Shown here piece by piece: positions 1 through 64,000 of a stretch of DNA of 64,000 nucleotides. The translations under genes were made by a program, and so were the position numbers. Under the pieces are notes generated by a model, which saw nothing but the letters and a program-made list of their open reading frames with translations, searched no databases and had not been told where the DNA came from. Origin of the DNA: a virus; IMG/VR virus record IMGVR_UViG_3300046777_000988, positions 1-64,000 of that record. One strand, 5' to 3'. Position 1 is the first letter of the stretch. Each line of letters starts with the position of its first letter.

Positions 1-23
1 GGGTGGGGGTGGGTGGGGGGCGC
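1..23. other. G-rich left end
   Basis: The first 20 bases are almost pure G with single T interruptions, followed by a GC-rich stretch and then, at about 56-90, an A/T tract of repeated AAAAATAT-like units. No gene is visible between 1 and 180. The G-run is unlike the rest of the window and could be a contig-end artefact or a real G-quadruplex-forming terminus. Confidence 0.5.
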
Positions 24-180
24 GGGCTGTGCATCAGGCGTAAAACAAAGACCTAGATAAAAATATAAAAATATAAAAATAAAATATTTACGCCTTTCTC
101 GACCTACTATCTCGCTATTTTCGCAATTTATCTCTGTTAGTAGGTTGTTGTTTTCGTAAGTTCTCGTTAATTGAGATACT

Positions 181-254
181 TACCCTCGGCTGGGATCGAA
201 CCAGCAACCTACAGATTAGAAATCTGTCGCTCTGTCCTATTGAGCTACGAGGGC
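181..254 (-). tRNA. tRNA-Arg (anticodon UCU)
   Basis: The minus strand folds as a standard cloverleaf. The acceptor arm GCCCTCG pairs with CGAGGGT (one G-U pair), followed by discriminator A. There is a D-arm beginning GCTC, an anticodon stem ACAGA/TCTGT around loop TTTCTAA, and a T-arm GCTGG/CCAGC around TTCGATC. The loop gives anticodon UCU, reading AGA (Arg). CCA is not encoded, so the tRNA relies on host CCA addition. It lies at the downstream end of the minus-strand block with no second tRNA seen nearby. Confidence 0.93.
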
Positions 255-378
255 GTAATTTCGTTTAAAAGCCCGTTAAACGCGTTTTGTTGCCTTACTG
301 CTACGATGTATCGGTTTTCTACTTCTGAGCATTCCTGCGGGCTTGTGCGCTAATCTATAGGCATTGCGTGTTCTGAGT

Positions 379-430
379 TGATCTACCCCCGCACGGATAG
401 CTTAATTGTTACGCTATCGAGGGTAGATCA
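379..430. other. Nested hairpin beside the tRNA gene
   Basis: A perfect 10-bp inverted repeat (379-388 with 421-430, TGATCTACCC/GGGTAGATCA) encloses a second perfect 6-bp stem (396-401 with 413-418, GATAGC/GCTATC) with an 11-nt loop. It sits between the tRNA gene and the end of the 466-873 gene. There is no U-run on either side, so it is not a standard intrinsic terminator. It could be a processing site or a small structured RNA. Confidence 0.5.
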
Positions 431-465
431 CCTGTTGTTTTTAGAAAAAGGGTAAATTGGATTGG

Positions 466-873
466 CTAGTCTTCGTAGCCTATTGTGTCCCTGAGTTGGG
501 TTATCGCATTACTAGGTGTTTCGCCTATTTTCCACGGTGGGGTTTCCCATACTTTAACGACTTCCTTTGCGGCGGCTTTTAGCTTTGCGAGTTCTCTCTC
601 TGCTAGGAATAGCTTACCTCTAACGGATTCTTCTCTCTCCGCGCTCATACCTAGCAGTCTGGCTTGTGCGTCAGATTCGTATCTAGCCTCATCTCTCTCA
701 ATCTCTGCTCTTGCAGCCATCTCTACGGCGCATTCCCATTTGTTACTCCAGCCCTCGATTTCGTGCCGCGCTTCATCCCTCTCGCGCTCCAGCCTAGCCA
801 TCTCGTCAAAGACATTAATCTTGCCTTGGTTCCACCTCTCTACAGCCTCGTATGTTTCAGGCGTATCTTTCAT
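466..873 (-). CDS. Coiled-coil hypothetical protein
   Basis: This 135-residue protein was not recognised. It is highly charged: residues about 25-100 are dominated by Glu, Arg and Ala in heptad-like order (LERERDEARHEIE, then AEIERDEARYES), which predicts a long coiled coil. The C-terminus is a short mixed segment ending in GYED. It has no signal peptide or membrane segment. It is the last gene of the minus-strand block and starts 6 bases after the stop of the upstream gene, which is also helical, so the two are probably co-transcribed. Confidence 0.7.
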   Translation of the reverse strand: MKDTPETYEAVERWNQGKINVFDEMARLERERDEARHEIEGWSNKWECAVEMAARAEIERDEARYESDAQARLLGMSAEREESVRGKLFLAERELAKLKAAAKEVVKVWETPPWKIGETPSNAITQLRDTIGYED

Positions 874-879
874 TTGTGC

Positions 880-1197
880 TTAGATTTTCTTTTTCTTCTT
901 CTCGCTCTTGCTGACGATATACGAGATGTCGATGTTGTTCTTCTTTAGGAATCCTAAAATAATCTGTAGGTCGATCTGGAGGGTTTCGTTCTCCTCGGTT
1001 AGAGCGTCGATAGCCTCGTATGCGTCATTCAATTCTTTCTCCAACTCCGAGTCTGTTGCCTTATTCAATTTGATAGAATCTGTCATAAACTGACAGCTTT
1101 TAACAATTACAGGACCGATCTTCTCGAAATTGCAGTCTGGCTTCTCTATCTCGGCAATAGCCCAGTCTAGCTCGTTTAGTATCTCTTCAATTTTCAT
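880..1197 (-). CDS. Helical hypothetical protein
   Basis: A 105-residue acidic protein of unknown function. Residues about 48-80 (ELEKELNDAYEAIDALTEEN) form a clear coiled-coil stretch and the C-terminus is a lysine tail (KSEKKKKKI). No catalytic motif or membrane segment is visible. It lies between the methyltransferase gene and the 135-residue coiled-coil gene in the same orientation, so it probably belongs to the same transcript. Confidence 0.7.
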   Translation of the reverse strand: MKIEEILNELDWAIAEIEKPDCNFEKIGPVIVKSCQFMTDSIKLNKATDSELEKELNDAYEAIDALTEENETLQIDLQIILGFLKKNNIDISYIVSKSEKKKKKI

Positions 1198-1238
1198 CCC
1201 GAAACACTATCTGCATCTGTAGGTGTCGTAAAGGCGAA

Positions 1239-1781
1239 TTACAGCTTTTTCTCTTCGTGCAGCTTCTTTATAAGACTGGCTACACGCTTGGCTTGCGGGG
1301 TTTCCTCTCGGATGATTTGCTCGTAGCAGACATCTCCGTATCCACGGAATATCTGGACATTATTAGTCAACCACCCCATGTGGTAGCCCTGCTTCATTTC
1401 GTTAATGAATTCCGCTGTTAGCTCTTTATCAAGAACGAAGTTATTGTTCCCGAACTTCCATTCCCAATACTCTCTAGGCTGGCAATTGATATGCCCGTGT
1501 CCTCCTTGACCCGGCTGCGCTGCGCTAAAGATAATCGTCGGCGCAATCTCGGTTAGTTTCTTTGCAACATCATCCGCCTTAGATTCGCTGATATGCTCTG
1601 CTACCTCCAGACAGATAGCTAGATCGTATTTGTCCGTAATGTCGAACATGCTGATCTGCTTCTCTGGGCAGCGGGGATCTGGGTCGATTCCTTCTACTTC
1701 AAAGCCTAGTTCACGGAGAGCCTGCACATAAATCCCCGGCCCGCATCCTACATCAATTATTCGCATATTATTGTTAAACAT
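1239..1781 (-). CDS. Class I SAM-dependent methyltransferase
   Basis: A 180-residue protein with the Rossmann-type SAM-binding motif I near its N-terminus (IIDVGCGPG, residues about 8-16) and an acidic residue at the end of strand 2 (EVEGIDPDP), as in the Methyltransf_11/23 families. Further on, DLAICLEVAEHI matches motif II/post-II of small-molecule methyltransferases. The gene overlaps the end of the upstream glycosyltransferase by 8 bases, which implies translational coupling and a shared pathway. The natural guess is methylation of a sugar or nucleotide-sugar product, but the substrate cannot be read from sequence. Its start codon lies inside a TTGTTNAACAA-like palindrome. Confidence 0.85.
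   Translation of the reverse strand: MFNNNMRIIDVGCGPGIYVQALRELGFEVEGIDPDPRCPEKQISMFDITDKYDLAICLEVAEHISESKADDVAKKLTEIAPTIIFSAAQPGQGGHGHINCQPREYWEWKFGNNNFVLDKELTAEFINEMKQGYHMGWLTNNVQIFRGYGDVCYEQIIREETPQAKRVASLIKKLHEEKKL
1771..1781. promoter_or_regulatory. TTGTTNAACAA-type palindrome (9/10 match)
   Basis: This copy spans the stop of the GT4 glycosyltransferase gene and the ATG of the methyltransferase gene. It is one of a dispersed set of copies at gene junctions. Confidence 0.35.
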
Positions 1782-2886
1782 AAACCCGCTTCATTGCGTC
1801 CAGACCGTTGCCATCTGCATACCATCCCTTGCCTGTATAGACATCCAAGACATCCTCGAAATATTTCTCATACATCGGGGCTACCTTCTCTAGCGTGAAG
1901 TTCTCTCCGAACTTGCGGCAATCCGCTGGGTCGATCTCATCAATTCTTTTGATAGCATCCACAAAGTCTCCCATAGTCCGGCAACGATAGCCAGTCTTTC
2001 CGTGGATATTATTCTCGGCGAAGCTGCCCCAGTCAGTCGTTATCGTTGGAGTTCCAGACAGAAGGTTCTCAATCTGCACTCCACCGAATGGCTCCACATA
2101 CATGCTTGGCAGGAATGACGCTTTAGCTCCTGCCATAAGTTTCTTTCGCGTAGGAACATCTGCATATCCGATGTATTCCACATGGTCTGGAAGGTGGTAT
2201 CCTTCTTCTTTCTGACCAGCAATAATCAACTTAACTCCAGCCTTCTCGGTAGCTTGGATAGCGACATTAACGCCTTTGCCGTTATACACTCTCCCCATAT
2301 ACAGGAAGTAATCTTCCTTCTTATCGTTGAAGTCGAAATCTTCGACATCGAAGTAATTAGGAATAACGACATCATACCAATCTTGGTTGCATTGTCCTAC
2401 ATTCTTTAACCCGCAGTAAGCATGATAGATAGCGTAAGATTCAAAGATTTTCCACCTAGCCCAGTGTCCTCCAGCGTATCCGATACCCGGCTCGACTGTA
2501 ATCATGTCAGGATGTGCGTCACAGATAGGGCGAACTCCACTTCCCCAGAACGGCAGGATGAAATCATTCTTCTTCTTCCGCTGACCGATAGCTTTAATCG
2601 CATTGCGGTAGAATGTCTGGTATGCGTGGTCTTGCGTATTGAACTTAAAGAATGTCTTACGCCAATCGTGTGATCCGTAGCTCTCCTTGAAATCGTCATT
2701 TGTTAGGACTGATACATGCTCTGTGCAGATCAAGTCGCTATCTTCGTGTCCGTAGTGGATGACTTCATGTCCACGCTCCGTCATCATCTTTCCGAATTTG
2801 ACGACCTTTTGCGTATATGCACAAGCGTTAAACTCTTTAGATGTAACGGTATGCGGAAGCCCAAGGCAGTGGTATGTGTGTTTCAT
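1774..2886 (-). CDS. GT4-type glycosyltransferase (GT-B fold)
   Basis: A 370-residue protein with the C-terminal half of family 1/4 retaining glycosyltransferases: a beta-strand and turn YFLYMGRVYNGKGV, a second strand LIIAGQ, a segment YIGYADVPTRKKLMAGA, and the nucleotide-sugar binding stretch PSMYVEPFGGVQIENLLSGT containing the E-x-F-G-x-x-x-x-E signature. The N-terminal half fits the acceptor-binding lobe. It overlaps the downstream methyltransferase by 8 bases. It probably transfers a sugar to a virion component, cell-surface glycan or modified base; the acceptor is unknown. No signal peptide is seen, so it should act in the cytoplasm. Confidence 0.88.
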   Translation of the reverse strand: MKHTYHCLGLPHTVTSKEFNACAYTQKVVKFGKMMTERGHEVIHYGHEDSDLICTEHVSVLTNDDFKESYGSHDWRKTFFKFNTQDHAYQTFYRNAIKAIGQRKKKNDFILPFWGSGVRPICDAHPDMITVEPGIGYAGGHWARWKIFESYAIYHAYCGLKNVGQCNQDWYDVVIPNYFDVEDFDFNDKKEDYFLYMGRVYNGKGVNVAIQATEKAGVKLIIAGQKEEGYHLPDHVEYIGYADVPTRKKLMAGAKASFLPSMYVEPFGGVQIENLLSGTPTITTDWGSFAENNIHGKTGYRCRTMGDFVDAIKRIDEIDPADCRKFGENFTLEKVAPMYEKYFEDVLDVYTGKGWYADGNGLDAMKRVYV

Positions 2887-2911
2887 GTGTTATGACTTTA
2901 TTTATTTTTTC

Positions 2912-3058
2912 CTACTTCTTCTTCCAGTCAATCGAATCGTAGTTATCGTAATACTTGCTAGTCACAGGGCGTGGCCTATCGCCCTTCCCTGCTCCAGTAG
3001 TCTTGGATTTGATTTGATTGATTCTGGCTTTTCTATCTTCGCTGTTTTTTAGTTTCAT
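2912..3058 (-). CDS. Small conserved phage protein with GKGDRPRPV motif
   Basis: A 48-residue basic protein starting MKLKNSEDRKARINQ, with a central GAGKGDRPRPV segment and an aromatic C-terminal region (SKYYDNYDSIDWKKK). Small proteins with a GKGDxPRPV motif followed by Tyr/Asp/Trp-rich ends are common in phages, usually without known function. It sits between the GT4 gene (26 bases) and the structured RNA region, in the same orientation. The motif and length support a real gene despite its size. Confidence 0.72.
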   Translation of the reverse strand: MKLKNSEDRKARINQIKSKTTGAGKGDRPRPVTSKYYDNYDSIDWKKK

Positions 3059-3084
3059 ATGCGGTAAGTTGTATATTGCTGTTT

Positions 3085-3450
3085 TATACTGAATAAAAGA
3101 TATTCAGCAGGAACGAGTATGCATCCTCTTTTCAGATGTGAGGTTGCCAAACTTGCGGACTACCCAGAGTCCCCTCAGTTCGATGTGGCGGTATTTCCGC
3201 TCATCCGGTAATTATACATCTGCCTGCCGAAAATTATTGATCGGGCTAGACGCTACTCTAGCTTGAGGTCAGAGATTAACGATAGCAACCTGACTGCTCT
3301 GTTTACACTATCTTAACTAGCGTGTCCCCATAGCCCTTGGCTACAGCACAACCCATTGGGAAGTGGCTTCCACGCCGCCGATCAAAATGTTTCAAAGAGC
3401 TAACCCGCCAATTATGTTCATTGCTGTGCTAGAGGAACAGCGGGTATGTT
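3085..3450 (-). ncRNA. Candidate large structured RNA, family not recognised
   Basis: The 450 bases between two minus-strand genes lack a plausible reading frame but are full of perfect inverted repeats: 3089-3095/3101-3107 (7 bp), 3139-3143/3173-3177 enclosing 3157-3161/3168-3172, 3182-3186/3216-3220 enclosing 3188-3191/3197-3200, 3237-3244/3378-3385 (8 bp) enclosing 3245-3250/3257-3262, 3320-3324/3371-3375 and 3331-3335/3339-3343, then 3403-3408/3440-3445. The helices nest without crossing and give three or four domains. Strand is assumed from the flanking genes. Signatures of tmRNA, RNase P RNA, SRP RNA and group I or II introns were looked for and not found. Boundaries are approximate. 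Confidence 0.55.
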
Positions 3451-3510
3451 TATATTTTTAGACTATCACAGTATGGCTGATAATCAAATTGTTTTAAAAT
3501 AAACCGCAAT

Positions 3511-3762
3511 TTATTTTATCAAAAACGCTGGAGTGTTTTCACCGACATATGCACCCTCAACATTATATTGAAAATATTCCTCCGCTTCTTCGTGAGACAT
3601 ATTTTCCATCAAAACTTCAATGCATTGTTCCCTGTCATAAACAGCAAACGGAGTATTGAACTGCCTAGCTATACCTATGAAGGCAGAATCAAATCCGTCA
3701 GCTAGTAGGATTGACTCGTCCTCCCCGATTAGTTCGTCCACTTTTTCTTGTATTGTTTTCAT
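3511..3762 (-). CDS. Conserved small phage protein (paralogue of 53747-54001)
   Basis: An 83-residue acidic protein containing ILLADGFDSAFIGIARQF, VYDREQCIEVLMENM and EEYFQYNVEGAYVGENTP. A second gene at 53747-54001 encodes the same protein with roughly 60 percent identity. The pattern LADG(F/L)xxAFIGI...FNTPxAVYD is widespread in phages; the function is unknown to me. It starts 1 base after the TAGT glycosyltransferase stop and shares its A/T-rich composition, suggesting both arrived together. Confidence 0.8.
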   Translation of the reverse strand: MKTIQEKVDELIGEDESILLADGFDSAFIGIARQFNTPFAVYDREQCIEVLMENMSHEEAEEYFQYNVEGAYVGENTPAFLIK

Positions 3763-3763
3763 G

Positions 3764-4588
3764 TTAAGTTATTTTCTCTAATTTCATTCCAAAATTATTT
3801 ACTCCGAAATAATTATATCCTTCTTTTCTAATCAGTTTGTTTTTTTTAAAAATACGATAATTAACATGGTGATGCCAACGACCGTATTTTTTTGTTACTT
3901 TAACGCAGTCAGGGTGCTGTTCAGCAAGAGATTCAGCAAATGATAGTCGATTTGTTCCATCGTTATAAACAGTATCTGTATTTCCTCCCTTCATCTTCAT
4001 TGTTTGCGTTTTTTGTTGAGTGAAAGCTAAAAATAAAACTGTTGCATATCCCTCTTTAAGAATGCGAATAGACAAGTCTGTATCTTCATTGTATTTACCG
4101 CGCCACCTAAATGGCAGATCATTCTTAATAAGAATCGTGCTGTATATTCGTGTGTTCAATCTAAATGCTGGCCAATTACATTTAGATTTACAAAAAAAAT
4201 CATATTCTGGACCAGCAAGAGCAATGTTTTCATATCTATCTACAAAATCTTCCATTGCATAAAAATAAGCAGGAGAATTACATCTGTGCTGATAGTTATT
4301 ATTCATTCTATTAAACTGCTCAATATTATCGTCTAATATCCAATGCCTTTTATACCCAAGAGATATGCTATGTTCCCAAACAAAGTTTCTTGCTGGTATT
4401 GATCCAAGTCCTAAATCATTAAAAGGTAGTGTTATAATTTTACTTTCATCAACAACTTTTTTATATTGGTCAAATTCATTAGGCTCAATAACAAGATTAA
4501 AGTTGCATCCCATATTTGTTAATGCTTTAGTTGTTAATATACAATCATATCTACCTTTGCTTATTACATAGATTGGATATTTAAACAT
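3764..4588 (-). CDS. TAGT-type glycosyltransferase (TET/JBP-associated, GREB1-like)
   Basis: A 274-residue GT-A-fold enzyme with the hallmarks of the TET/JBP-associated glycosyltransferase family: LVIEPNEFDQY near residue 32, GSIPARNFVWEHSI near 62, the metal-binding HWILDDNI near 82, FVDRYENIALAG, FRLNTRIYSTILI, RWRGKYNEDTDLSIR and TMKMKGGNTD. Family members in phages are linked to sugar addition on hydroxymethylated pyrimidines in DNA. It overlaps the upstream 81-residue gene by 8 bases. No TET/JBP oxygenase, thymidylate-synthase-like hydroxymethylase or other base-modifying enzyme was recognised in this window, so the modified base it would use is unexplained. The gene is more A/T-rich than its neighbours, which suggests acquisition by transfer. 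Confidence 0.85.
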   Translation of the reverse strand: MFKYPIYVISKGRYDCILTTKALTNMGCNFNLVIEPNEFDQYKKVVDESKIITLPFNDLGLGSIPARNFVWEHSISLGYKRHWILDDNIEQFNRMNNNYQHRCNSPAYFYAMEDFVDRYENIALAGPEYDFFCKSKCNWPAFRLNTRIYSTILIKNDLPFRWRGKYNEDTDLSIRILKEGYATVLFLAFTQQKTQTMKMKGGNTDTVYNDGTNRLSFAESLAEQHPDCVKVTKKYGRWHHHVNYRIFKKNKLIRKEGYNYFGVNNFGMKLEKIT

Positions 4589-4826
4589 AATGATGACTAG
4601 ATGCTATTCTATGCGGCATTTCTGGATACCAGATAGAGGGTTGTTTAGGGCCAATTCGTTGGTTTATTAGTTCAGCAAACCGCTTAAAATCATCATCATT
4701 TCTAAAATGAACTATAATTTTTCTATTAGATGTCAAGTCGTCCATCGAAAATTCTGGCATCCCATTCCACTCCAACTGCCAGTCTGTTTGAACTTCAAAT
4801 AAATTTAGTTGATCTTTATTTTTCAT
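4581..4826 (-). CDS. Conserved small phage protein next to TAGT
   Basis: An 81-residue protein with DWQLEWNGMPEFSMDDL, IIVHFRNDDDFKRFAELI and a C-terminal IGPKQPSIWYPEMPHR. The combination of a W-x-GMPEF start, a strand-helix ferredoxin-like segment and a K-x-PSIWYP tail recurs in many phages, often near modification or nucleotide genes. The function is unknown. The 8-base overlap with the TAGT gene makes a shared role in DNA modification a reasonable guess, not more. Confidence 0.75.
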   Translation of the reverse strand: MKNKDQLNLFEVQTDWQLEWNGMPEFSMDDLTSNRKIIVHFRNDDDFKRFAELINQRIGPKQPSIWYPEMPHRIASSHHYV

Positions 4827-4874
4827 TAGAAATATTGTTTGTCGGCATCATTTTTCTTGTATTGTTTTCATGGT

Positions 4875-6143
4875 TTATTGTTCAACAATTCTCTGCTCAA
4901 ATCTCGCTTGATGCTTGATAAACTTCATCGGTATGGAAATCGCGGCGCCATGCCTGTTATGCGTAATCTGCATCAAGTAGTCTTCTGGATTCTTCGATTC
5001 TTCGTCTTGAATGATTCGCGTGAAGGAATCGCAGTCCATGTAGAATGTTCTCGATTCACGGACGGCTCCCTGCTCGTTTAGCTGTGCTAGAAGGACAATG
5101 CAGACATTCAGTTCCTTTGCGACGATCTTTGCAGTTCTGGATACCTCTGCTACCTCACGCTCGCGGTTCTTGGGATCGCTGCCTTCCATTAGCTGGGCAT
5201 AGTCAACCATGATGATCTCAACCTTATGCTCGGCGACCAGCCTCCTGCACCTAGCACGGAATTGGTTCACATTCATGCAAGCCTCGTCAACGATATGGAT
5301 CGGCCTATTCATCGTCTCAGCGATAGCCTTCTGAAGCCTGAAGTGATCCTCTTTGCGTAGCTTGCCGTCCAGCAAGTCTGAGAGGGCGATGTTTGAGATG
5401 CAGGCGATATGCTTGTCCATGATTTCCTCGGCGGACATCTCCATCGAAATGATAGCAATTGGAACATTGCTCTGGATCGTAGGATTCGTCACCATCTGTA
5501 ACGCAGAGGTTGTCTTGCCTGCCTTCGCAGCACCAGCGATGACATGCAGCGTCTTGGGCCTAAAAGCCCGTGTAGCCTTGTCCCACTTGGATATGCCTGA
5601 TGGATGCCCTCTGTTGATCTCTCCGTTCGTTCTAGCGGCATCCTCCCACCGATTCACGCAGGATGTGAGGACATCTTTAGCAACGCGAACATCGGTCTTT
5701 GTGGATACCATTCCGGTGATCTCTTTGCTAGCTGTTTCCTGTAGAGTTTCTGGATCAATCGTCCTGTCGAACGCATCCACAAAAATCTGCTTGCAGGTTA
5801 GAAGAATCCTTCTGCGGATCATCACATCTTCCATAGTCTGGAGATAGACATCCCAGTTGGCGGATGTGGGAACAACCGTGTATATCTCGGTGATACCTTG
5901 CTCTCCACCTGCCTCTTCCAGCAGACCCTTATTCCGCAACTCGCAGGTTAGCGTTAATAGGTCGATGGCTTTCTTGTCATACCACATATCCACAATCGTC
6001 TGCCAAATATGCTTGTTGGCGTCGAAGTGGAAGTGGTCCTTGTTCACACGATCAACTGTTTTAGAGATGATCTTGTTGCTGTTCATTGCAGAGCAAAGGA
6101 ATCCTTGCTCCGCATTTATATCATGCGGTAGTTCACGCTTCAT
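4875..6143 (-). CDS. DnaB-type replicative helicase
   Basis: A 422-residue protein with DnaB architecture. The N-terminal helical domain starts LPHDINAEQGFLCSAM (residues 5-20). A linker is followed by a RecA-type ATPase with Walker A AGAAKAGKTT (about 203-212), a strand ending in IISMEM, and Walker B IIMVDYAQL. LLAQLNEQGAVRESR carries the H3/arginine-finger region, and MQITHNRHG is typical of the C-terminal end. It unwinds DNA ahead of the replisome as a hexamer. No separate DnaC-type loader was recognised; the initiator at 54864 may do the recruiting. The stop codon lies in a TTGTTNAACAA palindrome. Confidence 0.93.
   Translation of the reverse strand: MKRELPHDINAEQGFLCSAMNSNKIISKTVDRVNKDHFHFDANKHIWQTIVDMWYDKKAIDLLTLTCELRNKGLLEEAGGEQGITEIYTVVPTSANWDVYLQTMEDVMIRRRILLTCKQIFVDAFDRTIDPETLQETASKEITGMVSTKTDVRVAKDVLTSCVNRWEDAARTNGEINRGHPSGISKWDKATRAFRPKTLHVIAGAAKAGKTTSALQMVTNPTIQSNVPIAIISMEMSAEEIMDKHIACISNIALSDLLDGKLRKEDHFRLQKAIAETMNRPIHIVDEACMNVNQFRARCRRLVAEHKVEIIMVDYAQLMEGSDPKNREREVAEVSRTAKIVAKELNVCIVLLAQLNEQGAVRESRTFYMDCDSFTRIIQDEESKNPEDYLMQITHNRHGAAISIPMKFIKHQARFEQRIVEQ
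4878..4888. promoter_or_regulatory. TTGTTNAACAA palindrome
   Basis: An exact copy overlapping the helicase stop codon, about 50 bases before the next minus-strand gene. Confidence 0.4.
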
Positions 6144-6184
6144 AGGCAGCGTCGATTTTATGCAGGAACGCTAGCCCGTCAATA

Positions 6185-6430
6185 CTATTTTCGCATTCCA
6201 AAAAGATTTAGTAGTTCATCTATTGAACTAGAACCGCTGGGCGGTGGAATGTAATCGTCTTCCTCGACATCCGGCTCTTGATTGAAGCCCTGTTTGTAGC
6301 CCTCGTCGTATGTAGTGTTGAAGAACTTCCTGAACCCTGAAGCGGTAAGCGTCACCTTGCCGTTTTCCAGTTGCTCCCGTAGCGCAGGGTTCTTGGACAG
6401 GTAGTAAGCAAATAATTTGTCTTTACACAT
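6185..6430 (-). CDS. Hypothetical protein
   Basis: An 81-residue acidic protein, first gene of the minus-strand replication block, 41 bases upstream of the helicase. The N-terminal part is helical (FAYYLSKNPALREQLENG). The middle is negatively charged (EPDVEEDDYIPPPSGSS) and the end is a short amphipathic helix (SIDELLNLFGM). Acidic linkers with a terminal hydrophobic helix are typical of partner-binding proteins, but nothing specific was recognised. An A/T-rich divergent gap of 52 bases (6431-6482) separates it from a plus-strand gene and probably holds promoters for both. Confidence 0.65.
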   Translation of the reverse strand: MCKDKLFAYYLSKNPALREQLENGKVTLTASGFRKFFNTTYDEGYKQGFNQEPDVEEDDYIPPPSGSSSIDELLNLFGMRK

Positions 6431-6482
6431 TTAATTTAGTGTATAAATATATTAACGAATATTCAACCAAACAATTTCATTT

Positions 6483-6743
6483 ATGAATAGCTTAAAAGAA
6501 CAGTATAAAAATATGCTTAGAGGCAACATGGAAGCTGCAAAAGCCAAGAGTGAGGGCGCTGAAGAATATGCTACAGAGCTATTTTTCAAACAAAATCCTA
6601 TGGGAAATAAAGAAGATTTTATAAAAACATATCGGAGAAAACTAAATGAACCAATAAAAGCTCCTGACGCTAATAGCGCGGAAGTTAAATTCGGATCGAA
6701 TCCAAAGAATACTGATTATAGAGGATTCCGCCGACCCTATTAA
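6483..6743 (+). CDS. Hypothetical protein
   Basis: An 86-residue basic protein, A/T-rich in codon use compared with the structural genes. The first half is helical and charged (NMEAAKAKSEGAEEYATELF); the C-terminus is probably disordered (ANSAEVKFGSNPKNTDYRG). It is not recognised. It is the first of three small plus-strand genes between two minus-strand blocks and is transcribed from the A/T-rich divergent gap at 6431-6482. Confidence 0.6.
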   Translation: MNSLKEQYKNMLRGNMEAAKAKSEGAEEYATELFFKQNPMGNKEDFIKTYRRKLNEPIKAPDANSAEVKFGSNPKNTDYRGFRRPY

Positions 6744-6791
6744 CCTGTATTTTGCTATTTTATTTTTCATCAAAACATTCTGTAATAGAAT

Positions 6792-6944
6792 ATGAAAAAA
6801 TACAACTCCCTCAAAGCGTTCTACGATCAGCCGAAAGACGGAAAGAAGATCACGAAAGAGCAGCAGAAGGCTCGCAAGGGTTTTACGAAGAACCGAGAGA
6901 CTGGCAAGGTAAAGGCAAAGCAACTCGGCAAACTAAATTACTGA
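6792..6944 (+). CDS. Small basic hypothetical protein
   Basis: A 50-residue, Lys/Arg/Gln-rich protein: MKKYNSLKAFYDQPKDGKK, then ITKEQQKARKGFTKNRETG and a tail ending QLGKLNY. It is preceded by an A/T-rich spacer and followed after 1 base by the next start codon, so it fits tightly in the gene string. The composition suggests nucleic-acid binding; no family was recognised. Confidence 0.6.
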   Translation: MKKYNSLKAFYDQPKDGKKITKEQQKARKGFTKNRETGKVKAKQLGKLNY

Positions 6945-6945
6945 T

Positions 6946-7323
6946 ATGGCTAAATACGGAAACTACGGCTGGAGTCCTCGTCAGATGGAGCGCATTAACG
7001 AACGCCGCGCCAAAAGAGGTCAGGAAGAATTGCGTAATCGCCGTTACGAAGATGAGCCAGAGGAAGAGCGTCAGCGTCCTTCTGTGCGTCCAACACCAAG
7101 TCCAGCTACAAGCCCCTCTCCCAGTCCTGCACCTAGTCCTGCACCTACTCCAGTAGAATACTCGGAAGAGAGTCCTTCAATGGCGGCAGAGGCTTTTCAG
7201 AGAACTGGTGAATTTAGGAAGAAGTTTAAGCCAGCGGGTTCCATGGCTGCTCAGTATGGATACAAGAGCAGTTTTCCTGTTAAGAAAGATTCATCTATTA
7301 ATAGCGCCTACAAGCGTCTATAA
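6946..7323 (+). CDS. Proline-rich hypothetical protein
   Basis: A 125-residue protein in three parts. The N-terminus is basic (GWSPRQMERINERRAKRGQE). Residues about 48-70 form a low-complexity stretch of Pro-Ser/Ala-Pro repeats (PTPSPATSPSPSPAPSPAPT), and a basic C-terminal tail follows. The repeat looks like an extended linker. It starts 1 base after the previous gene, and its end overlaps the end of the convergent dCMP deaminase gene by 6 bases. Confidence 0.65.
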   Translation: MAKYGNYGWSPRQMERINERRAKRGQEELRNRRYEDEPEEERQRPSVRPTPSPATSPSPSPAPSPAPTPVEYSEESPSMAAEAFQRTGEFRKKFKPAGSMAAQYGYKSSFPVKKDSSINSAYKRL

Positions 7324-7707
7324 TTTAATCAGGTTTATCCCAAACCTCTCAGCTATCTCAATCGCAGTATCGTCGTGAGCATAATGTTCCCGATACACAA
7401 CTTCAGTTATACCGTAGGCTGAAATCATTCTTAGGCAGTTCCCGCAGGGGAGCAATGTGCAAGCAAGCAGTCTGCATTCGTTTGGTCTGACATACCGAAG
7501 CGCATTCTGTTCTGCGTGGATAACGAACTTCCTGCGTTCTTCTCGGTCTGACCAGTATTCGTCAACATTAGGAGGAAAGCCGTTGTAGCCTACCGAGGCA
7601 ACCGAGTTGTCGTGTCGCAGCAATACGCAGCCAACCTTCTTCCACGGGTCTTTAGACTTACGCGCTACTACTTCAGCGATGCTTAACGCATATTCGTTCC
7701 AGTTCAT
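7318..7707 (-). CDS. Deoxycytidylate (dCMP) deaminase family protein
   Basis: A 129-residue zinc-dependent deaminase. The first zinc/catalytic motif is HAEQNAL (His64, Glu66) and the second is LLPCGNC (Pro87, Cys88, Cys91), with the spacing of the CDA/dCMP deaminase superfamily. The phage versions convert dCMP to dUMP and so feed dTMP synthesis. The motif VGYNGFPP near residue 39 is typical of the dCMP branch. It ends against the convergent plus-strand gene and lies 3 bases after the HNH gene. In a phage with a TAGT glycosyltransferase it may also help shift pyrimidine pools. Confidence 0.88.
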   Translation of the reverse strand: MNWNEYALSIAEVVARKSKDPWKKVGCVLLRHDNSVASVGYNGFPPNVDEYWSDREERRKFVIHAEQNALRYVRPNECRLLACTLLPCGNCLRMISAYGITEVVYREHYAHDDTAIEIAERFGINLIKL

Positions 7708-7710
7708 ATT

Positions 7711-8412
7711 TCAAAAAGGACAAAGTTCAGGATCAATTTGAGGTTCTCTTAATCCAAGTTTTATTTTCAGTTTTAGTAATTTCTCTTTCTCCTTCTTGCT
7801 TTTCTTTGGAGTTTGATTTTTGGGCTTCTTGTATTTCCATCCGTCAGGAGTCGGTTTTGTTTTTGCAATCCATTTCAATTTACGAATTTGCTCTACGGTA
7901 GCCATCAAGTTTGGAGGTATAGAACAAAACACGCTTTGAGTTATCTTTAGAACTCCACAAGCCATATTGATGCCGTGCATTGTATTATTTCTTACAATAT
8001 CACTTATTAACATCATTGAAACTAATTGCTTCTGCTTAAGTCCTTTAATTTTTCCACTGATCTTTTTAGCATCCAAATTCAGCACATCTTCCTTTCGGTG
8101 CGGAAACCAGAGGAATCCATGCTTTATTGCTGCGTGAATTAAATTATGACAAGGACGACAAAGGAGCATTAGTCTTTGCTTTTGCTCAAACTCATTAAGG
8201 TTAAATAGATATTTTGTGTGATGAACATCATTGCCGGGTTTCCTGCATTTCTCACAAAGTCCGTCTTTGTTTTTCAAGAACGATTGTCGAAGTATTTTCC
8301 ATTCCTGTGACTTCAGGTATTCATTCCTATACTCGTTTCGAGTCATCTTGAATTGCGGAATGTTCTTTATTCTTCTATATGCTTTCTTTCCGATCTTGTT
8401 GGTATATCCCAT
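7711..8412 (-). CDS. HNH endonuclease
   Basis: A 233-residue basic protein with a compact HNH/zinc-finger core near the N-terminus: Cys53 and Cys56 (CEKCRKPG), the His pair at 64-65 (NDVHHTKYL), and Cys85/Cys88 with a following His (LLCRPCHNLIH). The remaining 140 residues are lysine-rich and may bind DNA. The gene is A/T-rich compared with flanking genes and stands alone between dCMP deaminase and the winged-helix gene. That fits a mobile homing-type endonuclease, though no host intron or split gene was found around it. Confidence 0.82.
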   Translation of the reverse strand: MGYTNKIGKKAYRRIKNIPQFKMTRNEYRNEYLKSQEWKILRQSFLKNKDGLCEKCRKPGNDVHHTKYLFNLNEFEQKQRLMLLCRPCHNLIHAAIKHGFLWFPHRKEDVLNLDAKKISGKIKGLKQKQLVSMMLISDIVRNNTMHGINMACGVLKITQSVFCSIPPNLMATVEQIRKLKWIAKTKPTPDGWKYKKPKNQTPKKSKKEKEKLLKLKIKLGLREPQIDPELCPF

Positions 8413-8445
8413 AAAAATCCTTTCTAAATAAAAAACACAATTTGT

Positions 8446-8476
8446 GGTTCTTTATTACGGTTCTTTATTACGGTTC
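8446..8476. repeat. Tandem A/T-rich 13-mers
   Basis: GGTTCTTTATTAC occurs twice head-to-tail (8446-8458 and 8459-8471), followed by a partial third unit GGTTCATATTAGA. The repeats directly adjoin the 26-bp iterons. A/T-rich 13-mers beside iterons are the arrangement of DNA-unwinding elements in bacterial and plasmid origins. Confidence 0.6.
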
Positions 8477-8488
8477 ATATTAGATGGG

Positions 8489-8566
8489 GTGAACGGGTTC
8501 ACCCCTACCTACCAGTGAACGCATTCACCCCTACCATACCGTGAACGGGTTCACCCCTACCCCATC
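8489..8566. repeat. Three 26-bp palindromic iterons (origin-like)
   Basis: Three direct repeats begin at 8489, 8515 and 8541, exactly 26 bp apart. Each starts with a dyad, GTGAACGGGTTCAC in copies 1 and 3 and GTGAACGCATTCAC in copy 2, followed by CCCTACC. The array runs across the stop codon of the winged-helix gene. Because 26 is not a multiple of 3, the repeats are conserved as DNA rather than as peptide. The likely role is binding of the adjacent winged-helix protein at a replication origin or operator. Confidence 0.7.
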
Positions 8567-8899
8567 ATGCTTCTTGCTTTTAGGTATGACGGAATACAGG
8601 ATTTTTTTACTCAATTTATCAGCCCCAAGTTGCTCTATATTTATATTGTAGATGTTTGAAGTTCGCCTTCCCTTGCGATCAAATCTTTCTTCAATTTCAA
8701 TTAGGCCGATAGCCTCAAAGGCATGAAGATATTTCTTTGCTGTCTGTTCAGATACTTTGGACATCTTGGCTATCCTTTTTATCGAAGGCCAACAAGCCCC
8801 GTCGTCGCTGGCGCAATCAGCTAACGCAATCAACACTAATCTAGCATTACCGCTAGTTTCGCTTTTCTCGAAAACTTCCGAGAGGATTCTTACACTCAT
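8531..8899 (-). CDS. Winged-helix (HTH_36-like) replication or regulatory protein
   Basis: A 122-residue protein taken from MSVRILSEVFEKSE. A longer frame to 8983 exists, but its extra residues do not look like the family. RLVLIALADCASDDGACWPS followed by IKRIAKMSKVSEQTAKKYLH and AFEAIGLIEIEERF is a typical helix-turn-helix/winged-helix unit of phage replication initiators and replisome organisers. Such proteins usually have a further C-terminal part. Here the frame stops inside an iteron array, so it may be a shortened initiator or a regulator descended from one. It faces away from the virion genes at 9248. Confidence 0.7.
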   Translation of the reverse strand: MSVRILSEVFEKSETSGNARLVLIALADCASDDGACWPSIKRIAKMSKVSEQTAKKYLHAFEAIGLIEIEERFDRKGRRTSNIYNINIEQLGADKLSKKILYSVIPKSKKHDGVGVNPFTVW

Positions 8900-9097
8900 A
8901 ACAATAAATAAACCCCTCTGTTGGCGCATCTGGAGGTATAGAGAGTTTGAGCAAACAACGAGTGTTGCTCCAGAATACGCCAAAAGAAGGGTCTTGTTTA
9001 TTATTCATTGTTGTTTGCTTTTATTTAACTCAAGGCTCTCTAGTTCCTCGATAGGTCAACAATATGCTACAGCATTCATATGTCAAGCCTGTATAAA

Positions 9098-9135
9098 ATC
9101 AAAAACCCGTCTCAATAGGTTAGTATCAAGACGGG
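9098..9135 (-). terminator. Intrinsic terminator or attenuator, minus strand
   Basis: Read on the minus strand, CCCGTCT (9135-9129) pairs with AGACGGG (9112-9106), a perfect 7-bp stem followed by TTTTTGATTTT. It lies upstream of the winged-helix gene, with no minus-strand gene before it for more than 15 kb. It could therefore attenuate leader transcription of that gene or shield it from antisense transcription. Confidence 0.55.
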
Positions 9136-9229
9136 CATTTCGGGCGGGTGAAAGATGAAAATACAATACACTATTTTCAACAAGCGTCAAGTGGTTTGAA
9201 AGAAAAACTACCTTGAATTTCCGTCAGTA

Positions 9230-9240
9230 TTGTTCAACAA
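9230..9240. promoter_or_regulatory. TTGTTNAACAA palindrome
   Basis: An exact copy ending 7 bases before the GTG start of the GT9-like gene. No gene ends here, so this copy cannot be explained by stop-codon context. Confidence 0.45.
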
Positions 9241-9247
9241 TAACTAG

Positions 9248-10114
9248 GTGAACGCATTTCATTCCGGTTGCATCGGAGATATTATCTACTCCATTCCGAC
9301 GATGAAGGCATTAGGTGTAACGAACCTTTATGTCGATGATCGTCCGTGGACAAAGCCAATCGTGCATCGTATCGACGCATTCAAGAGACTGATCGAATCG
9401 CAGGGCATCGAGGTCAAGAAGCATGAAGGAGAAAATATCGACTTCGATCTTTCCACCTACCGCAACGGAGGAATGATCTACGGGGATACTATCGCCAACC
9501 GAGTAGCAAGATGGATGGGAGTTAAGATCGACTTGTCCAAGCCGTGGATGCAGATTGACGAGAAGAATCCTGCAACGAAAGGTAAGATCATCGTAAGCCG
9601 TGGAGCTAGGTGGCACGGAGAGTTCTTTCCGTGGAACAGGCTAACTAGTGAGCTAGGTCACAAGATGGTATTTGTTGGGCTACCGGAAGAGCATCAAGAC
9701 TTCTGTTCGCTATTCGGGAATATCGAATACTTGCCCACAATCGACCTGTATGATGTCGCAACAGCTATTGCGGGTGCTGACCTATTCATCGGCAATCAAA
9801 GCTCGCCTAACTCCATTGCAAACGGAATACACGCCCCAAGCATAGTAGAAACATGCCTATATGCGTTTGATTGCATATATGAACGGGGCAACACTACCTA
9901 CTGCCACGATGGTATCTTGAAGGTTCGATTTGACGGAATGACGGTTATTTCGGAAAATCCTTCGCCAAAACACGGGTGGAAAATCGACATCTTCGGAAGA
10001 ACGCTAAAGGCTGGCGACAGGCATATCTGCATCGCACTCGCTAGAGCTGATTGCTTTTTGCGAAAGATTTACTACAATGTTGACCAACTGACAGAACTTG
10101 CGGAGAAATACTAA
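9248..10114 (+). CDS. GT9/heptosyltransferase-like glycosyltransferase
   Basis: A 288-residue protein with a GT-B-like layout seen in ADP-heptose:LPS heptosyltransferases. It has an N-terminal GCIGDIIYSIPTMKAL (glycine turn and first helix) and a C-terminal GADLFIGNQSSPNSIANGI, which corresponds to the FIGNDSGxxHLA donor-binding segment of GT9. It is shorter than cellular heptosyltransferases (about 320-350 residues) and has Gln-Ser-Ser where they have Asp-Ser-Gly. A paralogue lies at 26845. The start is GTG. Its position at the head of the virion genes suggests virion or surface-glycan modification. Confidence 0.7.
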   Translation: MNAFHSGCIGDIIYSIPTMKALGVTNLYVDDRPWTKPIVHRIDAFKRLIESQGIEVKKHEGENIDFDLSTYRNGGMIYGDTIANRVARWMGVKIDLSKPWMQIDEKNPATKGKIIVSRGARWHGEFFPWNRLTSELGHKMVFVGLPEEHQDFCSLFGNIEYLPTIDLYDVATAIAGADLFIGNQSSPNSIANGIHAPSIVETCLYAFDCIYERGNTTYCHDGILKVRFDGMTVISENPSPKHGWKIDIFGRTLKAGDRHICIALARADCFLRKIYYNVDQLTELAEKY

Positions 10115-10621
10115 ATGGCTAATATTGCGTTACAGGATGGGAAGGTTGTATTGAAGGATGGGAAGGTGAGCTGTAGTTGTTGCGCCACGCCCTGCAATTT
10201 ATGTGAGAGTGTTTTAGTTACCTCGCCGCTGTTGCAGACAATTCAAGATTCTACATCTGTATCTGTAACTTATGATTTTCCTGCATTTGAAATTTTCCCG
10301 CAAGTTTCTGGAACTGAGACTTTGCCGTGGGATGGAGTTTCGGCTTACAAAGATATACAATATGATGGGTTTATTCGTTTAGAAATTGTAGGAAATTGTT
10401 TTAGAATTTTTATCGTAGAAGTAAGCGGATCAAATCGAGCGGTTAATTTTTATACAACAGGTCAAGATTGCGGTTTCCCCACTGATCCATTTTCTGTTCA
10501 TCAATTTTTCACGATACCTGTAAATGGAACTAATATCGACGCTTTTCAGTATGCAATAGAATTTAGTTCTTATCCTCCAGGGTTTTATCCAGCGCCAACT
10601 ATAAGCATTTCATTTTCGTGA
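10115..10621 (+). CDS. Cys-rich hypothetical virion-region protein
   Basis: A 168-residue protein starting MANIALQDGKVVLKDGKV, a short repeated strand motif (LQDGKVVL/LKDGKVSC). A tight cysteine cluster, CSCCATPCNLC, follows and could hold a metal or form disulphides. The rest is predicted beta-rich with many aromatic residues, like small phage decoration or tail proteins. It begins directly after the GT9-like stop and overlaps the next gene. Function unknown. Confidence 0.65.
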   Translation: MANIALQDGKVVLKDGKVSCSCCATPCNLCESVLVTSPLLQTIQDSTSVSVTYDFPAFEIFPQVSGTETLPWDGVSAYKDIQYDGFIRLEIVGNCFRIFIVEVSGSNRAVNFYTTGQDCGFPTDPFSVHQFFTIPVNGTNIDAFQYAIEFSSYPPGFYPAPTISISFS

Positions 10622-10890
10622 CGGAAAATAATTATACCCGTTTACTTGCCCGCTTCGGCAACGCCGCACACCGCTTCGCCAACTCTGGCTTCAGCACCGC
10701 CCCGTTGGAAATCCTCACTGACCGCGAAGCCGCGTGCCGCGCCTGCCCCGAATGGGACGCCGCTGCTCTAAATAACACTGGTAGATGCAAGAAATGCGGA
10801 TGCAGCACTTGGGCTAAATTACGCATGGCAACAGAAAGATGCCCTCTCGGAAAGTGGGAAGCTGTGAGCGTGGAAGATAGCAAGCAGTAG
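10618..10890 (+). CDS. Small zinc-ribbon-like phage protein
   Basis: A 90-residue protein whose second half holds four or more paired cysteines: ACRACPEWDAAAL, then GRCKKCGCSTWAKLRMA and ERCPLGKW. The arrangement R-A-x-C-x-x-CP...CxxCGC...CPLGxW is a recurrent small phage zinc-ribbon protein of unknown role. A related RAGICANCP segment is in the 26216-26848 protein, and both sit next to GT9-like genes. The start overlaps the previous stop by 4 bases. Confidence 0.75.
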   Translation: MTENNYTRLLARFGNAAHRFANSGFSTAPLEILTDREAACRACPEWDAAALNNTGRCKKCGCSTWAKLRMATERCPLGKWEAVSVEDSKQ

Positions 10891-10894
10891 ATTA

Positions 10895-10905
10895 TTGTTG
10901 AACAA
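10895..10905. promoter_or_regulatory. TTGTTNAACAA palindrome
   Basis: An exact copy in the 45-base gap between the zinc-ribbon gene and the 686-residue virion gene. Confidence 0.45.
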
Positions 10906-10935
10906 CACTATTGATAATAATATAGTTCCCGATTT

Positions 10936-12996
10936 ATGCAGCCGATCAAGACAACAAACGCCATGAACCCCGCGCCAGCAAAGGGGATCGAATCATTTCC
11001 AACTCCGGTAATAGACGATGTTGTTATCTCGGAGATCGTCAATTCGTGGAAGGGAGACTACCAGCCGCTGGAATACGGAACGCTTTGGAAGGATGTTTCT
11101 CACGCCCCGAACCAAGGCAGCTTCCCAGAGCATAAGCTAGTTTACCAGCAGCCAACTAGCGAAGATGGGAAGTGGGTAAAACGCATCTGGGTTAATGATC
11201 GCGTCAATCAAGACAGCTACAACTACGCAATCAAGTATAGCGCAGGATCGCAGGATCACCCGATCTACATTAGGACATATATTGTTCCGAGGGAGACATA
11301 CGCCCCGCTGCTAGACGGAACACCTGATCCGCTATTCCCCGGCGCATTGCTGGTTGACGAGGAAGCTGTAAGGAATGAGGGCGAGTTAGATTCTAAATAC
11401 ATTACAGTAACGCGAGTTTATGAGACGCTGCCGGGTCCGCAAGTTCCAACGAAACGCTACAACGAGCGAGGCGACTTAGAGACTGTCATCGTTCAAACCG
11501 TTCCTCCATTCACGCCTCCTGATCCAGATGGGCTTCTCGTCACTGGATCGCAGGTAGTGCAGGAGGAGATGGGTAAGGGCGTTAAGACGACATCTACTGT
11601 TCCACAGCATACCCCATTGGGTATTAGCGAGAAAAAGGCTGGATTGCTTGGTGAAACATTTACGACAGATGAAATCGTTCCTCCCAATACGCCAGCAGAC
11701 CCGCTTACACTACAAGTTGTTTCTTCTTCCGTAGAAAAATTATCAGCAACTAAAGCGAGAAAAAGAACCACATCTGGAAGCCCAACTAATCTATCATCTG
11801 AATCATTAGTTGAATCACCGCTAGGACTTGTAAATGGGAAGCTGGATAATTCAATTGTAGCACCAAGCACGGTTCCAAATGGATCATTAAATGTAGTAAA
11901 GGATTCAATATCTCCAATTGATTCAGCTAAATCAGAAAGACAAAAAGTTACAGTTTCAACTTGGCCTAAAAATGTAGGTGTAGATTCCGACGAGCAACTT
12001 GGATTTGGCGTGAGATATGAAGAAACAATTGTAAGTCCAGACCAATTTCTAAACGCACAATATTGGAAAAATTTAGATTACATTGATTACAAACCGATAG
12101 ATCAATGGAAATCACTAAGGCGTGAAATTGATAGAGAAAAACTAGCAGAAGTTTTGTTGGCAAAATGGATAAGAACTCCAGTTCAAGTTAATGTTACATT
12201 GCCAGACAAGCTGCTTGGAGTTAAGGTTTATTGGGGTCATAGTTACGGAGCAGGCAAATCGTTCGATCACGGTTTTGCCGTTTCTTCCTCAAATTACAAT
12301 TTAAGTTCTTCTGGAAGCTCAAAAAACTCTTATGGAGTAAACGGAGATATTTATTTCAATATTCAGCAAGGATACTCAGGGCCACTTAATGGCGAAAAGC
12401 ATATATTCTTTATTGAGATAGGAAAAGATAATCGGGTTGAAGATCAAGAAATTGTTAAGACATTAAACAATTTTCGAGAACACGGAAGCAGAACGCCACC
12501 CACCAGACCACCGCCACCGCCCGGTAATCCTTTTCCAATTTATGCAACAACTCCAGCTAATTACTACAAGCCTTGGCCGTATATTCAAACAAGAACAGAG
12601 AATCTAGTTGTTATTACTGGAGGAAAGTCTGAGACAATGAATAGCTCGCAAAGTCTATCCGCCAGCATAAATGGTTCTAGTCGATCAAACGGTAGAGGAA
12701 CATCAATTGATGTTGATGTTAATGCTAGGTCTGTAAATATTCCGCCAACACTTCACGGAAAAATAACAATAGAAGAAGAAACATTTGGGACTACTGGTGG
12801 TCAAAGTTTGCTTCCAACATACGGAGTTAGACCAACAACGCTGGATGTAACAAAGGCAGTTCTTGACGGAAGGGAAGTAAGTATGCCGCAATTCCCTACC
12901 GGGAACTTTCTATATCAAGCCGATGTTGAATTATACAAATATGGCTTTGTAAAAGTAACAGCAATTACAGTAACTGTTGATCCCAAATATGTATGA
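10936..12996 (+). CDS. Large predicted virion structural protein
   Basis: A 686-residue protein with no catalytic motif seen. Its N-terminal 130 residues are rich in Trp/Tyr and look folded (EIVNSWKGDYQPLEYGTLWK). The middle contains repeated blocks built on Q-V-V-x-E/S with Pro-rich linkers (IVQTVPPFTPPDPDGLLVTG and a similar IVPPNTPADPLTLQVVSSS). A GKSFDHGFAVSSS stretch and a PPTRPPPPPG linker follow, then a beta-rich end. Size, repeats and position among virion genes suggest a tail or fibre-attachment protein; this is inferred from context only. Confidence 0.6.
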   Translation: MQPIKTTNAMNPAPAKGIESFPTPVIDDVVISEIVNSWKGDYQPLEYGTLWKDVSHAPNQGSFPEHKLVYQQPTSEDGKWVKRIWVNDRVNQDSYNYAIKYSAGSQDHPIYIRTYIVPRETYAPLLDGTPDPLFPGALLVDEEAVRNEGELDSKYITVTRVYETLPGPQVPTKRYNERGDLETVIVQTVPPFTPPDPDGLLVTGSQVVQEEMGKGVKTTSTVPQHTPLGISEKKAGLLGETFTTDEIVPPNTPADPLTLQVVSSSVEKLSATKARKRTTSGSPTNLSSESLVESPLGLVNGKLDNSIVAPSTVPNGSLNVVKDSISPIDSAKSERQKVTVSTWPKNVGVDSDEQLGFGVRYEETIVSPDQFLNAQYWKNLDYIDYKPIDQWKSLRREIDREKLAEVLLAKWIRTPVQVNVTLPDKLLGVKVYWGHSYGAGKSFDHGFAVSSSNYNLSSSGSSKNSYGVNGDIYFNIQQGYSGPLNGEKHIFFIEIGKDNRVEDQEIVKTLNNFREHGSRTPPTRPPPPPGNPFPIYATTPANYYKPWPYIQTRTENLVVITGGKSETMNSSQSLSASINGSSRSNGRGTSIDVDVNARSVNIPPTLHGKITIEEETFGTTGGQSLLPTYGVRPTTLDVTKAVLDGREVSMPQFPTGNFLYQADVELYKYGFVKVTAITVTVDPKYV

Positions 12997-13265
12997 TGTA
13001 TCAAGCTAATCCAGTAAGCCAAGTATCTAGCAACCCTATTATTGGAGTTAAGATGCAGAAACTCCAAGCAGGTGATCATTTTCCGATTGCAAACACTGAT
13101 GATAATCTTGGAATGATTTCTAAATATACAAAAATACCAACAGATGGAAATTATATTGTTGTAGTAAGAGGTGGAGTTCTTGGCTTTGTTAAAGCGAATC
13201 CAGGTCCACTTCAGCTTTTCAATAACGATCTTGGCTGGACATCAACTCAGGATTGCGAAGAATAA
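12993..13265 (+). CDS. Hypothetical virion-region protein
   Basis: A 90-residue beta-rich protein (GDHFPIANTDDNLGMISKYT, then GNYIVVVRGGVLGFVK). Not recognised. It overlaps the preceding stop by 4 bases (ATGATG context), which supports the start and co-translation with the 686-residue gene. Confidence 0.6.
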   Translation: MMYQANPVSQVSSNPIIGVKMQKLQAGDHFPIANTDDNLGMISKYTKIPTDGNYIVVVRGGVLGFVKANPGPLQLFNNDLGWTSTQDCEE

Positions 13266-13304
13266 TCTTGATTAAAATAACACAAACTATAAATATAAAA
13301 CATT

Positions 13305-13730
13305 ATGGCTGCATATAAAAAAGGAACAATGTCAAAACCGATAGGATCAACTGGCCTAACTAGAGGGTCCAGTATTAAAATCGGAGAACCAATTAGTTCC
13401 GCCGCATCACAGCTTCCAGCAATAGGGCAATCATATAATAAGATGATTGGAGGCGGCGGCGCAGGAGGAAGCATGTATAGCGGAGGCGGCTCTGGAGGCG
13501 GATTGCCAAGTATGATGGAGCTAGAGGCTTCATCAATGCGATTAGCTGATGCTGCATCAAGAAGAAATATAGCTGAAAAAGAAGCAGAAGCTGATATTGC
13601 CGCAAGGCAAGAGGGGTTCAGGTCATTTGATGAAAAACAAAGATATGCAAAAAGAGCTAGAGGCTTTCAATCGGACTTTATGAACAAAATGAAAAACAGG
13701 CCCGGCAAAGTTGTGCAATCCAGTGATTAA
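13305..13730 (+). CDS. Gly-rich hypothetical virion-region protein
   Basis: A 141-residue protein. A glycine-rich low-complexity stretch (MIGGGGAGGSMYSGGGSGGG, about residues 46-65) is followed by a charged helical part (RRNIAEKEAEADIAARQEG). No family was recognised. It lies directly before the adaptor-like gene and could be a small connector or internal protein. Confidence 0.6.
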   Translation: MAAYKKGTMSKPIGSTGLTRGSSIKIGEPISSAASQLPAIGQSYNKMIGGGGAGGSMYSGGGSGGGLPSMMELEASSMRLADAASRRNIAEKEAEADIAARQEGFRSFDEKQRYAKRARGFQSDFMNKMKNRPGKVVQSSD

Positions 13731-14693
13731 ATGAGACTCACACTAGGAGAAGCGCGGCAACAACTCTATTCCGCAATCGTTCCTTCGATTGACAATCAAT
13801 CGAATATAGATCGTTTTAACTCGTATCTGAATTTGTCGCAAGAAAGATTGATCAATAGCGGCAAATGGACTGGGACTATTCTGCCAGTTAGGTTCTATTC
13901 TCCTAGCGGGATGATTACGCTGCCTAGAAGGTTCTCGTCTGCATTGGCTGCTAAGTGGAATAAAGACTCCGCATCCGGTCCAATTAAAATTAGAAACGGC
14001 TGGTTCACATATCTCACACCAATTTCTGATTTGTGGACTGCCTCGTATTGGCCTAGATACGGCTACAACGAAACATTCTTTGACGACCTAGGGGATGGAT
14101 TCGCTACATTCGCTAACCCAACATTTCCCACATTCACGCTAAAGATTGAAATCGAGAATGCAAGCGATGCGTTTAACGAAGTCGTTATTAAGGGGAAGGA
14201 TGAGAACAACAATGATATTACCCTAACCGTTACGCTTGTTGATCCAGATATAACTCCAACCCAACAATTCTCTAGGGTGGAATTCTTTCAAAAGCCTATC
14301 ACTAACGGAGGCATCAACCTTTACGCTGTTAGCGGAACAAGCGAAGAGAAGATCGGCACATACGAGGCTACGGAAACAACAGCAAGCTATCACCGCTACG
14401 CAGTTCCTAACGAGCCATCTATTGATAACTTGGATGTTCTTTGCAAGGTGAGATTCGTTCCTTGCGTGTATGATACCGATGAGGTTATTGTTACAAACCT
14501 TGGAGCATTGAAGAATATGCTTATGTCTCTGAAATGGGAAGATGAGGGAGACATGGAGCGTTCTGAAATGTATTTTATGAAAGCATTGCAACTCCTGAAC
14601 GGAGAAAGCCGAGAGGTTCGCGGAGGATCGCAATGGAAACTAAACATTGATAGATCGGCTATGCAGTTTGAAAACCTTTGGCAAGGGAGATAA
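13731..14693 (+). CDS. Probable head-tail adaptor or tail tubular protein
   Basis: A 320-residue protein. The N-terminal helices (LTLGEARQQLYSAI, FNSYLNLSQERLINSGKWTG) and the C-terminal helical ALKNMLMSLKWEDEGDMERS plus AEx-like YFMKALQLLNG resemble the podoviral adaptor/tubular A layout, in which helices flank an inserted beta domain. Here residues about 110-240 form the beta insertion. It starts right after the Gly-rich gene and is followed after 3 bases by the first collagen-like fibre. The assignment is by layout and context. Confidence 0.5.
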   Translation: MRLTLGEARQQLYSAIVPSIDNQSNIDRFNSYLNLSQERLINSGKWTGTILPVRFYSPSGMITLPRRFSSALAAKWNKDSASGPIKIRNGWFTYLTPISDLWTASYWPRYGYNETFFDDLGDGFATFANPTFPTFTLKIEIENASDAFNEVVIKGKDENNNDITLTVTLVDPDITPTQQFSRVEFFQKPITNGGINLYAVSGTSEEKIGTYEATETTASYHRYAVPNEPSIDNLDVLCKVRFVPCVYDTDEVIVTNLGALKNMLMSLKWEDEGDMERSEMYFMKALQLLNGESREVRGGSQWKLNIDRSAMQFENLWQGR

Positions 14694-14696
14694 ATT

Positions 14697-16625
<1,929 letters not shown>

Positions 16626-16628
16626 GAT

Positions 16629-17507
16629 ATGGGATTTACTTCAAGAAAGCTATTCTTGGGATCAGGAACCCAACTTCCAAGTATATCTTGGACTCAATCA
16701 ACAATGCCATCTACTCAGAATTGGAGGGATTCTGCCTATGGCGTCGGAAGATATGTTGCTATTTCTCTTCTCTCAAATGTATTTGCACATAGCAATGACG
16801 GAACAACTTGGACGCAATCAACAATGCCATCTACTCAGAATTGGCAATCAGTAACATACGGTAATTTAAGATTTATTGCTACTGCTAGCTCAAATGTATT
16901 TGCATATAGTAGTAACGGAACAACTTGGACTCAATCAACAATGCCATCTTCGCAGAATTGGTTTGATTCTGCCTATGGTAATGGCAGATATGTTGCTATT
17001 GCTAACAATTCAGATGTATTTGCACATAGCACAAACGGAACAACTTGGACGCAATCAACAATGCCATCTACTCAGAATTGGCAATCAGTAACATACGGTA
17101 ATTTAAGATTTATTGCTAATGTTGATAATTCAGATGTATTTGCATATAGTAGTAACGGAACAACTTGGACTCAATCAACAATGCCATCAAGTGGTTTTTG
17201 GAGTAATATAGCATACGGCAACGGAAAATATGTTACTCTTAAACAGGCATCAGATGTATTTGCATATAGCAATGACGGAATATCTTGGACTCAATCTACA
17301 GCGCCTTTTGTATTAGGAAGTCGTATTGTTTATGGTGGTGGAATATTTGTTTGCACTTCCACATCAAATAAATTTACATATAGTGCCGATGGTATAAATT
17401 GGATTCAATCAGATATGCCATCTTCACAGAATTGGTCGTGTTTGGTATATGGAGATAAGTTTGTTTCAATTGGATATAATTCAAATATTGCAGCATACAC
17501 AACATAA
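16629..17507 (+). CDS. Seven-repeat beta-propeller-like protein
   Basis: A 292-residue protein made of about seven repeats of 38-40 residues with the core S-N/D-G-T-T-W-T-Q-S-T-M-P-S, followed by a strand YGNGRYVAI. This resembles BNR/Asp-box blades (S-x-D-G-x-T-W). Equivalent positions in DNA are at 16687, 16807, 16924, 17044, 17164, 17284 and 17398. Seven copies would close one seven-bladed propeller. No sialidase active-site set was seen. It follows the fibre gene by 3 bases and is probably a tail spike head or receptor-binding component. Confidence 0.78.
   Translation: MGFTSRKLFLGSGTQLPSISWTQSTMPSTQNWRDSAYGVGRYVAISLLSNVFAHSNDGTTWTQSTMPSTQNWQSVTYGNLRFIATASSNVFAYSSNGTTWTQSTMPSSQNWFDSAYGNGRYVAIANNSDVFAHSTNGTTWTQSTMPSTQNWQSVTYGNLRFIANVDNSDVFAYSSNGTTWTQSTMPSSGFWSNIAYGNGKYVTLKQASDVFAYSNDGISWTQSTAPFVLGSRIVYGGGIFVCTSTSNKFTYSADGINWIQSDMPSSQNWSCLVYGDKFVSIGYNSNIAAYTT
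16800..17125 (+). repeat. Near-identical direct DNA repeats inside the propeller gene
   Basis: Blades starting near 16804 and 17041 share an almost unbroken run of about 75 bases, from the TTGGACGCAATCAACAATGC segment through the start of the next blade. The other blades differ more. Such recent copies allow recombination to add, lose or swap blades. Confidence 0.7.
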
Positions 17508-17528
17508 TCCTTTAATTCCCCATAAATA

Positions 17529-17539
17529 CTGTTAAACAA
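17529..17539. promoter_or_regulatory. TTGTTNAACAA-type palindrome (9/10 match)
   Basis: It lies in the 47-base gap between the propeller gene and the first ejection-protein candidate, 15 bases before the start codon. Confidence 0.4.
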
Positions 17540-17554
17540 TAAACGACTAAAGAT

Positions 17555-18754
17555 ATGGCAACAATCCCTTCACGAAAGGCTACATTTACAGAGGAAGAGA
17601 AGCGCAAGCTCGTCGAAGGAACTGACGCGCAGGGTAGGCCATTGAGTGAAGCCGAGAAGATGAAGCTCTCCAAGATGCACACGGCTAGAACGATTGGTGC
17701 TGATTGGCGCGAGAGAGGAGCTGAAAGGATGAAGGCCGAAGAGCCTGCTAGAGCGCAGCAAGCGTTAGCAGAAAGAGCAGCTATTAACAGAAGCCTCGCT
17801 CCTAGAGACTACAAGCTGCCTACAAAGGCTGACGAGTTTCAAGATATTCCCGGAGGCGGAAAGGTTAAGATTGGCGCAGAAACGCTAAAGAGAATGCAGG
17901 GCTTTGAGAAAGAGCGAGCAGGACAAGAGCAAGCCCGTAAGGAAAAGATGCAAACAAGCATTGCGGCAGCGCAACAAAAGGCTGGCGCTGCGCTAAAACA
18001 GAGATATGAGGAAGAGTTGGCTTCTCGCGGATTTGCTCCACCCAAGACTAGGCAGGAGCAGGAAGCGATTGATAGGGCGAGGATGGATGAGTTTAGAACT
18101 ATTTCCGCTGCAAGACAAGCAGCGAAAGAGAGGTCTAGTAATGCTCAAAAAGAATACAGGCAATACAATACATTAGCTAAACTTCGATTGGCTTCAGGAG
18201 ATATAGCTGGCGCAGAGGAACTTCGCAAGTTAGCAGATGAGACTGGAGGTTTCATAAAAAGCTCAAGCGCAAGAAATAGATTTATCGAGAATCAAGAAAT
18301 GGATAAAGCTAGAGCAGCGATTGGCGCTAAGGTTGAAGCTCGCAAGGCTAAAATGCAGGCACAAAACATATCAAATCCAGAAGCGTCTTCGTTCACGCCA
18401 ACATCATCAGCAGCCCCGTTGGCTATTGGTTCTGACATGCCATCATATCAGTTGCCATATCAAAGACCCGCTGGACCTATTGAGCAGGGATTTGGTATGA
18501 CGACTCCAGCAATGGCAGATTATGGAGTAGATTTCTCAAGCATTAGTCCATACAATGTTGGAGGTTTTGCATTGCCGCAGATTGCGAAATCACCAGTAAG
18601 TCAAGAAGCGTTTTCAAAATTAACTGCAAAACAAAAAGACGAGCTTATATCGGAGCAAATTCGCAGGGGATTAGAATCAACTGGAAGAGGCATCTATAGA
18701 GGCGGCAAGGCTGCGTTAAAGGCAATTCTTGAAGGCGCAAGAGCTATAAGGTAA
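17555..18754 (+). CDS. Helical internal virion protein candidate
   Basis: A 399-residue, charged and mostly helical protein. Long Ala/Glu/Lys/Arg stretches (EKMQTSIAAAQQKAGAALKQ, DEFRTISAARQAAKERSSN) predict coiled coils. The C-terminal third is Pro/Ser-rich, ending in a helix (GKAALKAILEGARAIR). It has no signal peptide. It is the first of three consecutive large helical genes, of 399, 286 and 2193 residues, which matches the size order and position of podoviral ejection proteins such as T7 gp14, gp15 and gp16. No sequence identity to those is claimed. Confidence 0.55.
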   Translation: MATIPSRKATFTEEEKRKLVEGTDAQGRPLSEAEKMKLSKMHTARTIGADWRERGAERMKAEEPARAQQALAERAAINRSLAPRDYKLPTKADEFQDIPGGGKVKIGAETLKRMQGFEKERAGQEQARKEKMQTSIAAAQQKAGAALKQRYEEELASRGFAPPKTRQEQEAIDRARMDEFRTISAARQAAKERSSNAQKEYRQYNTLAKLRLASGDIAGAEELRKLADETGGFIKSSSARNRFIENQEMDKARAAIGAKVEARKAKMQAQNISNPEASSFTPTSSAAPLAIGSDMPSYQLPYQRPAGPIEQGFGMTTPAMADYGVDFSSISPYNVGGFALPQIAKSPVSQEAFSKLTAKQKDELISEQIRRGLESTGRGIYRGGKAALKAILEGARAIR

Positions 18755-18777
18755 ATTATTAGGAATTACTAAATCAA

Positions 18778-19638
18778 ATGGCAAACAGAAGATACAACGC
18801 TCCACGATCAAGATACTCCAACGAGCGAGACATTGACGCTCCTGCTGGAAGGGTTGATTATTTTGAAAGAGCAATGATGGAGCAGGCTCCTAGAGCGAGA
18901 TTTGATTATTCACAGCTAGAAGAAGACTATCCAGTTACAACGATAGCTGAAGACTTTATGATTAAAGAGAGGAAGCGTCAGGAGCAAAGAGGTCTTCAGG
19001 AGGAGATCAATTACAGAAAGTCGCTCATCGAAGACAGAGCTTCCCAGCTTGAGCTAAAGAAAGCCGCCAGAGACTTGGATATGTATGAGTCTCAGATTAA
19101 CCGAGAAGACGCTATGCTTGAACAGATGCCAGTTGCTAGGCAGAAATTGGCCGAGCTAGATGTCCGTGATCCAGACTTCATCAACAAGGCATACGATATT
19201 CAAGAGCAGCATCCATTGGCATTTGAGAGCGATCAGTTCCAGAAGTATATCTTCCAGCCAATGCTGAACCGCAACTCGCGCCTGTCTAGTCGCCGCCAAG
19301 AAGGCATCGTGACTGATGCAGACTTAAAGGAAGCGATGGGAGAGATTTCAAAATACAACGAGCTTATCTCTGCTAGAGGTGAAGGCGCTGGTCCATCTCC
19401 AGAGGAAGAGCGTTACTTGGGTTTCAGACAGAACCAAATCGACCAGTTTTACGCACAGCGTGGAATGGAGAATCCAATGTCAGCAGCTGCGCCACAGCCA
19501 ACAGGTATCGCAACACAACCTGCGCTAGCTCCATCTGCTCAACAATTTTCATTTTCCTCTATTGAAGAAGCTGAATCTGCGGGCTTGCCTGCCGGGACAA
19601 TTGTGTATATAAATGGTCGAAAAGCAAGAATCGACTAA
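18778..19638 (+). CDS. Helical internal virion protein candidate
   Basis: A 286-residue charged helical protein. The N-terminus is basic and disordered (NRRYNAPRSRYSNERDIDAP). A long helical middle follows (EEINYRKSLIEDRASQLELK), and the C-terminal part (SSIEEAESAGLPAGTIVYIN) is a short strand-loop unit often found at the end of phage internal proteins. It overlaps the start of the giant gene by one base. Role inferred from context as an ejected or internal virion component. Confidence 0.55.
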   Translation: MANRRYNAPRSRYSNERDIDAPAGRVDYFERAMMEQAPRARFDYSQLEEDYPVTTIAEDFMIKERKRQEQRGLQEEINYRKSLIEDRASQLELKKAARDLDMYESQINREDAMLEQMPVARQKLAELDVRDPDFINKAYDIQEQHPLAFESDQFQKYIFQPMLNRNSRLSSRRQEGIVTDADLKEAMGEISKYNELISARGEGAGPSPEEERYLGFRQNQIDQFYAQRGMENPMSAAAPQPTGIATQPALAPSAQQFSFSSIEEAESAGLPAGTIVYINGRKARID

Positions 19639-22600
19639 TGCCAATTACATTCCTAGATGAAGAAGAGGACATTACTCCTCTAGCGCCACCGACTAAAAGA
19701 AAGATTACTTTTCTTGACGAAGAAGAGACTGAGATTGCGCCAACAACTCCGCAGGTAGCGCAGCCAGCAGTTACTCAGCCCTCCCAATACAAGTATGACC
19801 CTGCTCGCTTTAGGCCGAAGGGATTGGTAGCGCCGAAAGCTGAACAAGAGATAGGAACGCTTGAAGGCATCGCTAACGCAGCGAGGAACGCATTTGATTC
19901 ATCTAGGCAGGCACTAGACATCGTTGGAGATGTCACTCCAGAGGAAGCGCAGAACATCGCAAAGATTGAGTTCGACAAACAATCTAGGAAGTTAGCTCCC
20001 GGCTACGACGAGTATCAAAAGGCAGAAGGATTCGACGCTGTATTAGCATTTGCCAAGAACCCAATCGAGGTAACATCGAATATCGTCGCAGAAGGCTTGG
20101 CTGGTAGCTTGCCTGCACTCGGCGCAGGATTGGCTGCTGGTGGCGTTGGAGCTGCTATTGGCGCACCTACAGGCATTGGCGCACCGATTGGATTTACCGC
20201 TGGTCAAGTCGCAGGAACATTCGCTGGCTCGCTTGCTACAGAATACGGAAGCAAGATTCTAGAAGAAATGCAGGAAGGTGGCGTTGACCTAACCAAGCCA
20301 GAAAGCATTCAAGGATTCTTTGAAAACGAAGAGGCAGTTGCCAAGGCTAGGGATAAAGCTATTAGTCGCGGTATTCCTGTTGCTGCATTTGACGCTATCT
20401 CCGCTGGTATCGGCGGCAAGCTAGGTCGAGTTATCGGCAAACAATTCCTTACCAAGACTGGCGAGGCTGCTGCTGAACTCGGAGTTCAAGCCGGACTCGG
20501 TGGTGGCGGTGAAGTTGCAGGCGCACTTGTTGCTGGCGAGCCAATCGAAGGTAAGGCAGTATTCGGCGAGATTATCGGCGAAGCCGGACCGGGCGCTGCC
20601 GAGATTATTACAGGCCGCATGGCAGACAGGGCCGCTAGAGTTAAAGCAGAAGAGGACGCGAAGATTAAAGCTGCCGCACAACTATCCGACAACCTTGAGC
20701 AGAATAGCGCACCGCTTACCGCTGCCGCAGTTAAATCAACAACCGCTACGACAATCGAGCAGGATAAACTTGCGGCACAACTTGAAGAGCAACTAGACGC
20801 TGACGAGATCGCTTCACAGGTTAGCGGTCAACTTGCAGTAACGAAAGAACCTACTGCCGCACCTCCAGCGATTAAGTCTAAAGAAGAATTTACAGCTATC
20901 TACTCGCAGGTAGCACCAGAAGAACTAGACGCGGCAGAGGCAGGATTTACGAATACCCTAGCTACCGCCGCTACAGAAGAGGCCCGTGCTAACGCACAGA
21001 ACGCCCTAGAAGCGATTAAAGAGGTTAAGGCTACCGTTACACCTCCTGCGCCTACAGTTGAGCCTACAATCACCCCAGCAGTTACACCCGCAGTTCCGAC
21101 TGCACAACCACCCACACCAGATGCCACTCAAGAAATCATCCAGCCAGAAGGCGTTCGTCAAGAACCTCAAGACAGAGTTGAAGGCGAAACGCCCGCTGAA
21201 ACAATCGCTCGCAATCGCATATTCGGTGCAGCGCGAGGCCAAGAAGAAGGGCAAGTAGCCCCGACTCCACAACCTATTATCTCGGAAATTCCTCCAACTT
21301 CCGAGTTAGTAGGTGCAGAACCAACGCAACCTACTATCAGAGAAGTTCCTGAGATTTCTCCAATCGTAGGTGCGGAGCCTGCCGCTATTGTTGAACAAGA
21401 GCCTGTTGCGCCAGCGGAGCCTGCTGTTGCACGACCAAGTATTATATCCGAAGCGTCAAGAATAACCAACGAGCTAAAGCAAAGATGGGAACAAACTGCG
21501 CCAGAGGATAGGAGAGAAACATTTAATTGGACTAGCCGCGCCGAAGTAGAGCTTGAGAATTTAATTGGAAATCTTGCTGGAAATCAAAATGCAGCAGCGA
21601 GACAAAATCTTATCGAGGAAATTACCGGAACAAAACCAACTCGCCAAAACTCTGCAATCAAGAATGTAAGACAAGCTATTCGCGGATACCTACAAGCTAA
21701 TCCTCTACAAGAAACTGCCGCTCCAACTACAGAGGCAGCAGCGCAGCCAGCACCAAAAGGTGTAACGCAAGTCGCTGGAGTTCCCCCGCTTGTTAAAGAA
21801 CTAGCAACTGCTGTCAGAGAATCCGCCGCTCAACTTCGCGCAAGAATCTCCAATGTAAAGATGGGGCCGATTGAAGGCAATGTAGAGACATTCACATTTG
21901 ATCTTGATGGACAGACATATCGCGGAGAACTCAAGGGGAGAAATAGGAATTTAGTTTTAGGAGCAAACCCAACCGCTGATGCTGCGATTGCAACTCGCGT
22001 CTTGCTGGATAAAAATGCGACACCAATTACTCCTGTAACGACTCCTCCTGTAACAGAAGCCGTTACACCCGCAGCAGAGGCTGCGCCTACTCCCGCAGGC
22101 ATCTCCGTAGGCAACAGAGTTAAATCTGGCCGCGATCCTAAAGTATATGTCGTAGAGGAAGTGCTACCGCAAACAGAAGCAGAGCAGCGCGAAGGAGACT
22201 ATTCTGTAATGCTTCGTGATGAGAAGAGCGGAACTATTGAAAAGTATCCATTCTCCGTTAGAGGACTTAAATCTCTCGGAGCTAAGAAGCCGCCACTTCC
22301 CAAGAAGCTCGCCCGTAGTGGTGCGACATCATACGATTTCTCTCCCCGCAACGCTCTCGCTGCCGATCAACAGATTTCTAAAGAGCAGATCATCGCAAAT
22401 GTTCAGAAGGTTTTTGAGGGAGTTCCAGCAGAAAATATCGAAGTAACAAACGAACCATATCCAGATGGTGAATACGGATATGTAGCTGCATACAATCCTA
22501 ATACAAACAAGATCGAGATCAACCAAGCATACTACACGCTGGATGACGATATTGACGCAAAAGTATCGCACGAACTCGGACACTATCTTTACCAAGACCC

Positions 22601-25600
22601 GCGCTGGAAGAAAGCATTTGCACGGCTATACAAGAAGCTAACTCCAACAAGTAAGAAGAAACTAGATGCTTTCTTGGAACAGGTCTATGCAGACTACGAA
22701 TCAGGCGACTTTAATGAAGAGGCAGAGATTCGTGCATTCGACAGGTTCTTGAAGGAAGCTCCAGATAACAGGAACTTATTCCAGAAGTTTATAGACGAGA
22801 TTCTTGATTTCGTTACAGATGCTCTTTCAGTATTCAGCCCATACTTCAAAACATTGGCCCGTGATCCACGCAGGATTGCAAGAAACATCGCGCTTATTTC
22901 CTCTGAAAGATTCAAGGCTGGCGAAGTAATCGAAGGCGTTGATACAACGATTGAGCCTGAAGAGTTGCGGCTAGCTAGAGCGGTAGAATCTCGCAAGGAG
23001 CAGGTCGGTGGAGCAGAGCGTGAAGAGACAAGATACATCACGACACCGAAAGGAATCTTGAGCATGAACACCGATGTTCTGCGAGAGAAGTTTTTCGACG
23101 GAACCAGCGTATCTCCTGAGAAGACAACGCAGGCGTGGGGATATATTTCAAGACTTCTCGACATCAAGAGCGGCAACGCGAATGAGCTTGCTGGAGAGAT
23201 TAACGATACTATTGACGCTGATCTTTTAGCAAAACGAGAGGCAGCAATAGCTGCTGGCGAGAAGGTTGATCCAGAAGAAGATGTTAGCAAGCGAATTGGA
23301 GCAGCGATGTTTAGCGTTGAGTTGATGAACTACGCTGGCAGGCTGGCAGAGCAAGGCGATACACGGATGCTCAAGTTTATGATCCGCAATGTTAATTCCA
23401 TGCCTACCGATAAATACGCTGGAGACATCAGTGATGCAGCAAGAGCTTTGCGGACACGACTTGAATACGATGTATCTGGATTCTCTGCATACACAACTGA
23501 GCAGAAAGCTAAAGTTGATCGCACTGCTGCCGTAATGTTTGGAACAAATAAACCAAGCAAAGAACAATCTGACGCAGTAAAGGATGCTATTGATGAATCC
23601 GAGAAGACCGAACTTGGAAACGCTGGCGAGGTGGCTGGAGAGGTTGAGAAAGTAGAGAAAAGAACAAAGCGTAAAATTACCGATAAGATCGAGAAGGTTA
23701 TCGGCAAAGGTTCTCTCAAAGGAATGATTCAAGCCGTTAAAGATACTCCGCTTGAGAAACAGCAAGAGCGTGGATGGATCGAGAAGGTTGTAAATGATTT
23801 TCTAATCAACGCTGGTCTTTCACCTGAAGCCGCATCTACTGCATCAAAACTTTACGAGAGCCTAATCGCAGAACGCTTCGCTGCTGCAAAGCAAAAGGCA
23901 TTTGAAGACAATCTTAAAAAGGCAGCGCCTTGGAAAAACTACGCAGCTAGAAATAGCCGACTTGCAAAGGATGCACTAAATAAAGTTCAGGCCGCTATTA
24001 GAACCGGAGTTCTTGATCCAGAGAAAAACACTGAAAGCATTATTGCTGCTGAAAGCGGATGGAGCGGATTCACCAAGGATCAATACCAGAGAATCGTCCA
24101 ACTAGACAGCATCATCAACGATCCGAAGCAGGACGATGTGACGAGACGCGAGGCAATGGCTGATCTGAATAAAGTCATATCGGATGCCAAGCTGCCAGTT
24201 AGATTCAAGGATGCTCTCGGAGCTTACTATGTAGGAAATGCACTGATGGGTATTCCCACATTGACGGTGAACATTGCTTCCCCGATTGGATTCACGGTTA
24301 GAAACCTAATGACCGATGTCAGCAAGTTTGCCTTTACTGATCCTGCTAGAATCCCAGTCGCATTTGAGACTTTCATGGAGAGCATGAGGTCTTGGTATGA
24401 CCAGACATCTTACGCATTCAAGAATCAAATCTACTTGAACGATGTCGTTGAATACCTGCAAGGACAGAATGTATTGCGTGAGCTTTTCGATAAAGGCAAG
24501 AAGCAATGGTCTGAAGGCAAGTATGCAGAAGGATTTGTGAACATGGCAGTCGGCATGACGCAGATCACCGGACGAGTTCTTTCATCGCTTGACCAAGGCG
24601 CAATCTCCATGCTGGAGAACCAGAACATTACACGCTATGCGCTGGAAGCTCTGGCTAATACTAAAGGCAAGGTTCCAAAGGATAAGCTCAAAGAGTTTGC
24701 GAACATGGTTATTGATACTCGCAGAAAGACTATCGCTGAGAATATCGCTAATGGAATGTCCCGTGATAGGGCTGGCGTTCTTGCTGACCTAGCAGTTAAG
24801 TCAGAGGTTATTTCTGCATTGGCTCAATACGATGTTAATCCAATGAATGTGCTGGACTCATCAATCAACGATGCGTTGCAGTCTGTCGGAAGAAACAAGA
24901 CGCTAACGATTAAAGGCATTGAGCAGTCTCAGAAGAACATTTCAGACGAAGGCTTCATGTCATATTGGCCGATTAAACTTCTTGAAATGGTTTCTGCTGG
25001 TGCAGGCAGAGAAGGATCGTCAATGCAGATTTTCGCTAAGATGCTTTACGGATTCGCGCTAGTTCCGGCTAGAGTGTTCCACAATGTTGCTTGGTTCTCT
25101 CCGTATGGCTTCATCCGACTTGGAGTTGATAAGTATAAGAAGAACAAAGGAGAAGATTCACCTTATGCCATGTCCTTGCAGACTGAAGCTCAATACAAGC
25201 AGAGGCTAACTGATGCAATCGCTGGCTCTGTTGCAATGCTTGGACTAGCTGCACTTAGCTCTGCATCAACTGATGAAGATGAAGACAAGAAGTTCAAGAT
25301 CGTTATTACTGGTAATGGTCCTAGTGCAACTACTGACAAGCAATACTTCGATTCTTGGATGAAGAAGTGGAAGCCATACAGCGTCCACATTGTCGTTAAT
25401 GGAAACATTATCCCGATTAACATTGGTCGAGGTGGTGAAGCGTTGTTCTTCCCAATCATGCTCGCTGGAGCGTTGGATGACTGGAAGATTAAGCAGAAGC
25501 AGAATCTCACCAAGAAAGAGCCAGAAGACTTGAGCGCGATTGCTCAGATGCTTGGTTCTTCGTTCTTCGCATTGGCGCAAAGAGGCCCGTATGCCGCATT

Positions 25601-26219
25601 CACTAAACCTTTGTTTGACGCATCTAAAGACGGACGAGTGACTGAGGAGCTTGCAAGTCAGGCTGGATTCTTTGGTAAGACATTCATTCCAGTTCTTGGT
25701 TCATCGCTCGCTAGAAACATATCTGACTTGTTTAACGATCCGGTTGACCGTTCATCTATCGAAGGCGCGATCTACGCTAACACGCCAGTTGTTGGACCTT
25801 GGCTTGGAACGAAAGCATTGAACGCTCTAGGCCAACCAATCCGCGCTGATGACTGGGGCGATAAGCTATTCAAGTTAGGCGTTCCAGTTGTATTCTCCTT
25901 CCCGAAGGAAACTCCGATGAATGAACTGAACGAGCTTATCCTAAAGCAGGGTAGCGGACCTACGATTCCAACAAGAGCTAACGCACAAAAGAGATTCGGC
26001 GATATTCTCACAGACAAAGAGTTTGAAACATATGTGCGTGAATACGGACGGGTTATGTCTGACAAGATGTTCAAGAGCAGAACTAAACTTGCAAACATGA
26101 AGCCAGCAGACTACGATGATGAGCTTGAAAAATACGCAAGAGGATATTCTATCGACGGCATTAAGATCAAAGGTGCGTCAGATTCAGCAGTCCTTGCGGT
26201 CAAGCGCATGAGACAATGA
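19638..26219 (+). CDS. Giant multidomain ejection/polyvalent protein with zincin domain
   Basis: This 2193-residue protein starts with a duplicated motif (ITFLDEEED and ITFLDEEET within the first 30 residues). A hydrophobic Gly/Ala-rich stretch at about 150-205 could insert in membranes. Long Pro/Ala/Glu-rich linkers follow. A zinc metallopeptidase-type HELGH motif is at 978-982, after a NKIEINQAYYTLDDDIDAK lead-in. The C-terminal half (about 1500-2190) is a large helical region with hydrophobic segments (VGNALMGIPTLTVNIASPIG; IAGSVAMLGLAALSSA near 1857). Giant proteins with embedded enzymes are typical of phages that inject them with DNA. The peptidase may process virion proteins or cleave a host barrier. 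Confidence 0.75.
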   Translation: MPITFLDEEEDITPLAPPTKRKITFLDEEETEIAPTTPQVAQPAVTQPSQYKYDPARFRPKGLVAPKAEQEIGTLEGIANAARNAFDSSRQALDIVGDVTPEEAQNIAKIEFDKQSRKLAPGYDEYQKAEGFDAVLAFAKNPIEVTSNIVAEGLAGSLPALGAGLAAGGVGAAIGAPTGIGAPIGFTAGQVAGTFAGSLATEYGSKILEEMQEGGVDLTKPESIQGFFENEEAVAKARDKAISRGIPVAAFDAISAGIGGKLGRVIGKQFLTKTGEAAAELGVQAGLGGGGEVAGALVAGEPIEGKAVFGEIIGEAGPGAAEIITGRMADRAARVKAEEDAKIKAAAQLSDNLEQNSAPLTAAAVKSTTATTIEQDKLAAQLEEQLDADEIASQVSGQLAVTKEPTAAPPAIKSKEEFTAIYSQVAPEELDAAEAGFTNTLATAATEEARANAQNALEAIKEVKATVTPPAPTVEPTITPAVTPAVPTAQPPTPDATQEIIQPEGVRQEPQDRVEGETPAETIARNRIFGAARGQEEGQVAPTPQPIISEIPPTSELVGAEPTQPTIREVPEISPIVGAEPAAIVEQEPVAPAEPAVARPSIISEASRITNELKQRWEQTAPEDRRETFNWTSRAEVELENLIGNLAGNQNAAARQNLIEEITGTKPTRQNSAIKNVRQAIRGYLQANPLQETAAPTTEAAAQPAPKGVTQVAGVPPLVKELATAVRESAAQLRARISNVKMGPIEGNVETFTFDLDGQTYRGELKGRNRNLVLGANPTADAAIATRVLLDKNATPITPVTTPPVTEAVTPAAEAAPTPAGISVGNRVKSGRDPKVYVVEEVLPQTEAEQREGDYSVMLRDEKSGTIEKYPFSVRGLKSLGAKKPPLPKKLARSGATSYDFSPRNALAADQQISKEQIIANVQKVFEGVPAENIEVTNEPYPDGEYGYVAAYNPNTNKIEINQAYYTLDDDIDAKVSHELGHYLYQDPRWKKAFARLYKKLTPTSKKKLDAFLEQVYADYESGDFNEEAEIRAFDRFLKEAPDNRNLFQKFIDEILDFVTDALSVFSPYFKTLARDPRRIARNIALISSERFKAGEVIEGVDTTIEPEELRLARAVESRKEQVGGAEREETRYITTPKGILSMNTDVLREKFFDGTSVSPEKTTQAWGYISRLLDIKSGNANELAGEINDTIDADLLAKREAAIAAGEKVDPEEDVSKRIGAAMFSVELMNYAGRLAEQGDTRMLKFMIRNVNSMPTDKYAGDISDAARALRTRLEYDVSGFSAYTTEQKAKVDRTAAVMFGTNKPSKEQSDAVKDAIDESEKTELGNAGEVAGEVEKVEKRTKRKITDKIEKVIGKGSLKGMIQAVKDTPLEKQQERGWIEKVVNDFLINAGLSPEAASTASKLYESLIAERFAAAKQKAFEDNLKKAAPWKNYAARNSRLAKDALNKVQAAIRTGVLDPEKNTESIIAAESGWSGFTKDQYQRIVQLDSIINDPKQDDVTRREAMADLNKVISDAKLPVRFKDALGAYYVGNALMGIPTLTVNIASPIGFTVRNLMTDVSKFAFTDPARIPVAFETFMESMRSWYDQTSYAFKNQIYLNDVVEYLQGQNVLRELFDKGKKQWSEGKYAEGFVNMAVGMTQITGRVLSSLDQGAISMLENQNITRYALEALANTKGKVPKDKLKEFANMVIDTRRKTIAENIANGMSRDRAGVLADLAVKSEVISALAQYDVNPMNVLDSSINDALQSVGRNKTLTIKGIEQSQKNISDEGFMSYWPIKLLEMVSAGAGREGSSMQIFAKMLYGFALVPARVFHNVAWFSPYGFIRLGVDKYKKNKGEDSPYAMSLQTEAQYKQRLTDAIAGSVAMLGLAALSSASTDEDEDKKFKIVITGNGPSATTDKQYFDSWMKKWKPYSVHIVVNGNIIPINIGRGGEALFFPIMLAGALDDWKIKQKQNLTKKEPEDLSAIAQMLGSSFFALAQRGPYAAFTKPLFDASKDGRVTEELASQAGFFGKTFIPVLGSSLARNISDLFNDPVDRSSIEGAIYANTPVVGPWLGTKALNALGQPIRADDWGDKLFKLGVPVVFSFPKETPMNELNELILKQGSGPTIPTRANAQKRFGDILTDKEFETYVREYGRVMSDKMFKSRTKLANMKPADYDDELEKYARGYSIDGIKIKGASDSAVLAVKRMRQ

Positions 26220-26848
26220 TCGAATACGAGTTTATAGATATGTCAGACTCTCCTCCCGGCGGATGGAAGATTAAAGTTCCAAAGACCGGAGTTGAGTTTA
26301 AGCACTACGACTTCCGCGCTATCAGCAACGCATACAAGTCACACTGCAATGCTAACGGGATATTGCTTTCTCCTAACTGGCAGGAAGAGTTCCTGTCAGA
26401 GATGTGCAAGCAGAACCAGCATTGGGGTAGGAAGTGCAGACCAGCGGTAGCCAATAGCCTGAAGAGAAGGCGGCTCTCTTTAACCGCTGTATTGTCATTC
26501 CTAAACATGCTCAGAGCTTGGGCGCAATCAACGCTATCAGGCAAAGATGCATTCGTTCCTCAAGAGGAGGCAGAGAGAAGGGCTGGCATTTGCGCTAATT
26601 GCCCGTTTAACACAACTCTACAGTTCTCCTGCGGTGCTTGCATGGGAGCAGTCCTGACGCTTATACACGGCATCCTCGGCAAAAGAAAGACGCAATACGA
26701 CAGCAGCCTTGGAGCCTGTCTAATCTGTTCCTGTTCGCTTAAAGCTGCCGTGCATGTCCCGGTTGATGTGCAGCGAGAGGGATTGAGCGAGGAACTGAAG
26801 AACGACTTTGACGAAATCAAATACTGCTGGAAGAGAGTTGAGAAATGA
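26216..26848 (+). CDS. Cys-rich hypothetical protein
   Basis: A 210-residue protein. Residues about 1-60 look like a small folded domain (PPGGWKIKVPKTGVEFKHYD). A basic helical middle follows, then a cysteine-rich part: ERRAGICANCPFNTTLQFSC, GACMG, and GACLICSCSLKAAVHVP. It resembles the zinc-ribbon protein at 10618 in its RAxxCxxCP segment. It overlaps the giant gene by 4 bases and the GT9-like paralogue by 4 bases, so the three should be co-translated. Confidence 0.68.
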   Translation: MIEYEFIDMSDSPPGGWKIKVPKTGVEFKHYDFRAISNAYKSHCNANGILLSPNWQEEFLSEMCKQNQHWGRKCRPAVANSLKRRRLSLTAVLSFLNMLRAWAQSTLSGKDAFVPQEEAERRAGICANCPFNTTLQFSCGACMGAVLTLIHGILGKRKTQYDSSLGACLICSCSLKAAVHVPVDVQREGLSEELKNDFDEIKYCWKRVEK

Positions 26849-27792
26849 ATTTTCTACATGAACGAGACTTTGGCGACATCATACTAAGCCTATCGGTGGT
26901 TCAAGCTGCTGGAGGCGGCAACTACTACATTCAAAACAATCCAAATGCAGTCAGGATGCTCAAGCCCCTGATAGAACTGCAACCATATATCAACAAGTGT
27001 AGCGAAAAGAATCTGCTGAGAATAGATAAGTCGTTCGTTGAATTTAGGAGTCAGGGATTACCTTGGGGTGTTCAGCTTGCAGAGCTTCACGCTAGATGGG
27101 TTAAACAACCTACAGATTTCTCAAAGCCTTGGCTATCCGCTCCAAAAGACAACAAGTTCAAAGGCAGGATTATTGTTAACAAGACACAGCGATACGCTAA
27201 CCCGATATTCCCTTGGACAGAACTTGTGAAGTTAATCGGAGGCAGGATGCTATTCGTAGGACACGATCACGAATATGAGTTGTTCTGCAAGAGATTCGGC
27301 AAAGTCGAAAGGCTCGTCATCAAAGACTACCTAGAGCTTGCTATTGCTATCAATAGCTCGGACTGCTTCATCGGAAATCAAAGCTCATCGAACTGCGTTG
27401 CGGAGGGACTAAAGCATAGAACGATTCAAGAAGTCTGCTTGTGGCAACCGGATTGTATCTATAAACGAGACAACGCTACATTCTGCTACGATGGCACGAT
27501 CAATACGAATGTTGCAGGAACTAGTATAAAACTGCAAAGCGGCCTATTGGTTACAACGGTAAACAAGGCTCAAACTCCTGCTGGTAACTGGAAGCTAACA
27601 GTAAACGGCAAGACGATTAAGAGCTATGCGATAGATGCGCTAGTCATCGAGGCGCAGAGCAAAGGCGTTACAGGAACAAAGCTGGAGATCGAAGATATGA
27701 TCGTTAAAGAGACGCTGCCAAGCATCACCGGAAACAATGTATCTGAACGACTGGCTCACGATATTCAACGAGTTAAAGACCTAATAGGATGA
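26845..27792 (+). CDS. GT9/heptosyltransferase-like glycosyltransferase
   Basis: A 315-residue paralogue of the 9248-10114 enzyme. The N-terminal ERDFGDIILSLSVVQAAGG matches the GxxGD turn, KGRIIVNKTQRYANPIFPW aligns with its ISRGARWHGEFFPW-like strand, and SSDCFIGNQSSSNCVAEGL is the donor-binding segment. A C-terminal extension of about 90 residues is beta-rich. It overlaps both neighbours by 4 bases (Cys-rich protein upstream, methyltransferase downstream), consistent with a glycan-modifying set. Donor and acceptor are unknown. Confidence 0.7.
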   Translation: MNFLHERDFGDIILSLSVVQAAGGGNYYIQNNPNAVRMLKPLIELQPYINKCSEKNLLRIDKSFVEFRSQGLPWGVQLAELHARWVKQPTDFSKPWLSAPKDNKFKGRIIVNKTQRYANPIFPWTELVKLIGGRMLFVGHDHEYELFCKRFGKVERLVIKDYLELAIAINSSDCFIGNQSSSNCVAEGLKHRTIQEVCLWQPDCIYKRDNATFCYDGTINTNVAGTSIKLQSGLLVTTVNKAQTPAGNWKLTVNGKTIKSYAIDALVIEAQSKGVTGTKLEIEDMIVKETLPSITGNNVSERLAHDIQRVKDLIG

Positions 27793-28367
27793 ACGAAGCT
27801 AGTAAGGCAATGCGCCGAAGACTGATTGAGGATGAACTAGGCATCTTCAACTGGAGCGAGATATTTACAGGTAACGGGATTGATGTAGGCTGCGGTCCTG
27901 ACAAGATTTGGTATGATAGTTGCAGGGCATTTGATCTTGAGCATGGAGACGCCAATGTTATCTCGAAATACTTCTCCAACAAGTTCGACTACCTCCACGC
28001 CTCGCAGTGCTTGGAACACATGCACAATCCGTTTGAGGCTATCGTAGAGTGGCTGAAGATCGTAAAGAGTGGGGGACACGCAGTTGTATCAATTCCAGAC
28101 TGGGTTCTATACGAAGGCAGAGTATGGCCCTCACGCTACAATCCAGATCACAAAAGCACATGGAGCTTCACGCATGAGTCAAGTCCTGCAAAGCATCATG
28201 TCTATATCCCAAAGTTCTTGGAACACATCAAGCCATACGCATACGCTAAGAGGGCTATGCTAATTGACAATAATTACAACTACACACTAAGCAAAGACAC
28301 CGACCAGACATTTGTAGAAGCAAATGGAGTTGAGGCATTTATCGAGTTAGTTCTATGCAAGCTGTAA
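27789..28367 (+). CDS. Class I SAM-dependent methyltransferase
   Basis: A 192-residue protein with SAM-binding motif I at about residues 29-37 (GNGIDVGCGPD), an acidic strand-2 end (AFDLEHGDA), and HASQCLEHMHNPFEAI corresponding to the post-motif II region of Methyltransf_11-type enzymes. VKSGGHAVVSIPDWVLYEG fits motif III. It lies between the GT9-like gene and a GT-A-like gene with overlaps on both sides, so a sugar or glycan O-methylation role is plausible. It is not closely similar to the methyltransferase at 1239 outside the SAM fold. Confidence 0.82.
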   Translation: MNEASKAMRRRLIEDELGIFNWSEIFTGNGIDVGCGPDKIWYDSCRAFDLEHGDANVISKYFSNKFDYLHASQCLEHMHNPFEAIVEWLKIVKSGGHAVVSIPDWVLYEGRVWPSRYNPDHKSTWSFTHESSPAKHHVYIPKFLEHIKPYAYAKRAMLIDNNYNYTLSKDTDQTFVEANGVEAFIELVLCKL

Positions 28368-28912
28368 TAGTTCGCGCTAAACGGCAAGCAAAGGAAGTCG
28401 ATAAACTTGTTAAGCACTGCAAGAGATTGGATGGAACGAGAGTCCTAGTCATTGACGCTTGCGACAAAGTTACTTCATACCCAGAGCGGAACAATCACGC
28501 ACTACATCAGGCATTCGGAGTGATGAAGGATAAGCCTTTCGTTTGGCTGGAGCCTGACAGCATTCCGATAAAGAAAGACTGGATGCGAGAGTTGGAAGCT
28601 GAATACATCAAGCTAAGAAAACCAATCATGCTATCCAGCGACTCCAATCCTCCGCACGATCTTATCGGAGGCATCGGGGTGTATGGCGGAATAGCTCGAA
28701 AGCTAATACCAGTTGGCATCGAAAAGATCGGATGGGATGGATGGATTATCAATCACATCAAACCACTGGTATCATTCACATCGCTGATCCAGCATTCATA
28801 CGGAGATTACTCCAGAGGATGCCAGCCTCACATGTTCCCTAGAGACAATAGGATGATACGAAGTAATTCAGTGATCTTCCACAGAGACAAGTTTCAGGGT
28901 CTTATTGTTTAA
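28355..28912 (+). CDS. GT-A-like glycosyltransferase fragment or small enzyme
   Basis: A 185-residue protein. FVWLEPDSIPIKKDWMRELE contains an E-x-D-type acidic motif like the metal-binding DxD of GT-A enzymes, and it closely resembles WFELDTVPVKEGWLDLI in the 31145 protein. GGIGVYGGIARKLIP and GWDGWIINHIKP fit acceptor-side loops. It overlaps the methyltransferase by 13 bases. Its stop lies against the convergent terminase stop with a 4-base overlap. The substrate is unknown. Confidence 0.6.
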   Translation: MQAVIVRAKRQAKEVDKLVKHCKRLDGTRVLVIDACDKVTSYPERNNHALHQAFGVMKDKPFVWLEPDSIPIKKDWMRELEAEYIKLRKPIMLSSDSNPPHDLIGGIGVYGGIARKLIPVGIEKIGWDGWIINHIKPLVSFTSLIQHSYGDYSRGCQPHMFPRDNRMIRSNSVIFHRDKFQGLIV

Positions 28913-28915
28913 CCG
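28905..28915. promoter_or_regulatory. TTGTTNAACAA-type half-degenerate palindrome (8/10)
   Basis: It spans both convergent stop codons of the GT-A-like gene and the large terminase gene. Confidence 0.25.
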
Positions 28916-30705
28916 TAAACTGCCTTAAACTTGCTGAAGCATTGCTTCCAGCCTTTGCTATCAGACTTGTTATTAGGATTAAGAGCCTTTGTCGCAGTTG
29001 TGCTATCTAGGTTCAGACGCTCTCTTGCAAGAGCTAGAAGCCCCATCCCTGCGTCCGCAATGTCAGGAGAGATACCGAACCGCTGCTTCATCTCAGACTT
29101 AGGTAGAACCTTGATGCGTAAGGCGAGATTCTTTTCTCCGTTCGGATCAAGTTTCCGCATACACATCTCTCGCATCAGATCGTCACCAATCCCTTTGACC
29201 TGACCAGTCCGCATATATTCCTTCGCGGAATACCAAATCTCAGAGACAGAGTTCACATACCTATCGTGAGACGGAGTGGGATCGTAGGCCGATACGGGCT
29301 TATCAGATGCCCTGCCACCGAACTGCAATCCGTAAACATCCTTCGACCAAGCTACCGAGATGAAGTCACCTAACGGTCCACCAGCGCCAGACTTATCGTA
29401 GCCTGCGTTTCTAGGTTGAACTCCCCTAGCCAAGCATTCATTACGGAACCATTGCACAACCTGCTGTGATCTCGTCATGGATTGGTCGGTGACATCTTCT
29501 TGGAAGATTAGATACTCGTCATACTCCAGCCCCTTGTATCCATGCGGCTCTGCGAGTTTGCCTACAGTCCCGAAGTAGAGAACGGTTCTATCGCCACCAT
29601 TCGTGAATGATGGATCGAGGAACGCAACCTTAACCTTCTCGTTATCCAGCCATACAGCCTTATCAGTTGCCTTAGAATTTAGTATCTCTATTTCTGAGTA
29701 AATCTGATCGGTAATTCCTGCTGGACACCAGAATCCGCGATACATACGCCAGAACGATGCTGTATTCCTAGCCTCCTCTGGAATCTTCTCAAAGTCTGCC
29801 GGACCTTCCATCCAAGAATAAATCTTCTTCTTGGCAATCATGTTCGGGTTCTTGACGCCATCGAAGTGCAAGCATACTCCGCGAACCGTATCCCACTGAT
29901 CGTCTTCAACGGTAATTGATTCCCAGCCATCTTTAGGCTTGGCGAACTTACCGAATGCGTCCACATACGAGGCAGGGTTAGAGATGCCGATGAACTGGAA
30001 GCGTTCGCAACCTTTGGACAAGTTGAAGAACGCAACCTCGGTGATAGCCTCAGATAGCTCTGAAAGCTCGTCAGCAACGAAGATGACATTCTTGTTGTGG
30101 ATACCCTGCATCTTACCTGTAGCGTCACGCTCCTTCTTCTTCTCGCCGGGAATGAGAACGATGCCCGATAGGTCAGATCGCTTGCCGTCTTTCGCTACAA
30201 AGCTGATCTTATTCTCTGAATCCACCAGCTTGCCGGGTAAACCTAGTTGCTCGCATACTCCCCAGTATTTCGTGATCTTACCCCAGATACGCTGCTTGGA
30301 TGCTTTGATCGTAGTGGAGGTAGCGAGGACCGTTGTATTCTCAGGATCGGCTAGGTAATTCACAATAGCCCAGATTGCGTAAGCCTCCGACTTACCGCAG
30401 CCACCAGAGCCAGCAATAGCTAGGTATTCGTGATCGCAGGCTGCTCGGATCATTCGCTCTGCCCAAGGATGCCAGATGAAATTAACCGCTGCCTTGCTGT
30501 CTTTCTCAGGCCAGAGAGCGATAGCGATTCGCTTGAAGTGATGGAATATATCGTATCCGCCAGTATCCTTCGGAATGCGACCCTTAATCTTTTCACGGAA
30601 CATCGCAAGCTCGATAGCTATTTGATGTGTTCCTTTCTTCCAGTTGAACCCGTATAAATGAAGATAACCCTCGATTGGATCACCGTAAATTGGTGCTGAA
30701 GTCAT
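28909..30705 (-). CDS. terL: Terminase large subunit
   Basis: A 598-residue DNA-packaging motor. The ATPase Walker A-type loop is IAGSGGCGKSEAYA (about 97-110) and Walker B is NVIFVADELSEL (about 206-217). The RNase H-like nuclease domain begins VAFLDPSFTNGGDRTVLYFG, with its first acidic residue in LDPS. A second acidic site probably lies in ARGVQPRNAGYDKSGAGG. It cuts concatemeric DNA and pumps it through the portal. It is inverted relative to the flanking virion genes and lies about 32 kb from the small subunit. Confidence 0.92.
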   Translation of the reverse strand: MTSAPIYGDPIEGYLHLYGFNWKKGTHQIAIELAMFREKIKGRIPKDTGGYDIFHHFKRIAIALWPEKDSKAAVNFIWHPWAERMIRAACDHEYLAIAGSGGCGKSEAYAIWAIVNYLADPENTTVLATSTTIKASKQRIWGKITKYWGVCEQLGLPGKLVDSENKISFVAKDGKRSDLSGIVLIPGEKKKERDATGKMQGIHNKNVIFVADELSELSEAITEVAFFNLSKGCERFQFIGISNPASYVDAFGKFAKPKDGWESITVEDDQWDTVRGVCLHFDGVKNPNMIAKKKIYSWMEGPADFEKIPEEARNTASFWRMYRGFWCPAGITDQIYSEIEILNSKATDKAVWLDNEKVKVAFLDPSFTNGGDRTVLYFGTVGKLAEPHGYKGLEYDEYLIFQEDVTDQSMTRSQQVVQWFRNECLARGVQPRNAGYDKSGAGGPLGDFISVAWSKDVYGLQFGGRASDKPVSAYDPTPSHDRYVNSVSEIWYSAKEYMRTGQVKGIGDDLMREMCMRKLDPNGEKNLALRIKVLPKSEMKQRFGISPDIADAGMGLLALARERLNLDSTTATKALNPNNKSDSKGWKQCFSKFKAVYG

Positions 30706-30783
30706 TCCTGTTTATTTTACAAAAATATAAAACTCTTTCAATTATTTCTTGCAAATAAGTCATCTTATAGTAATCTGGATTTA

Positions 30784-31140
30784 GTGATGAACATACTTGG
30801 TGATTTTCTTTTCAAGAAAACAAACGCAGAACTTTATATTGACGAGCATCGCCCGTCCGTTGTATTTGATGTAATTGTTAGACCCGAAGATTATGTCAAT
30901 GGAACAAACAATCACCCTACAAAGTCTCCTCTTGCTTTGGCTCTGCAAAGGTCACTTGACGGAACTTCGTATCGGGTGGAAAGAGCGGGTCTTAAAGCTC
31001 TCGTTATTTCTCGCGGTATTTACCAGTTTGCTTTCTTTATGCCTCGGCGGGTGTGGAGGAAGGTAAGCTGCCTAGAGTTCGGCGATAACCCGCCATCCTC
31101 GCCTATCAAGTTCACCGCTGAATTTGAGATGATTTTTTAA
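30784..31140 (+). CDS. Hypothetical protein
   Basis: A 118-residue protein, not recognised. It mixes strands and helices (AELYIDEHRPSVVFDVIVRP, YQFAFFMPRRVWRKVSC). It heads the second virion block, opposite the terminase gene, and is preceded by an A/T-rich gap of 78 bases (30706-30783) that probably contains promoters. It precedes the GT-A-like gene by 4 bases. Confidence 0.6.
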   Translation: MMNILGDFLFKKTNAELYIDEHRPSVVFDVIVRPEDYVNGTNNHPTKSPLALALQRSLDGTSYRVERAGLKALVISRGIYQFAFFMPRRVWRKVSCLEFGDNPPSSPIKFTAEFEMIF

Positions 31141-31144
31141 TTCT

Positions 31145-32110
31145 ATGAAGCTAGTTATACCTGTATCCAAGCACGACCGTCATTTGATCCCCAGTTTTGT
31201 CAAATGCCTAGATAAATTCCCAATGGGAACTGAGCATGATCTTTTGATTATCGGCTCAAAGGAAAACGAAGAAGTCATCCTAGATTTCGAGAAGCAGATC
31301 AAGCATCTGTTCGACTCCTCGGAAACTCATATCATTGCAGACACGATGCTGGGTTGGCCGATGTCCTGTAACTTCTACTTCCAGCAGGCTTGCGTTCATA
31401 TCCGCAAGGACAAAGAGCTGGATGCTTTCATGTGGTTTGAGTTGGATACAGTTCCCGTTAAGGAGGGCTGGCTTGATCTAATCTCTTTCGAGTATTACTC
31501 AGATACAACTAGGGCCGTTAAGGAGAAGCGCGATCCGATGATTTACATGGGAGCCAAGGAGCGAGTCTATGAAGGCAAGAATGGCGAGCTAGTTCCTGAG
31601 TCTGTGGCTGGTCACAAGATGGCGCAGGTTGGAGTGTATTCCACAGAAATATGCGATGCACCTGTATTGAATTCCTTGTCTATGACTACACGGCATTGGA
31701 CGCATGTAATCCAATGGTATGTCGTTAAGGAGTTAAAGGATTCTCCGCTAATTCAAAACAATTGGCGAACAAAAAATTATCGCTATTCTAGCGGACAAAT
31801 AGTATGTGATTCTGTAGCCAATTTAGCTTGGGATGTTCATTGGAACAAAGCCGTAAACGAGGACGCAGTTCTAGTTCACGGATGTAAAGATGACTCGCTT
31901 GTTAAGTTGTTGTTGAACAATAATAGCAATGAGGATATGAAGATTGCAACGAACTTGACAGTTGAGGAAGCAGAAGAGATCGCCGATGACATTGAGGATA
32001 AGGTTGAAATAACCGAATCTGAACTTGATAGGAAACTAAAGATTTACCAAAAGCGACTCGCCAACTTAAAGTTCTTCCAAAAGAAAACCCCACAGGAAGA
32101 AAATAAATGA
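31145..32110 (+). CDS. GT-A-like glycosyltransferase
   Basis: A 321-residue protein. The N-terminus MKLVIPVSKHDRHLIPSFVK is a GT-A first strand and helix. FMWFELDTVPVKEGWLDLIS holds the acidic motif expected at the DxD position. IYMGAKERVYEGKNG and GHKMAQVGVYSTEI fit the donor and acceptor loops. It resembles the smaller 28355 protein across the central motif. The C-terminal 60 residues are acidic and coiled (TVEEAEEIADDIEDKVEITE), probably a portal- or partner-binding tail. Its stop overlaps the portal start by 4 bases. Confidence 0.65.
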   Translation: MKLVIPVSKHDRHLIPSFVKCLDKFPMGTEHDLLIIGSKENEEVILDFEKQIKHLFDSSETHIIADTMLGWPMSCNFYFQQACVHIRKDKELDAFMWFELDTVPVKEGWLDLISFEYYSDTTRAVKEKRDPMIYMGAKERVYEGKNGELVPESVAGHKMAQVGVYSTEICDAPVLNSLSMTTRHWTHVIQWYVVKELKDSPLIQNNWRTKNYRYSSGQIVCDSVANLAWDVHWNKAVNEDAVLVHGCKDDSLVKLLLNNNSNEDMKIATNLTVEEAEEIADDIEDKVEITESELDRKLKIYQKRLANLKFFQKKTPQEENK

Positions 32111-34416
32111 GCGATAGACTAGAAACACTTTCAGCTAACGGGAAGCCTCCGGTATCCCGCATTAAGGACGCTAAATCAGCCTATGAGATTTGGGAGACTC
32201 TACGACGAGCGGATGCCGTCTCGGCATTTGACCGCAGCAAAATTGATGCTGCATACGACAATGAAAGACCTTACGACGAACGCGCCCTCATCAATGCTGG
32301 GCAGTCTTATCGGGTTAATGTATCGTGGGGCTTTGCAAAGCAAGTATTGGATACTGCGCTTGCTGGTTATGTAGATGTCATCAATGCACCGCAGACATTC
32401 TTCCGTTGTCCTACACTTTACGGCACTCAGACGGAGCGTGACGAACTAGAGCAAGTCGTAGCCCAAGAGGTAACGGCAGCTATCCGTTCTTGGCGTAACT
32501 TTTTCCCAACCTACCTCAAGCTCTGCAATAGCTTCATCAAGCATGGAGTTGGCATTGCTTTGTTCAACGACGAATGGGATTGGCGTTGGAAGGCTACGGA
32601 TATGTCCGACTTTAAGATTCCCCGCAAAACGGAGATCGGTCAGGACAACATTGATGTAGCCGCCTGCTTGCGTTTCTACAGCCCTACTCAGCTTTATCAG
32701 TTGATTAAGGACGAAGAGACGGCAAAGATCAACGGATTCAACATCGAGGCTTGCCGCAGGGCTATCATCTCCTCTGTCAATAATAACAACAATTATTACA
32801 ACTTCCGCCAGTATGACTGGGAGAAGCTGGAGATGGAGCTTCGCAACAACGACTTGTTCTTCACGACTCAAGCTGCGAACCAACAGTCAATTCGCGTTGT
32901 CCACCTGTGGGTAACTGAGTTCGACAACCGTGTATCGCACTACATGATTAACGACGACAACGGAGTGCAAGACTTCCTGTTTAAGAAGATCGGTAGATTT
33001 GAGAATGCCTACCAAGCCTACACCGTATTCACCTACGGAGTAGGAACTAACGGATACTATCACGGTGTTCGCGGCCAAGGCTACGATGTATTCGCTATCA
33101 ACGGTGCGTTAAACCGTGCGTATTGCTCTTTGCTGGAGATTGCATCCTTCGGAAGTGCGCCTACATTCCAACCTAAAGATGAGACCGCTTTGCAGGAAAT
33201 GCAGTTCATCCCGAATGGAGTCTATAATTTGCTTTCTCCGGGAATTGATGTCATTAAGGATACTATAGTTCCCAATGTATCTAACGGAACTCTGCCGATT
33301 GTTAGTGCATTCACACAGTTATTCCGCGAAAGAACATCTGCATACAATACGGAATCTCTTATCAATACATCCGTAGAGAAGTCTGCTACACAAGTGCGCG
33401 CTGAACTTAGCAATATTGCTAAGATGAGCGTGTCAGCTTTGAATCTTTTCTTCGATCCTTGGGAGTCTTTGGTTCGTGAGATGATCCGCAGAATGAAGCG
33501 GAAAGACTACGATGCTCAAGAGCCGGGAGGAAAGTATATCATCGAACTACACAAGCGTCTCCTGCAAAGAGGTGCAGAAGGATTCGGTGCTAAAGATCGT
33601 TACCTCCAAGCATTCTTCGCTCTGGATGTGGACCGTCTTCGCGTTACGAAGCCCGTAGGCGCGGGATCAGAAGCAGCCCGCATGGTTGCCTTTGATCGCC
33701 TCATGGGAATCTTTGGTAGCCTTCCTGACTACGGAAAGCAGAACCTTATCTGGGACATTGCTTCCGAGACCGCTGGATACGAGAACGCAGCTAGATATGC
33801 GATCCAACCCGGCGAGTCTGACAAGCCAACGGTTGACGCTTCTATCGCTCAACTCGAAAACAACTCTCTATTGGCAGGCGGTCAGGTTGCAGTGCTGGAC
33901 GGACAGAACGATCTCGTCCACGCCAAGATTCACCTTGAAGTTCTCACGCCAATGGTTACGCAGGCTCAAGAGTTGCTTGAGCTTGATCCTATGCAGTTGG
34001 CTCCGATGCTTGAAGGAATCAACGCACTTAACGGACATGTCGCACAGCATGTCGAAAAACTCTCGCAAGACCCAGCGATGCGTCAGGAAGCAGCGTTCTA
34101 TCGTAAGACGCTACAAAACGCAGACGAAATCTTGCATAACGGAACGCTAAAAGTTCAGAAACTTATGGCGGAACAACAGCAGTCTGCTATGATGGGGCAG
34201 ATGCAAGGAGAGGATTTGGCGCAAGGTCCGCAGATTGACCCAGCCACGCTTGCTAAAATCGAGGCGCAACGAGCCGAGCGGCAGGCGAAACTTGAGATGG
34301 ATGTGCAGATACATCAGCAGAAGATGATTATGCGCCAGCAGGAAGCATCTCAAAAACTAGCAATCCGTGATGCGGAAGCTGCTAGCAAAATCCAATCGAC
34401 AGGTATTAGAATATGA
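32107..34416 (+). CDS. Portal protein
   Basis: A 769-residue protein with the layout of podoviral portals: an N-terminal helical clip-proximal region, a wing region with many aromatics (FRQYDWEKLEMELRNNDLFF), a stem-like segment (ALNRAYCSLLEIASFGSAPT), a crown region (LLSPGIDVIKDTIVPNVSNG), and a long helical C-terminal barrel rich in Gln/Met/Ala (ERQAKLEMDVQIHQQKMIMR). It forms the dodecameric ring for DNA entry and connector assembly. Context supports this strongly: scaffold and capsid genes follow. The long helical C-terminus suggests a barrel into the capsid. Confidence 0.82.
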   Translation: MSDRLETLSANGKPPVSRIKDAKSAYEIWETLRRADAVSAFDRSKIDAAYDNERPYDERALINAGQSYRVNVSWGFAKQVLDTALAGYVDVINAPQTFFRCPTLYGTQTERDELEQVVAQEVTAAIRSWRNFFPTYLKLCNSFIKHGVGIALFNDEWDWRWKATDMSDFKIPRKTEIGQDNIDVAACLRFYSPTQLYQLIKDEETAKINGFNIEACRRAIISSVNNNNNYYNFRQYDWEKLEMELRNNDLFFTTQAANQQSIRVVHLWVTEFDNRVSHYMINDDNGVQDFLFKKIGRFENAYQAYTVFTYGVGTNGYYHGVRGQGYDVFAINGALNRAYCSLLEIASFGSAPTFQPKDETALQEMQFIPNGVYNLLSPGIDVIKDTIVPNVSNGTLPIVSAFTQLFRERTSAYNTESLINTSVEKSATQVRAELSNIAKMSVSALNLFFDPWESLVREMIRRMKRKDYDAQEPGGKYIIELHKRLLQRGAEGFGAKDRYLQAFFALDVDRLRVTKPVGAGSEAARMVAFDRLMGIFGSLPDYGKQNLIWDIASETAGYENAARYAIQPGESDKPTVDASIAQLENNSLLAGGQVAVLDGQNDLVHAKIHLEVLTPMVTQAQELLELDPMQLAPMLEGINALNGHVAQHVEKLSQDPAMRQEAAFYRKTLQNADEILHNGTLKVQKLMAEQQQSAMMGQMQGEDLAQGPQIDPATLAKIEAQRAERQAKLEMDVQIHQQKMIMRQQEASQKLAIRDAEAASKIQSTGIRI

Positions 34417-34748
34417 CACAAAGACAACTATTCCAACTGAACGCAGAAAAGGTATCGCAACTAGAGCAACTGCTGGATAACCAAGTTCTAAAGGAAGCAT
34501 TCGTTATTGTTAGACAAGAATGCACTCCGAAAGCTCCTACAGATATTGAAGCTGCAAAGTCTATTGGAGCAGAAGAATTTCAAAGCAAATTAACTTCACT
34601 GACCAAAGTAAATCAGAAGAAGTTGAATGACTTGGATAAAGAATATATTATCCAAGCTCGCAGAAAACTTTTGTCCACGGGGTTATATACCGAGGATGAA
34701 ATCATGGAAGCTGAGAGGCTTTCGCAGTCAAACAATCAACAGGAGTAA
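34413..34748 (+). CDS. Helical hypothetical protein
   Basis: A 111-residue helical protein (LEQLLDNQVLKEAFVIVRQE, KKLNDLDKEYIIQARRKLLS). It overlaps the portal stop by 4 bases and precedes the scaffold region. Small helical genes between portal and scaffold are common in podoviruses and often of unknown role. No motif was recognised. Confidence 0.65.
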   Translation: MTQRQLFQLNAEKVSQLEQLLDNQVLKEAFVIVRQECTPKAPTDIEAAKSIGAEEFQSKLTSLTKVNQKKLNDLDKEYIIQARRKLLSTGLYTEDEIMEAERLSQSNNQQE

Positions 34749-34752
34749 TATT

Positions 34753-34875
34753 ATGAAAATGGCAACCGAGAAACGCATTGCACCCGCAGCAGTTAAAGCA
34801 AAGCCCGTAGTTGGCAAGAAGACAGCATCCACAGGTAAATCTTGGGGCGCTCGTCATCGCGCCAAGATCAAGTAA
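34753..34875 (+). CDS. Small basic protein
   Basis: A 40-residue Lys/Arg/Ala-rich peptide beginning MKMATEKRIAPAAVKAKP and ending SWGARHRAKIK. The ARHRAKIK end resembles the RHRANIKKGK segment of the 49095 protein. Initiation could also occur at the second Met (34759). It is placed between two virion genes with short spacers; nucleic-acid binding is possible from composition only. Confidence 0.5.
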   Translation: MKMATEKRIAPAAVKAKPVVGKKTASTGKSWGARHRAKIK

Positions 34876-34891
34876 GCATTAGAAAGAATTT

Positions 34892-36070
34892 ATGTCAGAA
34901 CAAGCAACAACACCGACACCAACAGAACCAGCATCCACTAGCGCAGCGATCACAAACCTTCGCAGCGCATTGGATTCCATTGCAACAAATGATCTCAGCA
35001 TCCAGCCTCCAAAGGAAGAGCCAAAGGTTAATCCAACTCAGCCTACTCCAGAGCCTCCAAAACAAGAGGAAGTCAAAGCTGAACCTACGAAAGAAGGACA
35101 AGGACAGGTCGAGGAAACTAAGGAACCTGCTAACGATGTTTCTTCCGAGCCAGAGCCAACCGGAGAAAAAGAGAAGGTCCGCTGGAAAGAACTGAAGCAG
35201 GCAGAGAAAGACCTTAAACTTGCACAGAAAGAGCTTGCCGAGCTTAAAGCTAAAGGCAGCGAATTTGAGCAGGCATCTAAAGAGGTTCAAGACCTAAAGG
35301 CGCAGATCGAAGAGATTCAGCGTGAGCGTGAGGCTATCGACGGAGAGCTTTACATGACTCGCGTTACAGCGACGAAAGAGTATAAGCAATATGTTACCGA
35401 GCCTCTGAACGAGATTATCGAAGGCGCAGAGTTCTTCGCTGCTCGCAACAAGATTGACACAGGTGATCTGATTGACGCATTGCAGGCAGATACAAACGGT
35501 GATCCAGCTAAACTTGACGCACTCATGGCTGACTGGTCTGAGCGTGACAAGAGTAAGATATGGACGCTAGCTGATAATCTTCTTCAGATCGAGAAACGCA
35601 AAGCTGAACTTGAGCAACATTCTAAAGAAGCCTACGAGCTTTCTATGGAACGGACGCAGAAAGAACAGCAGGAGATGTATCAACAATACTTCGCACAACG
35701 CGAGTCTGCTATTAGTGAAGTTCTTCCTAAAATTAGCGAGAAGGTATTCAACATCCTTCCCGAAGATAAGCGTCCAGATATTAACAAACTTCAGCAGGAA
35801 GTTATGAACTACGACGAGTGGCCTGAGAACCTGAAGGTTTACGGCATCCTCGGAGCTACCGTTCTTCCTGACTTGCTGGATACAGTTAAGTCATTGCAGA
35901 CAGAGTTGAGTGAGACTAAGGCAGCTAACATCAAGCTGCGTGGTGGAGTTCCTGCCGCTGCTGGCGGAACATCACCCAAGTCTCCCGCTGATGCTGCAAA
36001 GCCTGTTGACTACACCAAGATGGACACGGACGATTTCGTGAAGAACTTGGTTGGTCGAATGGGTGTTTAA
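34892..36070 (+). CDS. Scaffold-like capsid assembly protein
   Basis: A 392-residue, highly charged protein. The N-terminal 90 residues are Pro/Glu-rich and disordered (NPTQPTPEPPKQEEVKAEPT). Residues about 95-160 form a coiled coil (LKLAQKELAELKAKGSEFEQ). The remainder is helical, with a short conserved-looking C-terminal end (DYTKMDTDDFVKNLVGRMGV). This composition and the position directly before the capsid gene are typical of podoviral scaffolding proteins that shape the procapsid and then leave. No protease domain was seen. Confidence 0.72.
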   Translation: MSEQATTPTPTEPASTSAAITNLRSALDSIATNDLSIQPPKEEPKVNPTQPTPEPPKQEEVKAEPTKEGQGQVEETKEPANDVSSEPEPTGEKEKVRWKELKQAEKDLKLAQKELAELKAKGSEFEQASKEVQDLKAQIEEIQREREAIDGELYMTRVTATKEYKQYVTEPLNEIIEGAEFFAARNKIDTGDLIDALQADTNGDPAKLDALMADWSERDKSKIWTLADNLLQIEKRKAELEQHSKEAYELSMERTQKEQQEMYQQYFAQRESAISEVLPKISEKVFNILPEDKRPDINKLQQEVMNYDEWPENLKVYGILGATVLPDLLDTVKSLQTELSETKAANIKLRGGVPAAAGGTSPKSPADAAKPVDYTKMDTDDFVKNLVGRMGV

Positions 36071-36090
36071 GATTCCCCTCCATCCCCAAG

Positions 36091-36122
36091 AAGGCTGCGT
36101 GTAAAAAGCGCAGCCTTTTTTG
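36091..36122 (+). terminator. Rho-independent terminator after scaffold gene
   Basis: AAGGCTGCG (36091-36099) pairs with CGCAGCCTT (36109-36117), a perfect 9-bp stem with a 9-base loop, followed by TTTTTGTTT. It ends the portal-scaffold transcript before the capsid gene. Confidence 0.9.
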
Positions 36123-36372
36123 TTTCAAATAATACTTGAAAATTATAGCAACTTACGCTAACCCTCAAGGTGCAGCATAACTAAGCTGTTGAAAAAAATG
36201 TTAGTGGATCGCTGATTCCAAAACATCAGTAACAAAATAAACACCGAGCTTAAAAACACCGAAAGGCTTTTACACTGGCTCAGTAAAAGAAAACAAACCG
36301 AGTTTAAGTTGGGCAACTAAACGACAACTTGGATTCTCAAACTAAATTTAACTTAAATAGAAAGATAATTAT
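36123..36372 (+). promoter_or_regulatory. Capsid gene leader region
   Basis: About 250 non-coding bases lie between the terminator and the capsid ATG. Because the terminator precedes it, a capsid promoter must lie here, although no consensus -35/-10 pair is clear. A perfect hairpin CTTTTAC/GTAAAAG (36267-36273 with 36283-36289) and an AAGTTG...CAACTT inverted repeat further down suggest a structured 5' leader. Confidence 0.45.
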
Positions 36373-37560
36373 ATGGCACAATATGATATTGCTGATGTAA
36401 ACAATCAGCTCCAACAAGAAGCAGGCCGAATCGGCGAAATGATCGCCGCCAAGCTCATCGCAACCGACCCTTGGAACCGCCTCATCAAGCAGGACACTTT
36501 TCCTGCTGGCATGGGTGAGTCCATCCAAACGCTCATTCAAGAGCGCACGACTGTTCCTAACGCTAGCTCGACTGCGTGGGAAGATGTCGGCACTAATGAC
36601 GGCACTGGCAACAACTGCAACCCGACCCCTCAGGTTGTTGATTTTGCTCGCACTCTCCGTTCTTACAACCTCCAACAGGCTGCTATCCGTTCGCCCGGTT
36701 TCTGCGTGAACGATCTCCGCACTGCGTGGAAGGCTGAAGAGCAGCTTGCTGGCGAAGTCAAAGTTCTCAAAGAGAACAGCCAATGGTTCTGGAGCAACCG
36801 CTACCGTGACGAGTTTTCTCGCCTCGCTGGCAACAAGGTTGTCCTCGATGTGCCTGATACGCTTGCAATGTCCACCAGCGGAACTGGCGCTGCCTTCCCG
36901 GCTGTGGCTCCTGCTTATGCGCTCGATCAAGGTATCCTCGATCAGTTCTACCTCGACCTCTCCCGTGATGCCGCTGAAGGTCATTACGCAATGGTTGACG
37001 GTGAGCCTCAATACGCTCTCATCTGCTCGCCTGAAACGAGCAACTACCTGAAGAAGCAGAACGCTGACATCCGTCAAGACCTCCGTTTCTCCTCGCAAGT
37101 TGATGAGCTTATCAAGCCCTTCGGTGCTGCGTTCAGCTACAGCGGATTCGTCCACTTGGTTGATCGTCAGGCTCCTCGCTACAACTTCGTTGATGGCGCG
37201 TTTGTGCGTGTTCCGTTCTTCACAACCTCCCCTGCCTCCACTGGCAACAAGGCTATCGTGAATCCGGCCTACCGCTCCGCTGCCTACGAGGTCAGCTTCA
37301 TCTACAACCCACATGTTTACACCTCGCGTGTTGCACAGGTCATCACCAGCCCCGGTTCGGGATTGAAGTTCGATCCAGTCAACTACCGTGGTGAGTTCAT
37401 GTGGATCAACAACAAGGACAACGCCAACAACATCTTGGGTGTTAATGGCTACTTCTACGCCTTGTTCATGCAAGGTTCGCAGCCGAAGCGTGTTGAGTGG
37501 GGTTATGCCCTCATGCACCTCCGTTGCAGCCCTGCAACCCTCTATCAGTCCTGCTCCTAA
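36373..37560 (+). CDS. Major capsid protein
   Basis: A 395-residue protein whose size and place (after portal, scaffold and a terminator) fit the HK97-fold capsid subunit of podoviruses. Its segments fit: an N-terminal arm (QEAGRIGEMIAAKLIATDPW), FPAGMGESIQTLI as an E-loop-like strand, a spine helix region (DQGILDQFYLDLSRDAAEGH) and a beta-rich P-domain end. Codon use shifts to C-ending codons compared with neighbours, typical of very high expression. It has its own leader and is followed by a strong hairpin. I did not identify a family by motif; context carries the call. Confidence 0.8.
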   Translation: MAQYDIADVNNQLQQEAGRIGEMIAAKLIATDPWNRLIKQDTFPAGMGESIQTLIQERTTVPNASSTAWEDVGTNDGTGNNCNPTPQVVDFARTLRSYNLQQAAIRSPGFCVNDLRTAWKAEEQLAGEVKVLKENSQWFWSNRYRDEFSRLAGNKVVLDVPDTLAMSTSGTGAAFPAVAPAYALDQGILDQFYLDLSRDAAEGHYAMVDGEPQYALICSPETSNYLKKQNADIRQDLRFSSQVDELIKPFGAAFSYSGFVHLVDRQAPRYNFVDGAFVRVPFFTTSPASTGNKAIVNPAYRSAAYEVSFIYNPHVYTSRVAQVITSPGSGLKFDPVNYRGEFMWINNKDNANNILGVNGYFYALFMQGSQPKRVEWGYALMHLRCSPATLYQSCS

Positions 37561-37570
37561 TAGCAGGTAA

Positions 37571-37581
37571 CTGTTAAACAA
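37571..37581. promoter_or_regulatory. TTGTTNAACAA-type palindrome (9/10 match)
   Basis: It lies 10 bases after the capsid stop codon, just before the strong hairpin. Confidence 0.4.
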
Positions 37582-37586
37582 TAACA

Positions 37587-37619
37587 AGTGCGGTGGAGGT
37601 TCTATCCCTCTACCGCACT
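37587..37619 (+). other. Strong hairpin after the capsid gene
   Basis: A 13-bp stem with one G-U pair (37587-37599 with 37607-37619, AGTGCGGTGGAGG/CCTCTACCGCACT) and a 7-base loop. No U-run follows on either strand, so it is more likely an mRNA-stabilising or processing hairpin or a partial terminator than a full intrinsic terminator. Confidence 0.6.
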
Positions 37620-37635
37620 AAACCTAAGAAAAGTA

Positions 37636-41561
<3,926 letters not shown>

Positions 41562-41565
41562 GATT

Positions 41566-41805
41566 ATGCTAAAGACATACGGACTCATATTTCCAGACGG
41601 AACAAAATATCTAGCCAGCGTTGTGCTAGATGATGAAGGTAATCCTCGCATTGATACGATTAGACCATATCCGGTTCCAGATGGATGGGTTGATCCTCGA
41701 CTTGTAGAGCTTGTTAAACAAGACCCTCCCGGCCCAGAAACAGAATGGGAAAGTTATTTAGAATGGTTTGAAAACAGAGTAGAAGTGCATTGGAAGCAGA
41801 TATAA
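41566..41805 (+). CDS. Small protein between fibre genes
   Basis: A 79-residue acidic protein ([40 protein letters not shown]) located between two fibre genes with 4 and 1-base gaps. Small acidic genes in that position sometimes encode fibre-assembly chaperones, but no signature was recognised. Confidence 0.6.
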
Positions 41806-41806
41806 A

Positions 41807-44058
<2,252 letters not shown>

Positions 44059-44062
<4 letters not shown>

Positions 44063-47043
44063 TCTTAACTCAGTCAACAGCGGCATACATACAAGCAAGT
44101 CCAGTTAGAACAATTACTAACGAGACTTCATCGTTCCGTCACTTCATGGTGTATTTGGATACACTGTTATCGTCTGCGATTACTGGATCAATTGGAATCA
44201 TTAAGAACGGACTCGGAGTTCTTACGCTATCAGGAAACAATACCTATGCTGGGAACGCTGCGATTAACGCAGGCGTATTAACGATCACCGATCTTACTGC
44301 GCTACCGGGATGGAATACAGCGGGAAGATATTCTGTCGAGTCAGGCGCAACGCTTGCTGTCTATAACGCAGTTACTGATGCGAATGTTGTAACGATTCTA
44401 GGAACCACCAACTTTAACGCAGGATCGGCTATAGGCTTCGATACTACATCAGGCAATAGGACATACCCGAATGTCATTGCAAACACCGCTAAAGGGGCTT
44501 TAGGGCTAACCAAGCTAGGGGCGAATACGCTGACGATCTCTGGCGCGAATACATATACTGGACCAACGCTTGTTATCGCCGGAACACTCGCTACATCTAC
44601 AGCTAACAGAATCCCAGATGCGTCTGCTGTTACAATTCTATCTGGCGCTATAATTACTCTCGGAGGTTCTGACACCTTTGCTACTCTTGCGGGTGCAGGG
44701 ACATTAACATGCGGTGCAAACGCATTGACTCTTAACTCCACGAACTCCGCGACATTTAGTGGAACTCTAACCAATACAGCAGGAACATTCTTTAAGTTAG
44801 GGTCAGGAACGCAGACACTTTCTGGATCAACAACTGTTGCTGCAAATGTTCGGCTTGATGGTGGTGGAATTATATCCAGCGGGACATTCCTTCAAACAGC
44901 AACGGCAAGTTCTCGCAACTTTCAAATAGCACTTAATGCAGGAACAACAGCAACACTCACCGTATCTGGTGGAACAATGACTGTTACCGGATTGTTCTTT
45001 GGAGAGAATAACGGTGGATCAGCAACAGTGAATGTTAATGCCGGAACACTTCAGGTTAATGGCGAGACATGGCAGGCGGGATTACTTAGCACACTTAATG
45101 TCAATGGCGGGACTTTTAACGCAAACGGATCGTTTGACATTGGGGGCGGTGGAGGAACAACGACAAGTATTGTAAACCTAACATCTGGAACATTTGCAAT
45201 TACAGGAACAATTCGTTGGGGTATTGGAAGTGCAACAGCAACATCTATATTTAATTTAGATGGAGGAACATTTAGATGCGCTGCTTGGATTAGAAACGGT
45301 GGAACAAATACATTCAATTTCAACGGTGGAACATTTACTACAAACACTAATAATTTAACGATAACTCAGCCGCTTATATCCTGCTTGATTAAAAGTGGTG
45401 GAGCTATATTTGGAAATGCCGTCACGCTTATCTTTGATACTGTTCTAGCAAATGCACCTAGCGTTTCTGGAAATCTCGTAATGAATGGAACTGGAACACT
45501 GATTCTTCGTCAGGCCAATACATTCTCTGGAACGATTACAATCAATGCTGGCATACTTCAATTTGGGAATAGTTCTACAACTGGATCGGCTGGCTCAAGC
45601 AGTGGAATAACCAACAACGCAACGCTTACATTTAACCGCACTAATACAATAACGCAGGGAACAGACTTCCCTGTTATTAGCGGAAGCGGGATTCTTATTC
45701 AGGCGGGAAGCGGAACCACTATACTTGGTCTATCAAATAGTTATACAGGAGAAACTAGGATCAACGCTGGAACTTTGAGATTAGGCAACGCTAATGGATT
45801 TGGCTCCGGAGACATTCGCTTTAACGGTGGAACGATGCAATATGGAAGTGGCATTACAACAGATGTCTCATCGAGAATTGTAAATAACTCCTCCGCTATT
45901 CGCATAGATACCAATGGGCAGAATGTTGATTTCGCATCTCTTGGGTCAACCAATACTGGAGGATTTGTTAAAACCGGAACTGGGATATTAACAATGTCTG
46001 GTTCTGGTAATACTTATACTGGAGCCAATACGATTAGCGCAGGAGAAGCTACATTCTCTGGAACTTATACTGCAACAAATACTGTCAATATCAATGGTTC
46101 AGCTAATCCAATATTAAATATCAGCGGTAATTTTACACAGACATTCACTGGAAGCGGTGTGCGTAGTTTTCAACTCGCGGTCAATTCAGGAAATACAGGA
46201 ACCGTAAATGTAAGTGGATCAGCAGTTGTCACACTTAATGGCGGAATGATGCTTGGTGACAACAATGGTGGTAACGGAACATTCAATCAAACTGGTGGGA
46301 CGGTTAGCACTAGCACTAGTGGAACTTGGTTGGCTGGGGCTGTTTGCTTGATAGATGTATCAGGAGGAACTTTCACAACACCCGGTATTGAGTGCGGTGG
46401 TGGAACTGGTGCTGGGACTGTAACCGTTTCTGGAACAGGAACAGTAAATGCAGGTAGCCTTATTCTAAATCGTGGAAGTGGTGTTGGCGTGTCTGCTGTA
46501 TTGAATGTCAATGGAGGAACGCTGACAACTACTGGCATAACGCATGTTACTACCGCCAGACCAGCAACTATAAATTTCAACGGCGGAACATTTACAAACC
46601 TTAATACAATGACGATACCTTCAACAGTATCGTGCGTTGTTAAGTCTGGTGGTGCTATTCTTAATTCATCATCTGGACAGCTTAATATTCCAAGTGCGCT
46701 TACTACAGACGGGACAGGAGGGGGGCTAGTCAAGCAGGGCATAGGAAGCGTATCTCTTACTGGCGTTAATACATATACAGGATCGACATCAATCCTTGCT
46801 GGAAACCTGATTGTTTCTTCAGCTTCGTTCCAAGTGAATACGGGAAACAAGTGCAACCAAGTTACATTCACGAATACATCTGTTACTGCGAACTTCACAA
46901 TCGCTCCGACAATCGGTGACACATTCAAGTTCTTTATCGGATCAACGGTTCAAACAGGATTGTCTGTCACGCTTACAGGAACTGGCGTTGCTGGCCGCTC
47001 TGGAATATACGACTCGTCTACATCTACTCTAACGATTACCTGA
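44059..47043 (+). CDS. Autotransporter-associated beta-strand repeat protein
   Basis: A 994-residue protein built from repeats of the passenger-associated (PATR) type: [60 protein letters not shown] and [20 protein letters not shown], separated by further G-G-T-x-x-x-N strands. This predicts a long right-handed beta-helix. No signal peptide, PEP-CTERM or beta-barrel was seen, so it is not a secreted host-type autotransporter. The start overlaps fibre 3. The likely role is a virion spike or fibre tip. The repeat family is best known from cell-surface proteins and is unusual in a phage. Confidence 0.82.
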
Positions 47044-47058
47044 AATAATTATTGAATA

Positions 47059-47069
47059 TTGTTAAACAA
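47059..47069. promoter_or_regulatory. TTGTTNAACAA palindrome
   Basis: An exact copy in the 45-base gap between the beta-strand-repeat gene and the lysis cassette. Confidence 0.45.
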
Positions 47070-47088
47070 TTAAATTATGTTCGCTTAA

Positions 47089-47289
47089 ATGAATTTCGAT
47101 CCTCAGTCAGCCCCACATCATCCCGGTATTATGGGTTCCGCAACAAGCCTTCTAGCAGTTATCGTATCAGTTCTGCCTCATGTTGAGCAGTGGCTGCGGA
47201 TCACATCGCTTGCATTCGGCACTATTGCAGCGATAGTTTCCATTATTGTTATGATAGAGAAACGCAGTAACGACAAAGATAAAAAATGA
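47089..47289 (+). CDS. Small membrane protein, holin-like
   Basis: A 66-residue protein with two hydrophobic segments (SATSLLAVIVSVLPHV and ITSLAFGTIAAIVSIIVMI) and a charged C-terminal tail (EKRSNDKDKK). This size, topology and position directly before the lysin genes are typical of class II holins, which permeabilise the inner membrane. It overlaps the next gene by 4 bases. Holins share little sequence, so the call rests on topology and context. Confidence 0.68.
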   Translation: MNFDPQSAPHHPGIMGSATSLLAVIVSVLPHVEQWLRITSLAFGTIAAIVSIIVMIEKRSNDKDKK

Positions 47290-47579
47290 AAACACTACTT
47301 GTTAAAGCCATCTCCGCTATTACCGGAGCATCCAAATCAGTTATCGAATTCATCATTCCGATCCTCCGTGATTCGGCTAGTTCGCTACTAAAAGAACTGC
47401 TTCCTATCGCATTGGAAGTTGTATCCTCACTGCTCACTTCTGATAAGAGCGGCGACGAGAAACGCAAGATTGCCGTGGATAAAATTAAAGACGCAGCAAC
47501 CCGCGAGGGAATCAACGCATCTAACCGTGCAGTCAACCTCGCTATCGAGCTTGCCCTTGCAAAGCTGACCGATAAATGA
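47286..47579 (+). CDS. Helical lysis-cassette protein
   Basis: A 97-residue protein. The first 50 residues form amphipathic or hydrophobic helices (FIIPILRDSASSLLKELLPI, ALEVVSSLL), followed by a basic, helical end (AVNLAIELALAKLTDK). It has 4-base overlaps with both neighbours, placing it in the lysis cassette. It may be an auxiliary holin or antiholin; no family was recognised. Confidence 0.6.
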   Translation: MKTLLVKAISAITGASKSVIEFIIPILRDSASSLLKELLPIALEVVSSLLTSDKSGDEKRKIAVDKIKDAATREGINASNRAVNLAIELALAKLTDK

Positions 47580-48040
47580 ACGACGAGAAGGCATGGTGGC
47601 AGAGCAGGACGATTATCGGAATCGTCGTTATGCTACTTGCTCAAGTCTTGAAGTGGCTAAATGTTGATATAGTCAACGAGGAGTTGACCGACATCGTTAC
47701 CCTAGCGATGGAGAGCATTGGTGCAGCATTGGCTATTTACGGGCGCGTAAAGGCCCGTAAAACTATTCGCAGGACTAAACCCGGTGGTCAGTTCAATCCG
47801 AATGCAGAAGTGCGTAAAGCAAAGCCTGCGCGAAGCAAGCTACTCGGTCTGTTTATTCTTCTTCTTTCCTTCAACTGCTACGCTCAAGCCTATCCTTCGC
47901 ATGTGTGGTATGAGAATCCTATTAGGTTCAATGCGATTGTTGATGACAGACCATTCTTAATCCGCTTGCTGGATAGCCTGTGGGTCAGCGTTAGCGTTCT
48001 TCCTATTAAGGGTGAGATTAAAGGCTCGGCTGATTTCTGA
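47576..48040 (+). CDS. Membrane protein: holin-like N-terminus plus lipobox-like second segment
   Basis: A 154-residue protein. The N-terminus WWQSRTIIGIVVMLLAQVL, followed by a second hydrophobic stretch ending AIYGRVKARKTI, is a known layout of small phage holin-like proteins. After a basic linker, a second membrane segment, KLLGLFILLLSFNCYAQAYP, looks like a lipoprotein signal with a possible lipobox ending at Cys (LSFNC). A C-terminal periplasmic part follows. This could be a fusion of a holin-like protein with a spanin-like lipoprotein, or initiation may occur internally. Confidence 0.6.
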   Translation: MNDEKAWWQSRTIIGIVVMLLAQVLKWLNVDIVNEELTDIVTLAMESIGAALAIYGRVKARKTIRRTKPGGQFNPNAEVRKAKPARSKLLGLFILLLSFNCYAQAYPSHVWYENPIRFNAIVDDRPFLIRLLDSLWVSVSVLPIKGEIKGSADF

Positions 48041-48041
48041 T

Positions 48042-48611
48042 ATGGCTACCGAGGCAGAACGGCTAGAGATGGGTGACTTCATTCTGAAGTCCGAGGCTCG
48101 TAAGGATAAGTTCGGCAGACTTAAAGTTTATCCGCTACCTAAGGCTGACGGTGGCGGCACATTTGAAGTTGCAGGTATCAACGATAGGTATCATCCAAAG
48201 GCTGCAACGCATCTCAAGAATCTTATAGACAACAACCGTCATTCCCAAGCAGAGAACTTTGCAAAGAAGTATCTTGTTGAATACACCGATGTCGTTAAGA
48301 ACTGGACTGAACTAGCTCCGCTAGAAGCATTCCTCCGCGATACTGCATTTAACCGAGGACCGAAAGGCGCCTTGCGTATCTTGCAGATTGCATTAGGCAT
48401 TGCTGATGACGGGAAGTTTGGACCTGTAACAAAAGCAACTCTAGCTAAAGCAGCAAAGAATGTTGCGGCACTTCTTGACAACCTGCGTAGTGCTAGGGAA
48501 ACATACGAGATTCGTGTTGCTCCACCCGTTGGAGCCAGAGCAAAGTTTTGGGCTGGCTTGCAAAACAGATGGAACAATGCGTTAGAATTCAGCAAGAAGT
48601 TTATAGTTTAA
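48042..48611 (+). CDS. GH108-like lysozyme/endolysin
   Basis: 189 residues from MATEAERLEM (an upstream in-frame codon overlaps the previous gene). FILKSEARKDKFGRLKVYPL with Glu18 and PKADGGGTFEVAGINDRYHP recall the catalytic E and D-x-GG-x-T-x-x-GI region of GH108 muramidases. FLRDTAFNRGPKGALRILQI and GIADDGKFGPVTKATLAK form the peptidoglycan-binding half (PG_binding_3 type). It would hydrolyse murein glycan strands after holin release. The residues between E18 and the GG motif are longer than usual. The stop lies in a TTGTTNAACAA-like palindrome. Confidence 0.78.
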   Translation: MATEAERLEMGDFILKSEARKDKFGRLKVYPLPKADGGGTFEVAGINDRYHPKAATHLKNLIDNNRHSQAENFAKKYLVEYTDVVKNWTELAPLEAFLRDTAFNRGPKGALRILQIALGIADDGKFGPVTKATLAKAAKNVAALLDNLRSARETYEIRVAPPVGARAKFWAGLQNRWNNALEFSKKFIV

Positions 48612-48614
48612 CAA
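48604..48614. promoter_or_regulatory. TTGTTNAACAA-type palindrome (9/10 match)
   Basis: It contains the lysin stop codon and lies 14 bases before the next start. Confidence 0.35.
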
Positions 48615-48627
48615 TAGAAACAAATAT

Positions 48628-48876
48628 ATGGACCTAGAAAATAAAGCCCTGAAAGAAGCATTCAAGAAAAAGTATGCTGGGGTAAAAACTGATGAAGAAG
48701 ACCTGAAGCGTTTTGCTAAAAAGTATTATGGCGAGCAATCAGAAAGCGTCTATAAAGAACCTTCATTGCTTGAGAAAGCAAAGCGCACGGTAAAAGGGGC
48801 TATTGATGTCAATGTTGGCCGCGCTCAAAACGACTATAGTAGAATGAAGCGTGGATACCGCGAGCTTGATTTTTAA
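48628..48876 (+). CDS. Hypothetical basic protein
   Basis: An 82-residue lysine-rich, helical protein (EAFKKKYAGVKTDEEDLKRF, KRTVKGAIDVNVGRAQNDYS). Not recognised. It follows the lysin gene and starts a run of small overlapping genes that reaches 49382. Confidence 0.6.
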   Translation: MDLENKALKEAFKKKYAGVKTDEEDLKRFAKKYYGEQSESVYKEPSLLEKAKRTVKGAIDVNVGRAQNDYSRMKRGYRELDF

Positions 48877-48882
48877 TCCTGC

Positions 48883-48984
48883 ATGACCAGCAAAGAATAC
48901 AAGTTGTTAATCCTAGCGATGCTGTCTATGTCGGTATCGCTAACTGCACTTTACATGATTGCGAAGCTAGCCTTTTATGAGTGA
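48883..48984 (+). CDS. Small single-span membrane protein
   Basis: A 33-residue peptide, MTSKEYKLLILAMLSMSVSL then TALYMIAKLAFYE, consisting mainly of one membrane helix. Its stop overlaps the next ATG by 8 bases. The overlaps on one side and a 6-base gap on the other support it as a real gene in the lysis-proximal run; it may assist lysis. Confidence 0.45.
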   Translation: MTSKEYKLLILAMLSMSVSLTALYMIAKLAFYE

Positions 48985-49111
48985 TACCGAAGCGTTGATT
49001 AAAGAGAACAAGAAACTAAAAGAGATACTTAGGCAGTGCTTGAAGGCGCGGCAGATTAACCATGTGAGGCAGATCATTAGGGAGGCATTAAGCAATGAGC
49101 GAAGCAATTAA
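48977..49111 (+). CDS. Small basic helical protein
   Basis: A 44-residue peptide (MSDTEALIKENKKLKEILRQ, then CLKARQINHVRQIIREALSN) with heptad-like spacing in its first half. It overlaps the membrane peptide gene and, by 17 bases, the next gene. Unknown function. Confidence 0.45.
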   Translation: MSDTEALIKENKKLKEILRQCLKARQINHVRQIIREALSNERSN

Positions 49112-49382
49112 ATCAGCAATGAAACGACTCGGTGTGTCTGGCGTGAACAAGCCTAAGAGAACGCCTAGCCACCCAACGAAGAGTCATGTTGTTCTCGTAA
49201 GTGATAATGGAAAACCAAGGACGATTCGATTTGGGCAACAGGGGGTATCAGGCTCACCAAAGAAAGAGGGAGAGTCTGAATCATATCGCAAGCGCAGGGA
49301 GAGTTTCAAGGCTAGGCATCGGGCCAATATCAAGAAGGGCAAGATGAGTGCGGCCTATTGGTCGTCGAAGGTGAAGTGGTAG
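49095..49382 (+). CDS. Conserved basic phage protein
   Basis: A 95-residue, strongly basic protein. SEAIKSAMKRLGVSGVNKPK and ESYRKRRESFKARHRANIKK with the end GKMSAAYWSSKVKW are a recurrent pattern in phage genomes, where the ARHRxNIxKGKxSAAYWxxKVKW tail is well conserved. Such proteins are found near structural or lysis genes without assigned function. The start overlaps the preceding gene. Confidence 0.75.
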   Translation: MSEAIKSAMKRLGVSGVNKPKRTPSHPTKSHVVLVSDNGKPRTIRFGQQGVSGSPKKEGESESYRKRRESFKARHRANIKKGKMSAAYWSSKVKW

Positions 49383-49453
49383 CAATTCAGCTACTTACAC
49401 TGGCATATAAAAATATCTTTTGACTTCTTAAAAGAATCTGCCATTCTAATACC

Positions 49454-49765
49454 GTGCGATTCAAACGGCTAACAGTCCGAATCAGTGATGAGCCTTGGAA
49501 GATTATCTTCAAAAAGCCTACTGAAGACGACTACATCGGTGTTGAAGATGACGACATCGGCCTTTGTGTCGCTGAAGACCGCAAGATATTTGTTGAGCCT
49601 GACCCAGATAGCGTTCTCTCTACCGCGCTTCACGAAGTCCTCCATGCTGTATTCCCACAGTTGAGCGAGGATGCTGTGATAGATGGCGAGGCTGCGCTAA
49701 TGGACCTGCTGAACAAGTTTCCGCAAGAACTCCTACACACAAATGATACTTCCAAAACCCGGTAG
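49454..49765 (+). CDS. Zincin-like metallopeptidase domain protein
   Basis: A 103-residue protein with a GTG start. The motif ALHEVLHAVFPQLSED (His60-Glu61-x-x-His64) and the following Glu-containing helix (DGEAALMDLLNKF) form a compact zincin site. The N-terminal half is beta (LTVRISDEPWKIIFKKP). Small phage zincins of this kind are common and of uncertain substrate. A TTGACT element at 49420-49425 with a TCTAAT-like -10 just before the GTG could be a promoter giving an almost leaderless transcript. Confidence 0.75.
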   Translation: MRFKRLTVRISDEPWKIIFKKPTEDDYIGVEDDDIGLCVAEDRKIFVEPDPDSVLSTALHEVLHAVFPQLSEDAVIDGEAALMDLLNKFPQELLHTNDTSKTR

Positions 49766-49940
49766 CTGGTGGACCTTCCGAGGCAATGAACAAGGCTGCG
49801 GTAAGGATCAACAGGTTTGCATGTCTAGCCCAGAAGAAACGATAGCATGGGGGCATGGCTTTAGTTGGATCGGATCAACCGATATGTTCCTCAAAGTCTT
49901 TACTCCAACTGATGCCAAGCAGCATCCAGAATTAAAATAG
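49743..49940 (+). CDS. Small conserved phage protein
   Basis: A 65-residue protein beginning MILPKPGSWWTFRGNEQGCG and ending with DMFLKVFTPTDAKQHPELK. It overlaps the zincin gene end by 23 bases. The PGSWWxxxG start and the xxFxxxFxPxD end recur in small phage proteins of unknown role, which supports this frame over shadows. Confidence 0.6.
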   Translation: MILPKPGSWWTFRGNEQGCGKDQQVCMSSPEETIAWGHGFSWIGSTDMFLKVFTPTDAKQHPELK

Positions 49941-49951
49941 GAAGGCAGGGT

Positions 49952-50170
49952 AACTCTATCTCGCTACGCTACGAACAACAATACTCGCTGTGGAAGACTC
50001 GTAAATTTCTCCGTGATTTACTCCATCACACTACTAGGCCCAAGACAGTGACTGAGATTTCAGATCGAGCCTATAGCTGCCTGCGCCACTTCCCACATTT
50101 AGACGAGACTGGCAAACCAATCTTCAGCCAAGACGACTTTGAATGCCCAAAGATACCCAATGAAAGCTAA
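49952..50170 (+). CDS. Small phage protein, no canonical start seen
   Basis: The open frame from a TGA at about 49910 to 50170 encodes a convincing basic protein: SISLRYEQQYSLWKTRKFLR, then DLLHHTTRPKTVTEISDRAY and SCLRHFPHLDETGKPIFSQD. This pattern recurs in phage genomes. No ATG, GTG or TTG is present in frame before the conserved part, although a purine-rich AGGAAGGCAGGG lies at 49939-49950. The coordinate given is the first codon after it. A non-standard start or a sequence error is possible. It overlaps the next gene by 11 bases. Confidence 0.5.
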   Translation, partial: NSISLRYEQQYSLWKTRKFLRDLLHHTTRPKTVTEISDRAYSCLRHFPHLDETGKPIFSQDDFECPKIPNES

Positions 50171-50924
50171 AACTAGCGAGCGGTTTCAGCCGTTCAACAT
50201 CACAAAGAAATGGAAGAAGTGGATGGCGGTATCCTGTTCTCACGGAGATCACATCGACCCAGAAGCTAGGGACGCCGTGCTTTCGTTCCAAAGTCGCTTT
50301 CGCCCTGACACGACCATTCACCTAGGAGACTTCGTGGACATGGCGGCTGCTCGTGGTGGTGCGATGTCAGACCCTAATGCTGCTGATCGTGCTGCTTCTG
50401 TAGCTGAAGACCTCGCTGCTGGTGTCGATTTTTTACAGGAGCTTCGGCCACAACATATACTTTACGGCAATCACGAGGACAGATTGTTTAAGCTGGCGCA
50501 TTCACCTAATGCATTGGCTGCTCACGCCGCGACTATCGTTATCCAAGAGATCGAGGCTACTGCAAAGAAGCTCAAGGCTCGCACATACGAATACGACATT
50601 CGCTCACATTACACTCTTGGCGGTCATAAGTTCTTGCACGGCTATATGTTCAACATGTCTGCAATCAGGGATCATGCGGAGACATTTGGTAGCTGTATTA
50701 TGGGACACCTACACCGAGTAGGGCAGGAGCCGGGTAGGACTCTGCAATCTGCTACCGCTTACTGCGTTGGTATGTTAATGAGGTTTGACGCTTCCTATGC
50801 CAAGACACGCCGCGCTACTTTAGCTTGGAGCCAAGGGTTTGGCTACGGCTACTACACAGACACACAAATAACCGTAAACCTATGCGAAAGAAAACCAAAC
50901 AATCCTTGGATGTTGCCTCTGTAG
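50160..50924 (+). CDS. Calcineurin-like metallophosphoesterase
   Basis: 254 residues from the ATG at 50160. The metal-binding motifs are in order: AVSCSHGDHID (His28 and Asp30 region), IHLGDFVDM (GD-x-x-D), YGNHEDR (GNHE), and FGSCIMGHLHRVG (GHxH, about 182-185). Between the third and fourth motifs, GHKFLHGYMF supplies the GxHxH-like metal ligand. It is a binuclear metal phosphoesterase of the DNA-repair/nuclease-like phage group. Typical substrates are phosphomonoesters, phosphodiesters or cyclic nucleotides. In phages such enzymes may trim nucleic acid ends or counter nucleotide-based defences; no specific target is implied here. Confidence 0.86.
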   Translation: MKAKTSERFQPFNITKKWKKWMAVSCSHGDHIDPEARDAVLSFQSRFRPDTTIHLGDFVDMAAARGGAMSDPNAADRAASVAEDLAAGVDFLQELRPQHILYGNHEDRLFKLAHSPNALAAHAATIVIQEIEATAKKLKARTYEYDIRSHYTLGGHKFLHGYMFNMSAIRDHAETFGSCIMGHLHRVGQEPGRTLQSATAYCVGMLMRFDASYAKTRRATLAWSQGFGYGYYTDTQITVNLCERKPNNPWMLPL

Positions 50925-51142
50925 CTGGAGCTTGGCAGGCATTCTTTGATGGAAACAAAATAGATGATGACGAGTCCTTGCGTAAAGCAGGATGGCTTGA
51001 CATCTATACTGTTGCCGAAAAAGTAAACCTGTCGTCATGCACTCTTGGCCGGAACTCAGATAAATACGGCCTGATTACAAAGCTATTTAGAGTGTATCGC
51101 GGAGGTAAGGTTCGTCAGGTTAGGTATTGCAAACCTAAATAA
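50882..51142 (+). CDS. Small phage protein, possible DNA-binding
   Basis: 86 residues from MRKKTKQSLDVASVAG. GWLDIYTVAEKVNLSSCTLG with RNSDKYGLITKLFRVYRGGK reads like a short helix-turn-helix or excisionase-type fold, ending in a basic RQVRYCKPK tail. The start lies within the end of the phosphoesterase gene (43-base overlap). Family not recognised. Confidence 0.55.
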   Translation: MRKKTKQSLDVASVAGAWQAFFDGNKIDDDESLRKAGWLDIYTVAEKVNLSSCTLGRNSDKYGLITKLFRVYRGGKVRQVRYCKPK

Positions 51143-51166
51143 GAAGGGGGCTTGCGCCCCCCTCTT
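51141..51166. terminator. Hairpin between convergent gene blocks
   Basis: A 6-bp GGGGGC/GCCCCC stem (51146-51151 with 51156-51161), extended across a mismatch by AAGA/TCTT (51141-51144 with 51163-51166). It lies at the end of the plus-strand run before the convergent minus-strand block and is probably a terminator, although the U-run is poor. Confidence 0.6.
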
Positions 51167-51227
51167 AACCTATGAACTATGAACACACAAAAACACCGAA
51201 CCAAAAGCTCGGCGTGTCGCAATATAA

Positions 51228-51674
51228 CTATTGTTTAACCGTAGTCAATTTGTTTTCAGCGTAAACCGCTACCGCTAGTGCTGACCAAGTGTGCGACTTT
51301 AGCCCGTAGGTCGGACCTTTATCTTCCTTAGTTCCCTGTGGTCCTACAAGGTTCAGCAATGCCTGTCGGATGTCCTTGTCTTTTGATCGCATCGTGCGAC
51401 ACAAATACATCTTAATGTCCTTCCTGTAGCACAAGAGCGTATCAGTCCTAGCAACCTCTTCAAATCTCCCCACCCAGCGGCAGGTATCAAATACACTTGC
51501 ACCTACCGCCATGCCATAACTGGCTACCATCTCGCAGGCTACGATGTCGTATTCCCTGCCGATCAGTAGTTGACGCATCTCGTAATTATTAAGATGTCCG
51601 TGGTCGATAACCCTTCCATCCCACTGCACGAATGCTGAGTCTGTAGGGCCGGGGTCTATTGCGAATATAGTCAT
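51228..51674 (-). CDS. RuvC-like Holliday junction resolvase
   Basis: A 148-residue RNase H-fold protein. FAIDPGPTDSAFVQWDG carries the first catalytic Asp (Asp7) on strand 1. IVACEMVASYGMAVGASVF has the Glu (about residue 48) on strand 4. The C-terminal DIRQALLNLV and KSHTWSALAVAVYA hold the final acidic/His helix. Phage RuvC-like enzymes resolve branched DNA before packaging. It overlaps the HNH gene start by 4 bases. Its stop lies near a degenerate TTGTTNAACAA palindrome at 51231. Confidence 0.8.
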   Translation of the reverse strand: MTIFAIDPGPTDSAFVQWDGRVIDHGHLNNYEMRQLLIGREYDIVACEMVASYGMAVGASVFDTCRWVGRFEEVARTDTLLCYRKDIKMYLCRTMRSKDKDIRQALLNLVGPQGTKEDKGPTYGLKSHTWSALAVAVYAENKLTTVKQ

Positions 51675-51949
51675 ATCAAGTATCCATTTTCTCTAGCCCA
51701 CTTACCGTTGCTCTCAATCTTCATGTGACACGGGCGGCAGACAGGCATCCAAGTTTCTGTGTTGTTGAGGTTCTTTCCTCGCCTAGCCTTATGGTGAATG
51801 TCTGTTGCTGCTTCTCCGCATATCTCGCAGAAGTGATTCAGCATAAAGTAATCATACCTAATCTTGGAGTATTCCTTTAGCTCCTTGCGGTGCTTATCGG
51901 ATACCCTGTTCATAGACTTATTTCTTTTTAGACCTCTTACCGTTTTCAT
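51671..51949 (-). CDS. HNH endonuclease domain protein
   Basis: A 92-residue protein. CEICGEAATDIHHKARRGKN provides the first Cys pair and the HNH His; WMPVCRPCHMKIESN provides the second Cys pair and final His. An alternative start is the second Met (about 51913). Small HNH proteins in this size range are common in phage recombination and packaging regions. It lies between the resolvase and a hypothetical gene, overlapping both. Confidence 0.78.
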   Translation of the reverse strand: MKTVRGLKRNKSMNRVSDKHRKELKEYSKIRYDYFMLNHFCEICGEAATDIHHKARRGKNLNNTETWMPVCRPCHMKIESNGKWARENGYLI

Positions 51950-52139
51950 ACTCGTTAAAATAATCGTGCATTTTATTTAACAACTCTTCTGCCTTATCAG
52001 GCGAGATGCTTCGTTCCGCACCGTCTGGGAATGGTCTGCCGCGAGAGTGCATAGGGCTTAACTTGTGCAGCTTGAATGGCGATATGTAGATATGCAGGTC
52101 GCCTGATTCGTCTATGCCTACGAATGGGTGCAGAGTCAT
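51918..52139 (-). CDS. Hypothetical protein
   Basis: A 73-residue protein (FVGIDESGDLHIYISPFKLH, ISPDKAEELLNKMHDYFNEY) with a basic end GKRSKKK. It overlaps the small membrane peptide gene upstream by 4 bases and the HNH gene downstream. Not recognised. Confidence 0.6.
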   Translation of the reverse strand: MTLHPFVGIDESGDLHIYISPFKLHKLSPMHSRGRPFPDGAERSISPDKAEELLNKMHDYFNEYENGKRSKKK

Positions 52140-52231
52140 TCAAGAAATAACTTGTATGCAGCACACACTGCTATGACTGCCAGCAGCAATATGTTTTCAG
52201 GCTTTATCAGCGCGAGTTTGAGCGGCTTCAT
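52136..52231 (-). CDS. Small single-span membrane peptide
   Basis: A 31-residue peptide, MKPLKLALIKPENILLLAVI then AVCAAYKLFLE, essentially one membrane helix. It begins inside the 3' end of the MazG-like gene and its stop overlaps the next start by 4 bases, which supports translation coupling. Function unknown. Confidence 0.4.
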   Translation of the reverse strand: MKPLKLALIKPENILLLAVIAVCAAYKLFLE

Positions 52232-52544
52232 CGGTGTATGCAATCTTTGCGTAACGCTTCCGCAGCTTGTCCATGTTCTCTTTAATTGTCTCATCCCGAC
52301 TAATACCAACTGACTGACGGAAACCTTCAAGGTAAAATTCAATGTCACCAAGTTCCTCGACTACATTAACGAGGTCTAAATCCTTTCGGTAAATTATAGC
52401 CTTTTTCACCGCATCCAGCAGCTCTCCTGCTTCGCCGCAGATGCCCATAATCATGTGCAAAGTGTGGCACTCGGCTGGCGTTACCTCTTCTTTAATTTTA
52501 TGCCCGTCCTTAACGAGGGCTGAAACAAATTCTTCGTATGTCAT
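52197..52544 (-). CDS. MazG-like nucleoside triphosphate pyrophosphohydrolase
   Basis: A 115-residue all-helical protein. GICGEAGELLDAVKKAIIYR supplies the E-x-x-E pair and VVEELGDIEFYLEGF supplies the E-x-x-D pair of the MazG/dUTPase fold. Phage versions hydrolyse dNTPs or NTPs or lower ppGpp to favour phage synthesis; the substrate cannot be decided from sequence. It overlaps the NrdR-like gene by 4 bases. Confidence 0.85.
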   Translation of the reverse strand: MTYEEFVSALVKDGHKIKEEVTPAECHTLHMIMGICGEAGELLDAVKKAIIYRKDLDLVNVVEELGDIEFYLEGFRQSVGISRDETIKENMDKLRKRYAKIAYTDEAAQTRADKA

Positions 52545-52858
52545 AATTCTTCTAGCTTTCTATTTATTCTCTCCAGCCAATCGTTGTTTGGTTTGGCCTT
52601 TGGTTTCTTTGGTTTCGTTTTTGGTTTAGGTTTTCTGTATCTATTCTCAGGTGGAAATACAGGTGGGAGTATTTCGCAGAGGACTTCAATCGTGGAGAAT
52701 CTAATCCCGCACTTGCATTGATGCCGCCTGCGAACCTTACTGCCCGTGTATTCGTGTTCTTTGCTGACTACAGCTCTACCACCAGCAACTCTGCTGTCGA
52801 TGATCTTCGTCTTCTTTCCGCACTTAGGACAGTTCATCTTTCTTTTCCTCTCTGACAC
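52541..52858 (-). CDS. NrdR-like zinc-ribbon protein
   Basis: A 105-residue protein. MNCPKCGKKTKIIDSR and VRRRHQCKCGIRFSTIE match the N-terminal zinc ribbon of the NrdR repressor, including the tail of R residues and the F-T/S-T-x-E motif. The ATP-cone domain of NrdR is missing; instead there is a Pro/Lys-rich linker (KPKPKTKPKKPKAKPN). It may be a truncated regulator binding NrdR boxes, or a general zinc-ribbon nucleic-acid binder. Confidence 0.75.
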   Translation of the reverse strand: MSERKRKMNCPKCGKKTKIIDSRVAGGRAVVSKEHEYTGSKVRRRHQCKCGIRFSTIEVLCEILPPVFPPENRYRKPKPKTKPKKPKAKPNNDWLERINRKLEEL

Positions 52859-53093
52859 GACTGTTCTTCTGCGAAAGAATCAGCTTGGCTACTCGGTGTG
52901 ACGGCAGGTTGAACAAGTCGCAGAGTTCGTGGTAGAACTTCGTCTTGAAGAAGTCTTCTGCTGTTCGCTTGGTTTCTTGAAGCTCGTTCTTCGTGCAGGC
53001 TGTTGGGTTCTGATAGCGAACATCGTCAACCGCCAGTTGAAAGATTTCCTCTAGCAACCGTTTCGTTGGGTCGCCTTCTTGTGAGGCGATCAT
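52824..53093 (-). CDS. Hypothetical helical protein
   Basis: An 89-residue protein (PTKRLLEEIFQLAVDDVRYQ, FYHELCDLFNLPSHRVAKLI), helical and charged, with a segment like a short helix-turn-helix near its end. It overlaps neighbours on both sides. Not recognised. Confidence 0.6.
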   Translation of the reverse strand: MIASQEGDPTKRLLEEIFQLAVDDVRYQNPTACTKNELQETKRTAEDFFKTKFYHELCDLFNLPSHRVAKLILSQKNSRVREEKKDELS

Positions 53094-53503
53094 ATTTTGG
53101 CTTTGAGGATTTGGCAGAGGGATTCGATTGCTTCTTTCCTGTCGAAGCGCAGGCCGCAGGTTATGACCTCATGCCACATCCCTTCGATCTTGACTTCCCA
53201 AGTTGTGCGCTGGCAGTCGTCGTCGCTACTGTCGTAGTTGCGAAGCGGAAAGCCGAGTAAGTATTGATCGCTAGGGCGGACCTCTTCAAACTTCATCCGC
53301 GCTATCTCTCCCTCCGCAAGCAGTCGCCTGTATCGCTCATGCCGCAGCTCCTCTCGCAGCGAGTCGATTTCTTGCAGGGCTAGCAGACTTGGATGCGCTA
53401 GGTCTGGCTCGTCTGCTGTTCGCGTAGCGTAGCCGACAGACATCTCGTTCGTGTCAGGCATGGTCATTATTACTTCTGGTTCGTTGTAGGTTTGCGTGGT
53501 CAT
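53090..53503 (-). CDS. Hypothetical protein with coiled coil
   Basis: A 137-residue protein. Residues about 45-75 are a coiled coil (IDSLREELRHERYRRLLAEG). A WEVKIEGMWHEVITCGLRFD segment follows and the C-terminus is a helix. The first gene of this minus block, it faces a plus-strand gene across a 49-base gap (53504-53552) that should carry divergent promoters. Confidence 0.6.
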   Translation of the reverse strand: MTTQTYNEPEVIMTMPDTNEMSVGYATRTADEPDLAHPSLLALQEIDSLREELRHERYRRLLAEGEIARMKFEEVRPSDQYLLGFPLRNYDSSDDDCQRTTWEVKIEGMWHEVITCGLRFDRKEAIESLCQILKAKI

Positions 53504-53552
53504 AGAGAATCAGCTTGCGCCACATATTGTATTGTGTCAACATCCAATTCCT

Positions 53553-53741
53553 ATGAACAAAAAATTCGTCCATCTCGGATGCGAGGTATCAATCGAAGGA
53601 AATCAAGTAGTCATCAGAAAGCCAGACGGAGAGAAGTTTGAGATAATGACGCTCCGTTTCATCAAAGACTATGACCGTGCAGAGGAATTTGTGCGGGAAT
53701 ATATCGACCTCAACCTCTCCGAAACCCTGACTACTGTTTAA
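53553..53741 (+). CDS. Hypothetical protein
   Basis: 62 residues from MNKKFVHLGCEVSIEGNQVV; in-frame codons upstream lie in the divergent promoter gap. Mixed beta/helix (IRKPDGEKFEIMTLRFIKDY). It is the first gene of the early plus-strand block. Its stop is inside a TTGTTNAACAA-like palindrome followed closely by the next ATG. Confidence 0.6.
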   Translation: MNKKFVHLGCEVSIEGNQVVIRKPDGEKFEIMTLRFIKDYDRAEEFVREYIDLNLSETLTTV

Positions 53742-53744
53742 CAA
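53734..53744. promoter_or_regulatory. TTGTTNAACAA-type palindrome (9/10 match)
   Basis: It overlaps the stop of the 62-residue gene and ends 2 bases before the next ATG, where it could affect translation or coupling. Confidence 0.4.
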
Positions 53745-53746
53745 TA

Positions 53747-54001
53747 ATGAACCTCAAAGAAAAACTAGACGAGCATATCGGAGACGACTATTCGATTTTG
53801 CTTGCAGACGGGCTAGACGAAGCATTCATCGGCATTGGCTGGCAGTTCAACACTCCGCTTGCTGTGTATGATCGTGACAGGTGCATCGAGATTTTAGAGT
53901 CGCAAGGCATGACTCCAGAAGAAGCGCAAGAATATTTTTACTACAATACGCAGGGTGCGTATGTTGGTGAGCAAACCCCAATCTTTCTCGAAAGAATATG
54001 A
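53747..54001 (+). CDS. Conserved small phage protein (paralogue of 3511-3762)
   Basis: An 84-residue protein sharing the layout ILLADGLDEAFIGIGWQFN, PLAVYDRDRCIEILESQGM and EEAQEYFYYNTQGAYVGEQT with the 3511 gene. It is less A/T-rich than the latter, so the two copies were probably acquired separately or one diverged in composition. The function is unknown. It overlaps the next start by 4 bases (ATGA). Confidence 0.8.
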   Translation: MNLKEKLDEHIGDDYSILLADGLDEAFIGIGWQFNTPLAVYDRDRCIEILESQGMTPEEAQEYFYYNTQGAYVGEQTPIFLERI

Positions 54002-54171
54002 AACCCGAAGATCAGATAAAAATTTACCTAGAAGAGTCGATGCGGTTCATCGAATCTGCAATGATCTATATGACGCGTGACGATATAGGATATGCCGCAG
54101 ACGAGATTGATCTAGCTAACGAGAAGCTGATGCAAGCCTACGCAATCGCACGGGAGTATTCCGACCTATGA
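53998..54171 (+). CDS. Small helical protein
   Basis: A 57-residue acidic helical protein (MKPEDQIKIYLEESMRFIES, then DDIGYAADEIDLANEKLMQA). It overlaps both neighbours by 4 bases (ATGA junctions), strong evidence of a translated gene. Not recognised. Confidence 0.62.
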   Translation: MKPEDQIKIYLEESMRFIESAMIYMTRDDIGYAADEIDLANEKLMQAYAIAREYSDL

Positions 54172-54491
54172 GCCAAGAATCACAACTGCTGAAAGACCTG
54201 AACGAGTCCTACCGCGAACTCGCTAGGCTATCCGAAGCTCTAGCAGAGATGCGGGAGCAGAGAGATGGACTGCAAGCTGAGCTAGAGGAGAACTACATCA
54301 TCTCAGGGCGCAGCGCGAATCGAGAATGGAAGCTCATCACCGAGCTTAACCAAGCGAAGAAGCTAGCTGAAGACTGGGAGGAATGCGCGAATCAATTCTT
54401 CTTCTGTGCTGGGAAGAATAGAACCGCAAGCTGGGAGCAGTTTGAGAAGGCTGCTACGACATACCAGTTCCTCAAGAAGAAAGGCGAGTGA
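54168..54491 (+). CDS. Coiled-coil hypothetical protein
   Basis: A 107-residue protein with a long N-terminal coiled coil (LNESYRELARLSEALAEMRE, QRDGLQAELEENY) and a C-terminal part with AEDWEECANQFFFCAGKN. Related in style, but not clearly in sequence, to the coiled-coil gene at 466-873, which has a comparable layout. It sits in a tightly overlapping early gene string. Confidence 0.65.
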   Translation: MSQESQLLKDLNESYRELARLSEALAEMREQRDGLQAELEENYIISGRSANREWKLITELNQAKKLAEDWEECANQFFFCAGKNRTASWEQFEKAATTYQFLKKKGE

Positions 54492-54673
54492 TGCTGAAAT
54501 CATTCTGGGATCATTCAGGAAAGCCGTCTGTCTTCGTTGTGACAGAGGATGGCAAGGAGATTTATCGCGGCCCGTTCAAAGAGGGATATGAGTTATACAG
54601 CAAAAAAATATCGCTCATGTTTAAGAATTGCCAAATAAATCAAGCCACACTTGAAGTGCAGAACAAAACCTAA
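54491..54673 (+). CDS. Hypothetical protein
   Basis: 60 residues from MLKSFWDHSGKPSVFVVTED; a GTG codon lies directly upstream. KEIYRGPFKEGYELYSKKIS suggests a small mixed alpha/beta fold. Its start overlaps the previous stop by a base. It is the last gene before the initiator leader. Confidence 0.55.
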   Translation: MLKSFWDHSGKPSVFVVTEDGKEIYRGPFKEGYELYSKKISLMFKNCQINQATLEVQNKT

Positions 54674-54681
54674 ACAAAAGT

Positions 54682-54709
54682 TTGACACTACACCGAGCGA
54701 GTGTAGAGT
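54682..54709 (+). promoter_or_regulatory. Putative sigma-70-type promoter for the initiator gene
   Basis: TTGACA at 54682-54687 is followed after 16 bases by TAGAGT (54704-54709). The -35 element overlaps a near-perfect dyad (GACACTACAC with GTGTAGAGTC) that could be an operator. The same TTGACA-16-TAGAxT pattern occurs at 57828. Confidence 0.4.
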
Positions 54710-54863
54710 CCATCTCGCTGTAGCAATACAGCCGTCCGCGTAGAAACGGACGAAACGAAAGATTAAATCGACAACAATAAATATCATCCTTCGCTACGGA
54801 AATATTTCTACCCGACAATCAATCGGTCTTTCACCGTAGCGGGGGGTGGCCCCCTCTAACATT
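54710..54863 (+). other. Structured 5' leader of the initiator gene
   Basis: About 150 non-coding bases with several hairpins: CGTCCG/CGGACG near 54733-54751, an 8-bp stem CGCTACGG (54792-54799) with CCGTAGCG (54834-54841), and GGGGG/CCCCC around 54842-54854 immediately before the start codon. The last two would sequester the region upstream of the start, suggesting translational control of the initiator. Confidence 0.5.
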
Positions 54864-55967
54864 ATGAATGTAGTAAAACAACCTAGACGCCTCTTCGTCC
54901 AAATGAAGAAAGCGGTATTGCGCGAAGATTTGATGGCAGTAACAAAAGACCTGACGCAGAGTATGGTTCTTAGTCAAATGCTGTATTGGACAAAGACGCT
55001 GGATCAAGTGAATCAGTTGATTTTTGAGGAGAACAAGAGGCTCGCAGAGGAAAGCCAACCGCAATGCGAATACAACTACGGATGGATATGGAAATCCGCT
55101 AGAGAGATGCGGGAGGATTTGATGATGGCATTTACTGAGGACTCTATTCAGAAGGCATTCTCTGCATTGTCTGCTTGCGGACTCTTGATGAAGAGGAACA
55201 ATCCAAAGGTTCGTTACGACAGAAAACTTCAATACAGGGTTGACCTACTTTTGCTGCGTAGAAAACTCAAGGAGTGCGGATGGGCAATGACTGATTTCGT
55301 GCTTTCAGACACTTACTCAGAGATCGAAACCATTCCGCCTATTACGGAATGCATTCCGCCTATTACGGAATGGAAGCCGCCTATTGCGGAATCCATCCCG
55401 CCTAATACGGAAACAATAACAGAGACTACTAATAAGATTACTACACATATACTACCCCCCAACCCCCTCAAGGGGGCAGTGAGTGCTAAAGATTCTTTAG
55501 TTGTTGAAGGAAGAAGTCCGCATACGGAAAAGCCGGATACGGAAAATCCCGAGTCGGGAAAACCAACTGATCGGGAATTTGAATCCTTCTATTCCTCCTA
55601 CCCTCGCAAGGTAGCCAAGCCTCAAGCAAGGAAAGCGTGGAGCAAAAACAAATGTGTATTGGCAGAAGTCCTACCAGCACTAGAGCAGCACAAGAAGACT
55701 TGGAAAGACCCGCAGTTTGTTCCCTACCCTGCGACATGGCTGAACCAACGCAGGTGGGAGGACGAGACTATTGTTAAACAAGAGTCAAGTGTGTTTACCA
55801 AACAAGAGTCACCAGTCGAGACGATCAAGAACAACGAGTGGGTCGATGACTTCTGGGCATGGCTACACCAAGAGCAAGGCCGGACCGATATTGAGCGTGA
55901 CTATCTCGGAAGCGTAGAGGATCGCTGGCTAGTCGAGTTCATCAAAAGCAAGCAGGAATTATTCTAA
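54864..55967 (+). CDS. Lambda O-like replication initiator with internal origin
   Basis: 367 residues from MNVVKQPRRLFVQMKKAVLR; a GTG at 54846 in the leader hairpin is an alternative. The N-terminal half is a winged-helix region (MVLSQMLYWTKTLDQVNQLI, MAFTEDSIQKAFSALSACGL, then KLQYRVDLLLLRRKL). Residues about 157-184 (IPPITECIPPITEWKPPIAE) are encoded by four 21-bp palindromic iterons. The C-terminal part (FESFYSSYPRKVAKPQARKA, FVPYPATWLNQRRWEDE) is a domain found at the end of many phage initiators and replisome organisers. It should bind the iterons and recruit the DnaB-type helicase encoded at 4875. Confidence 0.82.
   Translation: MNVVKQPRRLFVQMKKAVLREDLMAVTKDLTQSMVLSQMLYWTKTLDQVNQLIFEENKRLAEESQPQCEYNYGWIWKSAREMREDLMMAFTEDSIQKAFSALSACGLLMKRNNPKVRYDRKLQYRVDLLLLRRKLKECGWAMTDFVLSDTYSEIETIPPITECIPPITEWKPPIAESIPPNTETITETTNKITTHILPPNPLKGAVSAKDSLVVEGRSPHTEKPDTENPESGKPTDREFESFYSSYPRKVAKPQARKAWSKNKCVLAEVLPALEQHKKTWKDPQFVPYPATWLNQRRWEDETIVKQESSVFTKQESPVETIKNNEWVDDFWAWLHQEQGRTDIERDYLGSVEDRWLVEFIKSKQELF
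55331..55414. repeat. Four 21-bp palindromic iterons (predicted replication origin)
   Basis: Units begin at 55331, 55352, 55373 and 55394. The first two are identical and consist of ATTCCG, a 7-base centre CCTATTA and CGGAAT. The last two carry changes mainly in the left half. An A/T-rich stretch (about 55412-55453) follows, and two extra half-sites (TACGGAAA) occur near 55521-55542. Iterons inside the initiator gene beside A/T-rich DNA match the lambda ori arrangement. Confidence 0.8.
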
Positions 55968-55987
55968 AAACTTTTTTAAGATTTCTC

Positions 55988-56016
55988 TTGACCAACACCA
56001 AAACCTGTCGAATTAT
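55988..56016 (+). promoter_or_regulatory. Possible promoter after the initiator gene
   Basis: TTGACC (55988-55993) and AATTAT (56011-56016) are separated by 17 bases, about 30 bases before the next ATG. It is weak, but of the right layout to drive the recombination genes. Confidence 0.3.
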
Positions 56017-56045
56017 TCAAGACCTAGTGAACCCAAATACCAACC

Positions 56046-56159
56046 ATGAAATACCACCTACAACTGACACTCCTCTACATCAAGAGAGAGTGGCTAATGT
56101 TTCAACTGATGATCGTCCTAATACTGGACAACATCCTGTCCGCTATTCGCCGAGAATGA
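56046..56159 (+). CDS. Small hydrophobic protein
   Basis: A 37-residue peptide (MKYHLQLTLLYIKREWLMFQ, then LMIVLILDNILSAIRRE) with one membrane-type stretch. It overlaps the lipoprotein ATG by 4 bases, a typical coupled junction. Function unknown; a membrane partner of the next gene product is possible. Confidence 0.4.
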   Translation: MKYHLQLTLLYIKREWLMFQLMIVLILDNILSAIRRE

Positions 56160-56281
56160 TCGACAGGCTTTTCAAGGTCGAAGCAATCCTCCTAGTCATC
56201 TTGTCAATATTTTTGATCGGCTGCTCTTGGAAGGAAGCAACCAAACCCAACACACAAACCTGCCCACTCTGCAACAGGTGA
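56156..56281 (+). CDS. Small predicted lipoprotein
   Basis: 41 residues: MIDRLFKVEAILLVILSIFL followed by IGC, a lipobox-like site (L-I-G-C), then SWKEATKPNTQTCPLCNR with a second CPLC pair. Predicted to be exported and acylated. It overlaps the next gene start (GTGA). It could be an outer-spanin-like or superinfection-exclusion lipoprotein, but its location in the replication region argues for an unknown early role. Confidence 0.5.
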   Translation: MIDRLFKVEAILLVILSIFLIGCSWKEATKPNTQTCPLCNR

Positions 56282-56748
56282 AGCTGACCCTTAAACCAGA
56301 CGAAGTTCAAATCTGCCAGTTAATCGGTCGAATGCGTAGCCTCATTGCCAGAAGCAGCGGGGTGAAAGATGCGAAGATCGGAACTCAAGATGGAGCGGAA
56401 GCTGATGTTATGGGAATGATGGCGGAATACGGGTTTGCCAAACTGATGAATACCTTTCCAGATTTAGGCTTGACTCCGCGAAGCGGTTCTCCTGATGGAG
56501 TCACACCAAGCGGTAATAGGTATGACATAAAGGCATCAAGGCATCACAACGCTCGGTTGCTTTCTTCGCTGAAAGTAAACCCTGACATTGATGTTTATGT
56601 CCTCTGCGTAGTCGATGGAGTGACCCTTGATTACAAAGGATGGGCATGGAAGCGCGACCTAATTAAACCAGAAAACATAATCAACCTCGGACACGGAGAG
56701 GGGTATGCCTTGAATCAGGATTCCCTAATAAAGTTTAACGAAAAATAA
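56278..56748 (+). CDS. PD-(D/E)XK-like nuclease family protein
   Basis: 156 residues from a GTG overlapping the lipoprotein stop (longer in-frame starts would run through the lipoprotein gene). GAEADVMGMMAEYGFAKLMN and SGNRYDIKASRHHNARLL provide an E-x(n)-D-I-K core typical of the restriction-endonuclease fold; DIDVYVLCVVDG is a following strand and GWAWKRDLIKPENI a closing segment. Proteins of this shape recur in phage genomes, mostly without assigned function. It precedes another PD-(D/E)XK gene. Confidence 0.65.
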   Translation: MKLTLKPDEVQICQLIGRMRSLIARSSGVKDAKIGTQDGAEADVMGMMAEYGFAKLMNTFPDLGLTPRSGSPDGVTPSGNRYDIKASRHHNARLLSSLKVNPDIDVYVLCVVDGVTLDYKGWAWKRDLIKPENIINLGHGEGYALNQDSLIKFNEK

Positions 56749-56756
56749 GAAAACAA

Positions 56757-57515
56757 ATGAAAGATACAGGACACTACTACGACATCAACGGCAAAGCAGT
56801 CTTTGAAGTTCCAAACAAATCCAAGGGCGGTATGCGCCCTACAACGCTGCGAGATTGCAAGGCACTCGGTCTTTTCCCAAGTGTAACTACGATCTTCAAA
56901 TGCCTAGCATCTCCAGAACTAGACCGCTGGAAGCAACAGCAGGTTCTGATGGCAAGCCTCACGCTACCTCGTAACCCAGAAGAAAGCGACGAGGATTACT
57001 GCTCGCGCATTATGACTGACGCCTTCAAGCAAGTGGAGCAAGCGGCAGACCTCGGAACGCAAATCCACAAAGCTCTAGAGATGCACTTCCAAGGCGAGGC
57101 ATACGACCCCGTGATGGAAGAGTATGTCGCGCCAGTTAAGAAATGGGTCGAGCATAACCGAGTCAAGTTCCTTCAGCACGAACTGCGATTGGTGAATCCA
57201 GAGATCGGCTACGCAGGCACAACAGATGCACTGGTCGAAAAAGACGGTGTGTTGTATGTGCTGGACTACAAGAGCCGCAAGACCAAACCGCAATACGACA
57301 TCGAGCCGTGGAGCAAGGAGCCAATGCAGATCGCGGCCTATGCCAAAGTCGCAGGAGCGAAGCGAGGCGTGAACCTATACATCTCAACAACAGAACCCGG
57401 CAGAATCGGAGAAGCGTGGTATGACGAGAAGGTTCTCGACTCAAACTACGAAGCCTTCACTCATGTCTGCAAATACTGGCAGTTCGCAAACAAATACCAA
57501 CCGAAAACAAAATGA
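56757..57515 (+). CDS. PD-(D/E)XK exonuclease (RecB/Cas4-like)
   Basis: A 252-residue protein. The helical N-terminal half holds GTQIHKALEMHFQGE, a His-containing motif I. HELRLVNPEIGYAGTTDALV carries the Glu/Asp (about 142 and 157) and VLYVLDYKSRKTKPQYDIEP the D-x-K (170-172), with PMQIAAYAK as motif QxxxY. This is the layout of phage exonucleases paired with annealing proteins. With ERF at 58660 it probably forms a recombination pair: 5' end resection and strand annealing. Confidence 0.84.
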   Translation: MKDTGHYYDINGKAVFEVPNKSKGGMRPTTLRDCKALGLFPSVTTIFKCLASPELDRWKQQQVLMASLTLPRNPEESDEDYCSRIMTDAFKQVEQAADLGTQIHKALEMHFQGEAYDPVMEEYVAPVKKWVEHNRVKFLQHELRLVNPEIGYAGTTDALVEKDGVLYVLDYKSRKTKPQYDIEPWSKEPMQIAAYAKVAGAKRGVNLYISTTEPGRIGEAWYDEKVLDSNYEAFTHVCKYWQFANKYQPKTK

Positions 57516-57820
57516 CAAAAGAACAAGCACTACAAGAACAGATGGACGAGATCATGGACTCTTTCGAGTTCGACAAGGTTCTCTCCGTGATGCAGCACCT
57601 AAACTGGGAATGGAGAGACGCTGGAGTTCCAGAAGAATACGATATTCGCCAGTCAGCAAGGCGCACGATGAAGTCTGCTATCGAATGCAACGGGACTTCA
57701 AGCACGGGTGGATTCACCGCAATCATTGACGACAATCCAGAGGAAGGATGGGTTCGATTGAACCTGTATTTCGGATTCAGCACGATCCACGATGGCGTTG
57801 AATACGAAAAAAAATCTTAA
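57512..57820 (+). CDS. Conserved phage hypothetical protein
   Basis: A 102-residue protein (FDKVLSVMQHLNWEWRDAGV, YDIRQSARRTMKSAIEC, then VRLNLYFGFSTIHDGVEYEK). The pattern VMxxLNWxW near residue 25 followed by a C-terminal beta-strand rich end occurs in small phage proteins near recombination genes. Function unknown. It overlaps the exonuclease stop by 4 bases. Confidence 0.65.
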   Translation: MTKEQALQEQMDEIMDSFEFDKVLSVMQHLNWEWRDAGVPEEYDIRQSARRTMKSAIECNGTSSTGGFTAIIDDNPEEGWVRLNLYFGFSTIHDGVEYEKKS

Positions 57821-57827
57821 AATAATT

Positions 57828-57855
57828 TTGACACAACCGAAAAACCTAGTAGAAT
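57828..57855 (+). promoter_or_regulatory. Putative sigma-70-type promoter
   Basis: TTGACA (57828-57833), a 16-base spacer and TAGAAT (57850-57855), 9 bases before the ATG of the ERF fragment. The predicted start of transcription is almost at the ATG, so the transcript would be nearly leaderless. Confidence 0.45.
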
Positions 57856-57864
57856 TATAGCCCA

Positions 57865-57950
57865 ATGAACACACAATCTGATAACATCGGCGACCTCGCA
57901 GCCGCTCTAGCAAAGGCGCAAGCGGAGGTTGGAACCGATAATCCATTTTT
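57865..57950 (+). pseudogene. ERF gene 5' fragment
   Basis: The first about 28 codons (IGDLAAALAKAQAEVG then TDNPFF) clearly match the start of the intact ERF gene at 58660 (INELATALAKAQSEIG and QDNPYF) but differ in many bases. After NPFF the frame diverges and runs into the homing endonuclease, giving a non-homologous tail that ends at 58143. This is a broken copy left in front of the endonuclease. Confidence 0.75.
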
Positions 57951-57989
57951 CCAATTGACAATGATTGGAAGAATGGATTCAATTTCTGT

Positions 57990-58658
57990 GTGGAGAAAAA
58001 GTATTACATCTACTATCACATCTCTGAAAAGACTGGCGAGATTTACTATGTCGGAAAAGGGTCTGGGAAAAGATACCTTGTTTTCAAGCGGCGTGGTAAA
58101 TTATGGGATGCGTTCTATAGAAAGCATGGTTGTAATGCTGTAATCGCATTTAAGAATCTATCTGAAAAAATGGCATTCAAATTAGAGATAAAGGAAATCA
58201 ATAGATTGAAGAAGATCAATCAATGTAGAGCCAATATCTCTAATGGCGGAGACGGTGTTCATGTAGATAAAAGGTGGTGGGGAGAGAATATCAGAAAATC
58301 ACAAATAAAAAGATTCAAGGAGAATCCAAAACCAAAAGGTAAAGAAAACTTAACATTCAAACATTTCTGCGATGACAATATTCTTATTAAGGAATATAAA
58401 ACATTAAACACTATACAAATAGCTAAAAAATATAATGTTAGCACGACAACGGTGTGGATGAGACTGAAAAGCCTTGGAGTGAAACTTAAAAAGCCCGGTC
58501 AGAAGCCAGTAAAAATCATCTGCAAAAATGATGGAGAAATTTTCGATTCAATAAATGCAGCAGCAAAAAAATATGGAGTCTTTCGAGAAAACATTCGGAA
58601 GGTTCTTAAAAACCAATACAAGCACACAAACAACCTAGTGTTTGAATACGCAAAATAA
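57990..58658 (+). CDS. GIY-YIG homing endonuclease
   Basis: 222 residues from a GTG start. The N-terminal GIY-YIG domain is present in variant form (YYIYYHISEKTGEIYYVGKG, then SGKRY with the Arg-containing helix and FRKHG-like AFYRKHG). EIKEINRLKKIN supplies the conserved Glu. The C-terminal half is basic and contains a helix-turn-helix-type repeat (NTIQIAKKYNVSTTTVWMRL) and a NUMOD-like SINAAAKKYGVFRENIRKVL, as in phage homing endonucleases. The gene is A/T-rich and ends 1 base before the intact ERF ATG, with an ERF fragment in front. Confidence 0.88.
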   Translation: MEKKYYIYYHISEKTGEIYYVGKGSGKRYLVFKRRGKLWDAFYRKHGCNAVIAFKNLSEKMAFKLEIKEINRLKKINQCRANISNGGDGVHVDKRWWGENIRKSQIKRFKENPKPKGKENLTFKHFCDDNILIKEYKTLNTIQIAKKYNVSTTTVWMRLKSLGVKLKKPGQKPVKIICKNDGEIFDSINAAAKKYGVFRENIRKVLKNQYKHTNNLVFEYAK

Positions 58659-58659
58659 A

Positions 58660-59397
58660 ATGAACAGCCTACAATCAGATCAAATAAATGAATTAGCAAC
58701 GGCATTAGCCAAGGCACAGTCAGAAATTGGATCGGTTCATAAGGATCAAGATAATCCTTACTTCCGCTCAAAATTCGCCAGTCTTTCTACAGTATGGGAG
58801 ACAGTTAAACCAGCACTCACAAAGCACGGGATCAGCATTGTTCAAATGCCCGGTTCAGACGAGCGTGGATATTTCGTGCAAACTCAATTGATGCACGGTT
58901 CCGGTCAATGGATTCGTAGCACAACCTACATGAAGCCTGCTAAAGAAGACCCGCAGGGAATTGGAAGTTTGATTTCGTATGCTCGCCGCTACGCTTTAAT
59001 GGCAATGGTCATGGCCTGCCCTGACGACGACGATGGTGAGGCGGCAATGGGTCGGAGCAGTAACGCTCCACAAAAGCCCGTAGAATCGCCGAAGCCTGCC
59101 GTTAAGGTAGAGTCAGCCAAGCCAGCAGAAAAGCCAGCTACAGAGGCTCCTAAAGCAAAAGAAACGGCATCCAAATTCAACGGAGAGAATCACCAAGCGT
59201 TATTTCAAGAGTTGATGAAAGCTGGATACACTCCCGAAGAGTTTATCGGCGCCTGTCACTTCGCTAAAGACGAGCGCATTCCAGCTAAAGCAAAAGACTT
59301 TTACAAGATGTCAGACAACACGGCATCTCTATTCCTCTTCGATGGCATCGACGCCATCAAGAAAAACATCATAGCTTACAAGGCTATCGCAGAATAA
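58660..59397 (+). CDS. erf: ERF family single-strand annealing protein
   Basis: 245 residues from MNSLQSDQINELATALAKAQ. NPYFRSKFASLSTVWETVKP, LTKHGISIVQ and GIGSLISYARRYALMAMVMA with CPDDDDGEAAMG are the signature segments of ERF recombinases. The second half has a Pro/Ala/Lys-rich linker (KPAVKVESAKPAEKPATEAP) and a small helical C-terminal domain (HQALFQELMKAGYTPEEFIG). ERF anneals complementary single strands, used for circularisation and recombination-dependent replication, and works with the exonuclease at 56757. Confidence 0.9.
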   Translation: MNSLQSDQINELATALAKAQSEIGSVHKDQDNPYFRSKFASLSTVWETVKPALTKHGISIVQMPGSDERGYFVQTQLMHGSGQWIRSTTYMKPAKEDPQGIGSLISYARRYALMAMVMACPDDDDGEAAMGRSSNAPQKPVESPKPAVKVESAKPAEKPATEAPKAKETASKFNGENHQALFQELMKAGYTPEEFIGACHFAKDERIPAKAKDFYKMSDNTASLFLFDGIDAIKKNIIAYKAIAE

Positions 59398-59416
59398 CAC
59401 CAACCAAATCAATAAT

Positions 59417-59608
59417 ATGGCTAAAGAAAACAGCGGATTCCTCTCGAAAAACAAATACAAAAAAGAGGAGAAACACCCAGATGTGAAGGGTAAAATCAAT
59501 GTCAACGGCAAGGACTACGAGATTGCCGGATGGCAGAAGACTAACGAGCAGGGTTCCTACTACTCGCTCAAAGTTTCCGAACCTCGCGTTAAAGAGGAAG
59601 CATTCTAA
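59417..59608 (+). CDS. Small conserved phage protein, possible ssDNA-associated
   Basis: A 63-residue protein: MAKENSGFLSKNKYKKEEKH, DVKGKINVNGKDYEIAGWQK and GSYYSLKVSEP. The N-S-G-x-L-x-K-N start and hPDxKGxIxxxGxxYxIxGW core recur in phage proteins next to annealing proteins, and the strand pattern resembles a small OB-like fold. A role beside ERF on single-stranded DNA is plausible but inferred. Confidence 0.7.
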   Translation: MAKENSGFLSKNKYKKEEKHPDVKGKINVNGKDYEIAGWQKTNEQGSYYSLKVSEPRVKEEAF

Positions 59609-59623
59609 TTTGTCATAGGCGAC

Positions 59624-59660
59624 AGGAGGGGGCTGGTTTTTCATGGTTCCCCAGCCTCCT
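59624..59660 (+). promoter_or_regulatory. Hairpin covering Shine-Dalgarno of 59643/59679 gene
   Basis: GGCTGG (59631-59636) pairs with CCAGCC (59651-59656), extended by AGGA (59624-59627) with TCCT (59657-59660). The AGGAGG ribosome-binding sequence is in the 5' arm and the ATG at 59643 is in the loop, so translation from that start could be controlled by folding. Confidence 0.5.
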
Positions 59661-59924
59661 CCAACTCCTACAAACTATATGGAATACCTAGTCCTGACCA
59701 AGCCGCTCAACCTAGAGCATTACAACTTCGCCAAGTTCTTTCGTGACGAGGACGAAGTAATCAGCTTCATTCGTGAGACTCCACATGAGGGCTTCCAGCG
59801 GGACATTCGGGTTATTTCGGGAGTAAACTGTCGGAAAACGACAGATTTCGACGACGAAGATTTGCTGGATACCTATGTGGAATTAACCAGTATAGCAACA
59901 CACACAAATGAAGAAGTTGAATAA
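59643..59924 (+). CDS. Hypothetical protein
   Basis: 93 residues (MVPQPPPTPTNYMEYLVLTK, then HYNFAKFFRDEDEVISFIRE). The AGGAGG upstream favours the ATG at 59643, although the Met at 59679 (MEYLV) would avoid the hairpin and the proline-rich lead. Acidic C-terminus (TDFDDEDLLDTYVELTSI). Not recognised. It overlaps the next gene start by 17 bases. Confidence 0.6.
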   Translation: MVPQPPPTPTNYMEYLVLTKPLNLEHYNFAKFFRDEDEVISFIRETPHEGFQRDIRVISGVNCRKTTDFDDEDLLDTYVELTSIATHTNEEVE

Positions 59925-60063
59925 CAACAATACTTTCCTTGGACTTTACCTTCCTGCTACCTGCAAGAAGAAGCTGGAGACTCTAGCCAAGTCCCAGCAA
60001 CGATCAGTTTCCGGCCTTGTTCGCGTTATTGTCGAACAATACCTGAATAAAAAACTAAAATAA
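59908..60063 (+). CDS. Ribbon-helix-helix DNA-binding protein
   Basis: A 51-residue protein: TFLGLYLPATCKKKLETLAK, then SQQRSVSGLVRVIVEQYLNK. A strand (TFLGLYLP) followed by two helices with the SxSGLVRxIVEQYL pattern is the Arc/CopG ribbon-helix-helix fold, so it should be a dimeric repressor or plasmid-type regulator. It lies between the hypothetical gene and the 354-residue gene, in a string of early genes, and is a candidate operator-binding factor. Confidence 0.72.
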   Translation: MKKLNNNNTFLGLYLPATCKKKLETLAKSQQRSVSGLVRVIVEQYLNKKLK

Positions 60064-60076
60064 AACCTAAATACCT

Positions 60077-61141
60077 ATGACACAAACACTCAAGGGGTCA
60101 TTCAATACCCCGAAAGGCATGATCACTCGCATGGATTTAGCAGAAATGCTGTCCATTAAGCACAAGACTGATGTAAAGACAGCACTCAAACTCATCAAAA
60201 CCTGCGAGCAGGACGACGAGATCGACGAGGATAGTCCATCAAACCACTTTGAATTGCTTGAAGAAGCCTGCGCCATTCTTGCATACGACAGAGGCGAGAT
60301 CGACGCGAAGGAACTAAAGTTCTCCATCGTTAAGGCAGAAGCACAACTCGGCACAGAGCAGAGTATCCTTGAAGCAGCAATCAATACAGGTATGCACAAT
60401 GGATATACTGCGCTCGCAGAGAAGTATGATTTTGCGAACCTAACGCAGTTCGTTCCGAAGGCTGGTGTTATCCCTTGCCCAGAGGATTACGCGGCAGCCA
60501 TCGGCCTCGGTGTAGATATGTCCAGCAAGGGAATGTGGATCGCTGGTGAGGGCATCCGTCACCTTTACGCACTCGGTTTCGAGAATGTCGTCACACAGAT
60601 CGCCGCATCTCTCAAGCTGTCTTACTCTCATGTGTCCGGCTGGCATCGTGCCGCCCAGCGTGTGCCTCTCAAGTATCGCAGTGAGATTTCCCCAACCGTA
60701 GCAGTCGAGATTGCCTGCTCTAAATACTCTGATGACGAAGCGACCAACAACAAGAAGGTTATCGAGCTAGTCGAGCAAGCCTGCAAAGAAGGCTGGACTG
60801 CCCTAGAAGCTCGCAGTCATGTTCGTATGGAACAAGGCAAGGAGCCTCTTGCAAAGACTCCGAAGGGCGCGAACTCATGGGTAGGAGACATGGGCGGAAC
60901 AGACGAACTGCTAATCCTCGCTAGTCAATGGAGCATCGGCGGCGGCGCGGGAGAGCTGGATCAGTACCACTTCATCGGGAAACTGGTGAAAATTTTCAGC
61001 CGCTTGAAGGTTGAAACGCAATCCACGATCCGCCTTATCATTAACGACCGCATGAAACAGCATCACAAGTTAGAAGAGTCCGGCCAAGCTGGGCTGTTCG
61101 ACGAAGACACAATGCAAGACCTACTAAAAATCGCTAAATAA
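60077..61141 (+). CDS. Hypothetical DNA-binding-type protein
   Basis: A 354-residue protein. The N-terminal segment (MITRMDLAEMLSIKHKTDVK) and a central region GFENVVTQIAASLKLSYSHV followed by SGWHRAAQRVPLKYRSEI look like helix-turn-helix units. The remaining parts are helical and acidic (CEQDDEIDEDSPSN; ESGQAGLFDEDTMQDLLKIA). Family not recognised; plausible roles are a ParB-like or replication-associated regulator. Confidence 0.55.
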   Translation: MTQTLKGSFNTPKGMITRMDLAEMLSIKHKTDVKTALKLIKTCEQDDEIDEDSPSNHFELLEEACAILAYDRGEIDAKELKFSIVKAEAQLGTEQSILEAAINTGMHNGYTALAEKYDFANLTQFVPKAGVIPCPEDYAAAIGLGVDMSSKGMWIAGEGIRHLYALGFENVVTQIAASLKLSYSHVSGWHRAAQRVPLKYRSEISPTVAVEIACSKYSDDEATNNKKVIELVEQACKEGWTALEARSHVRMEQGKEPLAKTPKGANSWVGDMGGTDELLILASQWSIGGGAGELDQYHFIGKLVKIFSRLKVETQSTIRLIINDRMKQHHKLEESGQAGLFDEDTMQDLLKIAK

Positions 61142-61143
61142 TT

Positions 61144-61416
61144 ATGGAACAAGAAAATCAAATCGTATCTCTCAAAGAGATCGCAGACGGCATTCAGAAG
61201 ACAATCGACCTTAACGACAGCAATCTTGAGGACAAGGACGGCACTCCGCTGGGCTTCCAGTTCCCGAAGCAGATCGTCGAGAAGCTAGACGAGGCTCGCT
61301 TTCTTTGTCTCTTGACTGATGCTTACCTAACGACATTCGGTGAGTTCTTTGAAGGTGACATGAGCATTACGGCATTCCTTGAGAAGCTGGACAAAGCTAA
61401 AGCCGCATTGAAATGA
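61144..61416 (+). CDS. Hypothetical protein
   Basis: A 90-residue acidic helical protein (QIVSLKEIADGIQKTIDLND, TFGEFFEGDMSITAFLEKLD). Not recognised. It lies 2 bases after the preceding stop and overlaps the next ATG by 4 bases. Confidence 0.6.
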   Translation: MEQENQIVSLKEIADGIQKTIDLNDSNLEDKDGTPLGFQFPKQIVEKLDEARFLCLLTDAYLTTFGEFFEGDMSITAFLEKLDKAKAALK

Positions 61417-61556
61417 AAATCGCGCTCATCCTGTTGGCAGTATTGCTGTCTGGGTGTAGCACAATCCAGCAAGCGAAGACTGATTTCCGTAACTTCAAGA
61501 GGACTATATCATTCAACTTGGATCGACCAGTTGTGTATAAAGACAGCGTATTCTAA
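61413..61556 (+). CDS. Small predicted lipoprotein
   Basis: 47 residues: MKIALILLAVLLSGC is a short signal with an ideal lipobox (L-S-G-C), followed by STIQQAKTDFRNFKRTISFN and LDRPVVYKDSVF. It should be acylated and carried to a membrane. It overlaps both neighbours by single codons (ATGA before, TAATG after). Possible roles are an outer spanin or a superinfection-exclusion protein; the location away from the lysis cassette favours the latter weakly. Confidence 0.65.
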   Translation: MKIALILLAVLLSGCSTIQQAKTDFRNFKRTISFNLDRPVVYKDSVF

Positions 61557-62170
61557 TGTTCACGCAGAACGCTTCGGTTCCACAGCACATCTACGGATGC
61601 GTCCAGAAAGACATTCTGCATGGACTGACAGGCGTGAAGGGTTACGAGCCTTGCGTAATTACAGGCATCACCTCTGTTCCGAGCAGAGCGTTTTACTTCT
61701 CGATCCTTTGCGAAAGCGGAGCGCAATGGGCAAGGATACCTATTCACTACCTGCATCACGAAAAGCCAGACCCCGAACGGCAATGGTTCTGGCAGGCGCA
61801 TGACCTTCAGTTATGGGATGCGATGGGTTGGGAGTTCTCGGTTGTGCAATACAACTACTTCCGAGAGATGGCTTGCACATTCAGAACTAGATCAGGCAAG
61901 GACATTCCTGCGAGGTATTGGTTTACATTAGATCACACAGACAACGGCTTCTCGCTTTGTCCGAGTCAGCACAAATGTTATCACATTCTGCTATTAGATG
62001 ACGGGTCTGGACAGATAGCCGCCATGCCGAACAATCGAATCATTTGGAATGATCCATCATTTTGCCGTGGAGAGTTGCCGAGATACAAGGTGATGCCGAA
62101 TAAGACTTGGCATTGCGAGAGATTTGATCTATTAAATCCTCAAGATACAGCCATTACACAAGATGCCTAA
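61556..62170 (+). CDS. Hypothetical protein
   Basis: A 204-residue protein rich in Trp, His and Cys (IPIHYLHHEKPDPERQWFWQ, FCRGELPRYKVMPNKTWHCE). It looks beta-rich and compact, with several potential metal ligands. Not recognised. It overlaps the small terminase start by 8 bases. Confidence 0.65.
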   Translation: MFTQNASVPQHIYGCVQKDILHGLTGVKGYEPCVITGITSVPSRAFYFSILCESGAQWARIPIHYLHHEKPDPERQWFWQAHDLQLWDAMGWEFSVVQYNYFREMACTFRTRSGKDIPARYWFTLDHTDNGFSLCPSQHKCYHILLLDDGSGQIAAMPNNRIIWNDPSFCRGELPRYKVMPNKTWHCERFDLLNPQDTAITQDA

Positions 62171-62666
62171 ACGAAAGAACGGAGAACTGACAGAAGGGGA
62201 GAAGCGTTATTGCATGGAGAGAGTCCGAGGCAAGTCGCTCGCTAAAGCATACGAAGCATCAGGATATGCCGCGACACACAGCAAGTATGCGGCAATCCGT
62301 GGTGCAAAGATCGAGAACAGACCTCATGTCCAGAAATACATGGAGGAGTTGAAAGAATCCGTATGGGTGCAGAACGCAATGAGCATCGCCGAGAAGCGTT
62401 CCCTGCTTGCCGATGTGGCTAGAGCAAAGCCAGCGGACATAACCGAGGAGAGTCCTATTGCAAGTCTGTCTGTGGATGGAGAGGGAAACCGCAGTCTGCA
62501 AGGCCCGAAGGTTGGCGACAAATTGAAGGCAATCGAGTTGGATAGCAGGCTTTCTGGCGAGCTATCTGGTGATGATTCCAAGAACCAAGTTTTGATTCAG
62601 TTAGTCAATGACAGGCTAGAAATACCTAGCCTAGACGCGAAGGAGGTGAATCACATTGAAGAGTAA
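62163..62666 (+). CDS. terS: Terminase small subunit
   Basis: A 167-residue protein. LTEGEKRYCMERVRGKSLAK with AYEASGYAATHSKYAAIRGA and KIENRPHVQKYMEELKES is the N-terminal helix-turn-helix region of Terminase_2-type small subunits, followed by an oligomerisation part and a short acidic tail. It recognises phage DNA and regulates the large subunit. Here it is separated from terL by roughly 32 kb, which is unusual. The next gene starts inside its end. Confidence 0.85.
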   Translation: MPKRKNGELTEGEKRYCMERVRGKSLAKAYEASGYAATHSKYAAIRGAKIENRPHVQKYMEELKESVWVQNAMSIAEKRSLLADVARAKPADITEESPIASLSVDGEGNRSLQGPKVGDKLKAIELDSRLSGELSGDDSKNQVLIQLVNDRLEIPSLDAKEVNHIEE

Positions 62667-62805
62667 AGGTTTGTATGCTGCGATCCACGCCAAGAGGGAA
62701 CGCATTAAAGCGGGTTCCGGCGAGCGTATGCGTAAGGTTGGAAGCAAAGGCGCCCCAACAGCAAAGGCATTTAAGCAATCCGCAAAGACAGCAAAAAAGG
62801 GCTAG
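62656..62805 (+). CDS. Small conserved basic phage protein
   Basis: A 49-residue protein from a TTG start (62656) with an excellent AGGAGG at 62641. KGLYAAIHAKRERIKAGSGE, RMRKVGSKGAPTAKAFKQSA and KTAKKG follow a very common phage pattern (YxxIHAKRxRIxAGSGERMRKxGSKGAPTxxxF). Function unknown; often found beside terminase genes. Its stop lies in a terminator stem. Confidence 0.82.
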   Translation: MKSKGLYAAIHAKRERIKAGSGERMRKVGSKGAPTAKAFKQSAKTAKKG

Positions 62806-62824
62806 GTAATCCTAGCCCCGTTTT
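62799..62824 (+). terminator. Rho-independent terminator
   Basis: GGGCTAGG (62799-62806) pairs with CCTAGCCC (62811-62818), a perfect 8-bp stem with loop TAAT, followed by CGTTTTG. It ends the plus-strand early block. Confidence 0.85.
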
Positions 62825-62840
62825 GCAGAGTGTTGTTTTA

Positions 62841-62851
62841 TTGTTTAACAA
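62841..62851. promoter_or_regulatory. TTGTTNAACAA palindrome
   Basis: An exact copy overlapping the stop codon of the minus-strand 55-residue gene, 17 bases from the terminator of the converging plus-strand block. Confidence 0.4.
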
Positions 62852-63012
62852 GCATTCGCGTAGTTCCTCAATAAGCGAATGACTCGTTGCGCTTCCGTGT
62901 TCGTGTAGTGCCAGATATTCCCAACTGGCAGACCAACCTGCGTCTTGAGCTTAACGATTAGCTCAAGCTGGCGTTTCGATGCGGTCTTGCTTTCGGATTC
63001 GTGTGAAAACAT
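62845..63012 (-). CDS. Small helical protein
   Basis: 55 residues from MFSHESESKTASKRQLELIV, preceded on its strand by an AAAGGAGGAGACA ribosome-binding sequence; longer in-frame starts lack one. KLKTQVGLPVGNIWHYTNTE and AQRVIRLLRNYANAC follow. Helical and probably DNA- or RNA-binding by composition. It overlaps the upstream gene by about 50 bases in another frame. Confidence 0.6.
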   Translation of the reverse strand: MFSHESESKTASKRQLELIVKLKTQVGLPVGNIWHYTNTEAQRVIRLLRNYANAC

Positions 63013-63160
63013 TGTCTCCTCCTTTCCGTTTGAAGGCCAGCACCCGTCCGTCTTCCGTAAGGATGCAGCAGTTGTCCTTGATGCGCTCGACTCCGTAAAT
63101 CTCCGCGAGCGGGAGTGAATCGAATGCACGATTCTCGTATGTTGTAGATAGTATTACCAT
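62963..63160 (-). CDS. Hypothetical protein
   Basis: A 65-residue protein (MVILSTTYENRAFDSLPLAE, IYGVERIKDNCCILTEDGRV, then LAFKRKGGDNVFTRIRK). Beta-rich pattern with a CCILTEDGRVLAF hairpin. Its 3' end contains the ribosome-binding site of the 55-residue gene, suggesting coupling. Not recognised. Confidence 0.55.
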   Translation of the reverse strand: MVILSTTYENRAFDSLPLAEIYGVERIKDNCCILTEDGRVLAFKRKGGDNVFTRIRKQDRIETPA

Positions 63161-63178
63161 TTTAGTGTGTGTTTTAGT

Positions 63179-63451
63179 TTAGAGGCAAATCCTACGGCCC
63201 CTGTATCGGAGATTATTGTCTAGGTATGCTTGGTCGCCATCCTCGAAACCAATGTCGTATAGCAACTGATCGTCGTTGTATGTGAATGGGTTGCAGTATT
63301 CCATGCCATCGTATCCATCGTCGAATCCGCGAATATAAGCAGGGTGGTTGTAATATATTGAGTGACGGAGTTCGGTTTTGCAGTGTGTTTTCGCGTGGGC
63401 AGGAGCGAAGGATAGGACTAATGCGCCTGTAATGATAAGTAGTCTTTTCAT
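63179..63451 (-). CDS. Exported small protein
   Basis: A 90-residue protein with a clear signal peptide: MKRLLIITGALVLSFAPAHA with an A-x-A cleavage site. The mature part has Cys residues (KTHCKTELRH, GMEYCNPFTY, RRICL) and acidic/Gly motifs (FDDGYDG). It should act in the periplasm or be secreted. No family recognised. Early exported phage proteins often alter the host envelope or exclude other phages. Confidence 0.65.
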   Translation of the reverse strand: MKRLLIITGALVLSFAPAHAKTHCKTELRHSIYYNHPAYIRGFDDGYDGMEYCNPFTYNDDQLLYDIGFEDGDQAYLDNNLRYRGRRICL

Positions 63452-63457
63452 GTGTGT

Positions 63458-63628
63458 TTATTCTTTCCCGATTGCTTTAAGAGCGCGATTCAGAATATCG
63501 GCCCGTGTGTCGTTAGGACTGACAACCATTGCGGCTATGTCCTGCAATGCAGTCAGAAGTTGTTTCTCGCGTGAGTTCACGCCACGCTTGCGTGTGTGTT
63601 TTGTCCAGTTGGTTTGTGTTGGTTTCAT
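63458..63628 (-). CDS. Small basic hypothetical protein
   Basis: 56 residues: MKPTQTNWTKHTRKRGVNSR, then EKQLLTALQDIAAMVVSPND and TRADILNRALKAIGKE. The N-terminus is basic; the rest is two helices. A longer overlapping frame in the same region lacks this coherent pattern. It overlaps the upstream gene end by 4 bases, supporting its start. Confidence 0.5.
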   Translation of the reverse strand: MKPTQTNWTKHTRKRGVNSREKQLLTALQDIAAMVVSPNDTRADILNRALKAIGKE

Positions 63629-64000
63629 TTGTTTGATTTTCTGCTAGGCTTAAACTCAAATCCCCACCAAATCGGATTCTCGTTTTCTTCTTCAAGAGTT
63701 TGGCAAACGATTACGGAATTGTAATCTGGAAATGCATCATAGCCTTCTGGGACTTCGCCATCTGGCAGTCTCCAGTAAAGGTCATCGCCGAGACATTCAA
63801 GAGTGCCAGTAAATTTATCTAGGATTCTCCCTCGTTTGGAACAACCCTTGAACTCACGCAAAGTCCAAGTGCCTTTCGTGTCCTGCGAAGGTTTTTGAAT
63901 AGGCTTATCCCAATAGATGGTGACAGACCATTTAATAGCGTAGCCTTGAGATACTGATTCTAGGACACTAACCTTGGTTTTGAATTTGCGATTACCACAA
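63625..64000 (-). CDS. Hypothetical protein, partial (runs off the window)
   Basis: The frame is open through the right edge, so at least 124 residues are encoded: visible segments include SVSQGYAIKWSVTIYWDKP, GTWTLREFKGCSKRGRILD, DKFTGTLECLGDDLYWRLP and GYDAFPDYNSVIVCQTLEEE. A TTG codon at 63861 could be taken as a start, but the upstream frame continues without a stop and with coding character, so the true start is beyond the window. Function unknown. Confidence 0.6.
   Translation of the reverse strand, partial: CGNRKFKTKVSVLESVSQGYAIKWSVTIYWDKPIQKPSQDTKGTWTLREFKGCSKRGRILDKFTGTLECLGDDLYWRLPDGEVPEGYDAFPDYNSVIVCQTLEEENENPIWWGFEFKPSRKSNK

Follow-up and report, generated by a model that had tools for sequence, protein, structure and literature searches.

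An apparent array of recombining RNA modules in a variable slot of a phage genome

The window analyzed here, which is the first 64,000 bases of the 67,868-base IMG/VR virus record IMGVR_UViG_3300046777_000988, contains a non-coding interval (3060-3510) that is probably, with a likelihood of about 0.7, an RNA-cassette array in which three modules, each folding on its own, lie downstream of a promoter-like site, and which occupies a slot whose contents vary among related phages. This estimate also covers the putative processing, dimerization, and trans-acting role of the RNAs discussed below. Read on the minus strand, the modules run in the order B (3445-3403), E' (3385-3237), and A (3227-3107), with AT-rich linkers between them. 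The modules themselves, the folds of module A, including a pseudoknot, and the coding strand are established by comparison with relatives at the level of sequence.

The initial annotation described the interval as lacking an open frame and lying between glycosyltransferase genes, and both observations are correct. The longest open reading frame (ORF) on either strand in the ORF list is at most 42 amino acids, and the glycosyltransferase genes occupy 1774-2886 and 3764-4588. The immediate flanks are an 83-residue ORF (3511-3762) and a 48-residue ORF (2912-3058), and a DnaB-like helicase gene follows at 4875-6143; the genes around the interval are all on the minus strand. The 48-residue ORF comes after the array, both in the window and in every full relative of the slot. 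It is lysine-rich (..GKGDRPRP..YYDNYDSIDWKK) and 73-94% identical beside the array in relatives, and a PHROG search with it gave no match. The glycosyltransferase at 1774-2886 is extremely widespread in environmental viruses, with 368 viral loci, and is ∼70% identical to those of Synechococcus phages S-CAM7 and ACG-2014f. The helicase beside it has only ∼30% identity to any isolated phage, and in one related 68.6-kb record (L005) the helicase frame (4138-5369, plus strand) consists of two matching pieces, reflecting a frameshift or a sequencing error. A tRNA-Arg gene (TCT anticodon; 181-254, minus strand) is also present in most related contigs downstream of the glycosyltransferase. This gene lies 2.8 kb from the interval. 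In relatives, the slot itself also carries tRNA genes.

The first argument for a structured RNA was the presence of at least ten perfect inverted repeats nesting into domains. Such repeats exist, including the largest one quoted (TTGATCGG at 3237-3244 with CCGATCAA at 3378-3385), but their number is no higher than chance. There are 15 repeats of at least 6 bp, while dinucleotide shuffles average 11.6 and 54 of 300 give 15 or more; for repeats of at least 8 bp, the count is one versus 0.76. Nor do the repeats nest into domains of one RNA, as the largest closes module E' alone. The folding energy of the interval is mildly unusual (z = -2.26 on the plus strand and -1.91 on the minus strand). Because repeat counts and folding z-scores are weak, the structure claim was judged on relatives, and it is through comparison of their sequences, not through inverted repeats, that structure is demonstrated.

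Relatives comprised 80 contigs recovered via the neighboring glycosyltransferase and 21 via the helicase. Among contigs keeping both the helicase and the 48-residue ORF, the corresponding interval has clean common borders and is either an empty slot of 85 nt, as in five contigs (L005, L006, L032, L033, and L042), or 282-656 nt long: 282-289 nt in L037 and L022, ∼425 nt in L007, L036, and L040, and 500-656 nt in L044, L019, L054, L001, and L015. Filled slots hold differing combinations of recurring blocks, for example A-B-D (L007), H-G-C-A (L019), and H-C-tRNA-E-A (L015), and real tRNA genes sit within the array in L044 (tRNA-Ala) and L015 (tRNA-Met). A second hotspot, beside a gene labeled terL-like from a reading of its translated C terminus only, displays the orders C-I-A (L084), A-C-I-G (L087), E-C-I-G (L190), and I-C-I (L194). 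Modules within one array share orientation, except for one internal inverted repeat in module F.

A promoter-like site (TTGATT-16 nt-TAGTCT; 3460-3487, minus strand) lies just 5' of module B, the first module in the window. Its -10 match is weak, and a consensus scan did not rank the site first. Most filled relatives carry a similar box pair (TTGATT/TTTACT/TTTACA-16-TATACT/TACACT/TATATT) in the same place after the upstream stop codon, and no such pair occurs in the five empty slots. A related contig also contains a type II hammerhead ribozyme (RF02276, 40.5 bits; L007:7604-7667, plus strand).

Module A (3107-3227, minus strand) was analyzed with covariance models and pair counts. Its two subtypes, represented by alignments of 22 A1 and 16 A2 sequences, share one topology: helices P1 and P2, a P3 hairpin, an H-type pseudoknot (PKa and PKb) around hairpin P5, and a 3' hairpin, P6. 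In the window, the 3' strand of P1 (CCTGC, 3107-3111) pairs with GCAGG at 3223-3227, a helix with alternative sequences in L158 and L159 (GTTGGG/CCCAAC and CCGGG/CCCGG). The 3' strand of P2 (3133-3138) pairs with 3217-3222; all cells of this helix are paired, and four of its six pairs display double-sided changes. The pseudoknot 5' strands (3173-3180) form PKa (3177-3180/3150-3153) and PKb (3173-3176/3140-3143), both 100% paired in the A1 alignment with double-sided changes. For example, AACT/AGTT becomes AGGT/ACCT in nine sequences, and GGGG/CCCC becomes GAGG/CCTC or CTGG/CCAG.

The compensating base changes that the initial annotation would expect of a genuine RNA are abundant in the homologues. 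In A1, 96.8% of 751 cells are paired, with double-sided changes in 20 pairs and 100 cells, compared with 31.4 cells in shuffles and 8-14 with slid partners; in A2, 92.9% of cells are paired, with double-sided changes in 53 cells. The window copy scores 129.7 bits (E = 1.9e-27) against the A1 model R1, which was built from sequences including this one, and 61.2 bits (E = 1.1e-12) against the A2 model R2, which was built without it. Since R1 and R2 each recover the other's members, the two subtypes are homologous. G-U cells are more frequent than A-C cells (21:4 and 43:7), which places the RNA on the minus strand. The alignments also contain mosaics in which an identical P3 hairpin is joined to different pseudoknot variants.

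Combined search tables place module A, at about 120-170 nt, in about 85 IMG/VR virus records, sometimes on its own and sometimes combined with other modules, of which there are at least eight. A pattern for its 3' end matched 51 contigs, including a few by chance, and patterns within the body added more. Module A is dispensable and recombines with other RNA modules and with tRNAs. One locus (L083:1085-1139, minus strand; 29 bits) has the 3' end only, namely the 3' strand of P2, P6, and the 3' strand of P1, with no GCAGG start at the usual distance; it may be a remnant or belong to a member whose body is very different.

The P6 hairpin (3115-3128) has a 3-bp stem and an 8-nt loop, GATGCATA, whose palindrome ATGCAT (3119-3124) is the predicted kissing loop. 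The 72 R1 model matches contain 13 different 8-nt loops, which have 10 different hexamers at their center. Nine of these 10 hexamers are self-complementary when G-U is allowed, versus a null mean of 1.9, and none of 100,000 shuffles did as well. No other position in module A with comparable self-complementarity was found. The palindromes on record are ATGCAT, GTGCAC, TCGCGA, CTGCAG, CGGCCG, GTATAC, TGCGCA, TTGCAA, AGCGCT, and GCGCGC. As the first module A pattern included the loop, bias was tested with loop-free patterns; every non-standard loop was still palindromic, over only 4 nt in L180 and L158. A pattern blind to both loop and body recovered 29 contigs not yet counted. All 12 of the model-positive contigs have palindromic loops, adding TTGCAA and AGCGCT, compared with such a hexamer in only 2 of the 17 model-negative ones. 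The divergent member L241 (27.8 bits) has a different body and keeps P1, P2, and a TCGCGA loop.

A self-complementary hairpin loop is thus kept through sequence change. The inner loop pairs 3-6 and 4-5 are impossible inside one hairpin, so intermolecular pairing is the simplest reading, and the pattern of loop sequences predicts a kissing-loop homodimer of module A through P6 (for a review of RNA dimerization, see PMC7357161). Duplexfold energies for loop-loop pairing range from -5.9 to -17.5 kcal/mol. Counting against a kissing dimer, the P6 stem is only 3 bp and the commonest loop, ATGCAT, pairs weakly, being the second weakest of 11 duplexes at -6.9 kcal/mol.

The other two modules of the window are known from fewer sequences, five for B and three for E'. 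Module B (3403-3445, minus strand) is a 43-nt hairpin RNA with an ACCCGC..GCGGGT closing stem that is kept in relatives; it also occurs in L001, L007, L036, L118, and others, with 13 of 13 pairs kept and double-sided changes in two. Module E' (3237-3385, minus strand) is a 149-nt branched RNA closed by TTGATCGG/CCGATCAA. In its homologues from L001 and L132, both ends are conserved and the middle is replaced, and with only three sequences there is little covariation.

Modules C, D, E, F, G, H, I, and J occur elsewhere, and compensating changes are also seen in the pair counts of modules C, B, and E. A pattern for module C matched in 61 contigs, at least two of the matches being chance hits in coding sequence. 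A palindromic loop was considered in two of these modules: the AAGCTT loop of module C was dropped because one C subtype has no palindrome, and the GTTAAC loop of module I is invariant and hence uninformative on palindrome conservation. In module F of L001 (5310-5502, plus strand), the stretch 5366-5451 matches its own reverse strand as a long hairpin, which is partly missing in L118, L082, and L121. In L194 (5231-5560, plus strand), two different module I copies flank module C, an arrangement that suggests recombination between linkers.

Covariance searches agree with the earlier statement that no recognized family is present. Rfam 15, including GOLLD, ROOL, HEARO, and introns, has no match in the interval, and no Rfam entry was found for any module checked. 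The GOLLD model has no match in the interval at the gathering score or at E up to 10, the ROOL model has none in the interval or in relatives, and modules in the relatives' arrays match neither. At E up to 10, Rfam returned rli34, snoU36a, and HIV-1 SL3, each far below its gathering score and attributed to chance. There is no HEARO/OMEGA guide RNA match, and the neighbors are glycosyltransferases, a DnaB-like helicase, and small ORFs rather than IsrB/IscB. The group I intron model gave no match; the interval lies between complete ORFs, and empty slots are also intergenic. No tRNA or tmRNA was found in the interval by ARAGORN or Rfam. Blastn of the interval against 50,697 phage records, and a search of isolated phages with the A+C module pair, returned nothing real. 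A scan of 84,980 GTDB genomes found no module A with exact degenerate patterns, which could miss distant members, and it pointed to no prophage or host. These module RNAs have no description in the literature searched. By these sequence searches, Rfam, GTDB genomes, and isolated phage records contain no match to the RNA family of module A. The proposal of an undescribed structured RNA class therefore holds for a structured non-coding RNA outside any described family, and fails for one large RNA, as there are three separate modules instead.

That proposal, a single large ornate RNA spanning the interval as a relative or analogue of GOLLD or ROOL, could draw on its length, its phage origin, the kissing loops, and tRNAs near or inside the array in relatives, given that GOLLD linkers can hold tRNAs (PMC12286853). 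However, each of modules B, E', and A is closed by a helix of its own, and the three are found apart and reordered in other phages, module A stands alone between two genes in some records, and even the permissive Rfam search gave no match. The reshuffling and the separate closing helices contradict the large-RNA description, which is quite improbable. A DNA-level mobile element, such as a MITE-like cassette with inverted repeats for transposition and no RNA role, would account for filled and empty slots and for the second hotspot, and is more improbable still. The compensatory changes pass via G-U rather than A-C intermediates, and the pseudoknot and the one-strand orientation within arrays likewise argue for RNA; moreover, no transposase was seen, and the modules differ in sequence and ends.

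Two further alternatives concern what the modules and the palindromic loop do. The modules could be cis-acting 3'-UTR elements that stabilize, terminate, or link phage mRNAs, with kissing loops joining two mRNAs and no free RNAs made. Many single-A loci lie 1-9 nt past a stop codon without a promoter of their own, and many copies lie 1-3 nt before the stop codon of a convergent gene. On the other hand, some arrays are promoter-headed and include tRNA genes, module A is the first array module in L007 and L036, and no U-tract follows it in the window, making this explanation rather unlikely. The P6 palindrome could also be the site of a symmetric (dimeric) RNA- or DNA-binding protein instead of an RNA-RNA kissing interface, as symmetry alone fits either, and palindromes might also have their effect at the level of DNA. 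At least ten perfect palindromes with little shared sequence, from TTGCAA to CGGCCG, are unlikely for one protein, and the hairpin around the loop keeps its form throughout, as it does in retroviral dimerization sites; a protein site is accordingly improbable.

Under the favored reading of an RNA-cassette array, transcription would start from the array's own promoter and/or continue from the upstream gene, and processing of the transcript, on the model of phage tRNA clusters, would release each module as a stable RNA. In 51 of 64 cases, the closest gene upstream shares the strand of the RNA. Module A may then dimerize, as the covariation suggests: the palindromic P6 loops of two copies would form a 6-bp kissing interaction, and the pseudoknotted body (P2-P3-PK) would be the variable, swappable part. 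Because module A is dispensable and moves together with tRNA genes, and because its turnover is rapid, its most likely role would be that of an accessory trans-acting RNA directed at the host, such as a decoy or sponge for a host or defense factor. The many single copies directly behind stop codons make a cis role in 3'-UTRs possible as well.

A wider reading is tentative, at somewhat less than even odds: environmental phages may draw on an exchangeable set of at least nine small structured RNAs, moved as cassettes, along with tRNA genes, between a few genomic slots. One or more of these would be a self-dimerizing pseudoknotted RNA whose body is swapped while its interface is preserved, and the whole would serve as an accessory arsenal for host takeover or counter-defense. 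If true, this RNA arsenal would parallel accessory protein genes. Judging by the cassette arrays, phages seem to exchange small structured RNAs as they do tRNA genes, and annotation pipelines seem to miss such modules.

Several known systems resemble the array or module A in part. Phage tRNA clusters likewise consist of small structured RNAs in arrays that gain and lose members quickly, and the modules share slots with tRNA genes, although most modules are not tRNAs and belong to no Rfam family. The HIV-1 DIS is a 6-nt palindrome in a hairpin loop in which letters may change and self-complementarity stays. The P6 loop of module A behaves in the same way, but it spans 8 nt above a stem of 3 bp and belongs to a pseudoknotted phage RNA, and the resemblance is one of working principle, not homology. 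The phi29 pRNA, an essential phage RNA of similar size, assembles through loop-loop pairing between two different loops. Loop-loop assembly is predicted for module A too; however, module A resides in variable slots and is absent from several near-genome-length records. Rfam packaging-RNA models have no match in the interval, the genome is 68 kb, and there are array-free relatives; an essential packaging role was rejected.

ROOL and GOLLD are known but unexplained large oligomeric phage RNAs, GOLLD occurring in phages and prophages, commonly close to tRNA islands. GOLLD forms a homo-oligomer through kissing loops, and ROOL, a phage and prophage RNA found near tRNA islands, has pseudoknots and quaternary kissing loops, the solved 659-nt ROOL forming a nanocage (PMC12286853). 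The array resembles GOLLD in being phage-encoded non-coding RNA with tRNAs near or inside it and, here by prediction, kissing loops. Many GOLLD members exceed 800 nt as a single RNA with a conserved 3' half, whereas the ∼450 nt here divide into separable, reorderable, recombining modules of 43-149 nt. Module A shares with ROOL its phage origin, nearby tRNAs, a pseudoknot, and a putative kissing loop, but with about 120-170 nt and one palindromic loop, a dimer is expected. Its compact, testable homodimer interface, with at least ten natural palindromes, may make it practical to study why phages produce RNAs that self-assemble. Among known kinds, the oligomeric phage RNAs ROOL and GOLLD come nearest to module A, which differs from them in sequence, size, modularity, and its single palindromic interface.
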